A DNA stretch of 64,000 nucleotides from Actinoplanes octamycinicus. Its GTDB lineage: Bacteria > Actinomycetota > Actinomycetes > Mycobacteriales > Micromonosporaceae. How positions within the stretch are numbered: position 1 is the first letter of the stretch; every line of letters begins with the position of its first letter. Of the stretch, positions 1 to 64,000 are shown piece after piece. The position numbers and the translations under genes were made by a program. Where the stretch lies: positions 4,507,501 through 4,571,500 of the forward strand of contig NZ_JACHNB010000001.1 in assembly GCF_014205225.1 (NCBI RefSeq), given 5' to 3'. The notes beneath the pieces are model-generated. The model had not been told where the DNA came from. It worked only from the letters and a program-made list of their open reading frames with translations, and made no database searches.

Positions 1-255
1 GGGCAGCATGCCGAGCATCGCCAGCGCCGAAGCCAGGGGCGTGCGCAGCTCGTGCAGCAGCGCGCTGACCAGTTCGGTCTTGGTGGCGGTCAGCTCGGCC
101 AGCGCCCGGTTGTGCCGGCGCAACCGGCCGCGCAACTGCGCTCCGGTGGACGGCGGGCCGGCTTCCGGCGTAGTCAAAGCTTCGGCGGGCGGCGGGCCGG
201 TTTCCGGCGTACTCAAAGCTTCGGTGGACGGCGGGCCGGCTTCCGGCGTACTCAA
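1..255 (-). CDS. sensor histidine kinase, N-terminal part (cut by window edge)
   Basis: Only about the first 85 codons are present; the gene runs off the left edge. The frame shows a HisKA dimerisation/phosphoacceptor helix containing ALLHELRTPLASALAML, with His as the expected phosphorylation site. No membrane segment lies before it, so this looks like a soluble kinase or one whose input comes from a partner. The first ~35 residues are three 13-residue repeats rich in Thr, Pro and Glu, encoded by a 39-bp tandem repeat. The first possible start after the upstream in-frame stop is TTG at 255, itself inside a repeat unit; other TTG codons recur in each unit, so the start is uncertain. It begins 10 bp after the lipoprotein gene and is probably co-transcribed with it. 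Confidence 0.75.
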   Translation of the reverse strand, partial: MSTPEAGPPSTEALSTPETGPPPAEALTTPEAGPPSTGAQLRGRLRRHNRALAELTATKTELVSALLHELRTPLASALAMLGMLP

Positions 256-258
256 AAG
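142..258. repeat. three tandem 39-bp repeats at the 5' end of the kinase gene
   Basis: Units lie at 142-180, 181-219 and 220-258, differing at only a few positions. The unit is 13 codons, so the reading frame is kept. On the coding (minus) strand each unit carries TTGAGTACG or TTGACTACG, so the candidate TTG start codon is repeated as well. Confidence 0.85.
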
Positions 259-264
259 ATCTTG

Positions 265-696
265 TCATTCACTCGGTGCCGAGGCGGACGGCGGGAGCAC
301 GTCGCCGGGCGCGCCGGACGGGCTTCCGGAGGAGGCGCCGTGCAGGTTGGTGCCGCGCGGGGTGAAGTTGCTCGGGTCGGCGTCCGGGTAGAGCGCGGCG
401 CCGCCACCGGAACCGGCCGGCGGCGCGCCCGCGCAGTCCTCGCCCGGAGTCATGCCGTCGGGGTCGCCGCCCGGGGTCGTGCCACCCGGCGCCGTCCCGG
501 ACGGTGCCATCCCGGAGGGCAGTGCCACGCCGCCGGGCGCCGGGCAGGCCGACGGGGAGGCGCCGGAGTCCGCCGGGGCGGTGCCGGCGCCGTTGTCGTC
601 GGAGGCGGACGAGTCGCCGCACGCCGCCATCAGCAGGGCCGCGGCCAGGGCGGTCACGGCGACGGCTGCCCGGCGCGCGGGCGTGGTCTTCAGCAA
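265..696 (-). CDS. small lipoprotein of unknown function
   Basis: A 143-residue protein beginning at TTG 696, with an AGGAG ribosome site about 8 bases upstream. An Arg-containing n-region and a hydrophobic stretch lead to a lipobox LMAAC, with Cys26 as the expected lipidation site, so the product should be anchored outside the cytoplasmic membrane. The mature part is rich in Gly, Pro, Ser and Asp and contains two further Cys residues (in SACPAPGG and EDCAGAPP). No known domain is recognised. It sits directly upstream of a histidine kinase gene on the same strand, so it could be an accessory or sensory lipoprotein for that system; this is inference from position only. It is divergent from the exporter adaptor at 754 across a 57-bp gap. 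Confidence 0.75.
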   Translation of the reverse strand: MLKTTPARRAAVAVTALAAALLMAACGDSSASDDNGAGTAPADSGASPSACPAPGGVALPSGMAPSGTAPGGTTPGGDPDGMTPGEDCAGAPPAGSGGGAALYPDADPSNFTPRGTNLHGASSGSPSGAPGDVLPPSASAPSE

Positions 697-753
697 GGAG
701 TGCTCCTGGGATTCGGGTCCGTCCGGGTACGTGAACAGCCACAATCTAGGATC

Positions 754-2007
754 ATGAGCAAGCTGACGGGGCAAAAACGGTCTAAACGCCGCATTAGGTG
801 GATAGGTGCCGCGATCGTCGTGGCCGGTCTGGGCGCCGGCGTCACCGTCGCGGTGCTGCACCACCGGCAGGAGACGCAGCGCTCCAGTGAGGTGGTCGCG
901 GTCGCCGCCGCCAAGGGCGCCGTCACCCTGGACGTGGCCACCATCGGCACGGTGGAGCCGGCCACCACCCGGGAGCTCTCCTTCGCGGTCGCCGGCACGG
1001 TCGAGGAGATCAGGGTGCGGGCCGGCACCAAGGTCGCGGCCGGGCAGACCCTGGCGACCGTCGACGACACCGACGCGGCCGGCGACGTGGCCAGCGCCGA
1101 GGAGACACTCAGCGACGCCGAGGACCGGCTGGGCGACGCCCAGACCAGGGCCGCCTCGGTCACCGCGTCGGCGACCGCGTGCGCCACCTCCGGCACCGGG
1201 CACCTGACCGTGGCCGGCGCGCTGCCGGTCGAGGCCGCCGCGGTCGGGGGAGCGGAGGCCGAGGGGGCAGCGGCCGGGGCAGCGGAGGCCGACGGGGCAG
1301 CGGCCGAAGGAGGCGCTGCGGCCGAGGTCGAGGCGGCCGAGGCTGAGGGGGCCGCCGCGGCGGCCTGTCCGACCCGCGGCTACCCGGATACCGGCAACGA
1401 CCCGATCCTCAACGCGCGGCAGACGGTCAACCGGGCCACCCGGGCGGTCGCCGAGGCGAAGGCCGCGCTGAGCGGCACGGTGATCAAGGCGCCGATCGCC
1501 GGCACCGTGGTCGCCGTCGCGGGCAGCGTCGGCGACACGGTGAGCAGCGGGAAGACCTTCGTGACGCTGGCCGACACCTACACCATGCAGGTGCGGGCGG
1601 ACTTCCCGGAGGCGGACGCCGGCGCGCTGCGGGTGGGCCAGACCGGCACGGTCACCCTGGCCGACCACGACGACGCCCTGACGGCCACCGTGGTGCAGGT
1701 CGACCCGGTCGGCACCTCGGACGGCACCCTGGTCCGGTACGGCGCGGTGCTCTCCTTCGCCGCCCCGCCCAGCGACCTGCTGGTCGGCCAGTCGGCACAG
1801 GTCACCGTCCGGGTCGGCGAGGCCACGGACGTGCTGCGCGTCCCGTCCACCGCGGTGCACGACGTCTCCGGCGGCTCGGGCACCGTGCTGGTCCGCGCCG
1901 GTGGCACGAACGCCCAGCGTACGGTCACCGTCGGGCTGCGCGGTGACCAGTACACCGAGGTGACCGGCGGACTCGCCGCGGGCGAGCGGGTCGTACGTTC
2001 CTGGTGA
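754..2007 (+). CDS. HlyD/MacA-type periplasmic adaptor protein (first of two)
   Basis: A 417-residue membrane fusion protein for the ABC exporter encoded downstream. One N-terminal membrane segment (about residues 14-32) follows a basic leader. A biotinyl/lipoyl-like half motif (FAVAGTVEEIRVRAG), an alpha-hairpin, the second lipoyl half (IKAPIAGTVVAVAGSVGDTV), a beta-barrel and a C-terminal membrane-proximal domain follow, as in MacA relatives. Odd feature: within the hairpin, residues about 135-208 form an Ala/Glu/Gly low-complexity insertion flanked by Cys143 and Cys205. ATG at 754 is chosen because the transmembrane leader follows at once; the ribosome site is weak (CTAGG). In Gram-positive bacteria such adaptors link the permease to the outside or the wall; the substrate is unknown. 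Confidence 0.85.
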   Translation: MSKLTGQKRSKRRIRWIGAAIVVAGLGAGVTVAVLHHRQETQRSSEVVAVAAAKGAVTLDVATIGTVEPATTRELSFAVAGTVEEIRVRAGTKVAAGQTLATVDDTDAAGDVASAEETLSDAEDRLGDAQTRAASVTASATACATSGTGHLTVAGALPVEAAAVGGAEAEGAAAGAAEADGAAAEGGAAAEVEAAEAEGAAAAACPTRGYPDTGNDPILNARQTVNRATRAVAEAKAALSGTVIKAPIAGTVVAVAGSVGDTVSSGKTFVTLADTYTMQVRADFPEADAGALRVGQTGTVTLADHDDALTATVVQVDPVGTSDGTLVRYGAVLSFAAPPSDLLVGQSAQVTVRVGEATDVLRVPSTAVHDVSGGSGTVLVRAGGTNAQRTVTVGLRGDQYTEVTGGLAAGERVVRSW

Positions 2008-2064
2008 TCGGGAATACCGGCGAACACGCCACCACGAACCGGCCGTAGCGGACATGATGACATC

Positions 2065-3228
2065 GTGAAAGCCCTTCGCAGGCCCAGCACGGCGATCAAC
2101 GCCCTGCTGGCATTACTGATCGTCGGCGCCGCGATCTGGGGCGTCAACCTGATCCGCAGCACCTCGTCCGGCAACTCGGCGAAGGCCACGGACATCCGTA
2201 CCGTCACCGTCTCGCAGGGCACGGTCACCAGGACGGTCAGCGCGGACGGAACGGTGGAGAGCGCCTCGACCGCCGCCGCCACCTTCACCACGGCCGGCAC
2301 GGTCACCAGCATCCAGGTCAAGGTCGGCGACAAGGTGAGCAAGGGTCAGCAGCTGGCCGCGGTCGACCCGACCGACGCCGAGCGCGAGCTGGCGCTGGCC
2401 CAGGCCAACCTGGACGCGGCCAACGACGCCCTGGACCGGGCGGAGGCCGCCGGCACCGACACCACCACCGCGGAGAACGAGGTCACCTCGGCCACCCTGG
2501 CGGTGGCCGACGCCAAGGCCACCGTGGCCGGCGCCAAGCTGACCGCTCCGATGGCCGGCACGGTCACCGCGGTCAACGGCTCGCTGGGCGGCTCGTCGAG
2601 CGGGTCCGGCAGCTCCTCGACCGGCGGCGCGGGCGGCTCCGCCTCGTCGTCGTCGGCGAGCACCGGAAGCGGCGGCTTCATCGACCTGGCCGACCTGAGC
2701 AAGCTGCAGATCACCGCGGCCTTCTCGGAGGCCGACGCCACCTCGCTCAAGGCCGGCCAGTCGGCCACCATCACCTGGAACGCGCTGGAGAACGCCGAGA
2801 CCACCGGCAAGGTGCTGGCCGTCGACCCGACCGCGACCACCAGCAACGGCGTGGTCACCTACGGCGTGACGATCAGCCTGCCGAACCCGCCGGACGGCGC
2901 CAAGCCCGGTCAGACGGTCAGCGTCGCGGTGGTCACCGGCAGCGTGGAGAACGCGACGATGGTGAACTCGGCGGCGGTCACGGTGAGCGGGCGGCGGTCC
3001 ACCGTCACCGTGCTCGGCGGCACCGGTCAGCAGGAGGTCCGGCAGGTCCAGGTCGGCCTGGAGGGCGACGACGCCTACCAGATCACCTCCGGCCTGGCCG
3101 CCGGGGAGAAGGTGGTGGTCCCGACCAGCAGCACCACCGGCAGCGGCACCGCGAACTCGCGGAGCGGCTTCGGCGCCGGCGGTGGCGGGTTCACCGGCGG
3201 TGGCGGCGCCCCGCCCGGAGGTCGCTGA
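2065..3228 (+). CDS. HlyD/MacA-type periplasmic adaptor protein (second of two)
   Basis: A 387-residue adaptor starting at GTG 2065, 57 bp after the first one and 3 bp before the ATPase gene. It has an N-terminal membrane segment (about residues 10-30), a lipoyl-like module (TAAGTVTSIQVKVGDKVSKG), a coiled-coil hairpin rich in Ala/Glu, the second lipoyl half (LTAPMAGTVTAVNG), then a beta-barrel and C-terminal domain. A Ser/Gly-only linker (about residues 172-206) interrupts the lipoyl-to-barrel junction, and the C-terminus is Gly-rich. It and the preceding protein share architecture but not close sequence, so they may form a heteromeric adaptor or have distinct partners. Function in export is well supported by family and operon; substrate is unknown. 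Confidence 0.87.
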   Translation: MKALRRPSTAINALLALLIVGAAIWGVNLIRSTSSGNSAKATDIRTVTVSQGTVTRTVSADGTVESASTAAATFTTAGTVTSIQVKVGDKVSKGQQLAAVDPTDAERELALAQANLDAANDALDRAEAAGTDTTTAENEVTSATLAVADAKATVAGAKLTAPMAGTVTAVNGSLGGSSSGSGSSSTGGAGGSASSSSASTGSGGFIDLADLSKLQITAAFSEADATSLKAGQSATITWNALENAETTGKVLAVDPTATTSNGVVTYGVTISLPNPPDGAKPGQTVSVAVVTGSVENATMVNSAAVTVSGRRSTVTVLGGTGQQEVRQVQVGLEGDDAYQITSGLAAGEKVVVPTSSTTGSGTANSRSGFGAGGGGFTGGGGAPPGGR

Positions 3229-3231
3229 GCG

Positions 3232-3942
3232 ATGACCCGGCCGGTCCTGGACGTCCGTGACCTGACCAAGGTGTACGGCGCGGGCGAGACCGCGGTGCGC
3301 GCCCTCGACGGCGTGTCGCTGCGGGTGGCCCGCGGTGACTACGTGGCGATCATGGGATCGTCCGGGTCCGGCAAGTCCACCCTGATGAACATCATCGGCT
3401 GCCTGGACGTCCCGACCAGCGGGCGTTACCTGCTCGACGGGGTGGACGTCAGCCGGCTCACCGACGGCCAGCTCGCGCTGGTCCGGAACCGGCTGATCGG
3501 GTTCGTCTTCCAGGCGTTCAACCTGATCCCGCGGACGTCGGCGGTGGCCAACGTGGAGCTGCCGCTGGCGTACTCCGGGATGCGCGCCGCCGAGCGCCGG
3601 CGGCGCGCCATGTTCGCCCTCGACGTGGTCGGCCTGGCCGACCGGGCCGAGCACGAGCCGAACCAGCTCTCCGGCGGTCAGCAGCAGCGGGTCGCGGTGG
3701 CCCGGGCGCTGGTCACCGAGCCGGCCCTGCTGCTCGCCGACGAGCCGACCGGCAACCTGGACAGTCACGCCACCGAAGAGGTGCTGCAGGTGTTCGACGA
3801 CCTTCACGCGGCCGGTCGCACGATCGTGCTGATCACCCATGAGGACGAGGTGGCCGCCCGGGCCGACCGGCTGATCAAGCTGTTCGACGGCCGGGTCACC
3901 GCGGACCTGCGGCAGGAGCACGCGGGGCGGCACGCCGCATGA
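3232..3942 (+). CDS. MacB/LolD-type ABC transporter ATPase
   Basis: A 236-residue nucleotide-binding subunit. Walker A is GSSGSGKST (residues 42-50), the signature is LSGGQQQR, Walker B is LLLADEPTGNLD, and a switch His follows in LITHEDE. The TGNLD form is typical of the MacB/LolD/FtsE family, whose ATPases power mechanotransmission by FtsX-like permeases rather than classical substrate passage. It starts 3 bp after the adaptor stop and precedes the matching permease gene by 73 bp, so the adaptor-adaptor-ATPase-permease set forms one transport system at the cytoplasmic membrane. Confidence 0.95.
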   Translation: MTRPVLDVRDLTKVYGAGETAVRALDGVSLRVARGDYVAIMGSSGSGKSTLMNIIGCLDVPTSGRYLLDGVDVSRLTDGQLALVRNRLIGFVFQAFNLIPRTSAVANVELPLAYSGMRAAERRRRAMFALDVVGLADRAEHEPNQLSGGQQQRVAVARALVTEPALLLADEPTGNLDSHATEEVLQVFDDLHAAGRTIVLITHEDEVAARADRLIKLFDGRVTADLRQEHAGRHAA

Positions 3943-4015
3943 GCGCGCTCGCGAGTGAATCGATGGGCGCGGTGATCCCGCCGGGACGGCGCCGGAGCGA
4001 AGCGGAGGCGGCGGC

Positions 4016-5212
4016 ATGAACGCTGCTGAGATCGTCAGGTTCGCCCTGCGTGGGCTGTCCGCCAACAAACTGCGCTCGGCGCTCACCATGCTCGGCATCC
4101 TGATCGGCGTGGCCGCGGTGATCCTGCTGGTCGCGGTCGGCAACGGGTCGGCCCGGGCGATCGCCGACCGGATCTCCGCGCTCGGCACCAACACGCTGAC
4201 CGTGATGAGCACCAGCCGGGGGAGCGGCAGCTCCGGCGGCCTCACCGTCAAGGTCGCCGACGCGCTGGACGACCCGGTCCTCGCCCCGCACGTGAAGTCC
4301 GTGTCACCGGTGGTCAGCACCTCGGCCACGGTCACCTACGAGGGCGGTGACCACGACGTCAGCTCGTTCGTCGGCACCACGCCGGACTGGTTCGGCGCCT
4401 CCAACTTCCCGGTCAAGACCGGTGCGCTGTTCACCGCCGACGACGAGGCGCAGGCCCGCCGGGTGGTGGTGATCGGGCAGACCGTGGCCGAGGAGTTGTT
4501 CTCCGGGGTGGACCCGGTCGGCCGGCAGGTCACCGTGGGCGGCGCGCTGTTCACCGTCGTCGGGGTGCTGGACGAGAAGAGCTCCAGCGGTTTCAGCGAC
4601 GCGAACGACACCGCGGTCGCGCCGATCGCCGCGGTCCGCCAGGTGCTCGCCGGGTACGGCGCGCTCAGCTCGATCCTGGTCGAGGCGCGGAACTCCGACG
4701 AGGTGGACACGGTGGAGGGCGAGATCGCCACCATCCTGGACCGGAAGGTGCCGGCGGGCAGCGACGGGACGGCCGCGTACCGGATCCAGAACGCCTCCCA
4801 GCTGCTGGAGACGCAGACCGAGACGGCGGACACGTTCACCGCGCTGCTCGGCGCGGTGGCCGCGATCAGCCTGCTGGTCGGCGGCATCGGGATCACCAAC
4901 ATCATGCTGGTCACGGTCACCGAGCGGACCCGGGAGATCGGCATCCGCAAGGCGCTCGGCGCGCCCCGCCGGGTGGTGCTCAGCCAGTTCCTGATCGAGG
5001 CGACCCTGCTCAGCGTGATCGGCGGCGGTCTCGGCGTGGCCGCCGCGCTGATCGGCAGCAGATTCCCGATCGTCGGCGTGCAGCCGGTGATCGTGCCCAG
5101 CTCGGTGGCGCTCGCCCTCGGCGTCTCGGTGCTGATCGGACTCTTCTTCGGCGGCCTGCCGGCGGCCCGGGCGGCCCGGCTGCGGCCGATCGACGCGTTG
5201 CGCTACGAGTGA
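4016..5212 (+). CDS. MacB/FtsX-type ABC transporter permease
   Basis: A 398-residue permease with the MacB layout: a first membrane helix (about residues 20-42), a MacB-PCD-type extracytoplasmic domain, then three C-terminal helices of the FtsX domain. The conserved family segments VTERTREIGIRKALGAPRR and LPAARAARLRPIDALRYE are present. ATG 4016 has a GGAGGCGG-like site just upstream. The 73-bp gap after the ATPase gene holds no credible ORF. Together with the preceding genes this is an efflux or envelope-export complex; no resistance determinant or secondary-metabolite gene nearby reveals the substrate. Confidence 0.93.
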   Translation: MNAAEIVRFALRGLSANKLRSALTMLGILIGVAAVILLVAVGNGSARAIADRISALGTNTLTVMSTSRGSGSSGGLTVKVADALDDPVLAPHVKSVSPVVSTSATVTYEGGDHDVSSFVGTTPDWFGASNFPVKTGALFTADDEAQARRVVVIGQTVAEELFSGVDPVGRQVTVGGALFTVVGVLDEKSSSGFSDANDTAVAPIAAVRQVLAGYGALSSILVEARNSDEVDTVEGEIATILDRKVPAGSDGTAAYRIQNASQLLETQTETADTFTALLGAVAAISLLVGGIGITNIMLVTVTERTREIGIRKALGAPRRVVLSQFLIEATLLSVIGGGLGVAAALIGSRFPIVGVQPVIVPSSVALALGVSVLIGLFFGGLPAARAARLRPIDALRYE

Positions 5213-5219
5213 GGAAGCT

Positions 5220-5732
5220 ATGAACGACGACACGGATGTCCTGCCGCGCACCCCGACCGAGACCGAGCACGAGGACCTGACCAGCGCGATCGCGCACGCC
5301 GCGCCGAAACGCTGGTGGAACCGGACGACGCTGGTGCTGGCCGGGCTGGTGCTGCTGGTCGGCGGCTTCCTGGGCGGGGTGCAGGTGCACAAGCAGTGGG
5401 GGTCGGCCTCGACCACCGCCACCGCCTCGTCCGGCACGCCCGCCGGTGGCGGCTTCCCCGGCGGGGCGGGCATGCCCAGCGGGGCGGCCGGCCCGGACCA
5501 GGCCCGGCCGGGCAGCGGCACGTCCGGCACGGTGAGCAAGGTGGACGGCGGCATCCTCTACGTGCAGACCGCGGCGGGGGAGACCGTCACGGTCCGCACC
5601 ACGGACACCACCACGGTCAGCAAGACCACCTCGGCCACCGTCGCCGAGCTGGTCGCCGGCCTGAAGGTGACGGTCCAGGGCGTCGCGGACAGCGAGGGCA
5701 TCATCTCGGCCACCGCGATCACCGCCAGCTGA
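5220..5732 (+). CDS. membrane-anchored DUF5666-like protein
   Basis: A 170-residue protein with a charged cytoplasmic N-terminus (about residues 1-34), one membrane helix (about 37-56), a Gly/Pro/Ser linker and a C-terminal beta-rich domain beginning SGTVSKVDGGILYVQT. The pattern of alternating Thr/Val strands, with a late VTVQGVADSEG segment, resembles DUF5666-type OB-like domains, so the soluble part should be extracytoplasmic. It lies 7 bp after the permease gene and is the last gene of the exporter operon, where such proteins are common companions; their role is unknown. Its last 14 bases overlap the convergent MMPL gene. Confidence 0.8.
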   Translation: MNDDTDVLPRTPTETEHEDLTSAIAHAAPKRWWNRTTLVLAGLVLLVGGFLGGVQVHKQWGSASTTATASSGTPAGGGFPGGAGMPSGAAGPDQARPGSGTSGTVSKVDGGILYVQTAAGETVTVRTTDTTTVSKTTSATVAELVAGLKVTVQGVADSEGIISATAITAS

Positions 5733-7869
5733 CCTGCTGTCGGCCTGTCACTTCCTGTGGATCGGCTGTCGAACCCGGGCGGCGCCGCCCGGAACCGGGG
5801 GTCCACCAGTTCGCCCGGCCGAGCAGCACCATGGTGGCCGGCACCAGCAGGCCGCGGATCACCGTGGCGTCGATCGCGACGGCCACCGCGAGGCCGACGC
5901 CCATCATCTTCACCACCGGGCTCGGGCTCAGCACGAACCCGGCGAACACGCACACCATGATCAGCGCCGCCGAGGTGATCACCACGCCGGTGCCGGACAG
6001 GCCGTCCCGCACCGAGCGGGCGTTGTCGCCGGTGGCCAGCCAGGACTCGCGGACCGCTGTCAGCAGGAACACCTCGTAGTCCATGGACAGGCCGAAGAGC
6101 AGCGCGAACAGCAGCATCGGCACGTACGACTCGATCGGCACCGGCCCGTCCAGCCCGAGCAGGGTCGCCCCCCAGCCCCACTGGAAGACCGCGGTCAGCA
6201 CGCCGTAGGCGGCGGCGACCGAGAACAGGTTCATCACCGCCGCCTTGACCGCGACGACCGGCGCCCGGAAGGCCAGGAACACCAGGACCGCGGCGAGCAG
6301 CACGACCAGCCCGATCACCGCCGGCATCCGCTGCGCGATCCGGTCGGCGAGTTCGGCCCGGACCGCGACCTGCCCGGTCACGTGCACGGTCAGCCCGGCG
6401 CCGTGGACCGCCCGGAGCGCGTCCGCGGTCGCCACCGTGCGCGGATCCCGGGGCGCGCTGTCCGGCGTCACCCGGATCATCGCGAGCCGCCCGTCCGGGG
6501 AGATCCGGGCCGGCTGCGTCGCCGCGACCCCCGGGACCGCCCGGACCGCGGCCTCCAGCCCGGCGACGTCGGCCCCGGCCCCCAGCTCGGCCAGCACGGT
6601 CAGCGAGCCGTTGATCCCCGGGCCGAAGGTGCTGCCGAGCACCTCGTACCCGGTCCGGGCCGGGCTGCCGGCCGGCCAGTCGCCCGGATCGGTCTGCCCG
6701 AGCGTCAACCGGGTCGCCGGGAGCGCCAGCACCACCAGGACCAGGGCCGCGCCGCTCGCGTACCACCAGGGGCGCCGGGTGACCCGCCCGGCCAGCCGGC
6801 CCCACCCGGAGCCGCGCGCCGAGGTGCGGCGGCGGACCGGCAGCGCGTCGATCCGCGGCCCGAGCACGGCCAGCGAGGCCGGCACCAGGGTCACCGCCGC
6901 ACCCACCGCGACCAGCACGATCAGCCCGGCCGTCCAGCCCAGCGTGCCGAGGATCGGGACCCCGGAGACGGCCAGCCCGGCCAGCGCCACGATCACCGTC
7001 CCACCGGCGAAGGCCACCGCGCTGCCCGACGAGGCCACCGTCGCCACGATCGCCGGCTCCCGTTCCGCGCCGCGCTCCACCAGCCCGCGGTAGCGGGTGA
7101 TCAGGAACAGCGCGTAGTCGATGCCGACCCCGAGCCCGATCATCGTGGCGATCGTGGTGGCCACCCCGGGCACCGCGGTCAGGTGCCCGGCCAGCCCGAT
7201 CGCGCCGATCCCGCAGACCAGCGTGATCAGCGCCGCGACCAGTGGCAGCCCGGCCGCCACCAGCCCGCCGAAGGCGATCACCAGGACCACCAGCGCCACC
7301 CCGAGCCCGATCGCCTCGCTGCTGCGGGTGCTGGTCTCGGCCGGGGCCAGCACCCCGGCGGGCAGCACCTCCAGGCCCGCGTCCGCCGCCGGCCGGGTCG
7401 CCGCCAGCACCGCGTCGATCAGCCCGTCGCCGACGTCGCGCGGCCCCACGTCGAACTGCACCGCGAGGTAGCCGGTGCGTCCGTCGCCGCTGAGCGACCC
7501 ACGATCGGCGCCCGGCGCCGCCACCGACACCACGTGGTCCAGGTCCGCGATCCCGCGCACGGTCAGATCCACCGCTTTCCGGTACGACGCCCCGTCCAGC
7601 CGCCCGTCCGCCGAGCGCAGCACCACCGTGCCGCTCGCCCCGTCCCCGCCCGGGAAGTGCTGCTGGATCAGGTCCCGCCCGCGCTGCCCGTCGCTGCCGG
7701 GCAGCCGGGTGTCGTCGTCCACCGGCCGTCCGAAGCCGGCCACCAGCCCGGCCACCGCGACCGTCGCGAGCAGCCATCCCACGATCATCCACCACGGCCG
7801 CCGCACCGCCGCCCGCCCGATCCCGGCGAACACCCGATGGGTCCGGCCGCCCTCGTCCGCCGCGCTCAT
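5719..7869 (-). CDS. MMPL-family RND transporter
   Basis: A 716-residue transporter with the duplicated RND layout: a membrane helix at about 24-44, an extracytoplasmic domain, a five-helix bundle, then the same again. The Asp-Tyr pairs expected for proton relay occur in both halves, in GVGIDYALFLITRY (about residue 250) and GLSMDYEVFLLT (about residue 595). Actinobacterial MMPL proteins export lipids, siderophores or polyketides across the cytoplasmic membrane. It is the last gene of a leftward operon with a two-component system and a DUF2993 protein. The start at 7869 overlaps the stop of a duplicated mini-ORF (ATGA). The length is normal for the short MMPL group. Confidence 0.93.
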   Translation of the reverse strand: MSAADEGGRTHRVFAGIGRAAVRRPWWMIVGWLLATVAVAGLVAGFGRPVDDDTRLPGSDGQRGRDLIQQHFPGGDGASGTVVLRSADGRLDGASYRKAVDLTVRGIADLDHVVSVAAPGADRGSLSGDGRTGYLAVQFDVGPRDVGDGLIDAVLAATRPAADAGLEVLPAGVLAPAETSTRSSEAIGLGVALVVLVIAFGGLVAAGLPLVAALITLVCGIGAIGLAGHLTAVPGVATTIATMIGLGVGIDYALFLITRYRGLVERGAEREPAIVATVASSGSAVAFAGGTVIVALAGLAVSGVPILGTLGWTAGLIVLVAVGAAVTLVPASLAVLGPRIDALPVRRRTSARGSGWGRLAGRVTRRPWWYASGAALVLVVLALPATRLTLGQTDPGDWPAGSPARTGYEVLGSTFGPGINGSLTVLAELGAGADVAGLEAAVRAVPGVAATQPARISPDGRLAMIRVTPDSAPRDPRTVATADALRAVHGAGLTVHVTGQVAVRAELADRIAQRMPAVIGLVVLLAAVLVFLAFRAPVVAVKAAVMNLFSVAAAYGVLTAVFQWGWGATLLGLDGPVPIESYVPMLLFALLFGLSMDYEVFLLTAVRESWLATGDNARSVRDGLSGTGVVITSAALIMVCVFAGFVLSPSPVVKMMGVGLAVAVAIDATVIRGLLVPATMVLLGRANWWTPGSGRRRPGSTADPQEVTGRQQVSWR

Positions 7870-7916
7870 CCGGCGTCCCTCCCGCAGTTCCGCCCGCCCT
7901 CGTCGTCCGCGCTCAT
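7866..7916 (-). CDS. mini-ORF 2 of a duplicated MMPL start region
   Basis: A 16-codon ORF (begins MSADDEGGRNCGRDAG) whose TGA overlaps the MMPL ATG as ATGA. It is a 47-bp tandem copy of the MMPL start region, with the ribosome-site-like GGGAGGGACG upstream of each ATG. It is probably a relic or a translational-coupling leader rather than a functional protein. Confidence 0.4.
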   Translation of the reverse strand: MSADDEGGRNCGRDAG

Positions 7917-7963
7917 CCGGCGTCCCTCCCGCAGCCGCGCCCTCCCTCGTCCGCCGCGCTCAT
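7870..7963. repeat. 47-bp tandem duplications of the MMPL translation start
   Basis: Two imperfect extra copies of a 47-bp unit precede the MMPL start; ATGs lie at 7963, 7916 and 7869 on the minus strand, exactly 47 bp apart. Because 47 is not a multiple of three the copies alternate in frame, and each copy ends with ATGA, linking it to the next. Confidence 0.9.
7913..7963 (-). CDS. mini-ORF 1 of a duplicated MMPL start region
   Basis: A 16-codon ORF (begins MSAADEGGRGCGRDAG) whose ATG overlaps the stop of the DUF2993 gene (ATGA) and whose stop overlaps the ATG of mini-ORF 2. It is part of the same 47-bp tandem repeat. Ribosomes ending the upstream gene could pass through both mini-ORFs to the MMPL gene by termination-reinitiation. 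Confidence 0.4.
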   Translation of the reverse strand: MSAADEGGRGCGRDAG

Positions 7964-8694
7964 GTCGCGTCCCTCCCGCAGCCGCGGCCGCCCTCGCCGC
8001 CGCGGCCGCCGGGGACGCCGATGTCAGCGCCGCCCGCGGTGATCCGCAGGCCGTCCGGGGTCGCCGTCACGCCCTGGTAGGCCAGCCCGGCCGGCAGCGC
8101 GGGCAGCCCGATCACGCGTGGCCTCGCCCGGTCGCCGAGCCGGTCGGCCGGGATCCGGATCCCGATCGCCGGGACCTCCACCTCGACCGGCCGCACCACC
8201 AGGTCCGGCCCGGTGAGCTCCGGGGCCGCGTGCACGACGACCGGGACCTCCCGCCCGAGCACCGGCGCCGTGGTGGCCAGCCGCAACCGCCCCGCGCCGT
8301 CGTAACCGAACTCGCCGGGGGCGCGGCCGGGCACGTCATCCGGGGCGGTCAGCTCGGCGTACCGGAAAGTGGCCTCGACCGTGAGCGAAGCGGCCCGGAC
8401 CGACCCGGCGGCCGTGCGCACCTGCCGCGCCCGCGCGGCCACCCCGGCGTGGAAGCGGCCCACCTCGACCGCGGCGGCCTCGACCCGCACGTCGTCGAAG
8501 CGGCCCCGGGCCAGCTGGGTCAGGAACGGCATGCCGCCGACGGTAACCTCCGGCCGCTGGGCCAGTCCGCCCGCGCAGCGCAGGCGGTCGGCGAGCCGGT
8601 CGGCGGCGCTCCCGGCGGCCCAGCGGTCCCCGGCGATCGCCGCGGTCAGCAGGCCGCCCGCCACCGCCCCGGCAATGATCCATGTCTTTCGCAC
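7960..8694 (-). CDS. DUF2993 (LmeA-like) membrane-anchored protein
   Basis: A 244-residue protein with an N-terminal membrane segment or uncleaved signal (about residues 5-21) followed by a DUF2993 domain. Typical segments are VTVGGMPFLTQLARGRFDDV near the front and LPALPAGLAYQGVTATPDGL near the end. In mycobacteria the family member LmeA is an envelope protein needed for mannan elongation on lipoglycans; other members are uncharacterised. Here it sits between a sensor kinase and an MMPL lipid-type exporter on one strand, suggesting a shared envelope role (inference). Its Gly/Arg-rich C-terminal tail is encoded by the repeat-like DNA leading into the mini-ORFs. Confidence 0.85.
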   Translation of the reverse strand: MRKTWIIAGAVAGGLLTAAIAGDRWAAGSAADRLADRLRCAGGLAQRPEVTVGGMPFLTQLARGRFDDVRVEAAAVEVGRFHAGVAARARQVRTAAGSVRAASLTVEATFRYAELTAPDDVPGRAPGEFGYDGAGRLRLATTAPVLGREVPVVVHAAPELTGPDLVVRPVEVEVPAIGIRIPADRLGDRARPRVIGLPALPAGLAYQGVTATPDGLRITAGGADIGVPGGRGGEGGRGCGRDAT

Positions 8695-8749
8695 CGGGCC
8701 ATCGCACCAGGCGATCGTGACGCCGATCTGCGAGCCGGATGAGAGTGCT

Positions 8750-10129
8750 CTAAGAACGCGGCAGCTCGAACCAGACCGTGGCGCCCCGGCCGGGAGCCGT
8801 CTCGACGCCGGTCTCGCCGTGGTGCGCGCGGACCGCCTCGGCGACGATGGCCAGGCCCAGGCCGGCGCCGTCCGAGCGGGCGCGCGACCCCTCGGCCCGC
8901 CAGAACCGCTCGAAGGCGTGCGCCGCCTCCGCCGCCGTCATGCCCGGCCCCTCGTCGCGGGTGGCGACCCGCACCCGGTCCCCGGACAGCACCGCGCTGA
9001 CCCGCGCCGGCGTGCCCGGCGGGGTGTGCGCCCGCACGTTGCCGAGCAGATTGGCGAGCACCTGCCGCAGGGTGTCCGGGTCGCCGGTCACGGTCAGCGT
9101 CTCCGGGACCGACGCGGTCAGCGGGCGGTCCGGCTCCACCGCGCGGGCGTCCGCGACCGCGTCCCTGATCAGCGCGGCCAGGTCCACCGGCACCCGGCGG
9201 GCGGGCGGGCCGGCGTCCAGCCGGGCCAGGTAGAGCAGGTCGCCGACCAGGGCGCCGATCCGGCCGGCCTCCTCCTCGATGCGCCGCAGCACGTCCGGGC
9301 GGCGGCCGAGATCGATCACGCCGGTCCGGATCAGCTGCAGGTAGCCGCTGATCGAGGTGACCGGGGTGCGCAGCTCGTGCGAGGCGTCCGCGACGAACGC
9401 CCGCATCCGCTGCTCGGACCGCTCCCGCGCGGTCATCGCCGCCTGGATCCGGGTCAGCATCCGGTCGACCGCGGTGGCCAGCCGCCCCACCTCGGTGCGC
9501 GCCGCCGCGCTGCCCGGCGGCGGCGCGCCGGCCCGGCGGTCCAGGTCGCCGGCGGCGATCGCGGTGGCGGCCGCGCCGATCTCGTCCAGCGGGCGCAGCC
9601 GCCGCGCCACCAGCCAGCGGGCCAGCAGGGTGAGCAGCAGCAGGACCACCGCCCCGGTCAGCGCCGCGATCGCCGTGAACCGGACCAGCGTGTTGCGGAT
9701 CGGCGCGAGCGGCAGCCCGACCAGCACCCGGGCGTCGCCGGCGACCGGCACGACGATCGCCCGGTAGCGCTCGCCGGAGGTGCCGGTCACCGTCTGCGTC
9801 CGGGTCGCCGCCGGGTCGGCGCGGTCCAGCAGCGGGTCGGCCGGGAGCGGGCTGCCGCTCTCGAACCGGATCGTGCCGCCGTCGGCGCGCCGGTACTCGA
9901 TCAGGTACTCGGTCACCGACACCACCGAGCGCAGCTCCGGGCCCTCCGGGGTGAGCGTCGCGGCCCGCTGCCGGACCAGCACGGCCGCCGCGGCCAGCTG
10001 CTCGTCGGTGCGCTCCAGCAGGTACGACCGGAGCGCCACGGCAGCCGTCCCGCAGGTCACCAGCAGCCCGGCCGCGGCCAGCGCCACCATCGACGTGACC
10101 AGGGAGAACCGGAGGGTCCGGCGGTTCAT
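8750..10129 (-). CDS. HAMP-containing sensor histidine kinase (OmpR-system type)
   Basis: A 459-residue membrane kinase. Two membrane helices (about 10-33 and 150-173) flank an extracytoplasmic sensor domain; a HAMP linker follows, then HisKA with ADASHELRTP (His251), and HATPase with N-box VLANLLGNVRAHTP, G1 DEGPGM and G2 GAGLGLAI. All catalytic motifs are intact. Its ATG overlaps the stop of the response regulator gene by 4 bp (10126-10129), so the two are translationally coupled partners. The downstream DUF2993 and MMPL genes follow in the same direction after 55 bp and are plausible targets or co-operon members. The signal sensed is unknown. Confidence 0.95.
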   Translation of the reverse strand: MNRRTLRFSLVTSMVALAAAGLLVTCGTAAVALRSYLLERTDEQLAAAAVLVRQRAATLTPEGPELRSVVSVTEYLIEYRRADGGTIRFESGSPLPADPLLDRADPAATRTQTVTGTSGERYRAIVVPVAGDARVLVGLPLAPIRNTLVRFTAIAALTGAVVLLLLTLLARWLVARRLRPLDEIGAAATAIAAGDLDRRAGAPPPGSAAARTEVGRLATAVDRMLTRIQAAMTARERSEQRMRAFVADASHELRTPVTSISGYLQLIRTGVIDLGRRPDVLRRIEEEAGRIGALVGDLLYLARLDAGPPARRVPVDLAALIRDAVADARAVEPDRPLTASVPETLTVTGDPDTLRQVLANLLGNVRAHTPPGTPARVSAVLSGDRVRVATRDEGPGMTAAEAAHAFERFWRAEGSRARSDGAGLGLAIVAEAVRAHHGETGVETAPGRGATVWFELPRS

Positions 10130-10809
10130 GCCGCGGCGCGCAGGGCGTAGCCGAAACCGCGGTGCGTGACGATCAGCGGCGGGCCGTGCCGGTCCAGCTT
10201 GCGGCGCAGATAGCCGACGTAGGTGTCGACCACGTTGGAGACGGCCGGGCTGTCGAACTCCCAGACCGCGGCCAGGATCTGCGCCCGGGACAGCACCCGC
10301 CCGGGATTGCTCAGGAAATACCGGAGCAGCCGCAGCTCGGTGGGGGAGAGCGCCACCTCGGCGTCACCGCGGCGGACCCGCAGCGTCTCCTGGTCCAGCT
10401 CCAGGTCGGCGTAGCGCAACACCGGGTCCGGCCGGTCGGCCGCCGGCGCCCGGCGCAGCACCGCCCGCACCCGGGCCAGCAGCACCTCCACGTCGAACGG
10501 CTTGGTCACGTAGTCGTCCGCGCCGTAGGCCAGCCCGGACACCTGGTCGGCCGGCGCGTCCCGGGCGGTGAGCAGGATGATCCCGGCGTCCAGCCCGTCG
10601 GCGCGCAGCCGGCGGCAGACCGCCATCCCGTCGCCGTCCGGCAGCATCACGTCGAGCAGCACCAGGTCGGGCGGATGGGCGCCGGCGGCGGCGAGCGCCC
10701 CGGCGGCGGTGGCCGCGGTGTCCACCCGGAAGCCGTGGAAGCGCAGCACGGTGGCCAGCAGATCGAGGATGTTCGGCTGGTCGTCGACGACGAGGATGCG
10801 TGGGCTCAT
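10126..10809 (-). CDS. OmpR/PhoB-family response regulator
   Basis: A 227-residue regulator. The receiver domain shows the acidic pair VVDDQPN, phosphoacceptor Asp53 in LVLLDVMLPDGDG, the Thr of LLTARD and Lys in YVTKPF. A winged-helix Trans_reg_C domain occupies about residues 130-225 (ALSPTELRLLRYFLSNPGRV and SNVVDTYVGYLRRKLD). It is the first gene of the leftward two-component/DUF2993/MMPL operon. The 48 bp upstream of its start contains two close GATGAGAA/GATGAGAAA copies, possible direct-repeat binding sites, but these are not verified. Confidence 0.96.
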   Translation of the reverse strand: MSPRILVVDDQPNILDLLATVLRFHGFRVDTAATAAGALAAAGAHPPDLVLLDVMLPDGDGMAVCRRLRADGLDAGIILLTARDAPADQVSGLAYGADDYVTKPFDVEVLLARVRAVLRRAPAADRPDPVLRYADLELDQETLRVRRGDAEVALSPTELRLLRYFLSNPGRVLSRAQILAAVWEFDSPAVSNVVDTYVGYLRRKLDRHGPPLIVTHRGFGYALRAAA

Positions 10810-10857
10810 GGCCGGCCCATCAGACCACGCCGGGATGAGAACCGGATGAGAAACCGG

Positions 10858-11682
10858 TCAGTGCCAGGGCGTCGCGCGGGGCAGCACGTAGCGCTCCATC
10901 GCGGTGGCGAAGCCGTCCTCCTCGTTGCTGCCGGTGACGTACGCGGCCTGCCGCCGGACCTCGGCGGGAGCGTTGCCCATCGCCACGCTGAGCCCGCCGC
11001 GCCGGAACATCAGCACGTCGGTGAGCCGGTCGCCGATGGTGGCGATCCGCTCGGCGGGCACCTCGAAGCAACGCGACAGTCGCTCCAGGGCCGCCCCCTT
11101 GTTGGCGTCCGGGTGGGTGACGTCCAGATGGTCCGGCTGGGGACGGGCGGCGGAGACGAGCGGGTCGAACTCCTTGCGCACGGCCGCCTCGGCCTCGGCG
11201 ACCCGGGCGTGGTGGTCGCTGACCCCGACGATCTTGATGATCCGGTCCCGGAACTCGTCGTAGCCGGCCACCACGGTCGGATCGAACCGGTGGGTGCGGG
11301 CCTGCCGGGCGGTGTGCGGGGCGTGCCCGTCGGTCACGTACCACTCGGTGGCCGTGTAGATCCAGACCAGCAGGCCGTGCGCCCGGCAGGTGTCGATCAC
11401 CCGGAGTGAGACGTCGACCGGAACCGGGCACTGGTCGGCCACCGTCATGTCGGGCAGCACGATCACCCCGCCGTTGAAGGCGGCCATCGGAAACTCCATG
11501 CCCAGCGGCTCGACCAGCATCCGCAGGCCGCGCGGTGGTCGCCCGCCGGTCAGGCAGAACAGCACCCCGTGCGCGTGCAGCCGGTGCACCGCGTCGATGG
11601 TCCGCGGGGTCAGCTCGGTCTTGTTGTTCACCAGGGTGCCGTCCACGTCGGCGAGCACGGCCGAGATCGGTTGGCCCCGCAT
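10858..11682 (-). CDS. Cof-type HAD-superfamily phosphatase
   Basis: A 274-residue hydrolase with the HAD motifs DVDGTLV (nucleophile Asp), CLTGGRP (motif II Thr), a Lys in DANKGAALE (motif III) and IGDRLTDV (motif IV, with Thr in place of the usual Asn). A C2-type cap between motifs II and III is consistent with sugar-phosphate or cofactor phosphatases of the Cof group. Two starts fit: ATG 11682 (chosen, five residues before the first motif's strand) and ATG 11706; neither has a strong ribosome site. It stands alone downstream of the DUF3040 gene. The specific substrate cannot be read from sequence. Confidence 0.88.
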   Translation of the reverse strand: MRGQPISAVLADVDGTLVNNKTELTPRTIDAVHRLHAHGVLFCLTGGRPPRGLRMLVEPLGMEFPMAAFNGGVIVLPDMTVADQCPVPVDVSLRVIDTCRAHGLLVWIYTATEWYVTDGHAPHTARQARTHRFDPTVVAGYDEFRDRIIKIVGVSDHHARVAEAEAAVRKEFDPLVSAARPQPDHLDVTHPDANKGAALERLSRCFEVPAERIATIGDRLTDVLMFRRGGLSVAMGNAPAEVRRQAAYVTGSNEEDGFATAMERYVLPRATPWH

Positions 11683-11783
11683 CTCAGTCCGCCCAGGTGC
11701 AGTCATCCATGGTGGACACCGTGGCCGGTGGCCGGTGATCGCGGCATCCCCCCGCGGGGATGAGAGGCGGGGATCGATCTGGA

Positions 11784-12044
11784 TCAGTGGTTGCGGCGGC
11801 GGATCAGCACGACGGCGATCGCGGCGGCGAACACGTCCAGGACGATCAGCACGCCCGCCCAGCCGAACAGCAACATGACCAGGGGAACCAGGATGAACAG
11901 CAGTGCGCACAGGATCGGGACCGCGGGAAAGGCCGGGGCGGGCGGGACGTCGGCCAGGCCGGCCATCCGGGCGGCGAACTCGGAATCACCCTTCAGGCTG
12001 CGTTCCAGATCGGCCAGGGCGCGCCGTTCGTAATCGTTCAGCAT
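11784..12044 (-). CDS. DUF3040 family small membrane protein
   Basis: An 86-residue protein starting at ATG 12044 behind a GGGGGTGA ribosome site. The N-terminal segment LNDYERRALADLERSL is the hallmark of DUF3040 proteins, which are common and uncharacterised in actinobacteria. Two membrane helices follow (about residues 38-80) and the tail is Arg-rich (RRRNH). A short 7-bp-stem hairpin (11745-11762) lies 22 bp after the stop and could end transcription. Confidence 0.88.
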   Translation of the reverse strand: MLNDYERRALADLERSLKGDSEFAARMAGLADVPPAPAFPAVPILCALLFILVPLVMLLFGWAGVLIVLDVFAAAIAVVLIRRRNH

Positions 12045-12149
12045 CGATTCACCCCCGGAGGTCCATCGGCCTCCCTCCGGATACCCGGCTGCGCCGGCGG
12101 CGAAACCACCCGCGAAAACTCGCGAACGGGGCAACGCGCCCGCCACGCT

Positions 12150-12260
12150 CCCCGCCGTCGACCACGCCGTTGACCAGCACGGTGTCCACTCCGGAGGCGA
12201 GCTGCCCGGGCCGGTCGCGGGTGGACCGGTCCGGGATCATCAGGGGCGGATCGGGCAGGC
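12150..12260 (-). pseudogene. C-terminal remnant of a D-aminoacylase-type amidohydrolase
   Basis: The frame reads IPDRSTRDRPGQLASG followed by VDTVLVNGVVDGGE. This matches the conserved end of N-acyl-D-amino-acid deacylases and related amidohydrolases, where an Asp-Arg-Ala/Ser-Thr segment is followed by G-(I/V)-x-x-V-x-VNG-x-x-V-x-x-G. No metal-binding N-terminal or barrel region remains upstream, because the M20 gene ends only 25 bp away. About 30 residues are recognisable before the frame becomes Arg-rich and unlike the family. An ATG at 12240 could in theory start a 63-residue ORF, but a functional protein is unlikely. Confidence 0.5.
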
Positions 12261-12265
12261 CGGGA

Positions 12266-13375
12266 TCAGCATCGTGGGGCGGTCCGGTGCAGGCCGGTGA
12301 TCACAGCGGTGAGCAGCATGGTCCGCTCCGCGATGCCGGAGGCGGACACCCACTCGGTGCGCGCGTGCGCGCCGCCGCCGTGCGGGGCGAGGCCGTCCAC
12401 CGTCGGGCGGCCGAGCGCGCCGGTCGTGTTGGTGTCCGCGGCGCCGTCGGCCGGGTGGCCGCCCAGCGTCTGGCCGATCCCGGCGGCGATCGCCGCGATC
12501 CGGGCCAGCAGGTCGTCGCCGGCCGCGTCCGGCTGCCAGGTGGGCCGGTGCGAGAGCAGCCGTGTGCCGACCGTGGCCCGGGACCGGACCGGTCGCAGCG
12601 CGGCCAGCTCGCCGAGGACCACCCGCTCGTCCTCCGGGTCGGCGAACCGCAACCCCAGATCGGCGTGCGCCTGCCCGGCCACCACGTTGGTCCGCCCGCC
12701 GCCCGCGATGGTGCCGGTGTTGACCAGCACCGGCCGGCCGGCGCCGAGCTCACGGACCCGCAGCAGCTGGTCGACCAGCTCGTCGATCGCGTTCGCCCCG
12801 GCGTCCGGGTCGAGCGCGGCGTGCGCCTCCACCCCGGTCACCTCGATCCGGGCCCGGGTGCTGCCGCGCCGGCCGGTCTTCAGGTCGCCGCCCGGATGTG
12901 GCGGCTCCATGCCGAGCACCGCGGACGCCCGCCGGGCCTCGGCCCGGACCAGGCCGGTCGCGGTCGGCGAGCCGATCTCCTCGTCGGCGACCACGATCAC
13001 CCGGAGTTCCGGGTGCGGCCCGTCGACCGCGGCGACCGCCGCGAGCAGCGCCGCGATGCCGGCCTTCGTGTCGTAGACACCCGGGCCGCGGATCGCGTCG
13101 CCGTCCACCGTCCATGGCATCCCGGCCAGGGTGCCGACCGGCCACACGGTGTCGTAGTGGCTGAGAAACAGCAGTGGCGCTCCCGCGACGTCGCGCGCGC
13201 GCAGAGTCCAGATCAGGTGGTCGCCGGTCGGGTGCGGCTCGCGGGCGGTGTGGAAACCGGCCGCGGCCGCGTCCGCCTCCAGCATCTCGGCCAGGGCGGC
13301 CAGCGCCCGGGAGTCGCCGGTGGGCGACTCGACATGCGTGTAGCGGTGCAGCGCCGCGATCACGGGTGACGACAT
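12266..13375 (-). CDS. M20-family metallopeptidase, candidate N-acyl/N-succinyl-L-amino acid hydrolase
   Basis: A 369-residue M20 hydrolase. Zinc-site motifs are SHYDTVWP (His73, Asp75), GPGVYDTKAG (Asp102, the bridging ligand) and DEEIGS (Glu132 the general base, Glu133 a ligand); the dimerisation domain and a late His (PHGGGAHAR) are present. It resembles carboxypeptidase G2/glutamate carboxypeptidase relatives, which cut N-acyl-L-amino acids. It is divergent from the GNAT-SIS-racemase operon. In the characterised Geobacillus kaustophilus pathway an M20 desuccinylase completes irreversible conversion of D- to L-amino acids, so that role is the best inference here. The product is cytoplasmic; no signal peptide is visible. 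Confidence 0.88.
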   Translation of the reverse strand: MSSPVIAALHRYTHVESPTGDSRALAALAEMLEADAAAAGFHTAREPHPTGDHLIWTLRARDVAGAPLLFLSHYDTVWPVGTLAGMPWTVDGDAIRGPGVYDTKAGIAALLAAVAAVDGPHPELRVIVVADEEIGSPTATGLVRAEARRASAVLGMEPPHPGGDLKTGRRGSTRARIEVTGVEAHAALDPDAGANAIDELVDQLLRVRELGAGRPVLVNTGTIAGGGRTNVVAGQAHADLGLRFADPEDERVVLGELAALRPVRSRATVGTRLLSHRPTWQPDAAGDDLLARIAAIAAGIGQTLGGHPADGAADTNTTGALGRPTVDGLAPHGGGAHARTEWVSASGIAERTMLLTAVITGLHRTAPRC

Positions 13376-13502
13376 ATGCGAACGCTAAGTTGCGTGATAC
13401 CCGTTGTCAACGAGCTGCTGTGCCGTCAGGATGGCATTTATACGGTCGCTATCTTTGGCGAGCGATGCCTACCGGCCGAGTGGATCAGGGGAGGGGCCGC
13501 CG

Positions 13503-14246
13503 ATGGATGTCGTGGTGCGGGACCTGGACGGGATCGCCGAGTGGACGGCGGCCGGGGCGCTCTACCGCGAGGTGTTCGGCTACACCGCGCCGGAGTGGGG
13601 CCTCAACCCGCGCCTGCTGGCCGCCCTCCGGGAGAACGGCGGGACGGTCCTCGGCGCGTTCACCGGAGACGGTGCGCTGGCCGGGTTCTGCTACGGCTTC
13701 GCCGGCACGTCGGGCGGCGAGTTCTACCACTATTCGCAGGCCGCGGTGGTCGCGGCGGCGGCGCAGGGTGCCGGGATCGGCCGGCTGCTGAAGTACGCGC
13801 AGGCCGCCGCCGCCCGGCGCACCGGGGCGCGGACGATGCGGTGGACCTTCGATCCGTACGCGTTGCGCAACGCCCACTTCAACTTCGCGGTGCTCGGCGC
13901 GGCCGGGATCCGGTTCCTGCCGGACTTCTACGGCGAGCCGGGCACCGACCGGATCCTGGTGAGCTGGGACCTGACCGATACGGATCCGCTGCCCGGCGCC
14001 TCCGGCCGTACCGGGAACGGGTCGGACGATCCGGAGCGGCGCGAAGCCGGCGGCGGGCGGCGGTCCGCGGTCGTGGTCGCCGCCGGCGACCGGTCGGCGG
14101 CGCCGGACCCGGCGGATCGGGCCTGGTTGCGGCAGGAGCTGCTGGTCCAGTTCGCGGCAGGGCGGACATTGGTCGACGTGGTGCGGCCGGAGGGCGACCC
14201 GGTGCGGGCGGCCTACCTGTTCGCGATCGGCGAGGATGGGGCGTGA
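13503..14246 (+). CDS. GNAT-superfamily N-acyltransferase (COG3375-like), candidate D-amino acid N-succinyltransferase
   Basis: A 247-residue protein starting at ATG 13503 behind an ideal GGGGAGGGG site. The GNAT core shows the beta-strand segment LAGFCYGFAG, an acyl-CoA-binding loop GAGIGRLLKYAQ and the later strand MRWTFDPYALRNAHFNF, which is typical of the COG3375 group. A C-terminal extension (about residues 160-247) is Gly/Asp-rich. It overlaps the SIS gene by GTGA and is the first gene of a tightly coupled three-gene operon. Genomic linkage of this GNAT type with NSAR and M20 enzymes indicates N-succinylation (or another N-acylation) of amino acids; that substrate is inferred, not shown. 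Confidence 0.85.
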   Translation: MDVVVRDLDGIAEWTAAGALYREVFGYTAPEWGLNPRLLAALRENGGTVLGAFTGDGALAGFCYGFAGTSGGEFYHYSQAAVVAAAAQGAGIGRLLKYAQAAAARRTGARTMRWTFDPYALRNAHFNFAVLGAAGIRFLPDFYGEPGTDRILVSWDLTDTDPLPGASGRTGNGSDDPERREAGGGRRSAVVVAAGDRSAAPDPADRAWLRQELLVQFAAGRTLVDVVRPEGDPVRAAYLFAIGEDGA

Positions 14247-14890
14247 CTTCCCGAGGAACCCCCGCCGACCGCTTCGACCGGAACGTCCAGCGCCGCTCGG
14301 CGCAGGTGCTCAAGCAGCGGGTGCTGGAGCAGCAGCGGGCCGAATTCGATCAGGCGCTGGCGCGGGCCGCGGAGCAGGACGCGATCGAGCGGGCGGCCGC
14401 GCTGATCGTCTCGGCGCGGCGGCGTTACCTGATCGGCTACGGCAAGTCGCTCAGTTACGCGTCGCTGCTCGCCTCCGACCTGAGCGCCGGGCTCTCCGCG
14501 GTGCACCTGGTGGACGGCGCGTCGCTGCGGGCGCTCGACGTGCTCAGCGACATCCGGCAGGGAGATCTGCTGGTCGCGGTCTCGCTGGAGCGTTACCGGC
14601 GGGAGACGGTCGAGGTCGCCTCGGCTTACGTACGCCACGGTGGCGACCTCGTCCTGATCACCGACGCCGAGGACGCCCCGCTCACCACGGTCGCCACCAC
14701 GCGCATCGTGGTCGGCACGGGCAGCGCGTCGTACGCCAACTCGCCCACCTCGATCGCGCTGGTCCTGCACCTGCTCGCGACCTTGACCATCGCCAGCTCC
14801 AAAGGCGCCGGACGGCGCCTCCGCGAGCGTGACGCGCTCGCCGCCGAGCTCGGCCTCTATGTGGAAGAACCGGTGGAAGAAGGAGCATGA
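14243..14890 (+). CDS. SIS-domain protein related to MurR/RpiR regulators, lacking the HTH domain
   Basis: A 215-residue protein starting at GTG 14243 (GTGA overlap with the GNAT stop). After ~45 residues that resemble the linker helix of RpiR regulators (QQRAEFDQALARAAEQDAI) comes a SIS fold: GYGKSLSYASLLASDLS, then LLVAVSLERYRRETVEVASA and LVLITDAEDAPL. Full-length MurR/RpiR proteins (~280 residues) carry an N-terminal HTH_6 domain of ~75 residues; it is absent, and the DNA upstream is the GNAT gene, so it was not missed by start choice. It may sense an acylated amino acid or sugar ligand and act through a partner, or be an enzyme subunit. It overlaps the racemase start by ATGA. Confidence 0.8.
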   Translation: MTSRGTPADRFDRNVQRRSAQVLKQRVLEQQRAEFDQALARAAEQDAIERAAALIVSARRRYLIGYGKSLSYASLLASDLSAGLSAVHLVDGASLRALDVLSDIRQGDLLVAVSLERYRRETVEVASAYVRHGGDLVLITDAEDAPLTTVATTRIVVGTGSASYANSPTSIALVLHLLATLTIASSKGAGRRLRERDALAAELGLYVEEPVEEGA

Positions 14891-15987
14891 TCCGAATCCA
14901 GCGCGTCGACCTGCGGCGGGTGCGCCTGCCGCTGGTCCACCAGTTCCGGACCAGCTCGCACGCCAAGCGGGAGCTGGAGCACATCCTGGTGGCGATCACC
15001 GACGAGTCGGGCGCGGTCGGGTGGGGCGAGATCGCCTCGCCGAGCGGGCCGTTCTATTCGGCGGAGACGGTGGAGAGCTGCTGGGCGGTGGCCCGGGACC
15101 ACCTGCGGCCGCTGGTGCTGGGGGCGGCGTGGGAGCATCCCGCGGAGCTGGCGGCGGCGCTCGGCAAGGTGCGCGGGAACCAGTTCGCGCGGGCCGGGTT
15201 CGACATGGCGGCGTGGGCGTTGTGGTCGGCTCGGCAGGGGGTTCCGCTGGCGGCGGCGCTCGGCGGGAGCCGGGCGCGGGTCGAGGCGGGGGTGTCGCTG
15301 GGGATCGAGCCGTCGATCGACGAGTTGCTGGCGCAGGTGGAGCTGCGGGTCGCCGAGGGGTATCGGCGGGTCAAGCTGAAGATCGCGCCGGGGTGGGACG
15401 TCGAGCCGGTGCTGGCGGTCCGCACGTCTTTTCCGGAAATCTCGGTACATGTGGATGCCAACGGCGCCTACCCGCTCGCTGAGCGCGACATATTCCGCCA
15501 CCTGGACACGGTGGGGCTGCTGATGATCGAGCAGCCTTACGCGCCCCGAGCCTTCGTCGCCCACGCCGCCCTGCAGGAGATCCTGGAGACGCCGCTCTGC
15601 CTGGACGAGTCGGTCGAGGACGTCGAGGACCTGGTCACCGCGCTGCGACTGGGGGCCGGCCGGATCCTCAACATCAAGGTGTCCCGGATGGGCGGCCTCA
15701 CCCCGGCGGTCCGCGCCCACGACCTGGCCCGGGACGAGGGCATCCCGGTCTGGTGCGGCGGCATGCACGAGTTCGGCATCGGCCGGGCCGCGAACGTGGC
15801 GCTCAGCTCGCTGCCCGGCTTCACGCTGCCGTCCGACGTCTCCGGCTCGGACAAGTACTACGCCCGGGACATCACCACCGAGCCGGTGGTCTGCGAGTCC
15901 GGCTTCGTCGCGGTGCCGTCGGCGGCCGGGCTGGGCTGGGAGCCGGACCTGGCGTTCCTGGAGGAGTGCACGGTCGACCGGCTCTGA
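14887..15987 (+). CDS. N-acyl/N-succinyl amino acid racemase (OSBS/NSAR family, enolase superfamily)
   Basis: A 366-residue enzyme of the MLE subgroup. The KxK acid/base motif is VKLKIAPGWD (Lys163, Lys165), the metal ligands are Asp190 (VDANGAY), Glu215 (IEQPY) and Asp240 (CLDES), and the opposite catalytic Lys264 is in LNIKVSRMGG. The C-terminal signature WCGGMHEFGIGRAANVALSS is characteristic of NSAR/OSBS proteins. Such enzymes interconvert N-acyl-D- and L-amino acids by 1,1-proton transfer; many also have o-succinylbenzoate synthase activity. Gene context (GNAT, M20, no menaquinone genes) favours racemase. It is the last gene of the operon, overlapping the SIS gene by ATGA. Confidence 0.9.
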   Translation: MIRIQRVDLRRVRLPLVHQFRTSSHAKRELEHILVAITDESGAVGWGEIASPSGPFYSAETVESCWAVARDHLRPLVLGAAWEHPAELAAALGKVRGNQFARAGFDMAAWALWSARQGVPLAAALGGSRARVEAGVSLGIEPSIDELLAQVELRVAEGYRRVKLKIAPGWDVEPVLAVRTSFPEISVHVDANGAYPLAERDIFRHLDTVGLLMIEQPYAPRAFVAHAALQEILETPLCLDESVEDVEDLVTALRLGAGRILNIKVSRMGGLTPAVRAHDLARDEGIPVWCGGMHEFGIGRAANVALSSLPGFTLPSDVSGSDKYYARDITTEPVVCESGFVAVPSAAGLGWEPDLAFLEECTVDRL

Positions 15988-16172
15988 CCGCGCCTTTTGT
16001 CTGGCCGGCGGTTGCCGGATCAGCGCGGTTACGGCGGGTAGCCGGTCGGGTACTCGGCTCTGATCTCGGTGTGCACGCCGGGTGGGCCCCGATGTCGCGA
16101 GGGTCACCCGGGCTCGGCTGATGTGACAAGTCTCGATACATTTGGCCGGCATCGGACAGGGGAGGACACCAA

Positions 16173-17408
16173 GTGACCGGCACGGGGGCTGAATCCGGCG
16201 GCGGGACGACGCCGGAGCCGACTTCGCAACCATCCAGCGCGCCCTCGTCCGGGCCGCCTCCCGAGGCCTATCAGCCTCCCGCGTCGCCGGTGTCCGAGCC
16301 GGCTGCGGCGCCGAGCGCCTGGCCGACGACTCCGGAGCCGTGGATCTCGCCGGCCAGCCAGCCGCCGTCGGACCCGTGGGCGCGGCCCGGCGACGCCTCG
16401 TCCCCTCCTGATCACCCGTTTCCGCAGCCTCCGCCGGCTCAGCCTTTTCCGCAGCCTCCGCCCCCTCCGGCTCAGCCTTTTCCGCAGCCGCCTCCGCCGT
16501 TCGCCGGGCAGCCGGCGGCCGGTTACCCGGCCCCGCCACCCGGGGCCTACCCGCCGGGGCCCTACCCGGCGCCCGGCGCCTACCCCGCGCCCGGCGCCTA
16601 CCCCGCGCCCCCGGGATACGGCACACCCGGCTGGCCGCCGCCCCCGGCGAGCCCGGCCAGCCGCCGCCGGGGTGGCGCCGTCGCCGGCGGGATCATCGCC
16701 GGCGTGATCGCGGTGATCGTCCTCTGCATCGGCGGGATCGCCGTGATCGGTAACCGGATCGCCGACTCGGCCCGGGACGGCGCCCGCGACTTCCCGTACA
16801 GCCTGCCCTCGGACTATCCGACCTTCGACCCGGACACCACGGACCCGGACGCCCCCGGGCCGGACGCGACCGAGCCGACCGCGGAGTCGACCGGCCCGGT
16901 GGCCAGCGGGGTCCCGGCCAAGGACATCTACGACCTGAACCAGGTCTGCGACGACAACACCTACTTCCCGGCAGCGCCGAAACGCTCCGGCAAGGCCCCG
17001 CACCCGGTGGTCCTGCTGACCAAGAACAACCCGACCTCGGTGCGCTTCAAGAACCCGGTCTACTACTTCGACGACGAGGGCACCTCGGACGCCGCCGAGC
17101 GCACCTGGGCCAGCGACGACCCGGCCAACGTGCAGATGGTCGCCTGCCTGGACCGGGTCACCACCGGTACGAAGATCAGGAACTGCAAGTACGACGAGCC
17201 GAAGCCGTCCACCGCCGCGCTCTACCACGCGAACTGGCGTCTCCGGGTCTACGAGGTGGCCACCCGCCGCCAGCTGCTGGACAAGAAGCTGACCGGGGAC
17301 GAGACGGCCTGCCCGTTCTCGGTCCTGGTCGGCGACGACAAGAAGATCTACGCGACCACCAGCGACCACTCGGTCGTCTCGGCGCTGCGGAAGCTGGTCA
17401 AGCAGTAG
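16173..17408 (+). CDS. Pro-rich single-pass membrane protein, function unknown
   Basis: A 411-residue protein starting at GTG 16173 (GGGGAGGA upstream). Residues 1-165 are cytoplasmic, Pro/Ala/Ser-rich low complexity, including repeated PFPQPPP and APGAYP units. One membrane helix lies at about 170-196 (AVAGGIIAGVIAVIVLC). The extracytoplasmic domain (about 250-411) is well ordered, with four Cys (QVCDDNT, VACLDRV, IRNCKYDE, ETACPFSV) and a Tyr-rich core, and ends VVSALRKLVKQ. I do not recognise the domain by name; this architecture of a Pro-rich cytoplasmic arm and a disulfide-rich outer domain is common in large-genome actinomycetes. It sits 31 bp before the NB-ARC/WD40 gene on the same strand and may share its transcript. 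Confidence 0.85.
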   Translation: MTGTGAESGGGTTPEPTSQPSSAPSSGPPPEAYQPPASPVSEPAAAPSAWPTTPEPWISPASQPPSDPWARPGDASSPPDHPFPQPPPAQPFPQPPPPPAQPFPQPPPPFAGQPAAGYPAPPPGAYPPGPYPAPGAYPAPGAYPAPPGYGTPGWPPPPASPASRRRGGAVAGGIIAGVIAVIVLCIGGIAVIGNRIADSARDGARDFPYSLPSDYPTFDPDTTDPDAPGPDATEPTAESTGPVASGVPAKDIYDLNQVCDDNTYFPAAPKRSGKAPHPVVLLTKNNPTSVRFKNPVYYFDDEGTSDAAERTWASDDPANVQMVACLDRVTTGTKIRNCKYDEPKPSTAALYHANWRLRVYEVATRRQLLDKKLTGDETACPFSVLVGDDKKIYATTSDHSVVSALRKLVKQ

Positions 17409-17439
17409 CCGGGCACGGCCCAGCTCCGTTGGTTCCACC

Positions 17440-20400
17440 GTGACGCACGGCATACGGTGGCGGAGATGGGCCGGAGCGGCCGGCGCGATGCTCGGCCGCG
17501 CCCGCAAGCCGCCCGTCCCGGTCCCGCCGTCCTCGGTCCCGCCGGATTCCGCGCGATCGGGTTCCGTGCCGCCGGGTTCGATGCCCGCGGGCTCCGTGCC
17601 GTCGGGCTCGGCGCCGACGGAATCCGTGCCGCGGGGTTCCGCGCCGGTGGGCTTGGCGTCGTCCGGCCTGGGGCCGCCGCCGGTGCCCGGGCCTCGGCCT
17701 TCGGTGGATCCGGGTGACCTGGTGGAGCGCGTCGAGCTCCAGGACCGGCTGCGGGAACTGGTGCTCGCCCCGCCTGCCGACCCCGAGCAGCCCGGTGTCG
17801 TCGGAATCCACGGTGCCGGCGGTTTCGGCAAGAGCACGCTGGTCGAGCAGGTCAGCCGGCTGCCCGAGGTCCGCGAACGATTCCCGGGCGGCGTGCTGTG
17901 GGCGGCCGTCGGTCAGCGGCGGACCGGCGCGAGCCTCGCCGAGCTGATCGGCGACCTGATGACGCGGGTCGGCGCGGAGCGGCCCGCGGTGGTCTCACCG
18001 ATGCAGGCGGGCCGGCGGCTGGCGACCGTGTTGGATCAGCATCCGCCGTTGCTTCTGGTGCTCGACGACGTCTGGACGACGGACCAGCTGGACCCGTTCC
18101 TGACCGGCGGCCCGGCCAGCCTGCGGGTGGTCACCACCCGGGTGGCCGGCCTGCTCGGCCCGGATGCCCCGCAGGTGGCGGTCGGCCGGATGACGCACGA
18201 CGAAGCCACCGCCACGCTCCTGCACGGCCTCCTCGGCCTGCCGCTGCCGGATCTCACCGCCCTGCTGTCCCTGACCGGCCGATGGCCGCTCCTGCTGACC
18301 CTGACCAACGCCCTCCTCCGCGAACACACCACCGCACGGCATCCCAGCCCGCCTCCCACCACCGCCCCGGGTCTCGGCGTTTCGGGCGCCACCACCCCGC
18401 GGCCCGGCGCATCTTCCACCACCCTGCGTCCCGGCGTTTCCGGCCCCACCCCGTGTCCCGGCGTTTCCGGCGCCACCAACACGCCCGGTACAGCTACCTC
18501 GCCGACCCCCACCTCGCCGACGTCGTTGACCGCCTCTGACCCGGCGCCCCCGCAGGTGAGTGGGGCTTCGCGGGGCGGATCGAGCGGGGGAGTGCGGGCG
18601 CCGATGGATCTGCGTGGGGCGGCGCAGCGGCTGGTCGACCAGCTCGGTGCGGACGGTACGGTGGCGCTGGATCCGGCGGTGCCCGGCGAGCGGGAGCGCG
18701 CCCTCGACCGGGTCGTGCAGGCCGCCCTGGATCTGCTGTCCGAACCTGATCAGCGGCGACTCCTCGAACTCGCGATCCTGCCGGAGGGCGCGGCGATCCC
18801 GGATCAGACCCTGGACCTGCTGTGGTCCGGCACGGGCGGTTTGTCCCCGGCCGCTTCCTCCGAGGTGCGTACGACCCTCGCCCGCCTCCGCCTCGTCCAC
18901 CACGCCGGCGGGGCCACGAGCGTGGGTCACGTGCTCCGGGCGTACGTCCGAGATCGCCTCCCGGACACCGAGCTGCCGCAAGTGCATCGCCGCCTGGTGG
19001 AAATGGCCCGCCCGCGCAGCGGCGGCCCGTGGTGGACGCTGCCGCAAACGGACCGCTACCTGTGGCGACACCTCGCTTTCCACCTGCGCGAGGCCCGCTG
19101 GTGGGACGAACTGTTCGTGGTCACGACCGACCTCCAGCGCCTGGCGATCGGCATCCCGATGCTTGGCATAGCCGCCATGGTGGCCGATCTGGATCGCCTG
19201 CCTGACCCGCGCGCGACAGCGCTGCGCGCTCGCCTGACCCGAGCGGCCCCGCTGTTGCGCCCGATCCGTCCGGCCGCCGCGTTCGCCGATGTCCTGCTGT
19301 CCCAGCTCGCCGGCTCCCCCGAACTGGCCGCCGAGGTGACCAAGTTCGCCGCCGAACAACGCCCCCGAGCCGCCCTGCGTCCCCGATGGCCTCTACCCGA
19401 CGTGGGCCCCGACAGCCTGACCCGAGTCATCACCCCCGGAACCGGCTGGCTCGACTGCGCCGCCGCCGCACCCACCACTGCCCCGAGCAGCGCGTCCACC
19501 AGCGCACCCGCCGACGCCCCGAGCAGCGCGTCCACCAGTGCGCCCAGCGCCGCAGCGGCCTCCGCCCCTGTCGCCCACCAGGCCGCACCGGGTGGCAGCA
19601 GCCTCGCGGCCGGCGGCACCAACGGCGTGATCACCCTCGTCGAGGCGACCTCCGGCACCCTCCTGGGCCGGCTGACCGCCCACGCCGGTGGCGTGAAAGC
19701 CCTGGCAGCGGCCGGCACCCGGCTGGTGTCAGGCGGTGCGGACGGAACGCTGCGGCTCTGGGACGTGCGGCGTCAACTCCTGGAGCAAACCCTGTGGACC
19801 ACCTCGGGCGAGATCCCCGCGCTCGCGGTAACCCCGTCCGCCGACCGGATCGCAGCGGTGAGCAGCCGCGGCGAGCTGGCCGTCTTCGATCAGAACGCCC
19901 GGTCCTTCACCTGGTTCTCCGCCGATCCCTTGGTCAGCTGCGCCTTCCTGACCCCCGACCGACTGCTGACCGTCGAAGCAACCGGCACCCTCACCGAACA
20001 CCACCTCCGAACCGGCCGAAGCCACCCCCTCCCGCTCCCGTCGCCGGTCGCCTCCGGCCCCGCCCCGTCGCCGACTCCCGGGTCAGTGGCTCCCCGCCCA
20101 GCGCCGTCCGGGACGACGATCGACTCGTCGCAGGAACGTGCCCTGATCACCGCGATGGCGGTGGATCCGGTCGGGCAGTGGGTCGCGCTGAGCCGAACCG
20201 ACGGCGAGATCCATGTGCACTCGTTGCCCGCCGAAAGCGTGCCGGTCGCGTCGGGCGGTGACAGCCCGCCGGTTGTGCTGCGCGGGCACCGGGGCCGTGT
20301 GAGCGCGCTGTGCGTCTCCGGCGACCGGATCATCTCGGGTGGCGAGGACGGCACGGTCCGGGTCTGGGACCGCTACGGTCCGCAGGTCGCTCTGGTCCGC

Positions 20401-21441
20401 GCGCACGCGGGCTGGGTGACCTCCGGTGTGCTCGCGGCCGACCGGCGCACCCTGATCACCACCGGCAGCGACGCCACCATCCGTGTCTGGGACCTGCCCC
20501 GCCTCGTCCAGGAAACCGTGGCCGGCCCGATCGACTGGGTGAACACCTGCGCCCTCACCCGCGCCGGCACCGAGCTGACCACCGGTAGCCGCGACGGCGT
20601 GGTCCGCCTGTGGCGCAGCACCGACGCCACCGCCACCGCGATCTGGTCCACCGGCGAGCCGGTCCTCCAATGCATCCCCGCCCCGGACAACCGCTGGCTG
20701 CTGGCCCGCTGCCCCAGCCGAACAGTCCTCCTCCACCGCCCCACCCCCAAGCCCGAGGCGCCGTGGAGGGTCGAGGAATGGTCGACGGCGGCCGGCAGCG
20801 CGGTGTCCCCCGACGAGGACCTCGTCGCGCAGTGGGACGAGCACGGCGCCGTGGAGATCCGATCGGTCACCGGCACCGCTTTCTTCCGCCGCACGCACAG
20901 CCGCCCCGTCCAGGCCGCTGCCTTCCTGCCCCGCCACCGCCTCGTCTTCGCGGACGACTCCGGAACCCTGACCACCTGGCAATTCCGCACCGACCGCACC
21001 CGCTCCGGCCCAGCCTGGCCGTTTCCCACCACGGCCGGTCCGCGGGTCCGCGCCATCCAGTCAGTCGCCGACCGAATCGTGGTGATCGATGCTGTCAGCG
21101 TCGCTCTCTTCGACCCCCGAACCATCCGCCTGATCGCCGCCGCCCCTCTCCCGGACGACCCGGTGACCCACGGCGCGGTCTCCCCGGACGGCCGCTGGCT
21201 GGCCACCACCAGTGAGTCCGGTGAACTACGAGTCTGGCCTCTCCGAGAACTGACCGGCGATCCGGAGCCGATCGCCGCGATGCGAGTCGACGGCGCCCTC
21301 TTCGAGTGCGCCTGGACACCGGACAGCCTCGATCTCTACGCCGCCGGCCAACGCGGCGTGTACGCCTTCACGTTCCGCCCACCCCGAGCCACCTCCCGCC
21401 CCTCTGCCCCGACCCGAACGCCCGCTCCCGGCCCCACCTGA
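17440..21441 (+). CDS. NB-ARC/WD40 STAND NTPase
   Basis: A 1333-residue regulator-like NTPase. After an 88-residue Pro/Ser-rich N-terminus made of short GSVP/GSAP repeats comes an NB-ARC module: P-loop GIHGAGGFGKST (residues 123-134), kinase-2 LLLVLDDVW (about 205), then a VTTRVAGLLG segment and a winged-helix part. Two low-complexity Ser/Thr/Pro/Ala linkers (near 18340-18540 and 19480-19570) separate helical regions. From about residue 725 WD40 repeats form at least one propeller (VSGGADGTLRLWDVR, ISGGEDGTVRVWDR, TTGSDATIRVWD, TTGSRDGVVRLWRS). Such proteins act as switch-like sensors in signalling, cell death or conflict systems. No classical effector domain is visible at the N-terminus. The last codons and the stop lie in a 24-bp repeat array. 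Confidence 0.9.
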   Translation: MTHGIRWRRWAGAAGAMLGRARKPPVPVPPSSVPPDSARSGSVPPGSMPAGSVPSGSAPTESVPRGSAPVGLASSGLGPPPVPGPRPSVDPGDLVERVELQDRLRELVLAPPADPEQPGVVGIHGAGGFGKSTLVEQVSRLPEVRERFPGGVLWAAVGQRRTGASLAELIGDLMTRVGAERPAVVSPMQAGRRLATVLDQHPPLLLVLDDVWTTDQLDPFLTGGPASLRVVTTRVAGLLGPDAPQVAVGRMTHDEATATLLHGLLGLPLPDLTALLSLTGRWPLLLTLTNALLREHTTARHPSPPPTTAPGLGVSGATTPRPGASSTTLRPGVSGPTPCPGVSGATNTPGTATSPTPTSPTSLTASDPAPPQVSGASRGGSSGGVRAPMDLRGAAQRLVDQLGADGTVALDPAVPGERERALDRVVQAALDLLSEPDQRRLLELAILPEGAAIPDQTLDLLWSGTGGLSPAASSEVRTTLARLRLVHHAGGATSVGHVLRAYVRDRLPDTELPQVHRRLVEMARPRSGGPWWTLPQTDRYLWRHLAFHLREARWWDELFVVTTDLQRLAIGIPMLGIAAMVADLDRLPDPRATALRARLTRAAPLLRPIRPAAAFADVLLSQLAGSPELAAEVTKFAAEQRPRAALRPRWPLPDVGPDSLTRVITPGTGWLDCAAAAPTTAPSSASTSAPADAPSSASTSAPSAAAASAPVAHQAAPGGSSLAAGGTNGVITLVEATSGTLLGRLTAHAGGVKALAAAGTRLVSGGADGTLRLWDVRRQLLEQTLWTTSGEIPALAVTPSADRIAAVSSRGELAVFDQNARSFTWFSADPLVSCAFLTPDRLLTVEATGTLTEHHLRTGRSHPLPLPSPVASGPAPSPTPGSVAPRPAPSGTTIDSSQERALITAMAVDPVGQWVALSRTDGEIHVHSLPAESVPVASGGDSPPVVLRGHRGRVSALCVSGDRIISGGEDGTVRVWDRYGPQVALVRAHAGWVTSGVLAADRRTLITTGSDATIRVWDLPRLVQETVAGPIDWVNTCALTRAGTELTTGSRDGVVRLWRSTDATATAIWSTGEPVLQCIPAPDNRWLLARCPSRTVLLHRPTPKPEAPWRVEEWSTAAGSAVSPDEDLVAQWDEHGAVEIRSVTGTAFFRRTHSRPVQAAAFLPRHRLVFADDSGTLTTWQFRTDRTRSGPAWPFPTTAGPRVRAIQSVADRIVVIDAVSVALFDPRTIRLIAAAPLPDDPVTHGAVSPDGRWLATTSESGELRVWPLRELTGDPEPIAAMRVDGALFECAWTPDSLDLYAAGQRGVYAFTFRPPRATSRPSAPTRTPAPGPT

Positions 21442-21533
21442 ACACCCGCTCCTGGCCCCGTCCTGAACACCCGCTCCTGGCCCGACCTGAACACCCGCTC
21501 CTGGCCCGACCCGGACACCCGCTCCTGGCACGC
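21413..21533. repeat. five 24-bp tandem repeats spanning the NB-ARC/WD40 stop codon
   Basis: Units start at 21413, 21437, 21462, 21486 and 21510. The core is CCTGAACACCCGCTCCTGGC; one unit is 25 bp. The TGA of unit 2 is the stop of the gene, and units 3 and 4 are identical, so the array has grown across the 3' end. No spacers are present. Confidence 0.85.
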
Positions 21534-21589
21534 TCCGCCGGCCGCGCCGCTAGCCACGTCCCATCGCCGCGCGCTCGGTCCCGGCCGGC

Positions 21590-22960
21590 TCAGGAGCGGG
21601 TCAGCTCGGTCAGCGCGGCGTCGAAGATCTCGTGGTGGCGGGCGACGTCGTCGAGCGTCGTCTCCGGGCACATCAGCGCCATGTTGTGGAACGGCGTCAG
21701 GAGCACCCCACGGTTGGCCAGGTAGACGTGCAGGAAGTCCTCCAGCTCCGCGTCGGCGCCGGCGGCCGACTCGGTGCCGTTGCGGGGAGCCGGGTCGGCG
21801 AACCGGTATTCCACCCGGGCGCCGAGACGGCTCACCGACCAGGGCAGACCGTGCGCGGTGATCAGTTTCTGGATGCCGTCGGCGAACGCCGTCGCCGTCG
21901 AGATCATCGTGGCGAAGGCGCCCTCGGTGAGCACCTCCTCCAGCGTCGCACGGGTCGCCGCCATCGACACCGGGTTACCGGCGAGCGTGCCGCCCACCCC
22001 GCCCATGTCGACCAGGTCGAGATCGCCGCGCCCGGTCAACGCGTCGGCCAGCTCCGCGGAGAGCCCGTAGGCGCCCACCGGCACGCCCCCGCCGATCGCC
22101 TTGCCGATCGTCAGCACGTCCGGCTGCAGGCCCCAGAACCGTGTGGCGCCGCCCGGCCCGGCCGAGAAGGTGTGCGTCTCATCGTTGATCAGATAGGTGC
22201 CGTATTTCCTGGTCAGCTCGCGGACCCCGGCGAGATAGCCCGGCTCGGGCAGGACGATGCCGATATTCGTCAGGGCCGGCTCCATCAGCACCGCGGCGAC
22301 GTCCCCGTGCGCCAGCTCCCGCTCCAGCCCGGCCAGGTCGTTGAACTCGGCGACCCGGCTGGTCTCGGTCACGTCGACCGGCGCGCCGACGTTGCCCTCC
22401 CGGCTGCGCCCGTGCCCGTCCGGGCCGACCACGATCAGCGACTCGTCCACCGAGCCGTGGTAGCAGTAGCTGTTGACCAGGATCTTCGGCCGCCCGGTGA
22501 CGGCGCGCAGCAACCGGATCGCCCACCGGTTGGCGTCGGTCGCGGTCAGCGCGAAACTCCAGAACGGCAATCCGAATCGGGCAGCCAGCTCGGCGCCGAC
22601 CACCGCGGCGTCCTCGGTCGGCAACATCGTGGTGGCGCCGCCCAGCTCGCCGAGCCGCCGGGTGACCGCCGTGACCACCGGCGCCGGCGAGTGGCCGGCC
22701 ATCGCCCCGGTGTCGCCGAGGCAGAAGTCGACGAACTCGTTGCCGTCGATATCGGTCAGGCGGTTGCCCCGGGCGGTCTTCAGGTAGACCGGGAAGCCGG
22801 CCGCGGTCTTGTTCATCCACGTCATCGGGACGCGCCCGAAGAGATGGTCGGCGCGACTGTAGGCCGCCGCGGACCGCGGATGCCGCTCGACGAAAGCGGC
22901 CCGCTCGCGGTCCGCCAACTGCTGAAGAATGACGCGGTCAACACCGGAATCCGTTGCCAT
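21590..22960 (-). CDS. class III (PLP-dependent) aminotransferase
   Basis: A 456-residue fold-type I PLP enzyme resembling glutamate-1-semialdehyde aminomutases and omega-aminotransferases. Visible features are the substrate-side DIDGNEFVDFCLGDTGAM segment, the PLP-contacting Asp region LINDETHTFSAGPGG, and the Schiff-base Lys in LTIGKAIGGGVPVGAYG (about residue 285). A second family segment, VDMGGVGGTLAGNPVSMAA, follows. Since a hemL-type gene is usually in a heme operon and none is here, this is more likely a catabolic or secondary-metabolic aminotransferase. It stands alone, separated from the upstream EEP gene by a strong terminator hairpin. Substrate cannot be assigned. Confidence 0.88.
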   Translation of the reverse strand: MATDSGVDRVILQQLADRERAAFVERHPRSAAAYSRADHLFGRVPMTWMNKTAAGFPVYLKTARGNRLTDIDGNEFVDFCLGDTGAMAGHSPAPVVTAVTRRLGELGGATTMLPTEDAAVVGAELAARFGLPFWSFALTATDANRWAIRLLRAVTGRPKILVNSYCYHGSVDESLIVVGPDGHGRSREGNVGAPVDVTETSRVAEFNDLAGLERELAHGDVAAVLMEPALTNIGIVLPEPGYLAGVRELTRKYGTYLINDETHTFSAGPGGATRFWGLQPDVLTIGKAIGGGVPVGAYGLSAELADALTGRGDLDLVDMGGVGGTLAGNPVSMAATRATLEEVLTEGAFATMISTATAFADGIQKLITAHGLPWSVSRLGARVEYRFADPAPRNGTESAAGADAELEDFLHVYLANRGVLLTPFHNMALMCPETTLDDVARHHEIFDAALTELTRS

Positions 22961-22997
22961 GAGGCGAAGCTACCAGGGATTCCTCGGTTGCTGATCG

Positions 22998-23031
22998 GAC
23001 CACGGTCTGATTCCGAAATCAGACCGTGGTC
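22998..23031 (-). terminator. perfect 15-bp stem terminator after the EEP gene
   Basis: A GACCACGGTCTGATT arm and its exact complement are separated by a 4-nt loop. The hairpin overlaps the last bases of the EEP gene stop codon and should isolate the aminotransferase gene from it. Confidence 0.75.
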
Positions 23032-23752
23032 AGATGTCAGCCGCCACCCCGTAGTGGTCGGATAGGAAAACGCGTCGCCCGCCGGGCAGGACCACCTCGT
23101 CCTGCAGCACCAGATCGGCGTGCGCGGTGATGCCACCACGGACCAGGAGGTGATCGAATGCGGGCGGGTGCGGCCACTGCGGCGTGGGGCGATAGGTCGG
23201 TCGCGGATCGCCGGCCATCGCGTCGGCGAGCCCGGCCGCCGTCCGGAAATCCCGCAGGACGGAGGCGTCCCGCGGCAGGTTCAGGTCACCGGTCACCACC
23301 ACCGGCCGGTCCGGACCGATGTCCGCCAGCAGCCGGGCCAGCACGTCCAGCTCGGCCCGCTCCACGCGGGTGTACCGGTTGTCCGGCGACCAGTCGTCGT
23401 CCCGGTTCGCCGACAGGTGCGTGTTCACGATGACCAGCTCACCGATCTCCACGACCAGCGCGCCCTTGCGCATCAGGAACTCCGGCCGCACCGGTCCGCT
23501 CATCGGGAAGCGGACGAAGCGCCACCGCTCGATCGGCCGCCGGGACAGCACGACCAAACCCCCTTTGAGTACGACCGCGCCCGCGCACGCCGAGTGCGGA
23601 AACTCCCGGCGCAGCAGGTTCGCGTGGGGGCGGTACATGACCTCCTGCAGGCACACGACGTCGAAATCGGACGCCCGCAGGATCTCGCCGAGAGCCCGCA
23701 GCCGCACCCGCACGTCCCCGGTGAACAGCGCGTTGAAGGTCAGCAGGCGCAT
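23030..23752 (-). CDS. endonuclease/exonuclease/phosphatase (EEP, DNase I-like) family protein
   Basis: A 240-residue protein with all EEP catalytic motifs: Asn7 (TFNALF), Glu37 (CLQEV), His112 (VNTHLS), Asp156 and Asn158 (TGDLNLP), Asp200 (PAFDHLLV) and the SDH pair Asp232-His233 (FLSDHYGV). The family includes nucleases, sphingomyelinases and inositol-phosphate phosphatases; substrate cannot be told from sequence. There is no signal peptide, so it is cytoplasmic. It starts 16 bp after the stop of the giant caspase-like/propeller gene on the same strand and ends in a strong hairpin, so the two probably form a two-gene operon. Confidence 0.9.
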   Translation of the reverse strand: MRLLTFNALFTGDVRVRLRALGEILRASDFDVVCLQEVMYRPHANLLRREFPHSACAGAVVLKGGLVVLSRRPIERWRFVRFPMSGPVRPEFLMRKGALVVEIGELVIVNTHLSANRDDDWSPDNRYTRVERAELDVLARLLADIGPDRPVVVTGDLNLPRDASVLRDFRTAAGLADAMAGDPRPTYRPTPQWPHPPAFDHLLVRGGITAHADLVLQDEVVLPGGRRVFLSDHYGVAADI

Positions 23753-23768
23753 CCGGCAAGAGTATCGA

Positions 23769-26700
23769 TCACTCCTCGGCCGCCTTCAGCACGGTGACCG
23801 CGCCGTCGCGCCCGGCGGTGACGTAAAGACGCAGGCCGTCGGGGGAGATCGCGATCACCCGCGGGCTGTCGCCGACCTTGATCGTGGCGGTGATCTGCTT
23901 GTCGGCCAGGTTGAGGACCGAGACGGTGTCCGAGCCCTCGTTCACCACGTAGGCGTGCACACCGTCCGCCGACACCATGACTGCTTGTGGCAGCTTGCCG
24001 ACCGAGTACCGCTTGATCAGCTTCAGCGTCGTCGTGTCGTAGGACTCCACCGTGTTCACGTCGTAGTTGGTGACCAGCACGGTCTTGCCGTCCGGGGTGA
24101 CCGCCACGCTGTGCGGCGACCGCCCGACCGTGATGTTGTTCAGCACCCGCCCGGTCCTGGTGTCGATCACCGACATCCGGCTGGACTCGTGGTCCGAGGT
24201 GAAGGCCCGGGTGCCGTCCGGCAGGAAGTCCACCCAGTGCGGATTCGGCGGGACGCTGATCTGCTGCACCTTGGCCAGCGTGGTCCCGTCGTAGATCTCC
24301 ACCCGCGCGCCGTTGTGGATCGGCAGCCAGACCCGGCCGTCCGCGGCGACCGCCGGTTCGAAGGGACGTGGCCCGGTCTTCACCGACTTGATCAGGCTGC
24401 GCTTGGCGGTGTCGATGACCGCCATGCCGTTCGCGCTGAAGTCGTTCTCGAACATCGAGACGTAAAGCTTCGTCCCGTCCTTGGACAGCCCGAGGAAGCG
24501 CGGCGTGTTCGGCACCGCGACCGAGGCGATCTTCTTGTCGTCCGCCCCGATGAAGAACACCTCCTTGGCGCCCTGGTCAGCGACGTAAACGGTGCCGTTG
24601 TCCGGCGAGACCACGACGCCTTCCGGCTCGCGCCCGACGCCCTTGACGGTGTCGACCACGACCGGGACGGCAAGGCTCGCCGGCGCCTTCCGCGCCGGAT
24701 CGGTCGGCGGGGTGGGGACTGCCGACTGGCCTCCGCCGGGCTGTTGCTGCTGGGGCGCGGTGGCGGTCGGTTGAGCGACCGGCTCGTCATTCCGGCCGGA
24801 CACGTAACGGATCCCGAGGTACGCCCCGGCCGCCAGCACCATCGCGAGGAGGAGGACGCCCGCGACCCGCAGGTGCCGGCGGGACGCCGGACGGCCCTCC
24901 GGGTAGGAGCCGGCGCCGTTCGGGGGTGCCGTCGCGCCGCCGGGCTGCTGCCAGCTCGGCGAGTTCGGCCAGCCGGCGGGCGACGTGGGCCAAGCGGGAT
25001 TCGTTCCTTGGCCCGGCTGCCAGCCACCCTGTCCGGCCTGTCCCGGCTGCCAGCCACCCTGTCCGGCCTGTCCCTGCTGCCAGCCACCCTGTCCGGCCTG
25101 TCCTTGCTGCCAGCCCGGGGCAGCCGGCGATCCCGCGACGCCGGGCGCGCCGGCCAGCCCGCCCGCCCGCGTCCAGTCGTCCGGGCCGTCCCAGCTCACC
25201 CGCCCCGACGGCGATCCGGCGATGCTGCCGCCGCTGGCGGTCCCGCTGTTCGGGACTGCGCCGGCGACTCCGCCGAAGTCCGCACCCGGTCCGGCCGTAC
25301 CGCCGAAACCGGCCCCGTGTCCCGGAGCGATGGCCGGGCCCTGTTGCCGGGTGGGGTCGTCGGCGTCCGGCCACCCGGCGGCGGCTGCCATGCCGGGGAC
25401 CGTTGTCTCGTCGGCTGCCGATCGCTGGCCGGCGTCGCCGGGCCAGCCGGGTTGGCCGCGGTCGGGCGTCTGAGCCTGACCCGGCGCGGGATGTCCGCCC
25501 CACGCGGGGGAGCCCGATCCGGGCCGGCTCTGGGTGGCGCCGGCCGCCGGATCAGCCGGGCGGTCTTCCGAGGCGGGGCGTGGCCAGCCGCCGGCTGCGG
25601 CCGCTGCCGAGCCCGCCTCCCACGGGAGTCTGGGCGGCGCGTTCCTGCTCTGGTCGGCGGGCCAGCTCCCTCCCGGACCGGCCGGGTCCGGCTGGGCGGC
25701 ATGGCCCGCGTCGCCGGCGTCGCTCGCGGCCGCGGGCACCGGCCACCCGGTTCCGGGTGGGGTCCGCTCGATCGCGTCGTCGTGCGCGACGCGGTCGCCG
25801 GGCCACGGGCCGGCGGGCCCGCCAGGAGCCGCTCCCGCGGTTGCGGATCCGTTCGCCGGCCACGATCCGGTCGGGTCGCCATCGGCGGTCGCGACCACCG
25901 GCGCCGACTGACTCGCCGCCGGTGGGAAAGTCGCCAGGTCGGGTGCGCCGGGTTGTGGTTCGTCGGCCGGCGGCTCCGGGTGATGCCCCGCCGAGGCGGC
26001 AGCGTCCGGTGTGTCACGGTCATCCTGGCTGCCGGTCTTCTCGGACGACTGCGCGGCGAGCCAGCTGCCCACGAAGCCACCGGCGAACCCGGCCGCAGCG
26101 CCGCTCCCCGCACGCTCAGATCCGCCGCTGCTCCCGCTGCCTCCGCTGTCTCCGGTGCTCCCGCTGCTCCCGGTGCGTCCAGTGCTGTCGGTTTCCGCGG
26201 CGCTGGCCGCTCCGTTGGTGGCGGCCCTGCTCTCGTCGCTGCTCTGATCATCGCCGTCGAGCGTGCGAGCCGCGGAGACCTCGGCGACGTGGGGTGCGCT
26301 CGGAATGTGCTGCTCTTCCGTGTCGTCGGCCGGACTGGCTTGCCACGCCACGGTGTCGCTGCCGGAGTCCATCGGAACCGAGTCCCACCGATCGCGGGTA
26401 GAGCCCGCATCCGGGCGGACGCCGGCGCGGGATTCGTTCCGTGCCTCGGCGCCCGATTCGGCGTCCGCGCTCACGTGCCAGGTCTGCGTGGAGTTCCCGG
26501 AGCTCGCGCGCAGCGCCTCGGCATCCTGATCATCGACTGGTCGCCGTTCGTCAGGCTCCGCAGCGATGCCAGCAGCGGCCGCCAGCAACCCGGGCGAATT
26601 GTCATCGTCGGTTGCCCGCGCTGCGGGCGGACTGTCACCGTCGGTTGCCGGCGCCGCGGGCGAATTGTCATCGTCGGTTGCCCGCGCCGCGGGCGAATTG

Positions 26701-29700
26701 TGATCGTCGGCCGCCGGCACCCTGAGCGAACCTTCAGCGCCGATCCCCGGCACCCTGAGCGAGCCTTCAGCGTCGGTCCCCGGCGACCTGGGCAGACCTT
26801 CGGCGTCGGTCGTTGGTGCCTTGGGCGAGCTGGCGGCGGTTGCCGACACCGTGGGCGAGCTCGGCCACAGCCCGAGACTCTGCGTGCTGGTCGCCGGCTC
26901 AGCCGGAGAACCCGGCCAGATGTCCGTCGGCAGCGTCACCGCTGCCGGATCCGAGGCCGCCTGATCCGGCTGGCTCGGAGCCACCTGGTCGCCGTCGACC
27001 GGAGGCGCCAGGCGATGCCCGGTCGAGTCGGCTGCGTCCGGTGCGACCGGGATGGCGTCGCCGGACGTTTCGGGACCGAGGCTGCTTCCGGACGCCGGGT
27101 CGGCAGCGCTCCACGTGCCGCTGTCCGCTGCGGCTTGCTGATCGTCCACGAGCGGGCCGCGCTGGGCCGGCGTGTCGCTGCCGACCTCGGCCGGACGATA
27201 AGGCCGCACGCCGATGGGCTGGCTGAACTGGACTTCGTCCTCGTCCCCGTCCCGGGACTCCGGGCGCTCGCGAGGGTCGGTGTCTCGGGCTTCGCGGCGC
27301 TCCGAGGATTCTGCCTCAGCGGAATAGGAGCCCGGCCACGGAACGATCCGTGGAGCCGCGGAAAGCTCCTCCACGGCTGCGGTCTCGTCCGTGGGCGCGG
27401 TGTCGTTCGTGCTCGACTGCGCGCTGGACCAATCGGCAGTCGCCGGGGCGGAGCCGGCGCCAGATGTCTCGTCGGGCCAGAGTCCGCTCGGCTGAGTGGG
27501 CGGCAGTGCCGTGACACCGGTAGTGGTACTCGCCTGCCGGGTGGGCGTTCCGGTGGGCACGCCGCCCGGCGCGGACTGGTGCTGGCCAGGCGTTTCGGTG
27601 GCTGCGCTGCTGGGCGCAGGCTGGTGCTGGCCAGGTGTTTCGGTGGCTGCGTTGCCGGGCGCAGGCTGGTGCTGGCCAGGTGTTTCGGTAGCTGCGCTGC
27701 TGGGCTCGGGCTGGTGCTGGCGCGGTGGTTCGGCCGGTGCGCTGCCGGGCTCGGGCTGGCGTTGGCCCGGTGGTTCGGCCGGTGCGCTGCCGGGCTCGGG
27801 TTGGCGTTGGGTGGGGGTCTCGGTGGATGGCCACGCCGCGGCGGTGGTCGACGCGGCCGGGCCGGACTGCTGGCCGGCGTCGGGGGACTGGGCCCACCAG
27901 GTGCCGCTCGGGCGGGCGAGTTCCTCGGTGGCACCGTCGGACCAACCGCTGGACGCCGTGGCGGGACGTTGCGGCCGACCCGACCATGGGCCGCGAGGAG
28001 TCGTTGCCGGCTCCGCCGCGGAGTCGTGGTGCGAAGAGGCGGTCTGCCCCGGAAGGCCTTGCGACGCAGCACTTCGTCCCGGGACGCCGTGCGGTGGAGC
28101 AGCTTGTCCCTGGACGCCGCTCGGCGGAGGGGTCTGACCCGGTCCCAGTGGCCGGGTGACCTGGTCGTCCGGATCGGCTGTGGGTTGGGGGCCGCCGGAG
28201 TAGCCGCGCTGAGCGGGCACGGGACTGCTGCCGGGCGGGGCGAAGGGCTGGCCGGGCGGGTGGAAGAGCTGGCCGGGCGGGGCCGACACCTGGCCGGTCA
28301 CGGGCGGAACCTGGTAAGGCGTGGGAGACGCCTGGTAGCGCGGGCGCGACACCTGGTCGGGTGCGGGCTCGGCGCGACCGGGAGGGGGTTCGGGGTGCTG
28401 GCCGGTCGGGTTTCCCTGGGGCTGCCCGGACGCGGCTTGTCGCTGGTCGGCGGATGCTGCCCACGGATCCACCGGGGCGCCGGAGGGCGGCCGGTGGAAC
28501 TGTGGCGAAGCGCCGGAAGTAGGAGCGCTGGAGGTGGGCGCGTCCGGCCAAGGGTCGACCGGGGCGCTCAGCGACGGCTGTCCGGGCCATGGCCCCTGAG
28601 GAGCGCCGGAAGTGGGCTGCCCGGGCCACTGGCCGTGCGGCGGCCCGGAAGTGGGCTGCGCTTGCCGCTGGCCGTGCGGCGGCCCGGAAGTCGGCTGCTC
28701 GGGCCGCTGGCCGTGCGGCGGCCCGGAAGTGGGCTGGCTCGCCGTGCCGGACGGGGCCGGTGGGCCGGAGACCGGGGGCTGCGTGCCGTTGCCGTTGTAC
28801 CACTGCGGGGGTGGCGGCGGCAGAACACGCGGAGGTGCCGGGACTGGCTGGGCCGCCTGCTGAGGCGATTGCGGCGCTGCGGGGGAGTCGGCCTCCGCGG
28901 AGAGGGCGGGACCGCCCTGCGGGAAAGCGGCGGGAATGCCTTGGCCCGAGGCTGCCGGAGCAGGCTGCAGCGGAACAGCGGGAACGCCGTGCGGCGGAAG
29001 ACCGCCCTGCCCGGGAACTGCCGGGGCACCCTGGGGGACGGTGCCCGGACCGCCGTGCGGAGTGGTGCCCGGCGCGGGGAAGGCGGTTGCCGGTGCGGAC
29101 TCGGCGTAGGTGTCCGAGACCTCGCCGGTGACGGTGAGCTGGGCGGAGCCGGCCGGGCCGTCGACGGTGACCACGCCGTCCAGGCGGCCGGCGGTGGGGA
29201 ACCACGAGACCCGCAGCTGGTCACCCTCCAACGTGGCGTGCAGGTCGTCCGCCGACGTCGTCACCGTGGACGTGGCGACCAGCGGTGGGCCGGTGACGGG
29301 CACCCGTACCGTCAATTGCTGGGTGCCCGGGGCGACGCGGCCGAAAGCGATCGAGGTCTCCGCGACCCGCAGCGAGGTGCGGCGGAGCGCCGCGGAAGCG
29401 GCGGCGGCGACCCGGTCGTTGCCGGTGGCCATCCGGCTCAGGGTGGCCCGGGACCGGGCGGCGTGCGGCAGGTCCCGGCCCGCCGCCGCGGCGGCCAGCT
29501 CGGCGATCACGGCCATCTGGTCGCTGCCGGGCTTGCGGACCTTGGCGATGTACGGCTGGCGGCCGGAACCGTAGATCCAATGGCGGGCGGTCGGGTCGCG
29601 TTCCCGCAGGTGGTCGAAGATCTCGTCGATGCCGATGTAGCCGTCGCGGTCGCGGTCGGCGGCGCCGCCCCGGATCCCGTCGGCGAGCAGGCCGGCGAAG

Positions 29701-30200
29701 GTGGGCGGCTCGGGGCGGGCCGCCGCGGTGATCACCACGCGGCTGCGGGCGTCGGCGGCGCGGGCGGCCGGGAAGTAGGCGCCGGCGTCGACCGGGCCAC
29801 CGGTGCGGCCGTCCAGCACGATCACGATCTGGCCGGCCTGGCTGCGGTGCATCAGCGCGTCGATCCTGGTCACGTCGACCGCGGTGTCGGCCGGGCGCTG
29901 CATGACGGTGTCCGGAGTGGCCAGGTAGAGCCCGCCGGCCGGGCCGGACAGCAGGATGCCGCGGAAATAGATCAGCAGGCTGTCGGCGCCGCTCCGGCCG
30001 TCGCAGAGGGCCTGCAACCGCTGGTAGGTGTCCCAGGTCTCCGGGTCCTGCAGGAACTCCACCTCGAACCCGCCCAGACCGGGATCGCCCAGCACGGCGG
30101 CGAGAGATCGCACGTCCGCCGACGGCACCGCGTATCTGCGCAGGACGGGATCGTCGTGGTGTTCGACCGTCACCACAACCGCCAGTCGTCGCCCGCTCAT
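23769..30200 (-). CDS. giant membrane protein: inactive caspase-like domain, Pro-rich arm, membrane helix, YVTN beta-propeller
   Basis: A 2143-residue protein. Residues 1-225 align with bacterial caspase (C14) domains (SADVRSLAAVLGDPGLGGFE; then LLIYFRGILL where active forms have YFxGHG; then VLDGRTGG where they have LDCCxSG). Ile82 and Arg132 thus replace the catalytic His and Cys, so proteolysis is not expected. The EF-hand-like loop DRDRDGYIGIDE (182-193) common in these domains is intact. Residues ~285-355 look Ig-like. About 1400 residues of Pro/Gln/Ser/Ala-rich sequence with internal repeats follow. A membrane helix lies at ~1775-1798, then a seven-blade-like YVTN/NHL propeller (~1815-2143; SPDNGTVYVADQGAKEV, TPDGKTVLVTNYDVNTV) outside the cell. 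The EEP gene follows 16 bp downstream. Confidence 0.88.
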   Translation of the reverse strand: MSGRRLAVVVTVEHHDDPVLRRYAVPSADVRSLAAVLGDPGLGGFEVEFLQDPETWDTYQRLQALCDGRSGADSLLIYFRGILLSGPAGGLYLATPDTVMQRPADTAVDVTRIDALMHRSQAGQIVIVLDGRTGGPVDAGAYFPAARAADARSRVVITAAARPEPPTFAGLLADGIRGGAADRDRDGYIGIDEIFDHLRERDPTARHWIYGSGRQPYIAKVRKPGSDQMAVIAELAAAAAGRDLPHAARSRATLSRMATGNDRVAAAASAALRRTSLRVAETSIAFGRVAPGTQQLTVRVPVTGPPLVATSTVTTSADDLHATLEGDQLRVSWFPTAGRLDGVVTVDGPAGSAQLTVTGEVSDTYAESAPATAFPAPGTTPHGGPGTVPQGAPAVPGQGGLPPHGVPAVPLQPAPAASGQGIPAAFPQGGPALSAEADSPAAPQSPQQAAQPVPAPPRVLPPPPPQWYNGNGTQPPVSGPPAPSGTASQPTSGPPHGQRPEQPTSGPPHGQRQAQPTSGPPHGQWPGQPTSGAPQGPWPGQPSLSAPVDPWPDAPTSSAPTSGASPQFHRPPSGAPVDPWAASADQRQAASGQPQGNPTGQHPEPPPGRAEPAPDQVSRPRYQASPTPYQVPPVTGQVSAPPGQLFHPPGQPFAPPGSSPVPAQRGYSGGPQPTADPDDQVTRPLGPGQTPPPSGVQGQAAPPHGVPGRSAASQGLPGQTASSHHDSAAEPATTPRGPWSGRPQRPATASSGWSDGATEELARPSGTWWAQSPDAGQQSGPAASTTAAAWPSTETPTQRQPEPGSAPAEPPGQRQPEPGSAPAEPPRQHQPEPSSAATETPGQHQPAPGNAATETPGQHQPAPSSAATETPGQHQSAPGGVPTGTPTRQASTTTGVTALPPTQPSGLWPDETSGAGSAPATADWSSAQSSTNDTAPTDETAAVEELSAAPRIVPWPGSYSAEAESSERREARDTDPRERPESRDGDEDEVQFSQPIGVRPYRPAEVGSDTPAQRGPLVDDQQAAADSGTWSAADPASGSSLGPETSGDAIPVAPDAADSTGHRLAPPVDGDQVAPSQPDQAASDPAAVTLPTDIWPGSPAEPATSTQSLGLWPSSPTVSATAASSPKAPTTDAEGLPRSPGTDAEGSLRVPGIGAEGSLRVPAADDHNSPAARATDDDNSPAAPATDGDSPPAARATDDDNSPGLLAAAAGIAAEPDERRPVDDQDAEALRASSGNSTQTWHVSADAESGAEARNESRAGVRPDAGSTRDRWDSVPMDSGSDTVAWQASPADDTEEQHIPSAPHVAEVSAARTLDGDDQSSDESRAATNGAASAAETDSTGRTGSSGSTGDSGGSGSSGGSERAGSGAAAGFAGGFVGSWLAAQSSEKTGSQDDRDTPDAAASAGHHPEPPADEPQPGAPDLATFPPAASQSAPVVATADGDPTGSWPANGSATAGAAPGGPAGPWPGDRVAHDDAIERTPPGTGWPVPAAASDAGDAGHAAQPDPAGPGGSWPADQSRNAPPRLPWEAGSAAAAAGGWPRPASEDRPADPAAGATQSRPGSGSPAWGGHPAPGQAQTPDRGQPGWPGDAGQRSAADETTVPGMAAAAGWPDADDPTRQQGPAIAPGHGAGFGGTAGPGADFGGVAGAVPNSGTASGGSIAGSPSGRVSWDGPDDWTRAGGLAGAPGVAGSPAAPGWQQGQAGQGGWQQGQAGQGGWQPGQAGQGGWQPGQGTNPAWPTSPAGWPNSPSWQQPGGATAPPNGAGSYPEGRPASRRHLRVAGVLLLAMVLAAGAYLGIRYVSGRNDEPVAQPTATAPQQQQPGGGQSAVPTPPTDPARKAPASLAVPVVVDTVKGVGREPEGVVVSPDNGTVYVADQGAKEVFFIGADDKKIASVAVPNTPRFLGLSKDGTKLYVSMFENDFSANGMAVIDTAKRSLIKSVKTGPRPFEPAVAADGRVWLPIHNGARVEIYDGTTLAKVQQISVPPNPHWVDFLPDGTRAFTSDHESSRMSVIDTRTGRVLNNITVGRSPHSVAVTPDGKTVLVTNYDVNTVESYDTTTLKLIKRYSVGKLPQAVMVSADGVHAYVVNEGSDTVSVLNLADKQITATIKVGDSPRVIAISPDGLRLYVTAGRDGAVTVLKAAEE

Positions 30201-30494
30201 CGCATCACCCTTGGTCCATGGTGCGACGTTCGGCGCCGGGCCGGAACCCCCGGAAGATTACGAAGTGTCCGCGCCCGATGACCTTCCGTTGTTGATCTTT
30301 GTCGGGTTGCGGGCGTTGTGCGGCGATCTAGCAGGTCCGACGTGGTCGTGCCGGGAACTTCCGGCGGATCCGCCACGGTGTGCCGATTTCACCGGATCCG
30401 GTGTCGGAGATCCGTCACCGGCCGCCGCGCGCCGCGCGAGGAGGGTGAACGGAAAGATCGCCTCTAGACTCACGGTCCGAGGTGAGAGATCGAG
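30201..30494. promoter_or_regulatory. divergent promoter region between the caspase-like and DUF389 genes
   Basis: This 294-bp gap is relatively AT-richer and holds the promoters of both genes. It contains a perfect 14-bp palindrome, CACCGGATCCGGTG, at 30390-30403, a candidate operator. A good GAGGTGAG ribosome site precedes the DUF389 ATG. I cannot place -35/-10 boxes with confidence. Confidence 0.4.
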
Positions 30495-31436
30495 ATGCTT
30501 CACGTACGGGTGATCGCGCCGGCCGCCGTCTCCGAGAAGGTTCAGCACCTGCTCGCTGCCGAGGAGGCGGTCACGCACCTGGTGGTGCTGCCCGGTGTCG
30601 CCGTGGCGCCGCGCGGCGACCTGCTGGAGTTCGACGTGGTCCGGGAGGGCGCCAGCCGGCTGCTCGACCAGCTGCGTGACCTCGGCCTGGACCGGGACGG
30701 CTCGATCGTGGTGGAGCGCGTCGACGCGGCCCTGAGCGCGGCCGCCGACCGGGCCGCGCGGCGCACCCCGGGGCTGGGCGTCGACGCGGTCGTCTGGCAC
30801 GAGCTGGAACATCAGACCGGCGAGGAGACCGAGCTGTCCGCCTCGTTCCTGGCCTTCATGATCATCGCGACCGTGATCGCCGCCCTCGGTGTGCTGCTCG
30901 ACCAGCCGATCCTGATCGTCGGGTCGATGGTGGTCGGTCCCGAGTTCGGGCCGCTCGCGGCGCTCTGCGTCGGCCTGGTGCAACGCAAGTACCGGCTGGT
31001 CCGGCGGTCGCTGATGGCCCTGGGCGTGGGCTTCCCGATCGGCATGCTGGTCACCATGCTGGCGGTCTGGCTGCTCACCGCGGCCGGCCTGGTGGACCGG
31101 TCGATGCTGCTCGCCGACCGGCCGCTGACCGACTTCATCTGGCGGCCGGACGCGCTGTCCTGGGTGGTCGGTTTCCTCGGCGGGGTCGCCGGGATGCTGT
31201 CGCTGACCTCGGCGAAGGCCGGCACCCTGGTGGGCGTGCTGATCTCGGTGACCACGGTGCCGGCCGCGGCCAACACGGCGGTGGCGCTGGCCTACGTGAT
31301 CGGCAGCCGGGAGCCGGGGCGGCTGCTGGCCGAGGCCGGCGGTTCGGCCCTGCAGCTGGTGATCAACCTGACCGCGATCGTGATCGCCGGGGTGCTCACC
31401 CTGCTGGTCCAGCGGCACGCCTGGCGACGCGGCTGA
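30495..31436 (+). CDS. DUF389 family membrane protein
   Basis: A 313-residue protein with a ~95-residue soluble N-terminal domain and six predicted membrane helices from about residue 115 on. The helix pair containing DQPILIVGSMVVGPEFGPLAALC is the DUF389 hallmark, and LTSAKAGTLVGVLISVTTVP is the second conserved segment. The family is widespread and its function is unknown; a transport or signalling role is often guessed. ATG 30495 follows a GAGGTGAG ribosome site. It is a single-gene unit divergent from the caspase-like gene. Confidence 0.9.
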   Translation: MLHVRVIAPAAVSEKVQHLLAAEEAVTHLVVLPGVAVAPRGDLLEFDVVREGASRLLDQLRDLGLDRDGSIVVERVDAALSAAADRAARRTPGLGVDAVVWHELEHQTGEETELSASFLAFMIIATVIAALGVLLDQPILIVGSMVVGPEFGPLAALCVGLVQRKYRLVRRSLMALGVGFPIGMLVTMLAVWLLTAAGLVDRSMLLADRPLTDFIWRPDALSWVVGFLGGVAGMLSLTSAKAGTLVGVLISVTTVPAAANTAVALAYVIGSREPGRLLAEAGGSALQLVINLTAIVIAGVLTLLVQRHAWRRG

Positions 31437-31580
31437 CCCACCCGGCGACGAGGCCGACCCGCCCGCCGCGATCTGCTGACCGGGATGCGGCGCTGATGCC
31501 GACCCGCCCGCCGGGGCGCGGCGGTGATGCCGAGCCGCCGGCCGCGGGGAGGGAACAGGGCCGGGTCGGTCGGGGCGGGT

Positions 31581-31838
31581 TCAGACGGTGATGTCCAGGA
31601 CTCGGCCGGCCGGGAGCGGGCGGGGGTCGCTGAGCGCGGCGACTTGGGCGGCGCGGGTGGCTTCGACCCGGGCCACCTCGGCCGAGGCGGTCGCGATGGT
31701 GGCCCGGTCCGAGGCGACGGTCTGCGGGCTGGCGTCCACCGCGTTCAGGTCCACGGCGAGCTGACGCTGGGCGCGCTGCAGGCGGCTCCAGGCGACGTGG
31801 CTGCTCCAGGTCGAGGTGGTGACAGCTTTGACGGCCAT
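31581..31838 (-). CDS. small helical protein of unknown function
   Basis: An 85-residue protein starting at ATG 31838 behind an AAGGAG site. It is predicted to be almost all alpha-helix, with a heptad-like Leu/Val/Ala pattern (SRLQRAQRQLAVDLNAV and ATASAEVARVEATRAAQV), and ends in a short strand, VLDITV. No family is recognised with certainty. It may be cytoplasmic and oligomerise through a coiled coil. It stands alone between the DUF389 gene and the HhH membrane protein gene. Confidence 0.7.
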   Translation of the reverse strand: MAVKAVTTSTWSSHVAWSRLQRAQRQLAVDLNAVDASPQTVASDRATIATASAEVARVEATRAAQVAALSDPRPLPAGRVLDITV

Positions 31839-31976
31839 GGTGTGCTCCTTGGGGGGACGGCAACCGGACGGCTCCCTTCATCGGCCGGGCCGCTCCTGAG
31901 CTGCTACTTTTCGCAGTGGTCTGGGTAACAATACGGTCGCGGCGGTAACCCTCCCCGGAGTGCGGGCGAACGACGG

Positions 31977-32004
31977 CGGCCCGGCGTCCGTGGACACCGG
32001 GCCG
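31977..32004 (-). terminator. hairpin after the HhH membrane protein gene
   Basis: An 8-bp CGGCCCGG/CCGGGCCG stem with an inner GTCC/GGAC pairing lies 18 bp beyond the stop at 32022. It is GC-rich without a clear U-tract, as is common in actinobacteria. Confidence 0.5.
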
Positions 32005-32021
32005 CGACGTGCGGGGGCTGG

Positions 32022-33017
32022 TCAGCCGATCAGCGCCTTGGCCTTCTCCGGCCAGGTGTTCAGGCTCGCCGAGCCGCGCATCCCGGAGGCGATGATCGCC
32101 TGCTTGAGCTCGGCCGGGTCGCTGGCCGCCAGCTTGGCGTAGGTGGTGATGCCGGCGGCGGCCAGGGCCATGGCGACCTTCGGGCCGATGCCGGCGATCT
32201 TGGTGAGGTCGTCCGGCTCGGTGACCCCGACCGGCTCGACGATCGGCGACGCCTCCTCGGCAGCCTCGGAGATCGGCTCCTCGACGACGGCGACAGTCTC
32301 GGCGGCGACCGGCTCGGCGGCGACCGGCTCGGCGGCGGCGACGGCCGCGGCGGGCTCCTCGGTGGCGACGACGGCCTCGGCTCCGACCGGCTCGGCGACA
32401 GCGGCGGGCTCGACCGGCTCCGCGGCCACGACCGGCTCCGGCGCGACAACCGGCTCGGCAGCCTCGACCGGCTCGGCGGCGACGACCGGCTCCGCAGCCT
32501 CGACCGGCTCGGCCACCGCGCCCGGCTCCGGAAGAGCGACGGTCTCAGCGACCGGCTCGGCCTCGGGAGAAGCGGCCGGCTCGGCCTCGGGAAGAGCGAC
32601 GGTCTCGGCGGCCGGCTCGGCCGCGGGAAGGACGACGGTCTCGGCGGCCGGCTCGGTCCGCGGAAGCACGACCGTCTCCACCTCGGTCACCGGCTCGATG
32701 ACCGCGGTCTCGGCAACCGCGTCCGCTTTGTCCTCGTCGACCAGGACGGCGACCGCGGCGGGCTCGGCGACGGCGGAGGAGCCGGACTCCGAAGCGCCGG
32801 AGGAAGAGGCGCCGGAGGAGGAGGCGCCGGAGGAAGAGGAGGCGACGGGGGAGGGGGCAGCGGCAACGGGAGCGGACTCAGCGGCAGCCGAAGCGGCAGC
32901 AACCGGCGCAGCCGTGACGGACGCCGCCTGAGCAGCCCCGTCACGACGACCCCGAATGAACCAGCCGGCTATCAGGCCGATCACGAGCCCGGCCACAAGG
33001 GAGAGAAATGATGCCAT
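32022..33017 (-). CDS. membrane-anchored protein with Ala/Val/Glu/Pro repeats and C-terminal helix-hairpin-helix domain
   Basis: A 331-residue protein; ATG 33017 is chosen because a CGGAGG site precedes it and the hydrophobic N-terminal helix (about residues 4-21, FLSLVAGLVIGLIAGWFI) follows at once. Residues ~30-265 are a low-complexity chain of EPVAE/AEPVEA repeats. Residues ~268-331 form a helix-hairpin-helix domain (LTKIAGIGPKVAMALAAAGI) ending in a conserved NTWPEKA segment. This C-terminal unit recurs at the end of many actinobacterial proteins and resembles non-specific DNA-binding HhH modules, so a link between membrane and nucleoid is possible; this is inference. The repeat length may vary between strains. 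Confidence 0.85.
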   Translation of the reverse strand: MASFLSLVAGLVIGLIAGWFIRGRRDGAAQAASVTAAPVAAASAAAESAPVAAAPSPVASSSSGASSSGASSSGASESGSSAVAEPAAVAVLVDEDKADAVAETAVIEPVTEVETVVLPRTEPAAETVVLPAAEPAAETVALPEAEPAASPEAEPVAETVALPEPGAVAEPVEAAEPVVAAEPVEAAEPVVAPEPVVAAEPVEPAAVAEPVGAEAVVATEEPAAAVAAAEPVAAEPVAAETVAVVEEPISEAAEEASPIVEPVGVTEPDDLTKIAGIGPKVAMALAAAGITTYAKLAASDPAELKQAIIASGMRGSASLNTWPEKAKALIG

Positions 33018-33100
33018 ATCGGGCCTCCGGGCAGGAGATGAGGGTGCATGTGGTAGCGCGCAGCTTCCCACATCACCTTCCGTAGCCACGATCAGGGTGC

Positions 33101-34453
33101 TCACTCGACCAGATGGTGTGGCTCCTCATGCCGGACGAACCGGTTCACCGTGTACGTGATCGCCCAGAGCCCCACCCCGATGAGCAGCAGCACCCCGGCC
33201 ACCTTGTAGTCCTCCGCGGCCCGCCCGCTCAGCGGACTGGCCAGGAACGCGCACGCCAGCGCCCCGAGCACCGGGATCACCGTCGGCGCGTGGAAGTGGT
33301 CGTGCTCGACCCGGTCCCGGCGCAGCACCAGCACCGCGATGTTGACCACGGTGAAGACGCAGAGCAGCAGCAGCGCGGTGGTGCCGCCCAGCGCGGTCAG
33401 GTCGGCGAACCAGATCAGCCCGAACGCGATCAGCGTGGTGAAGACGATCCCCACCCACGGGGTACGCCGGGTCGGATGCACCCAGCCGAGCACGCGCGGC
33501 AGGACCTTCTCGTTCGCCATCCCGTAGAGCAGCCGGCTGGCCATCATCATGTTGATCAGCGCGCTGTTCGCCACCGCGAACATGGTGATCCAGGCGAACA
33601 GCCAGATCGGGAACCCGGGCGCCCCGGCCTGCACCACCTTGAGCAGCGGCGTCTCGCCCTCGCCGAGCTGTGCGGGCGGGACCAGGGCGACCGACGAGAT
33701 GGCCACCAGCACGTAGATCAGCCCGGTCAGGCAGATCCCGGTGAGCATCACCTTCGGGAAGATCCGCACCGGGTCGCGGGTCTCCTCGGCCATGTTCACC
33801 GAGTCCTCGAAGCCGACCATGGCGAAGAAGGCGAGCGCGGTAGCGGCGGTCACCGACAGCGCGATGCTCTCGCCGGGCGGCGTGTTGAAGTCGCCGAGCC
33901 GGGACAGGTCGCCCTCGCCGCCGCCGATCGCCCACGCGCCGATCGCGATCACGATCAGCAGGCCGGTCAGCTCGACGCAGGTCAGCACCACGTTGGCCTT
34001 GACGCTCTCGCCGACGCCACGGAAGTTGATCAGGGCGACCAGGGTGATGAAGCCGAGCGCCACCGCGGTCGGGGCGAGGTCGGCGTGCAGGGCCGAGCCG
34101 AAGTTCCCGGCGAACGCCTTGGACGCGCTGGACGCCGAGGTCAGCCCGGAGCACATCACCGCGTAGGCCACCATGAAGGTGAGGAAGTGCAGGCCGAACG
34201 CCTTGTGCGTGTAGAGCGCCGCGCCGGCCGCCCGCGGATACTTGGTGACCAGCTCCAGGTAGCTGAAGGCGGTCAGCAGCGCGACCACGAAGGCGAGCAG
34301 GAACGGCAGCCACACGGCACCGCCCACCTCGTTGGCCACCTTGCCGGTGAGGGCGTAGACGCCGGTGCCGAGGATGTCGCCGACGACGAATAGCAGCAGA
34401 AGTCCCGGCCCGATCACCCGTTTGAGCGACGGTTCAGCGGTGCTCGCAGTCAT
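33101..34453 (-). CDS. APC-superfamily amino acid permease
   Basis: A 450-residue permease with about 12 membrane helices and the APC signature near the N-terminus (LFVVGDILGTGVYALTGKVA). Conserved features in helices 3 and 6 include the segment FFAMVGFEDSVNMAEE. The family imports amino acids or exchanges them at the cytoplasmic membrane; substrate is unknown. ATG 34453 is preferred (GGAG directly upstream) over ATG 34534, which would add 27 residues unlike the family and would run into the upstream terminator hairpin. It is a single-gene unit. Confidence 0.9.
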   Translation of the reverse strand: MTASTAEPSLKRVIGPGLLLLFVVGDILGTGVYALTGKVANEVGGAVWLPFLLAFVVALLTAFSYLELVTKYPRAAGAALYTHKAFGLHFLTFMVAYAVMCSGLTSASSASKAFAGNFGSALHADLAPTAVALGFITLVALINFRGVGESVKANVVLTCVELTGLLIVIAIGAWAIGGGEGDLSRLGDFNTPPGESIALSVTAATALAFFAMVGFEDSVNMAEETRDPVRIFPKVMLTGICLTGLIYVLVAISSVALVPPAQLGEGETPLLKVVQAGAPGFPIWLFAWITMFAVANSALINMMMASRLLYGMANEKVLPRVLGWVHPTRRTPWVGIVFTTLIAFGLIWFADLTALGGTTALLLLCVFTVVNIAVLVLRRDRVEHDHFHAPTVIPVLGALACAFLASPLSGRAAEDYKVAGVLLLIGVGLWAITYTVNRFVRHEEPHHLVE

Positions 34454-34489
34454 CTCTCCGGGATACCCGGGATCGCCGGAAAAAGAAAC

Positions 34490-34525
34490 GCGGTGGTCAC
34501 TCTCCGCTGAGAGAGTGACCACCGC
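34490..34525 (-). terminator. perfect 15-bp stem terminator with T-tract after the beta-helix gene
   Basis: The arm GCGGTGGTCACTCTC and its exact complement flank a 6-nt loop. On the minus strand it is followed by GTTTCTTTTT. It lies 19 bp after the stop at 34544, a textbook intrinsic terminator. Confidence 0.85.
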
Positions 34526-34543
34526 TTGTTCCAAGAACCCCGA

Positions 34544-36385
34544 TTACGGTACGGCGGGGTAGTCGTTCACGTAGACCGGCACACCGATCTTCGTGGTGTC
34601 GGCCGCCTCGCCCACGCCGTTGACCACGTGGTCGATCGTGCCGGCGCTCAGGTTGACGGTCATGATGTGGTGCAGCTTGACGCCCGGCGTCTGCGGGACC
34701 TCGAAGCCGTTCTCGGTGTGGATCGACGGGTTGTTCTGGTTGAACACGTAGACCCCGGCGCCGTACAGCTGGTGGGTCTTGACCTTGGCGCCGACCTTGT
34801 AGCCCGCGTAGCCCTCGACCGAGCCGTTCATCCAGTCCGCCTGCGTCGGCGGGTCGTACGGCAGCTCGTTCTGGTAGAGGATCGTGGTGCCGCCGTTGCC
34901 GTTCCAGACGGTGTTGTACTTCTGGAAGTGCTCGACGAACAGGCCGGTGGCGGTCACGTCGTCACCGTTGATCACCGCGCCGTAGGTGCCGGTGTTGGTG
35001 TTCCACCGCTCGGTGTCGCCGCCGGTGAAGCCCTCGGCGCCGTGGTCGGCGCGCCACACCCAGGTGTGGTCGATCAGCACGTGGTCGCTGTTGACCTCGA
35101 GCGCCGTGTCGGACTTGCCGACGTGCGGGCCACCCACCCGGAAGTAGACGTCCTGCAGCGAGGTCGGGTTCTTCGGCGTGGTGAGCAGGCCGAGGCTGCC
35201 CTTGCGGCCGACGCGCAGCAGCGCCGACGACTTCTGCGTGCCCGCGTCGATCGAGAGACCCGCGACGGCCACGCCGGGCACGTCCTCGATCTGCAGCGGA
35301 GTGGCGCCCTTGACCGCGGTCAGCGTGGCGTGGCCGAGACCGAGCACCACGGTGTTCGGCCGGATCACGTCGATGGTGCGGTCGATGTTGTAGACACCCG
35401 GCGTGAACAGCAGGTGCTTGCCGAGCGCCAGGGCCAGGTTGATCTTCGCGACCGGGTCACCCGGCTTCGCCACGTAGAAGGCGCTCAGCGGCAGGGTGCG
35501 GCCGGGGGAGTCCCAGGTGACGCCGGTGGTGTTGCGCTCCACGGCGGGCACCCGGACCTGGTACCTGCCCTGGGCGTCGACGAACAGGTACGGCTTCTCC
35601 CGGCTGACCGGGGTCTGCGCCACCGTGGTGTAGGGCGGGTTGGGGAACGCCGACTCGTCCGGAGCGCCCTTGACGCCGGAGAAGACCTGGTTCCACACGC
35701 CGTTCGACCAGCTGCCGACCTCGCTGTTGCGGGTCAGCCACTGCTGCTGCGACCCGTTGACGATGGTCTCCGCCTTGGCGTCGGCGATGAAGCCGCCGGA
35801 GGCGTACTGCGGGCCGGCGGTGCAGTAGTCCATCAGCGACAGGGTGCCGCCGGTGAAGTTCACCCGGCGCAGCGAGACCGCCTGCGAGACGGCCCAGAAG
35901 TTCGCCGTCGACCGGCAGCCGTCCTGGCCCTTGCCGTTGATGTTGACGGTCAGGTTGGAGACGGTGCGCCAGAAGTTGACCAGCGCGAGGCAGTTGCTCG
36001 TGCCGCCGTTCTCCAGGCAGCGGTTGTAGACCTCCACCTTGCCGTTGATCACCACGTCGCCCGGGTTGGCGCCCAGGCCGCTGATCTCGGTGTAGTAGCC
36101 GACCTTGACCTGCAGTGGCTGGTCGGCGGTGCCGTAGGTGCCCGGCTTGAAGAGGAAGGCGTACCGGTCGGTGCCCATCTCGTTGTCGACCTGCTTGGCG
36201 TTCGCGGCGTCCAGGGTGGCCTGGATCTCGCTGACCGGCTGGCTCGGGTCGAAGACGGTGACGTGGGTGCCGAGGTCCGGCACGGAGGGGGAGTACGCGG
36301 CGGCCGGCGCGGCCTGCGCCGTGATCGCCGTGACGGCCAGGCCGAGCGCGAAAGCACCCGCGCCGAGCCGGCGGATTCTCGTCAT
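34544..36385 (-). CDS. secreted right-handed beta-helix protein (GH55/pectate-lyase-like)
   Basis: A 613-residue secreted protein. ATG 36385 gives a clear Sec signal (MTRIRRLGAGAFALGLAV, cleavage near AAPAAA-YS); an upstream ATG at 36430 would bury it. The mature chain has two beta-helix halves, each starting with a segment of the form NAALAxGKxLLFxPGxY (here KINLALALGKHLLFTPGVYN in the second, RYAFLFKPGTYG in the first), as in GH55 exo-beta-1,3-glucanases and pectate-lyase-3 superfamily proteins. Database entries of this type are often mislabelled adenylyl cyclase. A beta-glucan hydrolase role is plausible but the catalytic acid is not identified. A CebR-like box lies upstream. Confidence 0.8.
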   Translation of the reverse strand: MTRIRRLGAGAFALGLAVTAITAQAAPAAAYSPSVPDLGTHVTVFDPSQPVSEIQATLDAANAKQVDNEMGTDRYAFLFKPGTYGTADQPLQVKVGYYTEISGLGANPGDVVINGKVEVYNRCLENGGTSNCLALVNFWRTVSNLTVNINGKGQDGCRSTANFWAVSQAVSLRRVNFTGGTLSLMDYCTAGPQYASGGFIADAKAETIVNGSQQQWLTRNSEVGSWSNGVWNQVFSGVKGAPDESAFPNPPYTTVAQTPVSREKPYLFVDAQGRYQVRVPAVERNTTGVTWDSPGRTLPLSAFYVAKPGDPVAKINLALALGKHLLFTPGVYNIDRTIDVIRPNTVVLGLGHATLTAVKGATPLQIEDVPGVAVAGLSIDAGTQKSSALLRVGRKGSLGLLTTPKNPTSLQDVYFRVGGPHVGKSDTALEVNSDHVLIDHTWVWRADHGAEGFTGGDTERWNTNTGTYGAVINGDDVTATGLFVEHFQKYNTVWNGNGGTTILYQNELPYDPPTQADWMNGSVEGYAGYKVGAKVKTHQLYGAGVYVFNQNNPSIHTENGFEVPQTPGVKLHHIMTVNLSAGTIDHVVNGVGEAADTTKIGVPVYVNDYPAVP

Positions 36386-36502
36386 GCGGAGGAGTCCCTT
36401 CCGAAACAAGATCGCAATGAACCAGGTCACGGAAGCAATCGGCGTAGCTCCATGTCAAGTGCCGGGAAGAGGCATACGGGCTGCAATCCGGGCAAGCCGC
36501 CT

Positions 36503-36516
36503 AGGTTCCGGAACCT
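36503..36516. promoter_or_regulatory. 14-bp perfect palindrome upstream of the beta-helix gene
   Basis: AGGTTCCGGAACCT lies 118 bp upstream of the start codon at 36385, between that gene and the sortase stop, in an AT-richer gap. It is a candidate operator of unknown regulator. Confidence 0.4.
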
Positions 36517-36545
36517 GAATACTTCTCAGTGGTCGGAACCGGTCC

Positions 36546-36559
36546 CGGGAGCGCTCTCT
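36546..36559. promoter_or_regulatory. CebR/CelR-like operator half-match
   Basis: CGGGAGCGCTCTCT matches the actinobacterial cellulose-response operator TGGGAGCGCTCCCA at 10 of 14 positions, including the whole GGGAGCGCTC core. It lies 161 bp upstream of a secreted glucanase-like gene and 10 bp past the sortase stop. Confidence 0.35.
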
Positions 36560-36568
36560 AATACGTTT

Positions 36569-37231
36569 TTATGGAACCAATGCCGCGAAAACCACGATGT
36601 TGGAGCGATAGCTGCCACGGTCCCGGTCGAAGGACCCGCCACAGGTGATCAAACGCAGGCTCGGGCCGGACGTGTCGCCGTAGACCTCGTCGCTGGGGAA
36701 CGCCTTCTTCGGGTAGCTGGCCACCTTGGTGACCCGGAAGCGCGCCACGGAACGGTCGGCTCGGCGTACCGAAAACGTGTCTCCGGTCGTGAGCTCCCGC
36801 AACCGGAAGAAGACCGCGGGCCCGTCGCGCGCGGTGTCCACGTGCCCCACGATGATCGCCGGGCCGGGCTCGCCCGGCGTCGGCGAACCGCGGTACCAGC
36901 CGGCCGGCGCGTCGGAGCGCAGCGGCGGCACGTCCAGGGTCCCGTCGCCGCGCAGCCCGATCGTGCTGACCGGGGTGTGCACGCCGATCGCCGGGATGTC
37001 CAGGCGGTCCGGCGCCGACGGGCGGAGCTGGTGCTGCTGCGGCCGCCGCTTCTTCGCGGTGGCGGTCGCCGCCGGGCTCGGCGCCGGCACGCTCTCCCAG
37101 GCCCCGACCGGCGGCGGCAGCGCATCGTCGGTCCGCAGGCCGATCGCGGTGATGCTGCCGCCGAGCACGGCGAGCAGCACGGAGAAGGCCGCGGCGCGGC
37201 GGTCGCGGATCGTCAGGCGCGGCGCCCGCAT
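36569..37231 (-). CDS. class F-type sortase
   Basis: A 220-residue sortase with an N-terminal membrane helix (about residues 14-32), a Pro/Ala/Lys linker and the sortase barrel. The catalytic triad residues are His130 (IIVGHVDTA), Cys197 (LITCGGSF) and Arg209 (SYRSNIVV). TCGG with a short beta7/8 loop fits the actinobacterial class F group. The enzyme sits outside the membrane and would transfer cleaved substrate proteins to the wall or another acceptor. Its ATG overlaps the stop of the upstream membrane protein (TGATG), which is the probable substrate or partner. Confidence 0.9.
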   Translation of the reverse strand: MRAPRLTIRDRRAAAFSVLLAVLGGSITAIGLRTDDALPPPVGAWESVPAPSPAATATAKKRRPQQHQLRPSAPDRLDIPAIGVHTPVSTIGLRGDGTLDVPPLRSDAPAGWYRGSPTPGEPGPAIIVGHVDTARDGPAVFFRLRELTTGDTFSVRRADRSVARFRVTKVASYPKKAFPSDEVYGDTSGPSLRLITCGGSFDRDRGSYRSNIVVFAALVP

Positions 37232-37677
37232 CAGTCGCGAGCCGCGCGGCCGACCGCGAACCGTGCCGTGACCAGCGCCGCCAGCAGCAGGAACGTCCCG
37301 GTGACCAGCAGCGACGCGCGCCGGCCGTCGAGCCCGCTGCCGCCGCCCGCGTCCACCCCGCCGCTCGGCGTCCGCTTGGTCGAGGCGGACGCCTTCGGCT
37401 TCTTCGACGGCGTGGCGACCGGCACCTCGGCCGGATCGTCACCGGACGGCGGGGCCGCGGTCGTGGCGCCGCCGGTCTGCTTGGGCGACAGGGTGCCGGG
37501 CGGCGCCGACCCGGTCACCGGCGGCAGCGTCTCGGCCGGCGACGACGCGGCCGGTCCGCCCAGCGTGGTGTTGTTGTCGCTGTCGCAGAAGGACAGCGTC
37601 AGCGCCAGCAGGATCAGCAGCAGCGCCGCGATGCCCAGGGCGACCAGCCAGTTCCGGCGTGCCGGGGAGTCGGCCAT
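37231..37677 (-). CDS. membrane protein, candidate substrate or partner of the adjacent sortase
   Basis: A 148-residue protein with an N-terminal hydrophobic segment (about residues 10-30, followed by Cys31), a Thr/Pro/Ser-rich extracytoplasmic middle and a C-terminal membrane helix (about 121-141) ending in a positive tail (RFAVGRAARD). Just before that helix is TPSGGVDAGGGSG. A short Pro/Gly motif, a hydrophobic helix and a basic tail is the layout of cell-wall sorting signals, although LPxTG itself is absent. The coding region is fused by TGATG overlap to the sortase gene, so coupled production of enzyme and partner is likely. Substrate status is inference. Confidence 0.75.
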   Translation of the reverse strand: MADSPARRNWLVALGIAALLLILLALTLSFCDSDNNTTLGGPAASSPAETLPPVTGSAPPGTLSPKQTGGATTAAPPSGDDPAEVPVATPSKKPKASASTKRTPSGGVDAGGGSGLDGRRASLLVTGTFLLLAALVTARFAVGRAARD

Positions 37678-37837
37678 GACCGTGACCTCCGGGGGGTCCG
37701 GCGGCCGGGCCGAGCGTGCGGGTGGATCAGCGGTCGTCCCGGCCGCTCGCTTCGATGACAGTCAACTACCCCACCCGCATGGTTTTCCATGCCTGCAGGA
37801 GTGGTTTCCGTTCCTGTCCGGTCCCCGACAGTCGGCG

Positions 37838-38368
37838 TCAGCCGAGCAGGACGAAGGCGACCACCCCGGCCAGCACCACGACGGCCAGGGCGACCAGCAG
37901 CAGCGGGTGCACGGGCAACCCGGCCGCGTGCTTCGCGGCCGGCCGGTTCGCCGGCTCCGCCGCCGCCACCGGGGCGGAGAACGGGTCGGGGTCGGTGAAG
38001 AACGGCGCCGGGCCGTCGACCGGGGGCATGGCGTACGCGAGCTGCTCCGCGGGCGGCGCCGGCAGCGCCCCGCCGGTCGACGGGCCGCCGGTCCGGGCCG
38101 CCGGGAAGGCCGCGCCGGCCGCCCCGCTCGACTGGGTCGCGAAGATCGCCGCGCCCTCCGGATCGGCCGGAACCACGGTGTGCGCGCCCGGCACCAGCGG
38201 CCCGCTCGGCGCCGCGGCCGGGTAGTAGCCGCCCAGCCCGGCGGTCGGCGGCAGCACGGCCGGGCCGGGCTGCAGGTGATCGGTCCACTGCTGCCCGTCC
38301 CACCAGCGGGTGGCGGGCAGGCCGCTCGGGTCGGCGTACCATCCGGCGGGCTGCGCGGGGATCGTCAT
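37838..38368 (-). CDS. DUF2510 domain membrane protein
   Basis: A 176-residue protein starting at ATG 38368 with a GAGGAG site ten bases upstream. The first ~35 residues hold the DUF2510 motif PAGWYADPSGLPATRWWDG, a small Trp-rich module found at the N-terminus of many actinobacterial membrane proteins. A Pro/Ala-rich linker and one C-terminal membrane helix (about 153-174, HPLLLVALAVVVLAGVVAFV) follow, so it is tail-anchored with the DUF2510 module in the cytoplasm. Role unknown. It lies 94 bp before the ABC-2 permease stop on the same strand but with its own ribosome site. Confidence 0.85.
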   Translation of the reverse strand: MTIPAQPAGWYADPSGLPATRWWDGQQWTDHLQPGPAVLPPTAGLGGYYPAAAPSGPLVPGAHTVVPADPEGAAIFATQSSGAAGAAFPAARTGGPSTGGALPAPPAEQLAYAMPPVDGPAPFFTDPDPFSAPVAAAEPANRPAAKHAAGLPVHPLLLVALAVVVLAGVVAFVLLG

Positions 38369-38462
38369 CGTGCGGGTCTCCTCGTTGCTTCCGGGGACAC
38401 GCACCATCGGGCCGCGCCGGGCCGCCTTGAGGTTTCGGCAGCCCGGCGCTTCGCGCAAAAGA

Positions 38463-39239
38463 TCACACCGATTTCTGGTACGCCCGGAACGTGCGCGTGG
38501 CGAGCACCAGGGTCACCGCCGCGAGGCCGAGCAGCCACCCGCACCGGCTGACCACCACACCCCAGTCCGGCGACGCCTGCATCGCCGCCCGGGTGGCGGC
38601 CAGGCACCAGTTCACCGGGTTCCACTCGGCGATCCGCTGCATCCAGGACGGCATCAGCGTGGCCGCCATGAACGCCGACGACAGGAAGGTCAGCGGGAGC
38701 AGCAGCAACGTGTTGATCCCGATGATCGTCTCGCGCTGCCGGGCCAGCATGCCGACCGTGTTGGAGAGCGCGCTGAAGATCGTCCCGAGCAGCAGCGCGG
38801 AGCCCACCAGCACGGTCAGCCCGGCCGCCCCGCCCGGGTAGGACGCCCCGGCGAGCAGCCCGAGCAGGATGATCGCCAGCACCTGCACGGCGGTGGACAG
38901 CGCCTGCTCGACGGTCAGCGCGTTCATGATCGCGCCGCGCGCCACCGGGGTGGTGAGCAGCCGGTTCATCGTGCCGCGCTCGATCTCCTCGAGGACGCCC
39001 ATGCCGGACCACATGTTCGAGGAGACCGCGGTCATCGCGACCACGCCGGGCACGATGTAGTCGAGGTAGGAGCCGCCGCCGAAGCCGGGCAGCTCGACGA
39101 CCCGGCGGAACAGGTTGCCGAACAGGAACAGCCAGATCGCGGGCTGCACCAGCAGGATCACCACGAAGGCCGGCTGCTTGATCAGCACCTGGAGACGCCG
39201 GTTGGTCATCCAGTAGGTGTGCGTGACGAGGGTGGTCAT
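38463..39239 (-). CDS. ABC-2 type transporter permease (daunorubicin-resistance type)
   Basis: A 258-residue permease with six predicted membrane helices and the ABC-2 pattern (FVVILLVQPAIWLFLFGNLF, then VPGVVAMTAVSSNMWSGMGV and a later NPVNWCLAATRAAM segment). ATG 39239 overlaps the ATPase stop (ATGA), so the two subunits are coupled. The pair resembles DrrB/DrrA-type drug or lipid exporters, and a PadR regulator gene sits just upstream of the operon. No biosynthetic genes in this window reveal the substrate. Confidence 0.92.
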   Translation of the reverse strand: MTTLVTHTYWMTNRRLQVLIKQPAFVVILLVQPAIWLFLFGNLFRRVVELPGFGGGSYLDYIVPGVVAMTAVSSNMWSGMGVLEEIERGTMNRLLTTPVARGAIMNALTVEQALSTAVQVLAIILLGLLAGASYPGGAAGLTVLVGSALLLGTIFSALSNTVGMLARQRETIIGINTLLLLPLTFLSSAFMAATLMPSWMQRIAEWNPVNWCLAATRAAMQASPDWGVVVSRCGWLLGLAAVTLVLATRTFRAYQKSV

Positions 39240-40183
39240 GCCGCGAACCTCCGTCCCGCGTGCCGCAGATACACGTCGTCCAGCGACGGCCGGGCGACCG
39301 TCACCGTGGCGACCCCGATGCCGGCCGACTCCAGGGCGGCGAGCGCGGCGGGCACCGCCGCCGCGCCGTCGTCGGCGCGGGCGCTCAGCGTCCGCCCGTC
39401 CAGCGCGACGTCGCGCAGCCCGGCGACCCGGGAGATGGCCTGCCGGGCCCGCGGCTCGTCCGGTGGCCGGTGCAGCTCCAGGTGCACGGCGTCGCCGTGC
39501 AACTCGCCCTTGAGCTGCGCGGGCGTCCCCTCGGCGACGATCGTCCCGCCGTCCACGATGGCGAGCCGCCCGGCCAGCCGGTCGGCCTCGTCGAGGTAGT
39601 GGGTGGTGAGCAGGATGGCCATCGACTCGTCGGCGGCCAGCCGGCCGATCTCGGTCCACATCTCGGCCCGGCCCTCCGGGTCCAGCCCGGTGGTCGGCTC
39701 GTCCAGGAACAGCACGCCCGGCTTGTGCACCAGGGCGAGCGCCACGTCCAGGCGCCGCTGCATCCCGCCGGACCAGCCGCGCACCGTCCGGCCGGCGGCC
39801 GTGGTCAGGTCGAAGCGGTCGAGCAGCTCGTCGACCCGGCGGTGGAGTGCCCGGCCGCGCATGCCGAAGAGCCGTCCCTGCAGGGTGAGGTTGTCGCGGC
39901 CGGTGGCCATCGGGTCGAGCGCGGTGCGCTGCGGCACCACGCCGATCTCCCGGCGCACCCGGTCCGGGTGGCGCAGCACGTCGTGCCCGGCCACGGTGGC
40001 CGTGCCGGAGTCCGGGCGGGCCAGCGTCGTCAGGATCTTGACGGTGCTGGACTTGCCGGCGCCGTTCGGCCCGAGCAGGCCGAACACCTCGCCGGCGTGG
40101 ACCGTGAGGGTGAGCCCGTCCAGGGCCCGCACCCCACCGGGGTAGGTCTTGCGCAGTTCTGTCGCCGTCACGGCGTCACTCAT
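39236..40183 (-). CDS. ABC transporter ATPase, DrrA type
   Basis: A 315-residue ATPase starting at ATG 40183 behind GAAGGATC. Motifs are Walker A GPNGAGKSST, a signature variant WSGGMQRRLD, Walker B LFLDEPTTGLDPEGR, and His in LLTTHYLDEADRL. A C-terminal ~80-residue regulatory domain (about 220-315), typical of DrrA-like proteins, is present. It pairs with the overlapping ABC-2 permease gene. Upstream lies a PadR gene on the same strand with its own terminator hairpin between them. Confidence 0.94.
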   Translation of the reverse strand: MSDAVTATELRKTYPGGVRALDGLTLTVHAGEVFGLLGPNGAGKSSTVKILTTLARPDSGTATVAGHDVLRHPDRVRREIGVVPQRTALDPMATGRDNLTLQGRLFGMRGRALHRRVDELLDRFDLTTAAGRTVRGWSGGMQRRLDVALALVHKPGVLFLDEPTTGLDPEGRAEMWTEIGRLAADESMAILLTTHYLDEADRLAGRLAIVDGGTIVAEGTPAQLKGELHGDAVHLELHRPPDEPRARQAISRVAGLRDVALDGRTLSARADDGAAAVPAALAALESAGIGVATVTVARPSLDDVYLRHAGRRFAA

Positions 40184-40285
40184 GGTGATCCTTCTCGAGA
40201 TCGCCACGGTCCGTGTCCCGGTTATCCTGGTTGCTGCTACCCGCCTCGGATCGCCGGGCCGTTCCCGCGGCCGGTGGATGGGGCA

Positions 40286-40321
40286 CGGCCCCGGACGGTG
40301 TTCCCGCACCGGCCGGGGCCG
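40286..40321 (-). terminator. terminator hairpin after the PadR gene
   Basis: A 9-bp CGGCCCCGG/CCGGGGCCG stem with an inner CGGTG/CACCG stem lies just after the stop at 40327. There is no U-tract. Confidence 0.5.
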
Positions 40322-40326
40322 CTTTC

Positions 40327-40962
40327 TTACGTCTCCGTCATGAACTCGGAGAGATCGGGGGGCACCTCGCCGGTCTCGTGGATCCGCCGCCAGGCGGCGA
40401 TCCCGGCCATGGTGCCGTCACGCAACTCGCGGAGCAGCCCGGTGACCCAGGCGACCTCCGCCTCCCGGATCGCGATCCGGAACTCCGCCTCGATCAGGAA
40501 GAGCCGCGGCACCTCGTGCGCGACGGTGCGCAGCTCCTGCCGCATCCGGTCGGTCTCCAGGGCGAGGATGCGCAGCCGCTGCTCCAGCAGGTCGGCCACC
40601 TCGTCGGGCGGGAGCACGCCGAGCACCGAGAGGGCGGCCTGCAGCCGCGGATAGTCCGGCTCCGGGGTGCCGACCAGGTCGCGCATCCAGTCGGTCATCT
40701 CCTGCCGCCCGGCCTCGGTGATCCGGTACACCGTGCGCTCCGGGCGGCGGCCGGCCCGGACCGTCTCGGTCGCCTCGATGAAGCCGTGCTTCTCCAGGTT
40801 CTGCACCACGGTGTAGAGCGAGCCCCACTGGATCTTGATGTCCTGATCCTTGCCGAAGGCGCGCAGCTGGGCCGCGACCTCGTAGGGATGCTGCGGCCGG
40901 ATGCTGAGCAGCGCCATGATGTGCAGCCCGAGCAGGTTGTTCACCTTGCGCCGCTTCGCCAC
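40327..40962 (-). CDS. PadR-family transcriptional regulator
   Basis: A 211-residue regulator starting at GTG 40962, chosen because GAAGGAG lies 6 bases upstream; a 14-residue-longer start would run into the palindrome. The winged-helix domain covers about residues 8-90 (GLHIMALLSIRPQHPYEVAA, IQWGSLYTVVQNLEKHGFIE, RRPERTVYRITEAGRQEM) and a C-terminal Vir-type coiled-coil dimer domain follows. PadR proteins usually repress their own gene and a neighbouring drug exporter; here the DrrAB-like ABC operon lies directly downstream and a palindrome sits in the promoter. That regulation is inferred. Confidence 0.92.
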   Translation of the reverse strand: MAKRRKVNNLLGLHIMALLSIRPQHPYEVAAQLRAFGKDQDIKIQWGSLYTVVQNLEKHGFIEATETVRAGRRPERTVYRITEAGRQEMTDWMRDLVGTPEPDYPRLQAALSVLGVLPPDEVADLLEQRLRILALETDRMRQELRTVAHEVPRLFLIEAEFRIAIREAEVAWVTGLLRELRDGTMAGIAAWRRIHETGEVPPDLSEFMTET

Positions 40963-40978
40963 CTGACTCCTTCCCCCG

Positions 40979-40998
40979 AATGCTCGTAAACGAGTATT
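40979..40998. promoter_or_regulatory. inverted-repeat operator upstream of PadR
   Basis: AATGCTCGTAAACGAGTATT is an imperfect 10-bp inverted repeat (arms AATGCTCGT and ACGAGTATT) 17 bp upstream of the PadR start codon. It resembles PadR operators of the ATACTCGT type and would allow autorepression. A second half-site, AATGCTCG, follows at 41008-41015. Confidence 0.55.
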
Positions 40999-41097
40999 AC
41001 GCATCCGAATGCTCGGCGGAAGGCCCAGGTCTTACCGATCTCTTACGGACCCCGCCGGCCGGTGGCCCGCGGCATCGACAGGCGTAACGCTGATCCG

Positions 41098-42234
41098 GTG
41101 ACCGAACGGGGAACTCTCACCATCAGATCGTGGATAGCCGGATCGATTGCCGTCGCGGCGGTGGCCGCGTCGCCGGCGCCGGTGTCCGCCGCCACGCCGT
41201 CCTGGCAGGTCGCGTCGGCGGGCCTGCCGTCGATCAGCCGCCTGCGGGACGTCACCGCGGCCGGACCGTCCGCCGCCTGGGCGGTCGGCTACCAGAACCA
41301 GAACTACTACCCGGCGCCGGGCGACGAGCTGAAGCAGCTGTACGCGGTGACCCGGTGGAACGGCGCGACCTGGACGCAGCAGCGGCTGCCGGGCGACCCC
41401 GCCGAGCTCAGCGGGGTCAGCGCGTCGAGTGCCGCCGACGTCTGGACCGTGGGCAAGGACCGGCAGCTCAGGCCGTACGCGGCGCGCTTCGACGGCAGCG
41501 CGTGGACCGAGGTCCACCCGCTGGTGGCGGACTCCGGGACGGTGCTCAGCGACGTCGCGGCGGCCGACGGGAAGGCGGTGTTCGTCGGCGGTACCGGCAC
41601 CTCGGAACCGGCGATCGTGGAATGGGACGGGAGCCGGTTCACCGGACGCGCGGTGACCGTCGCCGACTCCTGGGGCTCCGAGCTCTACTCGGTGGCGGCG
41701 TTGCCCGGTGGGGCGGCGTTCGCGGTGGGCTACAAGTACCGCGCCGACGGGACCGGGCCGTTCCCGATGGTCCTGGGCCGCCAGGGCGGGACGTGGCGGG
41801 TGGCCGCGGTGCCGGTCATCCCGAACGCCACGCTGCTGACCGTGGCGGCGCGCTCGGCCACCGACGTCTGGGCGGTCGGGACGATCGACGACAGCTACAC
41901 CCGTACGCCGCTGATCCTGCACTTCGACGGGCAGTCCTGGCGGCAGGTCGCCGCGCCGGTGCCGGCCGGCACCCTCTCCGCGGTCGCGGCCGACGCCGCC
42001 GGGACCGTCTGGATCACCGGGACCGAGGATTCCGGCCGCACGCTCTACCTGCGTCACCAGAGCGGGCGGTGGACCGTCGAGTACGGCGTCCCGGTCAACT
42101 CGACCTACGGCACCGGCCATCCGGCCTTCTCCGGGCTCACCGCGATCCCCGGGGCGCGCGGCGGGTTCTGGGGTGCCGGCGGGGTCCACGACGCCGTCCA
42201 GGGGGACATCGCGGTCATCGGGCGGCGGGGCTGA
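41098..42234 (+). CDS. secreted beta-propeller protein
   Basis: A 378-residue protein. GTG 41098 is chosen so that the hydrophobic Sec signal (about residues 12-30, cleavage near PVSA-ATP) is near the N-terminus; no strong ribosome site is visible and GTG 41062 is an alternative. The mature protein consists of repeated ~45-residue blades with the pattern WAVGxxxxxxxxLxxxWxGxxWxQ (for example DVWTVGKDRQLRPYAARFDG and DVWAVGTIDDSYTRTPLILH). This is a WD40/Kelch-like propeller found in secreted actinobacterial proteins, often for surface binding. No enzymatic motif is visible. Confidence 0.75.
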   Translation: MTERGTLTIRSWIAGSIAVAAVAASPAPVSAATPSWQVASAGLPSISRLRDVTAAGPSAAWAVGYQNQNYYPAPGDELKQLYAVTRWNGATWTQQRLPGDPAELSGVSASSAADVWTVGKDRQLRPYAARFDGSAWTEVHPLVADSGTVLSDVAAADGKAVFVGGTGTSEPAIVEWDGSRFTGRAVTVADSWGSELYSVAALPGGAAFAVGYKYRADGTGPFPMVLGRQGGTWRVAAVPVIPNATLLTVAARSATDVWAVGTIDDSYTRTPLILHFDGQSWRQVAAPVPAGTLSAVAADAAGTVWITGTEDSGRTLYLRHQSGRWTVEYGVPVNSTYGTGHPAFSGLTAIPGARGGFWGAGGVHDAVQGDIAVIGRRG

Positions 42235-42238
42235 CACC

Positions 42239-42277
42239 GGACCGGTCTGCCACCCACGGGGGATGGCAGACCGGTCC
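42239..42277. terminator. bidirectional terminator between convergent genes
   Basis: GGACCGGTCTGCCA and its exact complement form a 14-bp stem (a C-rich tip with one bulge extends it) between the propeller gene and the convergent aminopeptidase gene. It can serve both directions. Confidence 0.7.
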
Positions 42278-42287
42278 GTGACCGCGA

Positions 42288-44017
<1,730 letters not shown>

Positions 44018-45625
44018 ATGCGGAAAATCCTGGCGGCCACCGTCGCCGCCTCGGTCGGCCTGCTGATCGGCGCCGGTACGATCCCGGCCGCCGCGGCGGC
44101 CCACGGCAACCATGGCGGCGGATACACCCCACCACCCATCGACTGGGGCAAGTGCGCCTCCGCGGGCCTGCAGGCCCGCGGCGCGGAGTGCGGCTTCCTG
44201 GTCGTACCGCTCGACTACGCCAAGCCCGGCGGGACCAAGATCAAGGTCGCGGTCTCCCGGATCAAGCACAAGTCCAGCGAGGCCCAGTACCAGGGCGTCA
44301 TGATCACCAACCCGGGCGGCCCGGGCGGTTCCGGCCTGACCCTGTCGGTCCTCGGCGAGTACGTGCCCAACGGCGCCGGTGACTACTTCGACTGGATCGG
44401 CTTCGACCCGCGCGGCGTCGGCTCCAGCGTGCCGTCGCTCAGCTGCGACCCGAACTACTTCGGCTACAACCGGCCGTACTACGTGCCGGTCACCCGGCAG
44501 CTGGAGAACACCTGGCGGGCCAAGGCCAAGGGGTACGCGAAGGCGTGCGACCGGGCCGGCGGCGCCCTGCTCGACCACGTCAAGACCACCGACACGGTGG
44601 CCGACGTGGAGAGCCTGCGCAAGGCCCTCGGGCAGAAGCAGATCAACTACTACGGCTTCTCCTACGGCACCTACCTCGGCCAGGTCTACGCCACCCTGCA
44701 CCCGGACAAGATCCGCAAGGCGGTCTTCGACGGCGTGGTCAACCCCGACCGGGTCTGGTACGACGCCAACCTGGACCAGGACATCCAGTTCGACAAGAAC
44801 ATGGACGTCTACTTCGGCTGGGTCGCCAAGTACGACTCGGTCTACCACCTGGGCACCACCGCCCGGTCGGTGAAGGCGAAGTACTACGCCACGCTGCAGC
44901 AGCTGCGCAAGGCGCCGGCGGCCGGCAAGATCGGCCCGGACGAGTGGAACGACATCTTCGTCTCCGCCGGCTACTATGTCTTCGGCTGGGAGGAGGTCGC
45001 CGGCGCGTTCTCCGCCTGGGTGAACGACAAGAACGCGGATGCCCTGCTGGCGCTATACGCGGAGCCCGGCGCGGCCGGTTCGGACAACGGCTACGCCATG
45101 TACCTGGCCACCCAGTGCTCGGACGTGAAGTGGCCGACCAACTGGTCCAAGTGGCAGCGGGACAACTGGAAGATCTACGCCAAGTACCCGTTCATCACCT
45201 GGAACAACGCCTGGTACAACGCGCCGTGCATCGACTGGGGCACCAAGCCCGGCAAGCCGGTGCGCATCAACGGCACGAAGGCGCCCGCGTTCCTGCTGAT
45301 CAGCGAGACCGAGGACGCCGCGACGCCGTACGACGGCGCCCTGCGGGTCCGTCAGCTGTTCCCGAAGTCGGTCCTGCTGGAGGGCGTCGGCGGCACCACG
45401 CACGCCGGTTCCCTGAACGGCGTGGCCTGCACCGACAACCTCATCGCCGACTACCTGGCCACCGGCGCCCTGCCGGACCGGGTGCGCGGCAACCGCTCGG
45501 ACGCCCAGTGCGACCCGGTCCCGCAGCCGGACCCGACCGCGGCCGCGGCGTTGAAGGCGGCGTCGTCCGCTGACGGCGGCTCGCGGGCCCTGGTCCGCCC
45601 GTCGGGGGCGCTCACCCTGCGCTGA
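44018..45625 (+). CDS. secreted alpha/beta hydrolase, tripeptidyl aminopeptidase (TAP) type
   Basis: A 535-residue exported serine hydrolase with a Sec signal (MRKILAATVAASVGLLIG, cleavage near AAAA-HG). The core has oxyanion-region NPGGPGGSG, the DWIGFDPRGVGSS strand, nucleophile Ser215 in YGFSYGTYLG, an Asp in SETEDAATPYDGA and catalytic His in GGTTHAG. A lid inserts between about residues 260 and 380, and the C-terminal TAP-like domain follows. Relatives in Streptomyces remove N-terminal tripeptides from secreted proteins. Four or more Cys in the mature protein suggest disulfides. It ends at a strong hairpin and is followed by a repeat-rich gene-poor region. Confidence 0.9.
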   Translation: MRKILAATVAASVGLLIGAGTIPAAAAAHGNHGGGYTPPPIDWGKCASAGLQARGAECGFLVVPLDYAKPGGTKIKVAVSRIKHKSSEAQYQGVMITNPGGPGGSGLTLSVLGEYVPNGAGDYFDWIGFDPRGVGSSVPSLSCDPNYFGYNRPYYVPVTRQLENTWRAKAKGYAKACDRAGGALLDHVKTTDTVADVESLRKALGQKQINYYGFSYGTYLGQVYATLHPDKIRKAVFDGVVNPDRVWYDANLDQDIQFDKNMDVYFGWVAKYDSVYHLGTTARSVKAKYYATLQQLRKAPAAGKIGPDEWNDIFVSAGYYVFGWEEVAGAFSAWVNDKNADALLALYAEPGAAGSDNGYAMYLATQCSDVKWPTNWSKWQRDNWKIYAKYPFITWNNAWYNAPCIDWGTKPGKPVRINGTKAPAFLLISETEDAATPYDGALRVRQLFPKSVLLEGVGGTTHAGSLNGVACTDNLIADYLATGALPDRVRGNRSDAQCDPVPQPDPTAAAALKAASSADGGSRALVRPSGALTLR

Positions 45626-45648
45626 AGGTAGGCAAGGGGAAAGTCCCG

Positions 45649-45683
45649 GAAGCGGCCCGGCCCGAAAGGGTCCGGGCCGCTTC
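45649..45683 (+). terminator. strong GAAA-loop terminator after the TAP-type hydrolase gene
   Basis: GAAGCGGCCCGG and its complement, extended by CCC/GGG with a one-base bulge, flank a GAAA loop 24 bp after the stop. The hairpin's right arm runs into the first unit of the 24-bp repeat array. Confidence 0.7.
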
Positions 45684-45847
45684 TCGTTGCCGGATCCCCG
45701 CGGTGTCTCGTTGCCGGATCCCCGCGGTGTCTGATTGCCGGATCCCCGCGGTGTCTCATTGCCGGATCCCGGCGGTGTCTGATTGCGGTATCCCCGCGGT
45801 GTCTGATTGCCGGATCCCCGCGATGTCTCGCTACCCGAGTCCTGCGG
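45680..45847. repeat. seven 24-bp tandem repeats
   Basis: Units start at 45680, 45704, 45728, 45752, 45776, 45800 and 45824, with consensus TGTCTGATTGCCGGATCCCC plus GCGG. The first five or six are nearly identical and the last is diverged. There are no spacers. The unit is in frame on both strands (SRCRIPAV / NQTPRGSG) but neither reading looks like a protein family. Confidence 0.85.
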
Positions 45848-46089
45848 TTTTTCCGTGCCCGATCCGCACCGCTCACACCGCGCGGGGAATTCCGTTTCTC
45901 GCTGTGCCCGCCATGCGTCTTTCTTGCCGCGCGTGTCCGACCCTTCCGGTCGAAGGCCGAACCACCCCAAATAGTCCGGCCGATGCCACAATGCGTCAAT
46001 CGAAGCGAATCCGAAAGGCGCGGCGTCATTCCCTGCAAGGAATTGCGGGTCCGGCTGAGGCTGGGCAAAAATATCGCGAAGTCTGGTTT
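45848..46089. other. AT-richer non-coding stretch
   Basis: These 242 bp have lower GC and lack codon-position bias in any frame. A minus-strand ORF begins at 45991 (MWHRPDYLGWFGLRPEG) but would continue through the repeat array and antisense to the hydrolase gene, so I do not call it. No clear promoter or RNA structure is recognised. Confidence 0.5.
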
Positions 46090-46845
46090 TGAGGGCCCAG
46101 CCACAGCCCGGTGACCCACCGGAACCGCAAGTCTCCGATCAACCCCGGGAGTCACCTCGGCCCCCGGCGCACAGCAACCACCGTTATTCATCAACAACCC
46201 ACCGCGACCAGCAAGGACCGTCGGTGGTGGCGGTGCCGACGGTGTGGCCGGGGCGGACGGAAGTGGGTGGTGCTGCGACGCAGGTGGTGCGGAAGTGGGT
46301 GGTACGGGTGTCACCGATGCGGGCGCGGTCGGCATGCAAGTGGGCGGTGCGGGCGCGAGCGGGACCGACGGCGGCGGTGCCGACGGCGCGGGCCCGTGCG
46401 GTTCCGGTGTGGGCGCTGCGCACGTCGGCGGTGCTGGTGCAGGCCGAGTGGGCGCTGCGCACCTCGGCGGTGCTGGTGAAGGCGGTGTGGGCGGTGCCGG
46501 CATGAGCGGTGCGCACGTCGGCGGTGCGGACGGCGGTGGTGTGGGCTTGGGCGTTGCTGGTGGTGCTGGGATGAGCGGTGCGCACGTCGGCGGTGCGGAC
46601 GGCGATGGTGTGGGCTTGGGCGGTGTGGGTGCTGGCGGTACCGACTGTGCCGGTGCGGTTTGTGACTCCGCGCGGGCTCGGCGCAGGCGCATCAATTTCC
46701 GGCCGTGGCGCTGCTGAAGGCCCCAACGGCGGTGCTCCTCATGCTGGCGCCGGAAATCGTCACCCACAGGTGAATAGTCGCGTGACCTGGTGCGGTCCCG
46801 CATGCGGGAAATCTCCACCCTGCCGATCAGTGATAGCTGACCCAT
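46090..46845 (-). other. repeat-rich region with a possible Pro-rich protein gene
   Basis: Tandem repeats of 39 bp (46424-46500) and 69 bp (46502-46570 and 46571 on), both multiples of three, keep several frames open. In one minus frame a non-repetitive N-terminus (ATG 46845; contains DDFRRQHEEHRRWGLQQRHG) leads into a Pro/Ala/Thr-rich chain with repeated SAPPTCAPL and PAPP units. No ribosome site is visible, and its stop would lie at 45451, antisense to the TAP hydrolase gene. On the plus strand the same DNA reads as a Gly/Ala/Val-rich chain. I cannot decide which, if any, is expressed. Confidence 0.3.
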
Positions 46846-47021
46846 AAGTCAATTGTCCCGCTCCCGCAACACCAAGTGTAAGGACTTGATCATGCCAACC
46901 TCCGCTTTCATTATTGTCAGCATCGACGTTGACGGAAATGGTTGCGCGCCAAGCGGCAATGACAGGATGCGAAAGAATTCGACAATCCAGCTACGCCGGC
47001 AGGGCACCGGGCTCTGAGCGT

Positions 47022-47620
47022 GGCGGTCAGCGGGATTGGCCGGAAGGTGGTGGGGGAGGCGGTCAGTGCGATGGGCCCGCGAAGGCGGTTGGCCGGAAGG
47101 TGGTGGGGGAGGCGGTCAGCGCGACAGGCCGGGAAGGCGGTTGGCCGGAAGGTGGTGGGGGAGGCGGTCAGTGCGATGGGCCCGGGAAGGCGGTTGGCCG
47201 GAAGGTGGTGGGGGAGGCGGTCAGCGGGATGGGCCCGGGAAGGCGGTTGGCCGGAAGGTGGTGGGGGAGGCGGTCAGCGGGATGGGCCCGGGAAGGCGGT
47301 TGGCCGGAAGGTGGTGGGGGAGGCGGTCAGTGCGATGGGCCCGGGAAGGCGGTTGGCCGGAAGGTGGTGGGGGAGGCGGTCAGCGGGATGGGCCCGGGAA
47401 GGCGGTTGGCCGGAAGGTGGTGGGGGAGGCGGTCAGCGGGATGGGCCCGGGAAGGCGGTTGGCCGGAAGCTGGCGGGGGAGGCGATCAGTGCGATGGGCC
47501 CGCGAAGGCGGTCGGCTGGAAGGTGGTGGGGGAGGCGATCAGCGCGACAGGCCGGGCAGGCGATCGGCCGGAAGCTGGCTGCCGAGGCGGTAGGCCAGAA
47601 GGTGGTCAGCGGGATCGGGA
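47022..47620. repeat. ten-unit 53-bp minisatellite
   Basis: Units start at 47041, 47094, 47146, 47199, 47252, 47305, 47358, 47411, 47464 and 47517, with a partial unit before and a decayed unit at 47569. Two units are 52 bp. The start is CGGAAGGTGGTGGGGGAGGC. Because 53 is not a multiple of three, frame shifts at each unit; all three plus frames stay open while minus frames contain stops. There are no spacers. It lies just beyond the 3' end of the leftward ABC importer operon. Confidence 0.9.
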
Positions 47621-47701
47621 CGCTTCACGGCGTACGCGAAGAAGGGCGGTGCGGGAAAGCGGCCTCGCGCCGAGCCGCATGGATTTCGGAGGTGGTCCCG
47701 T

Positions 47702-47733
47702 AGCCCGGCCCGCCGCAAGCGGCGGACCGGGCT
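47702..47733 (-). terminator. terminator hairpin of the ABC importer operon
   Basis: A 15-bp stem AGCCCGGCCCGCCGC against GCGGCGGACCGGGCT (one mismatch) with a 2-nt loop lies 14 bp past the stop at 47748. Confidence 0.65.
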
Positions 47734-47747
47734 CCGGGATGCCCGCG

Positions 47748-48524
47748 TCAGCGCTGCGCGGCCTTCTTGGCCAGCTGGATCTGCTCGTAGACGCGGGTGC
47801 GCAGCTCGATGAAGCGCGGATCCGCCCGGGTGTGCAGCTGGTCGCGCTCAGCCGGCAGGTCGACCACCAGCTCGTCCTGGACCACGGTCGGCGACGAGGA
47901 CAGCATCACCACCCGGCGGCCCAGGTAGACCGCCTCGTCGATGTCGTGTGTCACGAAGAGCACGGTCACCTTGAGCCGCTGCCACAGCGCGCGGACCAGG
48001 TCTTCCAGGTCGGCCCGGGTCTGCGCGTCGACGGCCGCGAACGGCTCGTCCATCAGCAGCGTCTCCGGCTCGTAGGCGACCGCCCGGGCGATCGCCACCC
48101 GCTGCTGCATGCCGCCGGAGAGCTGCCACGGGTACGCCGTCGCGGTGCCGTCCAGCCCGACCGCGTCCAGCGCCCCCTCGACCAGTTCCCGCCGCCGGCC
48201 CCGGTCCACGCCTTTCTGCTTGAGCGGCAGCTCCACGTTGTCCCGCACGCTCATCCAGGGGAACAGGCTGCGGCCGTACTCCTGGAAGACCACCGCCATG
48301 CCCGGCGGCGGCCCGGTCACCGGTTTGCCGCCCACCCGGACGTCGCCGGAGGTCGGCGTGAGCAGGCCGGAGATGCAGCGCAGCAGTGTGGTCTTGCCGC
48401 AGCCGGACGGGCCGACCAGGCAGACCAGGTCGCCGTTGTCCACCGTGAAGGTGAGGTCGCGCAGCGCTTCGACCTCCCGGCCGCCGCCGCTGTAGACCTT
48501 CCGCAGGCTCTTCACTTCGAGCAT
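47748..48524 (-). CDS. nitrate/sulfonate/taurine-type ABC transporter ATPase
   Basis: A 258-residue ATPase of the SsuB/TauB/NrtD group. Motifs are Walker A GPSGCGKTT, signature LSGGMQQRVAIARA, Walker B TLLMDEPFAAVDAQTR (the Phe-Ala form is typical of the group) and the switch His in FVTHDIDEAVYL. It is the last gene of a four-gene importer operon (binding protein, two permeases, ATPase), 10 bp after the second permease. Substrate may be a sulfonate, nitrate, or pyrimidine-precursor-like compound; desulfonation genes are absent here, so it stays open. Confidence 0.94.
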   Translation of the reverse strand: MLEVKSLRKVYSGGGREVEALRDLTFTVDNGDLVCLVGPSGCGKTTLLRCISGLLTPTSGDVRVGGKPVTGPPPGMAVVFQEYGRSLFPWMSVRDNVELPLKQKGVDRGRRRELVEGALDAVGLDGTATAYPWQLSGGMQQRVAIARAVAYEPETLLMDEPFAAVDAQTRADLEDLVRALWQRLKVTVLFVTHDIDEAVYLGRRVVMLSSSPTVVQDELVVDLPAERDQLHTRADPRFIELRTRVYEQIQLAKKAAQR

Positions 48525-48534
48525 CGTGGCCCTC

Positions 48535-49314
48535 CTAACCGGCCCGGCGCTGCGCCGCGCGCAGCCCCTCGTACCACCGCAGCGCCCGCCGCTCGGCGAG
48601 CCGGAACAGCAGCGAGAGCGCGAAGCCGAGCAGGCCGAGCAGGATGATCCCGCTCCACATCTCGGGGATCGCGAAGCTGCGCTGGAACTGCACGATGGTG
48701 AAGCCGAGGCCGTTGCTGGCCGCGAACATCTCGCTGATCACCATCAGGATGATCGCGATGGAGAGCGCCTGGCGCAGTCCGGCCGCGATCTGCGGGGAGG
48801 CGGACGGCAGGATCACCCGGGTGAGCCGGGCCGGGCCGGTCACGCGATAGGCGCGGGCGGTGTCCAGCACCACGCTGTCCACCGCGCGGACCCCCTCCAC
48901 CGTGTTGAGCAGGATCGGCCAGACGCAGCCGAACACGATGACGATCACCTTCATGCCGTCGCCGATCCCGGCGAACAGCATGATCACCGGCACCAGCACC
49001 GGCGGCGGGATGGCCCGGAAGAACTCCAGGACCGGCTCCAGCACCGCGCGCAGCCGCCGGTTCAGCCCGATCGCCACGCCCAGTCCGATCCCGATCAGCG
49101 CGGCCAGCAGGTATCCGGCGAACAGCCGCAGCAGGCTGGGCGCCACGTCGGCGCGCAACCGCTCCGGCTGCCAGGTGTCACCGAACGCGGTGAGGATGGT
49201 GCGCAGCGGCGGCGAGTAGAAGCTCTCGCTGTCGTCGCTGAGCCAGAACCATCCCGCGAAGAGCAGGACCGGCAGGGCAACAACAAAAACGATCCTTTTC
49301 AGTACGCCGGTCAC
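48535..49314 (-). CDS. ABC importer permease, SsuC/TauC type (second of two)
   Basis: A 259-residue permease with an N-terminal helix and the BPD_transp_1 core; the EAA-like loop is in TARAYRVTGPARLTRVILPS. GTG 49314 overlaps the first permease stop (GTGA). Most NMT1/SsuA-type importers use a homodimer of one permease, so two different permeases here imply a heterodimeric channel. Helices number about six. It works with the ATPase and the binding lipoprotein at the cytoplasmic membrane. Confidence 0.92.
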   Translation of the reverse strand: MTGVLKRIVFVVALPVLLFAGWFWLSDDSESFYSPPLRTILTAFGDTWQPERLRADVAPSLLRLFAGYLLAALIGIGLGVAIGLNRRLRAVLEPVLEFFRAIPPPVLVPVIMLFAGIGDGMKVIVIVFGCVWPILLNTVEGVRAVDSVVLDTARAYRVTGPARLTRVILPSASPQIAAGLRQALSIAIILMVISEMFAASNGLGFTIVQFQRSFAIPEMWSGIILLGLLGFALSLLFRLAERRALRWYEGLRAAQRRAG

Positions 49315-50096
49315 GCGGCCACCTCGCCCCGGACGGACTGGTGCCAGGCGAGCAGGTGGCGCTCGCCGGTACGGGTCAGCAGGTTGATCACGACTCCCAG
49401 GGCGCCGGTCACCACGATCAGCGCGTACATGGTCGGGACCGCGTCGGAGTTCTGCGCCGTGGCGATCTCCTTGCCCAGCCCGGGCGCGCCGATCACCAGC
49501 TCGGCGGTGATCGCCAGGACCAGGGCCACCGAGGCGGCCAGCCGGACGCCGGTGAAGACGTAGGGCAGCGCGGTCGGCCACAGCACGTAGCGCACCCGGC
49601 CCCAGGTGGAGAACCGGTAGCTGCGGGCGGTCTCCTCGGCGACCGGGTCGACGTCGGCCACCCCGTACAGCACCTGGACCAGCACCTGCCAGAACGCGGC
49701 GTAGCAGACCAGCAGCAGGGTGGAGCCCAGCTGGGTGCCGTAGAGCAGCACGGCGAGCGGGATCAGCGCCACCGACGGGATCGGCCGGAGGAACTCCACC
49801 GTGGACGCGGTCAGTGCCCGGAGCACCGGCACCGAACCGATCACCAGGCCGGCCAGCACGCCGGCCAGCACCGCGATGAGCAGGCCGATCGCCCAGGCGT
49901 ACAGGGTGTCGGCGAGTGCCCACCAGAACGCCGCGGTGCCCGCCTCGTCGGCGAGCGCGGTGGCGATCCGGCTGGTCGGCGGCAGGTACCGCTCCGGCAC
50001 CAGGCCGAGCCGGGGCAGCAGCTCCAGCATGACGAGCAACCCGGCCAGCCCGGCGACGCCGAGCAGGACCGGGTTGCCACGGCGAGCTGAGGTCAC
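49311..50096 (-). CDS. ABC importer permease, SsuC/TauC type (first of two)
   Basis: A 261-residue permease starting at GTG 50096, overlapping the binding-protein stop (GTGA). Six helices and an EAA-like loop (TARSYRFSTWGRVRYVLWPT) identify the BPD_transp_1 family. It is about as long as its partner but diverged in sequence, consistent with an old duplication giving a heterodimer. Translation is coupled through the whole operon except for the 10-bp gap before the ATPase. Confidence 0.92.
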   Translation of the reverse strand: MTSARRGNPVLLGVAGLAGLLVMLELLPRLGLVPERYLPPTSRIATALADEAGTAAFWWALADTLYAWAIGLLIAVLAGVLAGLVIGSVPVLRALTASTVEFLRPIPSVALIPLAVLLYGTQLGSTLLLVCYAAFWQVLVQVLYGVADVDPVAEETARSYRFSTWGRVRYVLWPTALPYVFTGVRLAASVALVLAITAELVIGAPGLGKEIATAQNSDAVPTMYALIVVTGALGVVINLLTRTGERHLLAWHQSVRGEVAA

Positions 50097-51061
50097 GGCA
50101 GCAGCTTGTTCAGGTCCGGGGAGGTGGTGAAGATGCCGTCCTTGGTGCCGAGGTCGGCGAGCGTCTGCACGGACGCCTTGTTGATCTCGACGGGCCACTT
50201 CGGCAGGATCACGGCGGCCCGGCCCTTGTCGTCGATCTTGGTGTAGCTGGTCAGGATCTGCCGCACCTCGTCCGGGTGGGCGTCGGCGTAGGTCAGCGAC
50301 TCGTTGATCGCCTCGGTGAACCGCTTCGCCAGGTCGGCGTTCTCGGCGAGCAGCTTCTGCGAGGTGAAGTAGGCCGCGATGGTCAGGTTCGGCGCGGTGT
50401 CGACGAAGGTCGAGGCCACCTCGCGACCGCCGGCCGCCTTGATCGTGGAGAGCTGCGGCTCCACCACCCAGGACGCGTCGACGTCGCCCTTCTCCAGCGC
50501 CGCCTGCATGGTCGGGAACGGCATCTCGACGAACTGGATGTTGCTGGGGTCGCCGCCGGCCTTGCGCACCGACTCCCGGGTCACCGTGTCACCGATGTTC
50601 TTCAGGGTGTTCACCGAGACCTTCTTGCCGGCCAGGTCCTTGGCCGTCTTGATCGGGCTGTCGCCCTTGACCACCACCGCGCCGAAGTCCTTGGCCTGCA
50701 CGTTGGTCGACGCCACGCCGGCCGCGACCGCCTTGATCGGCACGTTCTTGGTCTGGGCGATCATCAGCGAGGTCAGGTTGGAGAAGCCGAACTGGAACTC
50801 CCCGCTCACCACGCCCGGCACGATGGCCGCGCCGCCCTGGCCGGCCTCCATGGTCAGTTCGATGTTCCGGTTCTTGAAGAACCCCTTCGACTGGCCCAGG
50901 TAGATGGGGGCGACGTCGATGATCGGGATGACCCCGACCTTCACCTTGTCCACGCCGCCGGACGAGCTGCCGGAGCTGCTCGAGTCCTTGTCCGAGCCGC
51001 AGGCCGCGACCGTGCCGGCCACCAGGACCAGGGCCAGGCCTGCGATCAAACGCCGCCGCAT
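50093..51061 (-). CDS. NMT1/SsuA-type ABC transporter substrate-binding lipoprotein
   Basis: A 322-residue periplasmic-binding lipoprotein: signal with lipobox VAAC (Cys21), a Ser/Gly spacer, then a two-lobed type II fold (VGVIPIIDVAPIYLGQSKGF, KVSVNTLKNIGDTVTRESV, GDVDASWVVEPQLSTI). It captures the substrate outside the membrane and delivers it to the permease pair. First gene of the importer operon; the 103-bp gap to the divergent IclR gene holds a perfect inverted repeat likely to be the operator. Confidence 0.92.
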   Translation of the reverse strand: MRRRLIAGLALVLVAGTVAACGSDKDSSSSGSSSGGVDKVKVGVIPIIDVAPIYLGQSKGFFKNRNIELTMEAGQGGAAIVPGVVSGEFQFGFSNLTSLMIAQTKNVPIKAVAAGVASTNVQAKDFGAVVVKGDSPIKTAKDLAGKKVSVNTLKNIGDTVTRESVRKAGGDPSNIQFVEMPFPTMQAALEKGDVDASWVVEPQLSTIKAAGGREVASTFVDTAPNLTIAAYFTSQKLLAENADLAKRFTEAINESLTYADAHPDEVRQILTSYTKIDDKGRAAVILPKWPVEINKASVQTLADLGTKDGIFTTSPDLNKLLP

Positions 51062-51102
51062 AATCTATTCCTCCGTAGAATCTGTGCGCAGAACGAACGG
51101 AA

Positions 51103-51117
51103 GTTCTCAAAGAGAAC
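51103..51117. promoter_or_regulatory. perfect inverted repeat between the importer and the IclR gene
   Basis: GTTCTCAAAGAGAAC has perfect 6-bp arms and a 3-bp spacer, 42 bp upstream of the importer start and 48 bp upstream of the IclR start. Its length and position suit an IclR-family operator controlling both directions. Confidence 0.55.
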
Positions 51118-51164
51118 GCTAGGATGTGGCTCGTGTCACGTCAACGATTTGTGTCGATCATCCG

Positions 51165-51944
51165 ATGACGCGGGAACCGTACTACGTCCAATCCCTGGAG
51201 CGCGGGCTGGCGGTGATCCGTGCATTTGACGCGGAACACCGCGAACTGACGCTCAGCGACGTCGCCCGGCACTGTGGACTGACCCGGGCCGCGGCCCGCC
51301 GGTTCCTCCTGACGCTGACCGATCTGGGCTATGTCCGCACCGACGGCCGGCTGTTCTCGCTCACCCCGCGGGTGCTCGAGCTGGGCTACGCGTTCCTCGG
51401 TGGACTGAGCCTGCCCGAGGTGGCCGAGCCGCACATGGAGCGTCTGGTCAGCGAGGTACGCGAGTCGTCCTCGCTGTCCGTCCTGGACGGTGACGACATC
51501 GTCTACGTGAGCCGGGTGCCGACCTCCCGGATCATGCGGGTGGCGATCAACGTGGGTACCCGGTTCCCGGCCTACGCGACCTCGATGGGCCGGGTGATGC
51601 TGGCCGCGCTGCCCGAGGCGGAGCTGGAGGCGTACCTGTCCCGGGCCAAGCTGGAGCCGCTCACCGACCGGACGATCAGCTCGCCCGGCGCGCTCCGGGC
51701 CGAGCTGGACCGGGTCCGGGAGAGCGGTCACTCGATCGTCGACCAGGAGCTGGAGGAGGGGCTGCGGGCGATCGCGGCGCCGATCCGGGACCGCTCCGGC
51801 AAGGCGGCCGGGGCGCTCAACGTCTCCGTGCACGCGGCCCGCGCGACCGTGGCGACGATCCGGGAGCGGCTGCTTCCGCCGCTGCTCACGGCCACCGCGG
51901 CGATCGAGGCGGACCTCCGGATCGCGGCGCCGCGCCGCCGCTGA
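51165..51944 (+). CDS. IclR-family transcriptional regulator (PcaR/PobR-like)
   Basis: A 259-residue regulator. The winged-helix HTH covers about residues 6-68 (YYVQSLERGLAVIRAFDAEH; LTLSDVARHCGLTRAAARRF) and the IclR effector domain follows, with typical LGYAFLGG and GRVMLAALPEAELEAYL segments and a conserved late GALNVSVHAAR. The close start (YVQSLERG) places it with PcaR/PobR-type regulators of aromatic catabolism. ATG 51165 is chosen because the family motif begins 5 residues on; GTG 51126 is possible. It likely controls the divergent importer. Confidence 0.92.
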   Translation: MTREPYYVQSLERGLAVIRAFDAEHRELTLSDVARHCGLTRAAARRFLLTLTDLGYVRTDGRLFSLTPRVLELGYAFLGGLSLPEVAEPHMERLVSEVRESSSLSVLDGDDIVYVSRVPTSRIMRVAINVGTRFPAYATSMGRVMLAALPEAELEAYLSRAKLEPLTDRTISSPGALRAELDRVRESGHSIVDQELEEGLRAIAAPIRDRSGKAAGALNVSVHAARATVATIRERLLPPLLTATAAIEADLRIAAPRRR

Positions 51945-52070
51945 TATTCACCGGTGTGGTTTTCGCCACCGTCGTCCACCGGGTGGGCCGCCGGGGACGT
52001 TTGACGCCGGGATAGTTGCGATGCGGATCGAATGTGTTCGATGATGGGCGCCCGAGGGGAGGCGTCCGTC

Positions 52071-53474
52071 ATGTCCCTGTTCTCCGCGCTCGATCCGAAA
52101 CACACGGTTGCTCCGGCTGGCTGGAGCCGGTGGCTGATCCCGCCGGCCGCGCTCGCGGTGCACCTCTGCATCGGCCAGGTCTACGCCACCAGCGTCTACA
52201 AGAACTCGTTCATCGCGCACTTCGACGTCAGTCAGACCGCGATCGGCGTCATCTTCAGCATCGCGATCGTGATGCTCGGGCTCTCCGCCGCGCTCGGCGG
52301 CACCTGGGTGGAGGCCAACGGCCCGCGCAAGGCGATGTTCGTCTCCGCCTGCTTCTGGTCGACCGGGTTCCTGGTCAGCGCGCTCGGCATCGGCACCGAT
52401 CAGCTCTGGCTGGTCTACCTCGGGTACGGCGTGCTCGGCGGGATCGGGCTCGGCATCGGCTACATCTCGCCGGTCTCCACCCTGATCAAGTGGTTCCCGG
52501 ACCGGCCCGGCCTGGCCACCGGTCTGGCGATCATGGGCTTCGGCGGCGGCGCGCTGATCGCCAGCCCGGCCTCCCGGCAGCTGCTCTCCCTCTACGACCC
52601 GGATTACGACCCGAACGTGGCCGGCTCGGTCGCCGACGGGCGCGCGCTGGTCCTGCTCTTCCTGACGCTGGGCATCGGCTACTTTTTGATCATGATGTTC
52701 GGGGTGGCGAACATCCGGGTGCCCGCCCCCGGCTGGCGCCCGGCCGGCTGGGATCCGGCCACCGTCGCCGCCAAGCCGCTGGTCACCACGGCGCAGGTGT
52801 CCGCCGCCAACGCGCTCCGCACCCGATCGTTCTGGCTGCTCTGGATCGTGCTGTTCTGCAACGTGACCGCCGGGATCGGAATCCTGGAACAGGCCAGCCC
52901 GATGATTCAGGACTTCTTCCGTACGGACGGCGCCTCGGCGGTCAGCGTCGCCGCGGCCGGTGGTTTCGTCGGTGTCCTGTCCCTGTTCAACATGGCCGGG
53001 CGGTTTGCCTGGTCGTCGACCTCCGACCTGATCGGGCGCAAGCCGATCTACCTGGTGTACCTGGGCGTCGGCATGGTGCTGTACCTGCTGCTGGCCACCG
53101 TCGGGGACACCGCGATCGCGCTGTTCGTGCTGCTCGCCGGCGTGATCCTGTCCTTCTACGGCGGCGGCTTCGCCACCGTTCCGGCCTACCTGCGCGACCT
53201 GTTCGGCACCTACCAGGTGGGCGCCATCCACGGCCGGCTGCTCACCGCCTGGTCGGCGGCCGGGGTGGCCGGTCCGCTGATCATCAACGGGTTCCTGGAC
53301 GCCCAGGGCAAACCGGGCACGCTGACCGCCTCGGCCTACCAGCCGGCCCTGCTCACCATGGTCGGCGTGCTCGCCGTCGGCTTCGTCGCCAACCTCCTGA
53401 TCCGTCCGGTCCCGTCTCGTCACCACGAACCGGCCGCTCCGGCGGCCGCCGTCGCGAAGGAGGCCGCCGCATGA
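52071..53474 (+). CDS. OFA-family MFS transporter (oxalate/formate antiporter type)
   Basis: A 467-residue MFS protein starting at ATG 52071 behind GGGGAGG. Twelve helices; OFA features include YATSVYKNSFI in helix 1, GGIGLGIGYISPVSTLIKWF between helices 4 and 5, and MGFGGGALI. The family exchanges small carboxylates or related anions. The stop overlaps the start of a 37-residue single-helix protein (ATGA), and the pair is a recurrent arrangement for OFA transporters in actinobacteria. Substrate here is unknown; no oxalate-degradation genes lie nearby. Confidence 0.93.
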   Translation: MSLFSALDPKHTVAPAGWSRWLIPPAALAVHLCIGQVYATSVYKNSFIAHFDVSQTAIGVIFSIAIVMLGLSAALGGTWVEANGPRKAMFVSACFWSTGFLVSALGIGTDQLWLVYLGYGVLGGIGLGIGYISPVSTLIKWFPDRPGLATGLAIMGFGGGALIASPASRQLLSLYDPDYDPNVAGSVADGRALVLLFLTLGIGYFLIMMFGVANIRVPAPGWRPAGWDPATVAAKPLVTTAQVSAANALRTRSFWLLWIVLFCNVTAGIGILEQASPMIQDFFRTDGASAVSVAAAGGFVGVLSLFNMAGRFAWSSTSDLIGRKPIYLVYLGVGMVLYLLLATVGDTAIALFVLLAGVILSFYGGGFATVPAYLRDLFGTYQVGAIHGRLLTAWSAAGVAGPLIINGFLDAQGKPGTLTASAYQPALLTMVGVLAVGFVANLLIRPVPSRHHEPAAPAAAVAKEAAA

Positions 53475-53584
53475 CCGGCTCCGGCTCCACCCTCCGGCTG
53501 GTGCTCTCCTGGGCGCTGGTCGGCGTGCTGCTCGGTTACGGCATCGTCCAGACCGTGCTGACCGCTGCCAAACTATTCGATTAG
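53471..53584 (+). CDS. 37-residue membrane peptide, small subunit of the OFA transporter
   Basis: The ORF begins ATGACCGGC, overlapping the transporter stop by 4 bp, and ends in TAG. The peptide is a short polar head (MTGSGSTLR) then one helix (LVLSWALVGVLLGYGIVQTV) and a tail AKLFD. Similar mini-proteins follow OFA-type transporters in many genomes and are annotated as MFS transporter small subunits; a stabilising or gating role is presumed. Confidence 0.8.
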   Translation: MTGSGSTLRLVLSWALVGVLLGYGIVQTVLTAAKLFD

Positions 53585-53741
53585 CCGGCCACGCTGTCGA
53601 CGCAGGGCAACCGTTCGGTCACGCCATTTCGGCGAACCGGCGCGGAGAAATGTACGAAACATCCGGCGACAGCTGCCGCATTGTCGGGATAAAGGTTCGC
53701 GGGTCTATCGCTGATTGACACCGGACCATAGGTTGTGCCCC

Positions 53742-54962
53742 GTGAACATCAGGTTTCTGTTGCACAACGCGTACGGGATCGGCGGCACCATCCGCACGGT
53801 CTTCAATCAGGCCAACGCGCTGTGCGCCACCCACGACGTCGAGGTCGCCAGTGTCTACCGGCACAGGGAGGACCCGGCCCTCCCGCTGGACCCGCGGGTG
53901 CGGCTGGTCTCGCTGACCGATCTCCGCGAGGAGGGATCGCGGTGGACCGACAAGCCGGGCACCAATTCCCGGTGGTGGCGGAAGACCCGCGCGGCGCGCA
54001 ACCCGCTGCCGCACGGCCGCGACTTCCGGTACCACCGGTGGGACCCGCTGGTCGACCTGAAGCTGATCCGGTACATGCGCGCCCAGCAGGACGGCACGGT
54101 GCTGATCACCACGCGGCCCGCGCTGAACCTGGTGTCCGCCTGGTTCGCGCCGCGCCGGTTGATCCGGATCGGTCAGGACCACATGAACTTCGGCAGCTAC
54201 AAGCCCCGCCTGCAGGCCGCGATCCGCCGTGCCTACCCCCGGCTCGACGCGGTGTCCGTGCTGACCCACGCCGACCTGGCCGCCTACCGGGACGCGCTGG
54301 GCGACACGGCCCGGCTGGAACGCATCCCGAACGGCATCCCGCCGCGTCCGGTGGCACCCCTCGACGGCCGGACCCGGACCCTGGTCGCGGCCGGCCGGCT
54401 CACCCCGCAGAAGGGCTTCGACCTGCTGATCCAGGCGTTCGAGCGGGTTCATGAGGCGCACCCGGACTGGCAGCTGAACATCTTCGGCGAGGGCCGGAAA
54501 CGCAAGAAGCTGACCGAGATGATCGAGGAACGCGGCCTCGGCGACGTGGTCAAGCTGCGCGGCCTCACCCGCACCCTGGACGCCGAGCTCGCCAAGGCCT
54601 CGATCTTCGTGCTCAGCTCCCGCAAGGAGGGCCTGCCGATGGTCCTGCTCGAGGCGATGTGCACCGGCCTGCCGGTGGTCGCCTTCGACTGCCCGACCGG
54701 CCCGGCCGACGTGGTCGACGACGGCGCCAACGGTCTGCTGATCCCGGCCCAGGACATCCCCGGCCTGGCGGCCGGCATGATCCGGCTGATCGAGAACCCG
54801 GCCGAGCGGGAGACGCTGGGCGCGGCCGCCCGCGCCACCGCCGTGCACTACGAGTCACCGGTCATCCTGGCCCGCTGGGAGGAGCTCTTCGCCGATCTCG
54901 CCGGGCAGCGGACCGGCCCGGCGCCCAGCCCGGTGCCGGCCGGCACCCCGGCGGGCAGCTGA
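53742..54962 (+). CDS. GT4-family glycosyltransferase
   Basis: A 406-residue GT-B glycosyltransferase starting at GTG 53742 (no visible ribosome site, so possibly leaderless or weakly translated). The N-terminal Gly-rich loop is GIGGTIRTVFNQANAL; the C-terminal nucleotide-sugar domain has AAGRLTPQKGFDLLIQAF and the E-x7-E signature in RKEGLPMVLLEAM. It would add a sugar to a cell-surface or metabolite acceptor in the cytoplasm. No other polysaccharide genes adjoin it. A 12-bp-stem terminator follows, isolating it from the downstream wall-synthesis gene. Confidence 0.9.
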   Translation: MNIRFLLHNAYGIGGTIRTVFNQANALCATHDVEVASVYRHREDPALPLDPRVRLVSLTDLREEGSRWTDKPGTNSRWWRKTRAARNPLPHGRDFRYHRWDPLVDLKLIRYMRAQQDGTVLITTRPALNLVSAWFAPRRLIRIGQDHMNFGSYKPRLQAAIRRAYPRLDAVSVLTHADLAAYRDALGDTARLERIPNGIPPRPVAPLDGRTRTLVAAGRLTPQKGFDLLIQAFERVHEAHPDWQLNIFGEGRKRKKLTEMIEERGLGDVVKLRGLTRTLDAELAKASIFVLSSRKEGLPMVLLEAMCTGLPVVAFDCPTGPADVVDDGANGLLIPAQDIPGLAAGMIRLIENPAERETLGAAARATAVHYESPVILARWEELFADLAGQRTGPAPSPVPAGTPAGS

Positions 54963-55276
54963 CCGCGAGCCGCGACGAATCGGGTGCCGCGCCACGCGGC
55001 ACCCGATCACAACCGGTCAGGCGGGCCGGCGATGCCGACCGGATTGCCCTCGGTGGCGTGCGGCAGGTCCGCGGCATGCTGAGCGATCGGGACGGCTCTC
55101 ACGGCCGGCGACTCCTCGCGTGCGACATCGGTGGCATGGCGAATTGCGACCTATCTCATCGCATTCGCGTGCAACATTACGAAACCCGCAGGTCATCGCG
55201 CCGCTGATCACCGTGATCGGGCGGTGACACAAAATTACAGGCAACATTCACCCGGTTGGATACCGTCTAGGCGGAT
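54963..55276. other. intergenic region with terminator and candidate regulatory sites
   Basis: These 314 bp hold the terminator at 54980-55008, then an AT-richer stretch (55140-55275). The latter has a GATCACCGTGATC palindrome at 55206-55218 and a run, GTGACACAAAATTACAGG (55224-55241), just before the penicillin-binding protein start at 55277. The second is loosely like sites bound by cell-envelope response regulators; I cannot assign it. Confidence 0.35.
54980..55008 (+). terminator. terminator after the glycosyltransferase gene
   Basis: ATCGGGTGCCGC and its exact complement flank a 5-nt loop 17 bp after the stop. It is GC-rich without a U-tract. Confidence 0.65.
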
Positions 55277-58096
55277 GTGCGCGAAGAATCCACCGGACAT
55301 CCGGACCCGATCGCATCGCAGGAATCCGCGGAGCCGCCGAAACGGCGGCCGCGCCGGCGCCGGATGGTGGCCACCGCCCTCGCCGTGCTGACGTTCTGGT
55401 GCGCGGCCGGCGTCGGCGCCGCGGAGGCCTACGTCGAGTCCGTGCCGGTGCCCGGCGCCGTGCCGCAGCCGCAGGCCTCGGTCCTGTACTACCGGGACGG
55501 GAAGACCATCCTGGCCCGGGTCGGCGCGACCGACCACAACGACGTGCCGCTCTCGGCGATCTCGCCGGCCCTGCGTCAGGCCGTGCTGCTCGCCGAGGAC
55601 CGTGACTTCTACGAGCACGCCGGGGTGTCGCTGCGCGGCGTGGCCCGGGCCGTGGTGGCCGACGTGAGCGGCAAGCGCGAGGGCGCCTCGACGATCACCC
55701 AGCAGTACGCCCGGAACGCCTTCCTGACCCAGCGGGTCACCGTCGACCGGAAGATGCAGGAGCTGGCCCTCGCGATCAACCTGGAGCGGCAGTACGGCAA
55801 GGACGAGATCCTCGCCCGGTACCTCAACACGATCTACTACGGCCGCGGCGCGTACGGGATCGCCGCCGCCGCCAACGCCTACTTCGGGGTGACCCCGGAC
55901 CGGCTGGACTTCGCGCAGAGCGCGGTGCTCGCCGCGGTGATCAAGGACCCGTGGGGCTACGACCCGGACCACGACCCGACGGCCGCCCGGCGGCGCTGGA
56001 ACTGGCTCTTCGCGACCGCCCGGGACGCCGGCCTGATCGACCCGGCCACGGTGACCTACCCGAACGTCCGGCCGGCCGGCTCGGCGATCGGCGGACCGCT
56101 CGGCCTGGTCGTCGACCGGGTGGAGCGGGAGCTGGCCGGGCACGGGATCACCTCGCAGCAGCTGCACACCCAGGGCCTGCGGGTGGTCACCACGCTGGAC
56201 CAGCCGGCCCAGCAGGCCGCGGTGAACGCGGTCCGGGCGCAGCTGCACGGGCAGCCGGCCGGGCTGCAGGCCGCCCTGGTCGCGCTGGACCCGGCAACCG
56301 GCGGGGTGCGCGCCTACTACGGCGGCGAGCGCGGCAGCGGATACTTCGACAACGCCGCGGCGGCGCACCCGGCGGCGTCCACCTTCAAGCCGATCGTGCT
56401 GGCCGCCGCGCTGGGCCAGGGGATCGCCTACCGGTCGCGCTGGGACGGCAGCTCGCCCCGGCTGTTCCCGGACCGCGGTGTGCCGCTGCGCAACCACGAC
56501 GACCGGCAGTGCCCGGAGTGCACCTTGCAGCAGGCGATGGTGGACTCGCTGAACACCCCGTTCTACGCGGTGACCGCCCAGATCGGACCGGGCCGGGTGC
56601 GGGACATGGCGGTGCGGCTGGGCATCCCGGAGAAGTACGACGGCCACAAGTCGCTGGTCGACGTCAAGGGCGACCCGGCGCCGGGGAAGACCCGCGGCGA
56701 CATCTCGCTGGGCCGGTACCCGGTGGTCCCGGGCGACCTGGCGACCGTCTACGCGACCCTGGCCGGCGACGGAGTCCGCCACCAGCGGCACTTCGTCGAG
56801 TCGGTGAGCGGCGCCGGCGGCATCGGATACACCACCCGGGACGTCGCGACCACCGTGGTCGACCGGAAGATCGCCGCGGACGTCACCACCGTGCTGAAGT
56901 CGGTGGTGACCGAGCGCGGCATCACCCCGGGCCGTCCGGCGGCCGGCAAGACCGGCACTCAGCAGTACCGGGACACCCGGGACAACCAGGACGCCTGGAT
57001 GGCCGGCTACACCCCCGAGCTGGCCAGCGTGGTCTGGATCGGCAAGGCGAAACCGGGACCGTTGCGCGACGCCCGGAACAAGCGGATCGAGGGCGACACC
57101 ATGCCGTCCTCGATCTGGCGCGACTTCACCCGGTCCGCCCTGCAGGGCCGGCCGGCCACCCCGCTGCCCCAGCCGGCGCGCGTCGGGCGCACCGACGCGG
57201 GCGACTTCGGCAAGGCCGGGCACGAGGTCAAGAACCCGGACTCGGTCGCCGGCCGGCACGCCGCCGCGGCCGGCTACCAGCCGGTGGTGCACACCGAGCA
57301 CAGCGGTAAGCGACTCGCCCTGACCTTCGACGACGGCCCGTCCGAGGACACCCCGGCGGTCCTGGACCTGCTGGCGAAATACCACGTCAAGGCCACCTTC
57401 TGCGTGGTCGGCGAGAACGCCGAGTGGTATCCCCAGCTGGTGCGCCGGATCGTCGCCGAGGGGCACCGGCTGTGCAACCACTCGATGCACCACGACGATC
57501 TGGGCATCATCTCCGAGGCGAAGAGCCGCGCCGACATCGCCGCGGCGGACGCGGCGATCGCCGAGGCCGCGCCGGGCGCCACGGTGACCTACTACCGCGC
57601 GCCGTACGGCGACTTCGGTCCCTCGGCGCGAGCCGGCGGGAAGGCCGGGCACACGCCGCTGGGCTGGGTCGTCGACCCGGACGACTGGCTGCTGCCCGGC
57701 GCCGGGGTGATCGCGTCCCGGATCAAGCAGCAGCTCACGCCGCGGGCGGTGGTGCTCGTCCACGACGGCGGCGGGGACCGGAAGCAGACCGTGGTGGCGC
57801 TGCGCACGCTGATCCCGGAGCTGCTCGCCGAGGGGTGGAGCTTCGACCACCCGGAGACCACGGTGGCCGCTCAGCCGCTGCCGGGCCCGAAGCCCAGCGT
57901 CACCGGCTCCGCGCCGTCCGGGGCCGCGGCGCCGTCCACCGCGCCGGCCGCGCCGTCCGGGACTGCGCCGCCGTCCGCGCCGGTCGCGCCCTCCGTCCCG
58001 GTCTCGGGCGCCGCGTCTGCATCACCGTCGATGTCGTCGTCCGCGCCGGGACAGTCCGGGTCGAAGCCCGGTCCGAAGGGGCCGGGCGGTCGGTGA
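55277..58096 (+). CDS. fusion of class A penicillin-binding protein (GT51 + transpeptidase) with NodB-type polysaccharide deacetylase
   Basis: A 939-residue protein in one uninterrupted frame. A basic N-terminus (RRPRRRR) and membrane helix (31-50) place the rest outside. GT51 glycosyltransferase: catalytic Glu107 in LLAEDRDFYEHAGVS and GASTITQQYARN. Transpeptidase: S368-T-F-K371, S424-L-N426, K558-T-G-T. From ~678 to 855 a NodB/CE4 domain: TFDDGP (Asp685, Asp686), NHSMHH (His735, His739 metal ligands), RAPYGDF (Arg774), WVVDPDDW and LVHDG (His829). A Pro/Ala/Ser tail ends it. It should polymerise and crosslink peptidoglycan and deacetylate a glycan, probably newly made peptidoglycan or an associated polymer. 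GTG 55277 is used. Class A proteins usually end after the transpeptidase domain. Confidence 0.93.
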   Translation: MREESTGHPDPIASQESAEPPKRRPRRRRMVATALAVLTFWCAAGVGAAEAYVESVPVPGAVPQPQASVLYYRDGKTILARVGATDHNDVPLSAISPALRQAVLLAEDRDFYEHAGVSLRGVARAVVADVSGKREGASTITQQYARNAFLTQRVTVDRKMQELALAINLERQYGKDEILARYLNTIYYGRGAYGIAAAANAYFGVTPDRLDFAQSAVLAAVIKDPWGYDPDHDPTAARRRWNWLFATARDAGLIDPATVTYPNVRPAGSAIGGPLGLVVDRVERELAGHGITSQQLHTQGLRVVTTLDQPAQQAAVNAVRAQLHGQPAGLQAALVALDPATGGVRAYYGGERGSGYFDNAAAAHPAASTFKPIVLAAALGQGIAYRSRWDGSSPRLFPDRGVPLRNHDDRQCPECTLQQAMVDSLNTPFYAVTAQIGPGRVRDMAVRLGIPEKYDGHKSLVDVKGDPAPGKTRGDISLGRYPVVPGDLATVYATLAGDGVRHQRHFVESVSGAGGIGYTTRDVATTVVDRKIAADVTTVLKSVVTERGITPGRPAAGKTGTQQYRDTRDNQDAWMAGYTPELASVVWIGKAKPGPLRDARNKRIEGDTMPSSIWRDFTRSALQGRPATPLPQPARVGRTDAGDFGKAGHEVKNPDSVAGRHAAAAGYQPVVHTEHSGKRLALTFDDGPSEDTPAVLDLLAKYHVKATFCVVGENAEWYPQLVRRIVAEGHRLCNHSMHHDDLGIISEAKSRADIAAADAAIAEAAPGATVTYYRAPYGDFGPSARAGGKAGHTPLGWVVDPDDWLLPGAGVIASRIKQQLTPRAVVLVHDGGGDRKQTVVALRTLIPELLAEGWSFDHPETTVAAQPLPGPKPSVTGSAPSGAAAPSTAPAAPSGTAPPSAPVAPSVPVSGAASASPSMSSSAPGQSGSKPGPKGPGGR

Positions 58097-58207
58097 TCGC
58101 ACTGGTCGGCTCACGCTACGTCGTCGCGGCGGTACGGGAGCGTCCCAACGTAGATTTCCGGGCGCGGACGCCCTAGAGTGTGCGGACCGATCGATCGAGG
58201 AGGGGCC

Positions 58208-60790
58208 GTGGCCGATTCGCCACCCGAGCAACGACATCCGTCGGACCCGCCGCCACCAGCGGCACCCGAGGCGGCGCCGCAACTTCTGGTGATGCCGCCG
58301 ACCAGCGCCATCCCGTCAATGGTGTGGCCAGGCTCGGACGGCGAGCCGGCCTGGGCCATCCCGGTGCAGATCCCGTCGGGGACGCGGGGTTACGCGCTGT
58401 TCGTGCCGATGGTCGCCGTGCAGGAGGCGGCCGGCTCGGTCCCGGCCGCCGCCTCACCCGCGACCGCGACTCCGGCCTCGGCGGCGGCTGCGGCCCCGGA
58501 CGCGACGATCGCGCCCGCCGCGACCATCGCCCCCGCCGCGACTGCGGCTCCGGCCGCGACCGTCGCACCCGTCGCGACGGCCGCTGCTTCCGCTGAGGCC
58601 GCTGTCGCTGCTGAGGCTGAGGCGTCGGCTCAGGCCGCGTCGGCTCAGACCGCGTCGGCTCAGACCGCGTCGGCTCAGACCGCGTCGGCTCAGACCGCGT
58701 CGGCTCAGACCGCGTCGGCTCAGACCGCGTCGGCTCAGACCGCGTCGGCTCAGACCGCGTCGGCTCAGACCGCGTCGGCTCAGACCGCGTCGGCTCAGAC
58801 CGCGTCGGCTCAGACCGGGTCCGTTCAGGCCGGTGCGGCCGGTGCTGCTGCTCCCGGATCCGACAAGTCCGAAGAGTCGGATGGGGCGCGATCCGGCGAC
58901 CAGACGGCTTACCCTTCGGCCGGCGCGGGAGCGGCCGAGAAGCCCGAGTCGCCCGCCCCCGCCCGCACCCCGGCCGACTCGGTGACCGCCGGTCCCGGCC
59001 CCCGGATCACCCCGGCCACCGCCCGGCCCACGCCGGCCGCCGCAGGGCCGGCTTCGACCGCCGGGCCGGCTTCGGCTGCCGGGCCGGCTTCGGCTGCCGG
59101 GTCCGCGCCGTCCACCGCAAGGCCCGCTTCGACTTCCGGCTCCGCGCCGGCCGCCGCTCGCCCCGGCCCGCCGGAGGAGTGGCCCGCTGCGGCCTTCCCG
59201 CAGACCCCGCAGAATGGACCGCAGCGCCCTCCGCAGCGCCCCCAGCCGGTCCGGCACTTCGGCGCCTACCAGCCGGAGCCGACCCCGTGGCAGCGCTTCC
59301 GGGACAAGCACTGGCCAGGACCGGCGGCCACCCGCGGCCGCGCCGTCCCGGCCGGTGTGCTGGCCGGCGCGCTCGGCGTCGCCTGTTTCGTCCCGCTGGA
59401 CCGGGTCGGCATCGGCTGGTTCCTCGGCTGGCTGGTGCTGACCGCCGGCGTCATCGGCGCGGTCCGGCGCTCCGCCGACCTGTCGCACGCCGAGCGGTGG
59501 ATCCGTTCCGGCTGGGCGGTAGCGGCGCTCCTCCTGCTCGCCGTCCCGGCCATCCGCAACGCCTGGTGGCTGGTGACGTTCAGTGTGCTCGGCGCGCTCG
59601 GCTGCGCGGCGCTGGCCATCGTCGGCGGCCGGCAGATCCGGTCGATCCTGTTCAGCCTGGTGGCCGCCCCCTACGCGGCCTTCCGTGGCATCCCGTGGGT
59701 GCGCAGTCACCTGCAGTCCAGCGGCCGCAACCCGGGGATGGCCCGGCGGATCGGCTTCTCGATCGGTCTCACCGTGCTGGTCCTGCTGGTCTTCGGCGCG
59801 CTGCTCTCCTCGGCCGACGTGGTCTTCTCCGACTCGCTCGGCAAGATCGTGCCCGATCTCAACGTCGGCTCGGTGTTCCGCTGGGTCTTCCTGGCCGTGC
59901 TCGGTGGCCTGATCGCGGTGGCCGGCATCTACACGCTGTCCGCCCCGCCGGTCACGTCCAGCCTGGACACTCCGGGCCGGGGCCGGTTCGGCCTGGTCGA
60001 GTGGGCGCCGGCCGCCGCCGCGCTGGTGCTGCTCTTCGGCGGTTTCGTCGCGGTGCAGTTCACCGTCCTCTTCGGCGGCAACAAGCACGTCCTCAAGACC
60101 AGTGGGCTCAGCTACGCCGAGTACGCCCGGAGCGGTTTCTGGCAGCTGGTCGCGGTCACCCTGCTCTCGCTGGCGCTGATCGCCGGACTGGCTCGCTGGG
60201 CCCGGCGCGACGAGCCGGTCGAGCGGGTCCTGCTGCGCGTCCTGCTCGGCCTGGTCTGCGCGCTGAGCGTGGTCATCGTCGCCTCGGCGCTCTCCCGGAT
60301 GTGGGAGTACCAGCGGGTCTACAGCTTCACCGGTGAGCGGATCTTCGTGATGTCCGCCGAGCTGCTGCTCGGCACCGTCTTCGTGATGATCGCGCTGGCC
60401 GGCATCCGGTGGCGCGGCCGGTGGATCCCGCGGGCCACCGTGGCGCTGGCTGTGCTGATGCTGCTCGGCCTCGCCGGCCTCGACCCGGAGGGTTACGCGG
60501 CCAGCCGCAACGCCGCCCGTTACGAGGGATCCGGCAAGATCGACGCGTGGTACCTGCGGGCGCTCTCCGCGGACGCCACCCCGGCGCTGACCGAGCTGCC
60601 CGATCCGGTCCGCCGCTGCACGCTGAGCTGGATCGCCGACGACCTCAGGGAACCCGATCCCTGGTACGCCTGGAACCTCGGCCGGCAGCGGGCCCGGGCG
60701 GCGCTCAAGAAACTGCCGCCGGGCGCGATCGGCAACCACAAGGACTGCCGCCGCGCCGACCAGTTCGACCTGCCGAAGAAACGTCGCTGA
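58208..60790 (+). CDS. DUF4173 multi-pass membrane protein with VNTR-encoded linker
   Basis: An 860-residue protein; GTG 58208 has an ideal GAGGAGGGG site. Residues 1-375 are Ala/Pro/Ser/Thr-rich and cytoplasmic, including a pentapeptide ASAQT repeated 12 times (about residues 144-203). From about 378 there are 11 or so membrane helices, with the DUF4173 segment LSADVVFSDSLGKIVPDLNV and LSYAEYARSGFWQLVAVTLL, then a family end LDPEGYAASRNAARYEGSG and a short extracytoplasmic tail. Function of the family is unknown. It is followed by a strong terminator and belongs to no clear operon. Confidence 0.88.
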   Translation: MADSPPEQRHPSDPPPPAAPEAAPQLLVMPPTSAIPSMVWPGSDGEPAWAIPVQIPSGTRGYALFVPMVAVQEAAGSVPAAASPATATPASAAAAAPDATIAPAATIAPAATAAPAATVAPVATAAASAEAAVAAEAEASAQAASAQTASAQTASAQTASAQTASAQTASAQTASAQTASAQTASAQTASAQTASAQTASAQTGSVQAGAAGAAAPGSDKSEESDGARSGDQTAYPSAGAGAAEKPESPAPARTPADSVTAGPGPRITPATARPTPAAAGPASTAGPASAAGPASAAGSAPSTARPASTSGSAPAAARPGPPEEWPAAAFPQTPQNGPQRPPQRPQPVRHFGAYQPEPTPWQRFRDKHWPGPAATRGRAVPAGVLAGALGVACFVPLDRVGIGWFLGWLVLTAGVIGAVRRSADLSHAERWIRSGWAVAALLLLAVPAIRNAWWLVTFSVLGALGCAALAIVGGRQIRSILFSLVAAPYAAFRGIPWVRSHLQSSGRNPGMARRIGFSIGLTVLVLLVFGALLSSADVVFSDSLGKIVPDLNVGSVFRWVFLAVLGGLIAVAGIYTLSAPPVTSSLDTPGRGRFGLVEWAPAAAALVLLFGGFVAVQFTVLFGGNKHVLKTSGLSYAEYARSGFWQLVAVTLLSLALIAGLARWARRDEPVERVLLRVLLGLVCALSVVIVASALSRMWEYQRVYSFTGERIFVMSAELLLGTVFVMIALAGIRWRGRWIPRATVALAVLMLLGLAGLDPEGYAASRNAARYEGSGKIDAWYLRALSADATPALTELPDPVRRCTLSWIADDLREPDPWYAWNLGRQRARAALKKLPPGAIGNHKDCRRADQFDLPKKRR
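58622..58831. repeat. 15-bp tandem repeat, 12 perfect copies
   Basis: GCGTCGGCTCAGACC is repeated without a single change from 58637 to 58816, with one diverged unit on each side (58622, 58817). It encodes ASAQT in frame. Perfect identity implies recent expansion by replication slippage, so copy number should vary. Confidence 0.95.
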
Positions 60791-60794
60791 CGAT

Positions 60795-60833
60795 GCGAGC
60801 CCGGTTCCCGCTCCGGTGCGGAACCGGGCTCGC
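60795..60833 (+). terminator. perfect 14-bp stem terminator after the DUF4173 gene
   Basis: GCGAGCCCGGTTCC and its exact complement flank an 11-nt loop 5 bp after the stop. No U-tract is present. Confidence 0.7.
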
Positions 60834-60913
60834 GCCGTTATCGGATCAACGACGGTTGCCTGGAGGCCGGGCCGCGGGAGGGCGCTCAATCGGGGTGACC
60901 AGGGGAGGTACCG

Positions 60914-61654
60914 ATGCGACTCGACGGCGTGGAGATGAAGGTCAGTCTGGACGGCGACCAGACCGCCGAGGCGGTCCGGGTGCTCGGCCTGCCGGACCTG
61001 GCGCCCTGGAAGATCTATTTCGTCGAGGACGTCACCACCGGGCTCTGCGTGGCCACGCCGCTGCTCGACGAGCACCTCATCCTGCGGGCCCGGCAGAAGA
61101 CCAGCGGCAAGGACGACGTCACGGTGAAACTCCGGCCGGGCCGCCGGTCGCAGCTGACCGACGCCTGGCTGGACACCGGGAAGACCGAGGACGGCGAGTT
61201 CAAGATCGAGGAGGACTGGGCCGCCGACCGCCGCACGCTGGCCATCTCGCTCACCGCCGAGCGGCCCAGGGGACTGGTCGCCGCGGTGGTGAGCGGCGAC
61301 CGTACCGTGAACGCGCTCTTCTCGGCGGACCAGGAGCGGCTGATCGAGCAGTGCGCCGGGATCGCGGTCAACGTCGCCACGCTCACCGTGCTGCCGGCCG
61401 TGTCGGCGATCCGCTGGCCCAAGTTCGCGGTGCCGCGGCCGGGCGGCCCGGCGCTCGACGTGCGGGCCGAGCGCTGGACCGTCGGCGACCTCGATTTCCT
61501 GGAGCTCTCGATCGTCGAGGAGGACGTCGCGGCCGCCCCGGCGGCGCAGGCGGCGCTGCTCGCTTTCGTCGAGGGCAAGGGGCTCGTCCCGAGCACCGCC
61601 GAGGCCAAGACCACCCAGGTGATGCGGGCGCTGGTCGCGCGGTCCGCCTGCTGA
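60914..61654 (+). CDS. CYTH-like (triphosphate tunnel) protein, putative
   Basis: A 246-residue protein starting at ATG 60914 with an AGGGGAGG site. The pattern of an acidic/basic N-terminal strand (VEMKVSLDG), a later LILRARQKT, a VTVKLRPGRR strand and a WTVGDLDFLELSIVEEDV strand matches CYTH triphosphate tunnel proteins, whose alternating charged strands hold metal and triphosphate. The canonical ExExK motif is replaced by EMKV, so activity is not assured. Family members act as triphosphatases, thiamine-triphosphatases or adenylate cyclases. It is a lone gene, convergent with an ABC exporter operon that ends 4 bp away. Confidence 0.6.
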   Translation: MRLDGVEMKVSLDGDQTAEAVRVLGLPDLAPWKIYFVEDVTTGLCVATPLLDEHLILRARQKTSGKDDVTVKLRPGRRSQLTDAWLDTGKTEDGEFKIEEDWAADRRTLAISLTAERPRGLVAAVVSGDRTVNALFSADQERLIEQCAGIAVNVATLTVLPAVSAIRWPKFAVPRPGGPALDVRAERWTVGDLDFLELSIVEEDVAAAPAAQAALLAFVEGKGLVPSTAEAKTTQVMRALVARSAC

Positions 61655-61658
61655 CCGG

Positions 61659-62438
61659 TCAGGCATCGCGGCGGCTGAAGCTGATCGCGCCGGCCAGCAG
61701 GGCGAGCAGCACATAACCGGCGGCCACTGCGGCCGCGCCGCCCTGGGAGAGCAGGTAGGGATGGTCGCTGCCGGCCAGCTGCGGGGTGAGGTTGGGCAGC
61801 AGCACCGAGGCGAGCCGCAGCTGCCACACGGTCGGCAGGAAGTGCGCGAAGATCGGCGCCACCAGCACCAGCCCGCCCAGCGTGGTCAGCGCCGCCGCGG
61901 TGGACCGGACGAGCGCGCCCAGACCCATCGCCACCAGGCAGGTGACCAGCGTGATCAGCGTGGCGCAGAGAACGGTCGGGATCGCGTCGGTCCACTGCGG
62001 CCACGGGTTGAGCGGCGCCGGCCGGTCGCCGAGCAGCAGCCGGGCGTCGGCGAAGGCGAGCAGCGCGAACAGCGCGCCGCAGCCGAGGCCGACCAGCCCG
62101 GCCACCGTCGCCTTGGCGCCGATCAGCAGGCGGCGCTGCGGCACGGCGAGCAGCGAGGGCCCGATCGACCGGGTGGTGAACTCGCTGGTGATCAGCATGG
62201 CGCCGATCGCACCGATGAAGAACATCACGAACGGCATGGTCACCACGGTGGGATCGGCCGTCTCGAAGTTCGCCCGGTCGGCTGGGGTGGCCGCGTCGTA
62301 GGACTGCACCAGGAAGGAGAGGATCAAGGCGCCGAGCGCCGTCGCGGCCATGCCGCCGGCCAGGAACGCCCAGGTCGAGCGGAGCGTGCGGACCTTCAGC
62401 CACTCCGCCGCCACCAGATCGCGCATCGAGGTCATCAT
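61659..62438 (-). CDS. ABC-2 type transporter permease
   Basis: A 259-residue permease with six helices. The N-terminal MRDLVAAEWLKVRTLRSTW and the MLITSEFTTRSIGPSLLAVP segment are characteristic of the ABC-2 group that includes bacitracin/lantibiotic-type exporters. ATG 62438 overlaps the ATPase stop (ATGA); ATG 62435 is an alternative. It pairs with the ATPase just upstream and is probably under control of the divergently encoded kinase system at 63462. Confidence 0.9.
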   Translation of the reverse strand: MMTSMRDLVAAEWLKVRTLRSTWAFLAGGMAATALGALILSFLVQSYDAATPADRANFETADPTVVTMPFVMFFIGAIGAMLITSEFTTRSIGPSLLAVPQRRLLIGAKATVAGLVGLGCGALFALLAFADARLLLGDRPAPLNPWPQWTDAIPTVLCATLITLVTCLVAMGLGALVRSTAAALTTLGGLVLVAPIFAHFLPTVWQLRLASVLLPNLTPQLAGSDHPYLLSQGGAAAVAAGYVLLALLAGAISFSRRDA

Positions 62439-63352
62439 CGGCCTTCCGTCGTGAGGGCGGCGCGGTACTCCGCGGCCTCGTCGGTCATCTGCAGATAGAC
62501 GTCTTCGAGCGTGGCGCTGCGCGGGGTCAGCCCGTGGACCGGGATCGACGCGGCCGCGGCGGCGTCGCCGATGGCCGGCGCGTCCACGCCGACCGCGACC
62601 AGGTCGCCGTCGCCGGTCCGGGTCACCGTCGCGCCGAGCCGGGTCAGCAGTCCGGTCAGCTCGGCCGGCCGCGGCGTGCGGACCAGCACGTCCTGCTCGA
62701 ACCGGTCGCGCATCTCGGCCACCGAGGTGTCCTCGATCAACCGGCCGCGGCCGATGATCAGCACCCGGTCGACGGTGAGCGCCATCTCGCTCATCAGGTG
62801 GCTGGAGAGCAGCACCGTGCGGCCCTCCGCGGCCAGCGAACGCAGAGTCGATCGGATCCACCGGATGCCGGCCGCGTCCAAACCGTTCACCGGCTCGTCG
62901 AGCAGCACCACCGCCGGATCGCCGAGCAGGGCGCCGGCGATGCCGAGCCGCTGCTTCATGCCGAGCGAGAAACCGCCGACCCGCTTGTGCGCCACGCCGG
63001 CCAGGCCGACCCGGTCCAGCACCGCGGTCACCCGGGCCTTGCCGATCCCGTTGCTGCGGGCCAGGCAGGCCAGGTGGGTGAAGGCGCTGCGGCCGGGGTG
63101 CGCGGCGTCGGCGTCCAGCACCGCGCCGACCTCGTGCAGCGGGCGGTGGATCTCCGCATAGCGCCGGCCGCCGATCAGGGCCTCGCCCGAGGTCGGGCGG
63201 TGCAGGCCGAGCATCATCCGCATGGTGGTGGACTTGCCGGCCCCGTTCGGCCCGAGGAAACCGGTCACCACACCCGGGCGGACCTCGAACGACAACCGGT
63301 CGACGGCGGTGGTGTCGCCGTACCGTTTGGTCAGCTCTCGTAGCTCGATCAT
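62435..63352 (-). CDS. ABC transporter ATPase, BcrA type
   Basis: A 305-residue ATPase. Walker A is GPNGAGKST, the signature is the variant FSLGMKQRLGIAGALLG, Walker B is VVLLDEPVNGLDAAGI, and the switch His is in LLSSHLMSEM. The LGMKQR signature and DEPVNGLD are typical of antibiotic-exporter ATPases of the BcrA group. ATG 63352 is chosen (GGA upstream) over ATG 63361. It forms an operon with the overlapping permease gene, divergent from a sensor kinase gene 109 bp away. Confidence 0.93.
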   Translation of the reverse strand: MIELRELTKRYGDTTAVDRLSFEVRPGVVTGFLGPNGAGKSTTMRMMLGLHRPTSGEALIGGRRYAEIHRPLHEVGAVLDADAAHPGRSAFTHLACLARSNGIGKARVTAVLDRVGLAGVAHKRVGGFSLGMKQRLGIAGALLGDPAVVLLDEPVNGLDAAGIRWIRSTLRSLAAEGRTVLLSSHLMSEMALTVDRVLIIGRGRLIEDTSVAEMRDRFEQDVLVRTPRPAELTGLLTRLGATVTRTGDGDLVAVGVDAPAIGDAAAAASIPVHGLTPRSATLEDVYLQMTDEAAEYRAALTTEGR

Positions 63353-63461
63353 GGATTCCATCGTGGTCGCCGGAGCGGCCCGGCGAATCTGACCGAGGTC
63401 CGATCTCGAGGTATGACCTGGGTCAGACGCGCGGTCCCGGCCGGCCGGATAGCGTGGCCGG

Positions 63462-64000
63462 ATGACTCGTGCCGATCGTTTCCGGCTGCCCGGTGCGCTC
63501 GTCGACGTGCCGGTCGCCGCCCTGCTGACCTATCTGACCGGCGTCGCCGTCCTGGACCCACCGGGTCCGGCCTGGCCCGGCCCGGCCGCGGTGGCGTGGC
63601 TCGCCGCCGCGGCGACCGGGCTGCCGCTGGTGGTCCGCCGCCGCTGGCCGCTGCCGGTGTTCGTGGTCATCACGCCGGCCGCGGCGGTCGCCACCGCGGC
63701 CGGCGTGGTCGGCCTCGGGATGATCCCGCTGACCTGGTTCCCGGCCGCGCTCGCGCTCTACACCGCGGCCTCCCGGAGCGGCCGGGTGGCGGCCGCGCTC
63801 GCCCTGGCCGGCGGCCTGGCCGCGCCGGCCGTCACCATCCCTTGGCTCTACCTGCGCACCGGTGTCTCCTCGGCGGACGCCCCGGTGAGCGAGGTGCCGC
63901 TGTATTGGCAGGTCGAGCTCGGCGTGGTCGTCGTGCTGCTGATCGCCGCCTGGGTCACCGGCCGGCTGATCCGCTGGCGGCGCACCCTGCAGGCGGAGGC
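63462..64000 (+). CDS. NarL-type sensor histidine kinase, N-terminal part (cut by window edge)
   Basis: The first 179 codons of a gene that runs off the right edge. The visible part is a membrane domain with five or six helices (LVDVPVAALLTYLTGVAVLD; LPLVVRRRWPLPVFVVITPA; IPLTWFPAALALYTAASRS), the layout of the N-terminal region of actinobacterial NarX/DesK-type kinases, ending in RLIRWRRTLQAEA, which leads into the dimerisation helix. The phosphoacceptor and ATPase domains are outside the window, so the family call is inferred from this membrane region and from the divergent ABC exporter, a frequent target of such kinases. Confidence 0.65.
   Translation, partial: MTRADRFRLPGALVDVPVAALLTYLTGVAVLDPPGPAWPGPAAVAWLAAAATGLPLVVRRRWPLPVFVVITPAAAVATAAGVVGLGMIPLTWFPAALALYTAASRSGRVAAALALAGGLAAPAVTIPWLYLRTGVSSADAPVSEVPLYWQVELGVVVVLLIAAWVTGRLIRWRRTLQAE

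Follow-up and report, generated by a model that had tools for sequence, protein, structure and literature searches.

A PonA1-like class A penicillin-binding protein with a C-terminal CE4 deacetylase domain in Actinoplanes octamycinicus and its relatives

One gene of the window (the whole stretch of 64,000 nucleotides of Actinoplanes octamycinicus DNA that was analysed) encodes a PonA1-like class A penicillin-binding protein (PBP), with a GT51 glycosyltransferase and a transpeptidase, that carries a CE4/NodB domain at its C-terminus. We consider it probable that this protein is a membrane-anchored peptidoglycan synthase with its own N-deacetylase, which edits nascent peptidoglycan. The reading frame shows no internal stop across its 939 residues. 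The topology is expected to be type II, with the catalytic domains outside the membrane. The gene and its parts are as follows, with the basis of each in brackets.

55277..58096, forward strand: whole gene, class A PBP and CE4 deacetylase, 939 aa, GTG start (ORF, Pfam)
55352..55441, forward strand: predicted N-terminal membrane helix, residues 26–55 (AlphaFold helix; hydrophobic stretch)
55508..56014, forward strand: GT51 peptidoglycan glycosyltransferase domain, residues 78–246, catalytic Glu107 (PF00912)
56273..57022, forward strand: penicillin-binding transpeptidase domain, residues 333–582, SxxK 368, SxN 424, KTG 558 (PF00905)
57194..57292, forward strand: linker, variable and partly disordered, residues 640–672 (pLDDT, identity, dN/dS)
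57284..57856, forward strand: CE4/NodB polysaccharide deacetylase domain, residues 670–860 (PF01522, model, match to BC1960 4l1g)
57884..58093, forward strand: C-terminal tail, disordered and Pro/Ala/Ser-rich, residues 870–939 (pLDDT, dN/dS)

Pfam confirms the claim of an earlier note on this DNA that GT51, transpeptidase and NodB/CE4 domains lie in one frame. PF00912 covers residues 78–246 (E 1e-57) and PF00905 residues 333–582 (E 1e-25), both far over the cut-off, and PF01522 covers residues 675–785 with E 6e-33 and 113.9 bits against a cut-off of 23.1. The catalytic motifs were located by script. Glu107 of GT51 is part of the motif EDRDF, and the transpeptidase contains STFK at 368–371, SLN at 424–426 and KTG at 558–560. 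An N-terminal helix followed by GT51 with the glutamate in an ED motif, together with SxxK, SxN and KTG, identifies the protein as a class A PBP. The CE4 family has five motifs: TFDDGP, HxxxH, RxPY, a DxxDW-like and an LxH-like motif. Here TFDDGP includes Asp685 and Asp686, His735 and His739 lie within HSMHH, DPDDW starts at residue 800 and provides Asp803 and Trp804 of the catalytic set, and Arg774 and His829 are in place. With all five motifs and PF01522 over its cut-off, the domain is assigned to CE4/NodB. Every motif named in the earlier note is present, although its numbering of TFDDGP as 685–688 should be 683–688. By NCBIfam the protein is related to PBP_1a_fam (TIGR02074) but stays below the cut-off of that family, with 369.5 bits against 508.75. 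The scores for NodB (TIGR04243, 166.7 bits against 240) and for the PgdA equivalogs NF045820 (88.4 against 800), NF045821 (102.9 against 400) and NF045822 (75.2 against 400) are lower than the cut-offs too, so that none of these models classes the fusion as PgdA.

The fusion is found in many relatives. In a search against 5.8 billion proteins 7995 candidates were scored, and the best 120 of 1091 relatives were taken. Among these 120 clusters all three domains are present in 103, one of them (P0002) being the window protein's own cluster; two (P0108 and P0110) have transpeptidase and CE4 without GT51, and in 15 CE4 is absent. A repeat search from the distant member P0102 gave 101 fused proteins among its best 120 matches, none of them new. 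Named fused members come from Actinoplanes, Krasilnikovia, Nucisporomicrobium, Symbioplanes, Winogradskya, Mangrovihabitans and others, and from Dactylosporangium; the three that were looked up, Actinoplanes oblitus, Dactylosporangium aurantiacum and Mangrovihabitans endophyticus, are Micromonosporaceae. Most of them are annotated in general terms, for example "transglycosylase domain-containing protein" or "membrane peptidoglycan carboxypeptidase", and a few names mention NodB or polysaccharide deacetylase. At the level of genomes, 60 of the genus were sampled, and in 22 of them, that of A. octamycinicus included, a query across the junction matches over its full length. A second sample of 81 genomes contained 4 of the same genus (again with the own genome), and the junction was found in two of the 77 that represent other genera of the family; these two belong to a single genus. 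The distribution of the fusion gene is patchy. A search of genome contigs matched STITQQY, a common GT51 motif, in at least 80 loci, and none of the 80 loci kept has FDDGP in the PBP frame.

An error joining two genes near 57240–57300, which the earlier note had named as a possible refutation, is excluded. In 21 further genomes of the genus, several of them single-contig, the frame is open across the junction and free of stops, and GC3 is 0.93–1.00 in 60-codon blocks on either side of the join (0.85 in the last block of the gene). With the three domains also together in the clusters described above, the sequencing join is rejected, and the probability left to any sequencing or assembly artefact is negligible.

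The AlphaFold model of the whole protein (mean pLDDT 85.4) contains helix 26–55 and three folded domains; its pTM is 0.63, so the domain geometry is not established. The pLDDT falls below 50 at residues 648–654 of the linker and for nearly all of residues 877–939 of the tail. Because the best 50 matches of the whole model in the structure library were all PBPs, the CE4 domain was folded separately, with pLDDT 91.8 and pTM 0.89. Foldseek matches this predicted domain to BC1960 (4l1g) with E 6e-17 and TM 0.77/0.82, at 1.8 Å and 34% identity, which defines a CE4 fold. BC1960 is a peptidoglycan GlcNAc deacetylase and the nearest solved CE4 enzyme both by sequence and by fold. In the order by sequence it is followed by the acetylxylan-esterase-type 7y51/7fbw (labelled xylanase/chitin deacetylase, also acetylxylan esterase), and then by PgdA, ArCE4A and PdaC, while by fold chitin deacetylases are also close. 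N-glycolyl muramic acid is present in Actinoplanes. As BC1960 is the nearest by sequence, peptidoglycan GlcNAc is slightly favoured over MurNAc as the substrate. One muropeptide table from Streptomyces has an entry for MurNAc deacetylated to MurN (PMC8092295), so the sugar could be MurNAc as well.

Selection on the gene was measured with our own Nei–Gojobori script, comparing the window gene with its orthologues in two genomes (G055 and G039, values in this order). The dN/dS is 0.101 and 0.144 for GT51, 0.179 and 0.203 for the transpeptidase, and 0.105 and 0.161 for CE4; linker and tail reach about 0.5–0.6, the tail being near 0.6. CE4 is under purifying selection similar to that on GT51. The linker has a mean pairwise identity of 0.44 versus 0.66–0.73 for the domains. 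Residues were compared in a motif table that, with the window protein added, has 106 fused and 15 unfused rows and also includes the protein's own cluster P0002. Glu107 is a glutamate in all 103 fused rows that reach this position, and in 105 of the 106 fused rows none of the eight scored CE4 residues is lost. The exception, P0119, retains a remnant of the CE4 domain without most of the catalytic residues, and its PBP motifs are intact. The CE4 and GT51 residues are also intact in each of the 22 fused copies from genus genomes. Complete motifs, the Pfam matches and dN/dS together suggest that the three domains of the window protein are catalytically intact, in agreement with the earlier note.

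The view that all parts look catalytically intact applies to the window protein but not to all its relatives, since among those with all parts the transpeptidase can decay. The Ser or Lys of SxxK is gone in 14 of 105 CE4-fused rows; Ser368 is replaced by Ala in 13, and Lys371 is lost in P0079. Judged by these motifs, the transpeptidase in the 14 rows should not work, and within proteins that keep all parts it is the transpeptidase, rather than the deacetylase, that appears as the decaying part. The conservation of CE4 holds only where CE4 remains, because a protein that has lost the domain entirely no longer counts as fused. Such decay was not shown to be peculiar to CE4 fusions: Ser or Lys of SxxK is also lost in 4 of 56 plain relatives, versus none of 67 beta-lactamase-like fusions (described below), all counts being per row and the rows not independent. 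A pair of proteins in Krasilnikovia MM14-A1004, the fused P0045 with Ser replaced by Ala and the plain P0121 with intact motifs, gave the idea that decay occurs only where a second PonA-type PBP provides cover. This idea is unsupported. In the genus sample only one of the 22 fused copies has a dead SxxK (G012), and as this genome has no second PonA-type match at E 1e-60, the loss is not explained by cover from a paralogue. In 16 genus genomes with both copies the fused copy always keeps Ser and Lys, and in one of them (G053) KAG replaces KTG. All 27 unfused copies read in this sample have intact motifs.

The history of the PBP part was analysed with FastTree on 143 rows (98 fused) with four outgroups, and the active-site columns were removed beforehand. 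The first PBP tree used 14 loci from the STITQQY search and three own-genome PBPs as outgroups and was made without P0108, P0110, P0071 and P0002; the second was also made without P0028, P0029, P0082 and P0094, with 4 outgroups from the STITQQY loci. Fused and unfused relatives group together, apart from the four outgroups. By parsimony, the label "fused" takes 6 changes and the label "SxxK lost" takes 8, of which about 7 are placed in fused proteins and one in the plain P0104 (Lys to Asn); this contrast is an unfair one, as P0215, P0229 and P0230, which make up three of the four plain rows that have lost Ser or Lys, are missing from the tree. Several plain lineages nest inside well-supported fused clades, so the fused PBPs alone are not a clade, and the CE4 part can be dispensed with. 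The CE4 domain was probably lost in these nested lineages. In the CE4 tree, which includes 29 of the 106 fused rows (own-genome L010, L011, L013, L014 and L015, with no tblastn match, are absent), the 29 domains form one clade with SH-aLRT 88. Its neighbours, and the nearest relatives of the fused CE4 among the tree rows, are stand-alone CE4s (L112, L135–L141) that have no PBP part, open frames of 245–370 codons and a signal-like stretch ahead of the domain. With at most 38 candidates scored per genome, 8 of the 38 genus genomes that lack the fusion gave such stand-alone relatives (E up to 1e-55), and none of the 22 that carry it did. Because the fused CE4s form one clade, a single fusion event within Micromonosporaceae appears likeliest. 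The simplest account would be that a free deacetylase joined a PonA-type PBP once and that losses came later.

We infer the activity, substrate, timing and benefit of the fusion from sequence, and tethered strand modification would be its likeliest purpose. GT51 would polymerise lipid II outside the membrane, and the strand would then pass the transpeptidase. The CE4 domain, on a flexible linker of about 30–50 residues after the transpeptidase, would deacetylate some of the amino sugars of the new strand, and the free amines would lead to muramidase resistance or altered autolysis. Crosslinking would be done by the protein's own transpeptidase or by other enzymes; as other enzymes may crosslink, the transpeptidase could decay while polymerase and deacetylase stay. 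A wider proposal is tentative and may well not hold: in the Actinoplanes group the PonA-type polymerase would be a chassis for alternative C-terminal wall enzymes, either CE4 or a serine hydrolase of beta-lactamase-like type. The CE4 form would then have polymerisation and deacetylation as its core, with D,D-transpeptidation optional, and would make deacetylated strands in one step; other enzymes, for instance L,D-transpeptidases, would do part of the crosslinking.

Editing of the nascent strand has to be weighed against other uses of the same domains. The PBP may merely place CE4 at growth zones, where it would act on mature or denuded glycan, in autolysin control or in priming of polymer attachment, uncoupled from polymerisation. 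The variable linker would give the reach for this, and the presence of the related stand-alone CE4s in some fusion-less genomes suggests that an untethered enzyme may fill much the same role. In E. coli, denuded strands are the target of SddA, which also modulates the amidases that cleave the septum (PMC12440217). On the other side, the strict conservation of the GT51 glutamate goes beyond what an anchor needs, yet wall synthesis alone would explain it. We regard this use as rather unlikely. Less likely again is a deacetylase whose substrate is some polymer besides peptidoglycan, with the PBP as its anchor. CE4 substrates do vary, 7y51/7fbw rank second by sequence and chitin deacetylases are close by fold, but the best relative by both measures acts on peptidoglycan GlcNAc, and a peptidoglycan polymerase is an odd choice of anchor. 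A CE4 domain that is not used catalytically, as a structural or regulatory leftover, would fit the motif-less remnant in P0119 and the nested relatives without CE4; with the eight residues kept in all fused rows but one and a dN/dS of 0.11–0.16, it is very improbable.

Coupling of a PBP to a deacetylase has a parallel without fusion in Listeria and is therefore not peculiar to the fusion, which corrects the interpretation in the earlier note. According to a review (PMC6127315), PgdA activity in Listeria is regulated by GpsB and PBP1A (PBP A1). The functional link there is between a class A PBP and a peptidoglycan deacetylase that are separate proteins, whereas here both lie on one polypeptide. 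For mycobacterial PonA1 (PBP1A), the solved chain is the transpeptidase part only. To our knowledge this protein has no CE4 domain. PgdA and BC1960 have the CE4 fold and motifs in common with the fused domain, which differs in its covalent attachment to a polymerase; we know of no fusion of either to a PBP. In the open-licence PMC literature we found no description of the GT51-transpeptidase-CE4 architecture. Each of the enzymes and a functional PBP-deacetylase coupling are already known. New are the covalent attachment, its history and a transpeptidase that decays in place while the polymerase and deacetylase next to it stay intact.

With a separate synthase and deacetylase it is difficult to find out whether peptidoglycan is deacetylated while it is being made or later. 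The natural fusion holds both on one chain, in which each active site is separately switchable and the tether can be cut, and relatives already provide forms in which the motifs of the transpeptidase or of the deacetylase are dead, or in which the deacetylase is absent. An expendable transpeptidase also bears on the division of labour among class A PBPs.

The genus has a second PonA-type PBP, with a C-terminal beta-lactamase-like domain (PF13354). An SxxK...SDN motif is present in 24 of its 27 loci. PF13354 was confirmed in all five motif-positive loci scanned (L172, L179, L183, L185 and L190) and is missing in the two motif-negative loci scanned. Two of these genes are placed as follows.

L172:471-3299, forward strand: beta-lactamase-like PBP fusion (Pfam)
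L179:339-3320, forward strand: beta-lactamase-like PBP fusion (Pfam)

Among the best 120 clusters of a separate search, 67 (P0135–P0201) are three-domain beta-lactamase-like fusions, two of them named partial, and a KNGW box occurs in 66 of the 67. L020, from the STITQQY search, also gave a named fusion of this kind. This counterpart suggests that class A PBPs may gain extra wall enzymes more often than recognised.

The surroundings of the fusion gene vary, and no conserved operon was found in 12 neighbourhoods. Two of the 12 share most of the neighbours seen in the window, one has only the upstream GT4 gene in common and one a DUF4153-like gene. Five (L196, L197, L198, L200 and L201) share two upstream genes of about 415–445 codons; in L201, the one locus tested, Pfam identifies both as Ig-like (Big_10)-YkuD L,D-transpeptidases. 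Upstream of the fusion gene, one simple pattern gave no SigmaE-like promoter, and a sigma-70-like pattern, which says little for an actinobacterium, gave none either. In the A. octamycinicus genome itself GT51 occurs at four places and CE4 at fifteen. Three proteins of this genome (L004, L007 and L008) combine a CE4 domain on the N-terminal side with a synthase-like glycosyltransferase of family GT2. They are like the fusion in joining CE4 to a synthase-like enzyme and differ in the GT2 family, in the N-terminal position of CE4 and, presumably, in the polymer. Downstream of the fusion gene, at 58178-60790 on the forward strand, lies a DUF4153 membrane protein whose N-terminal part contains a series of SAQTA repeats.
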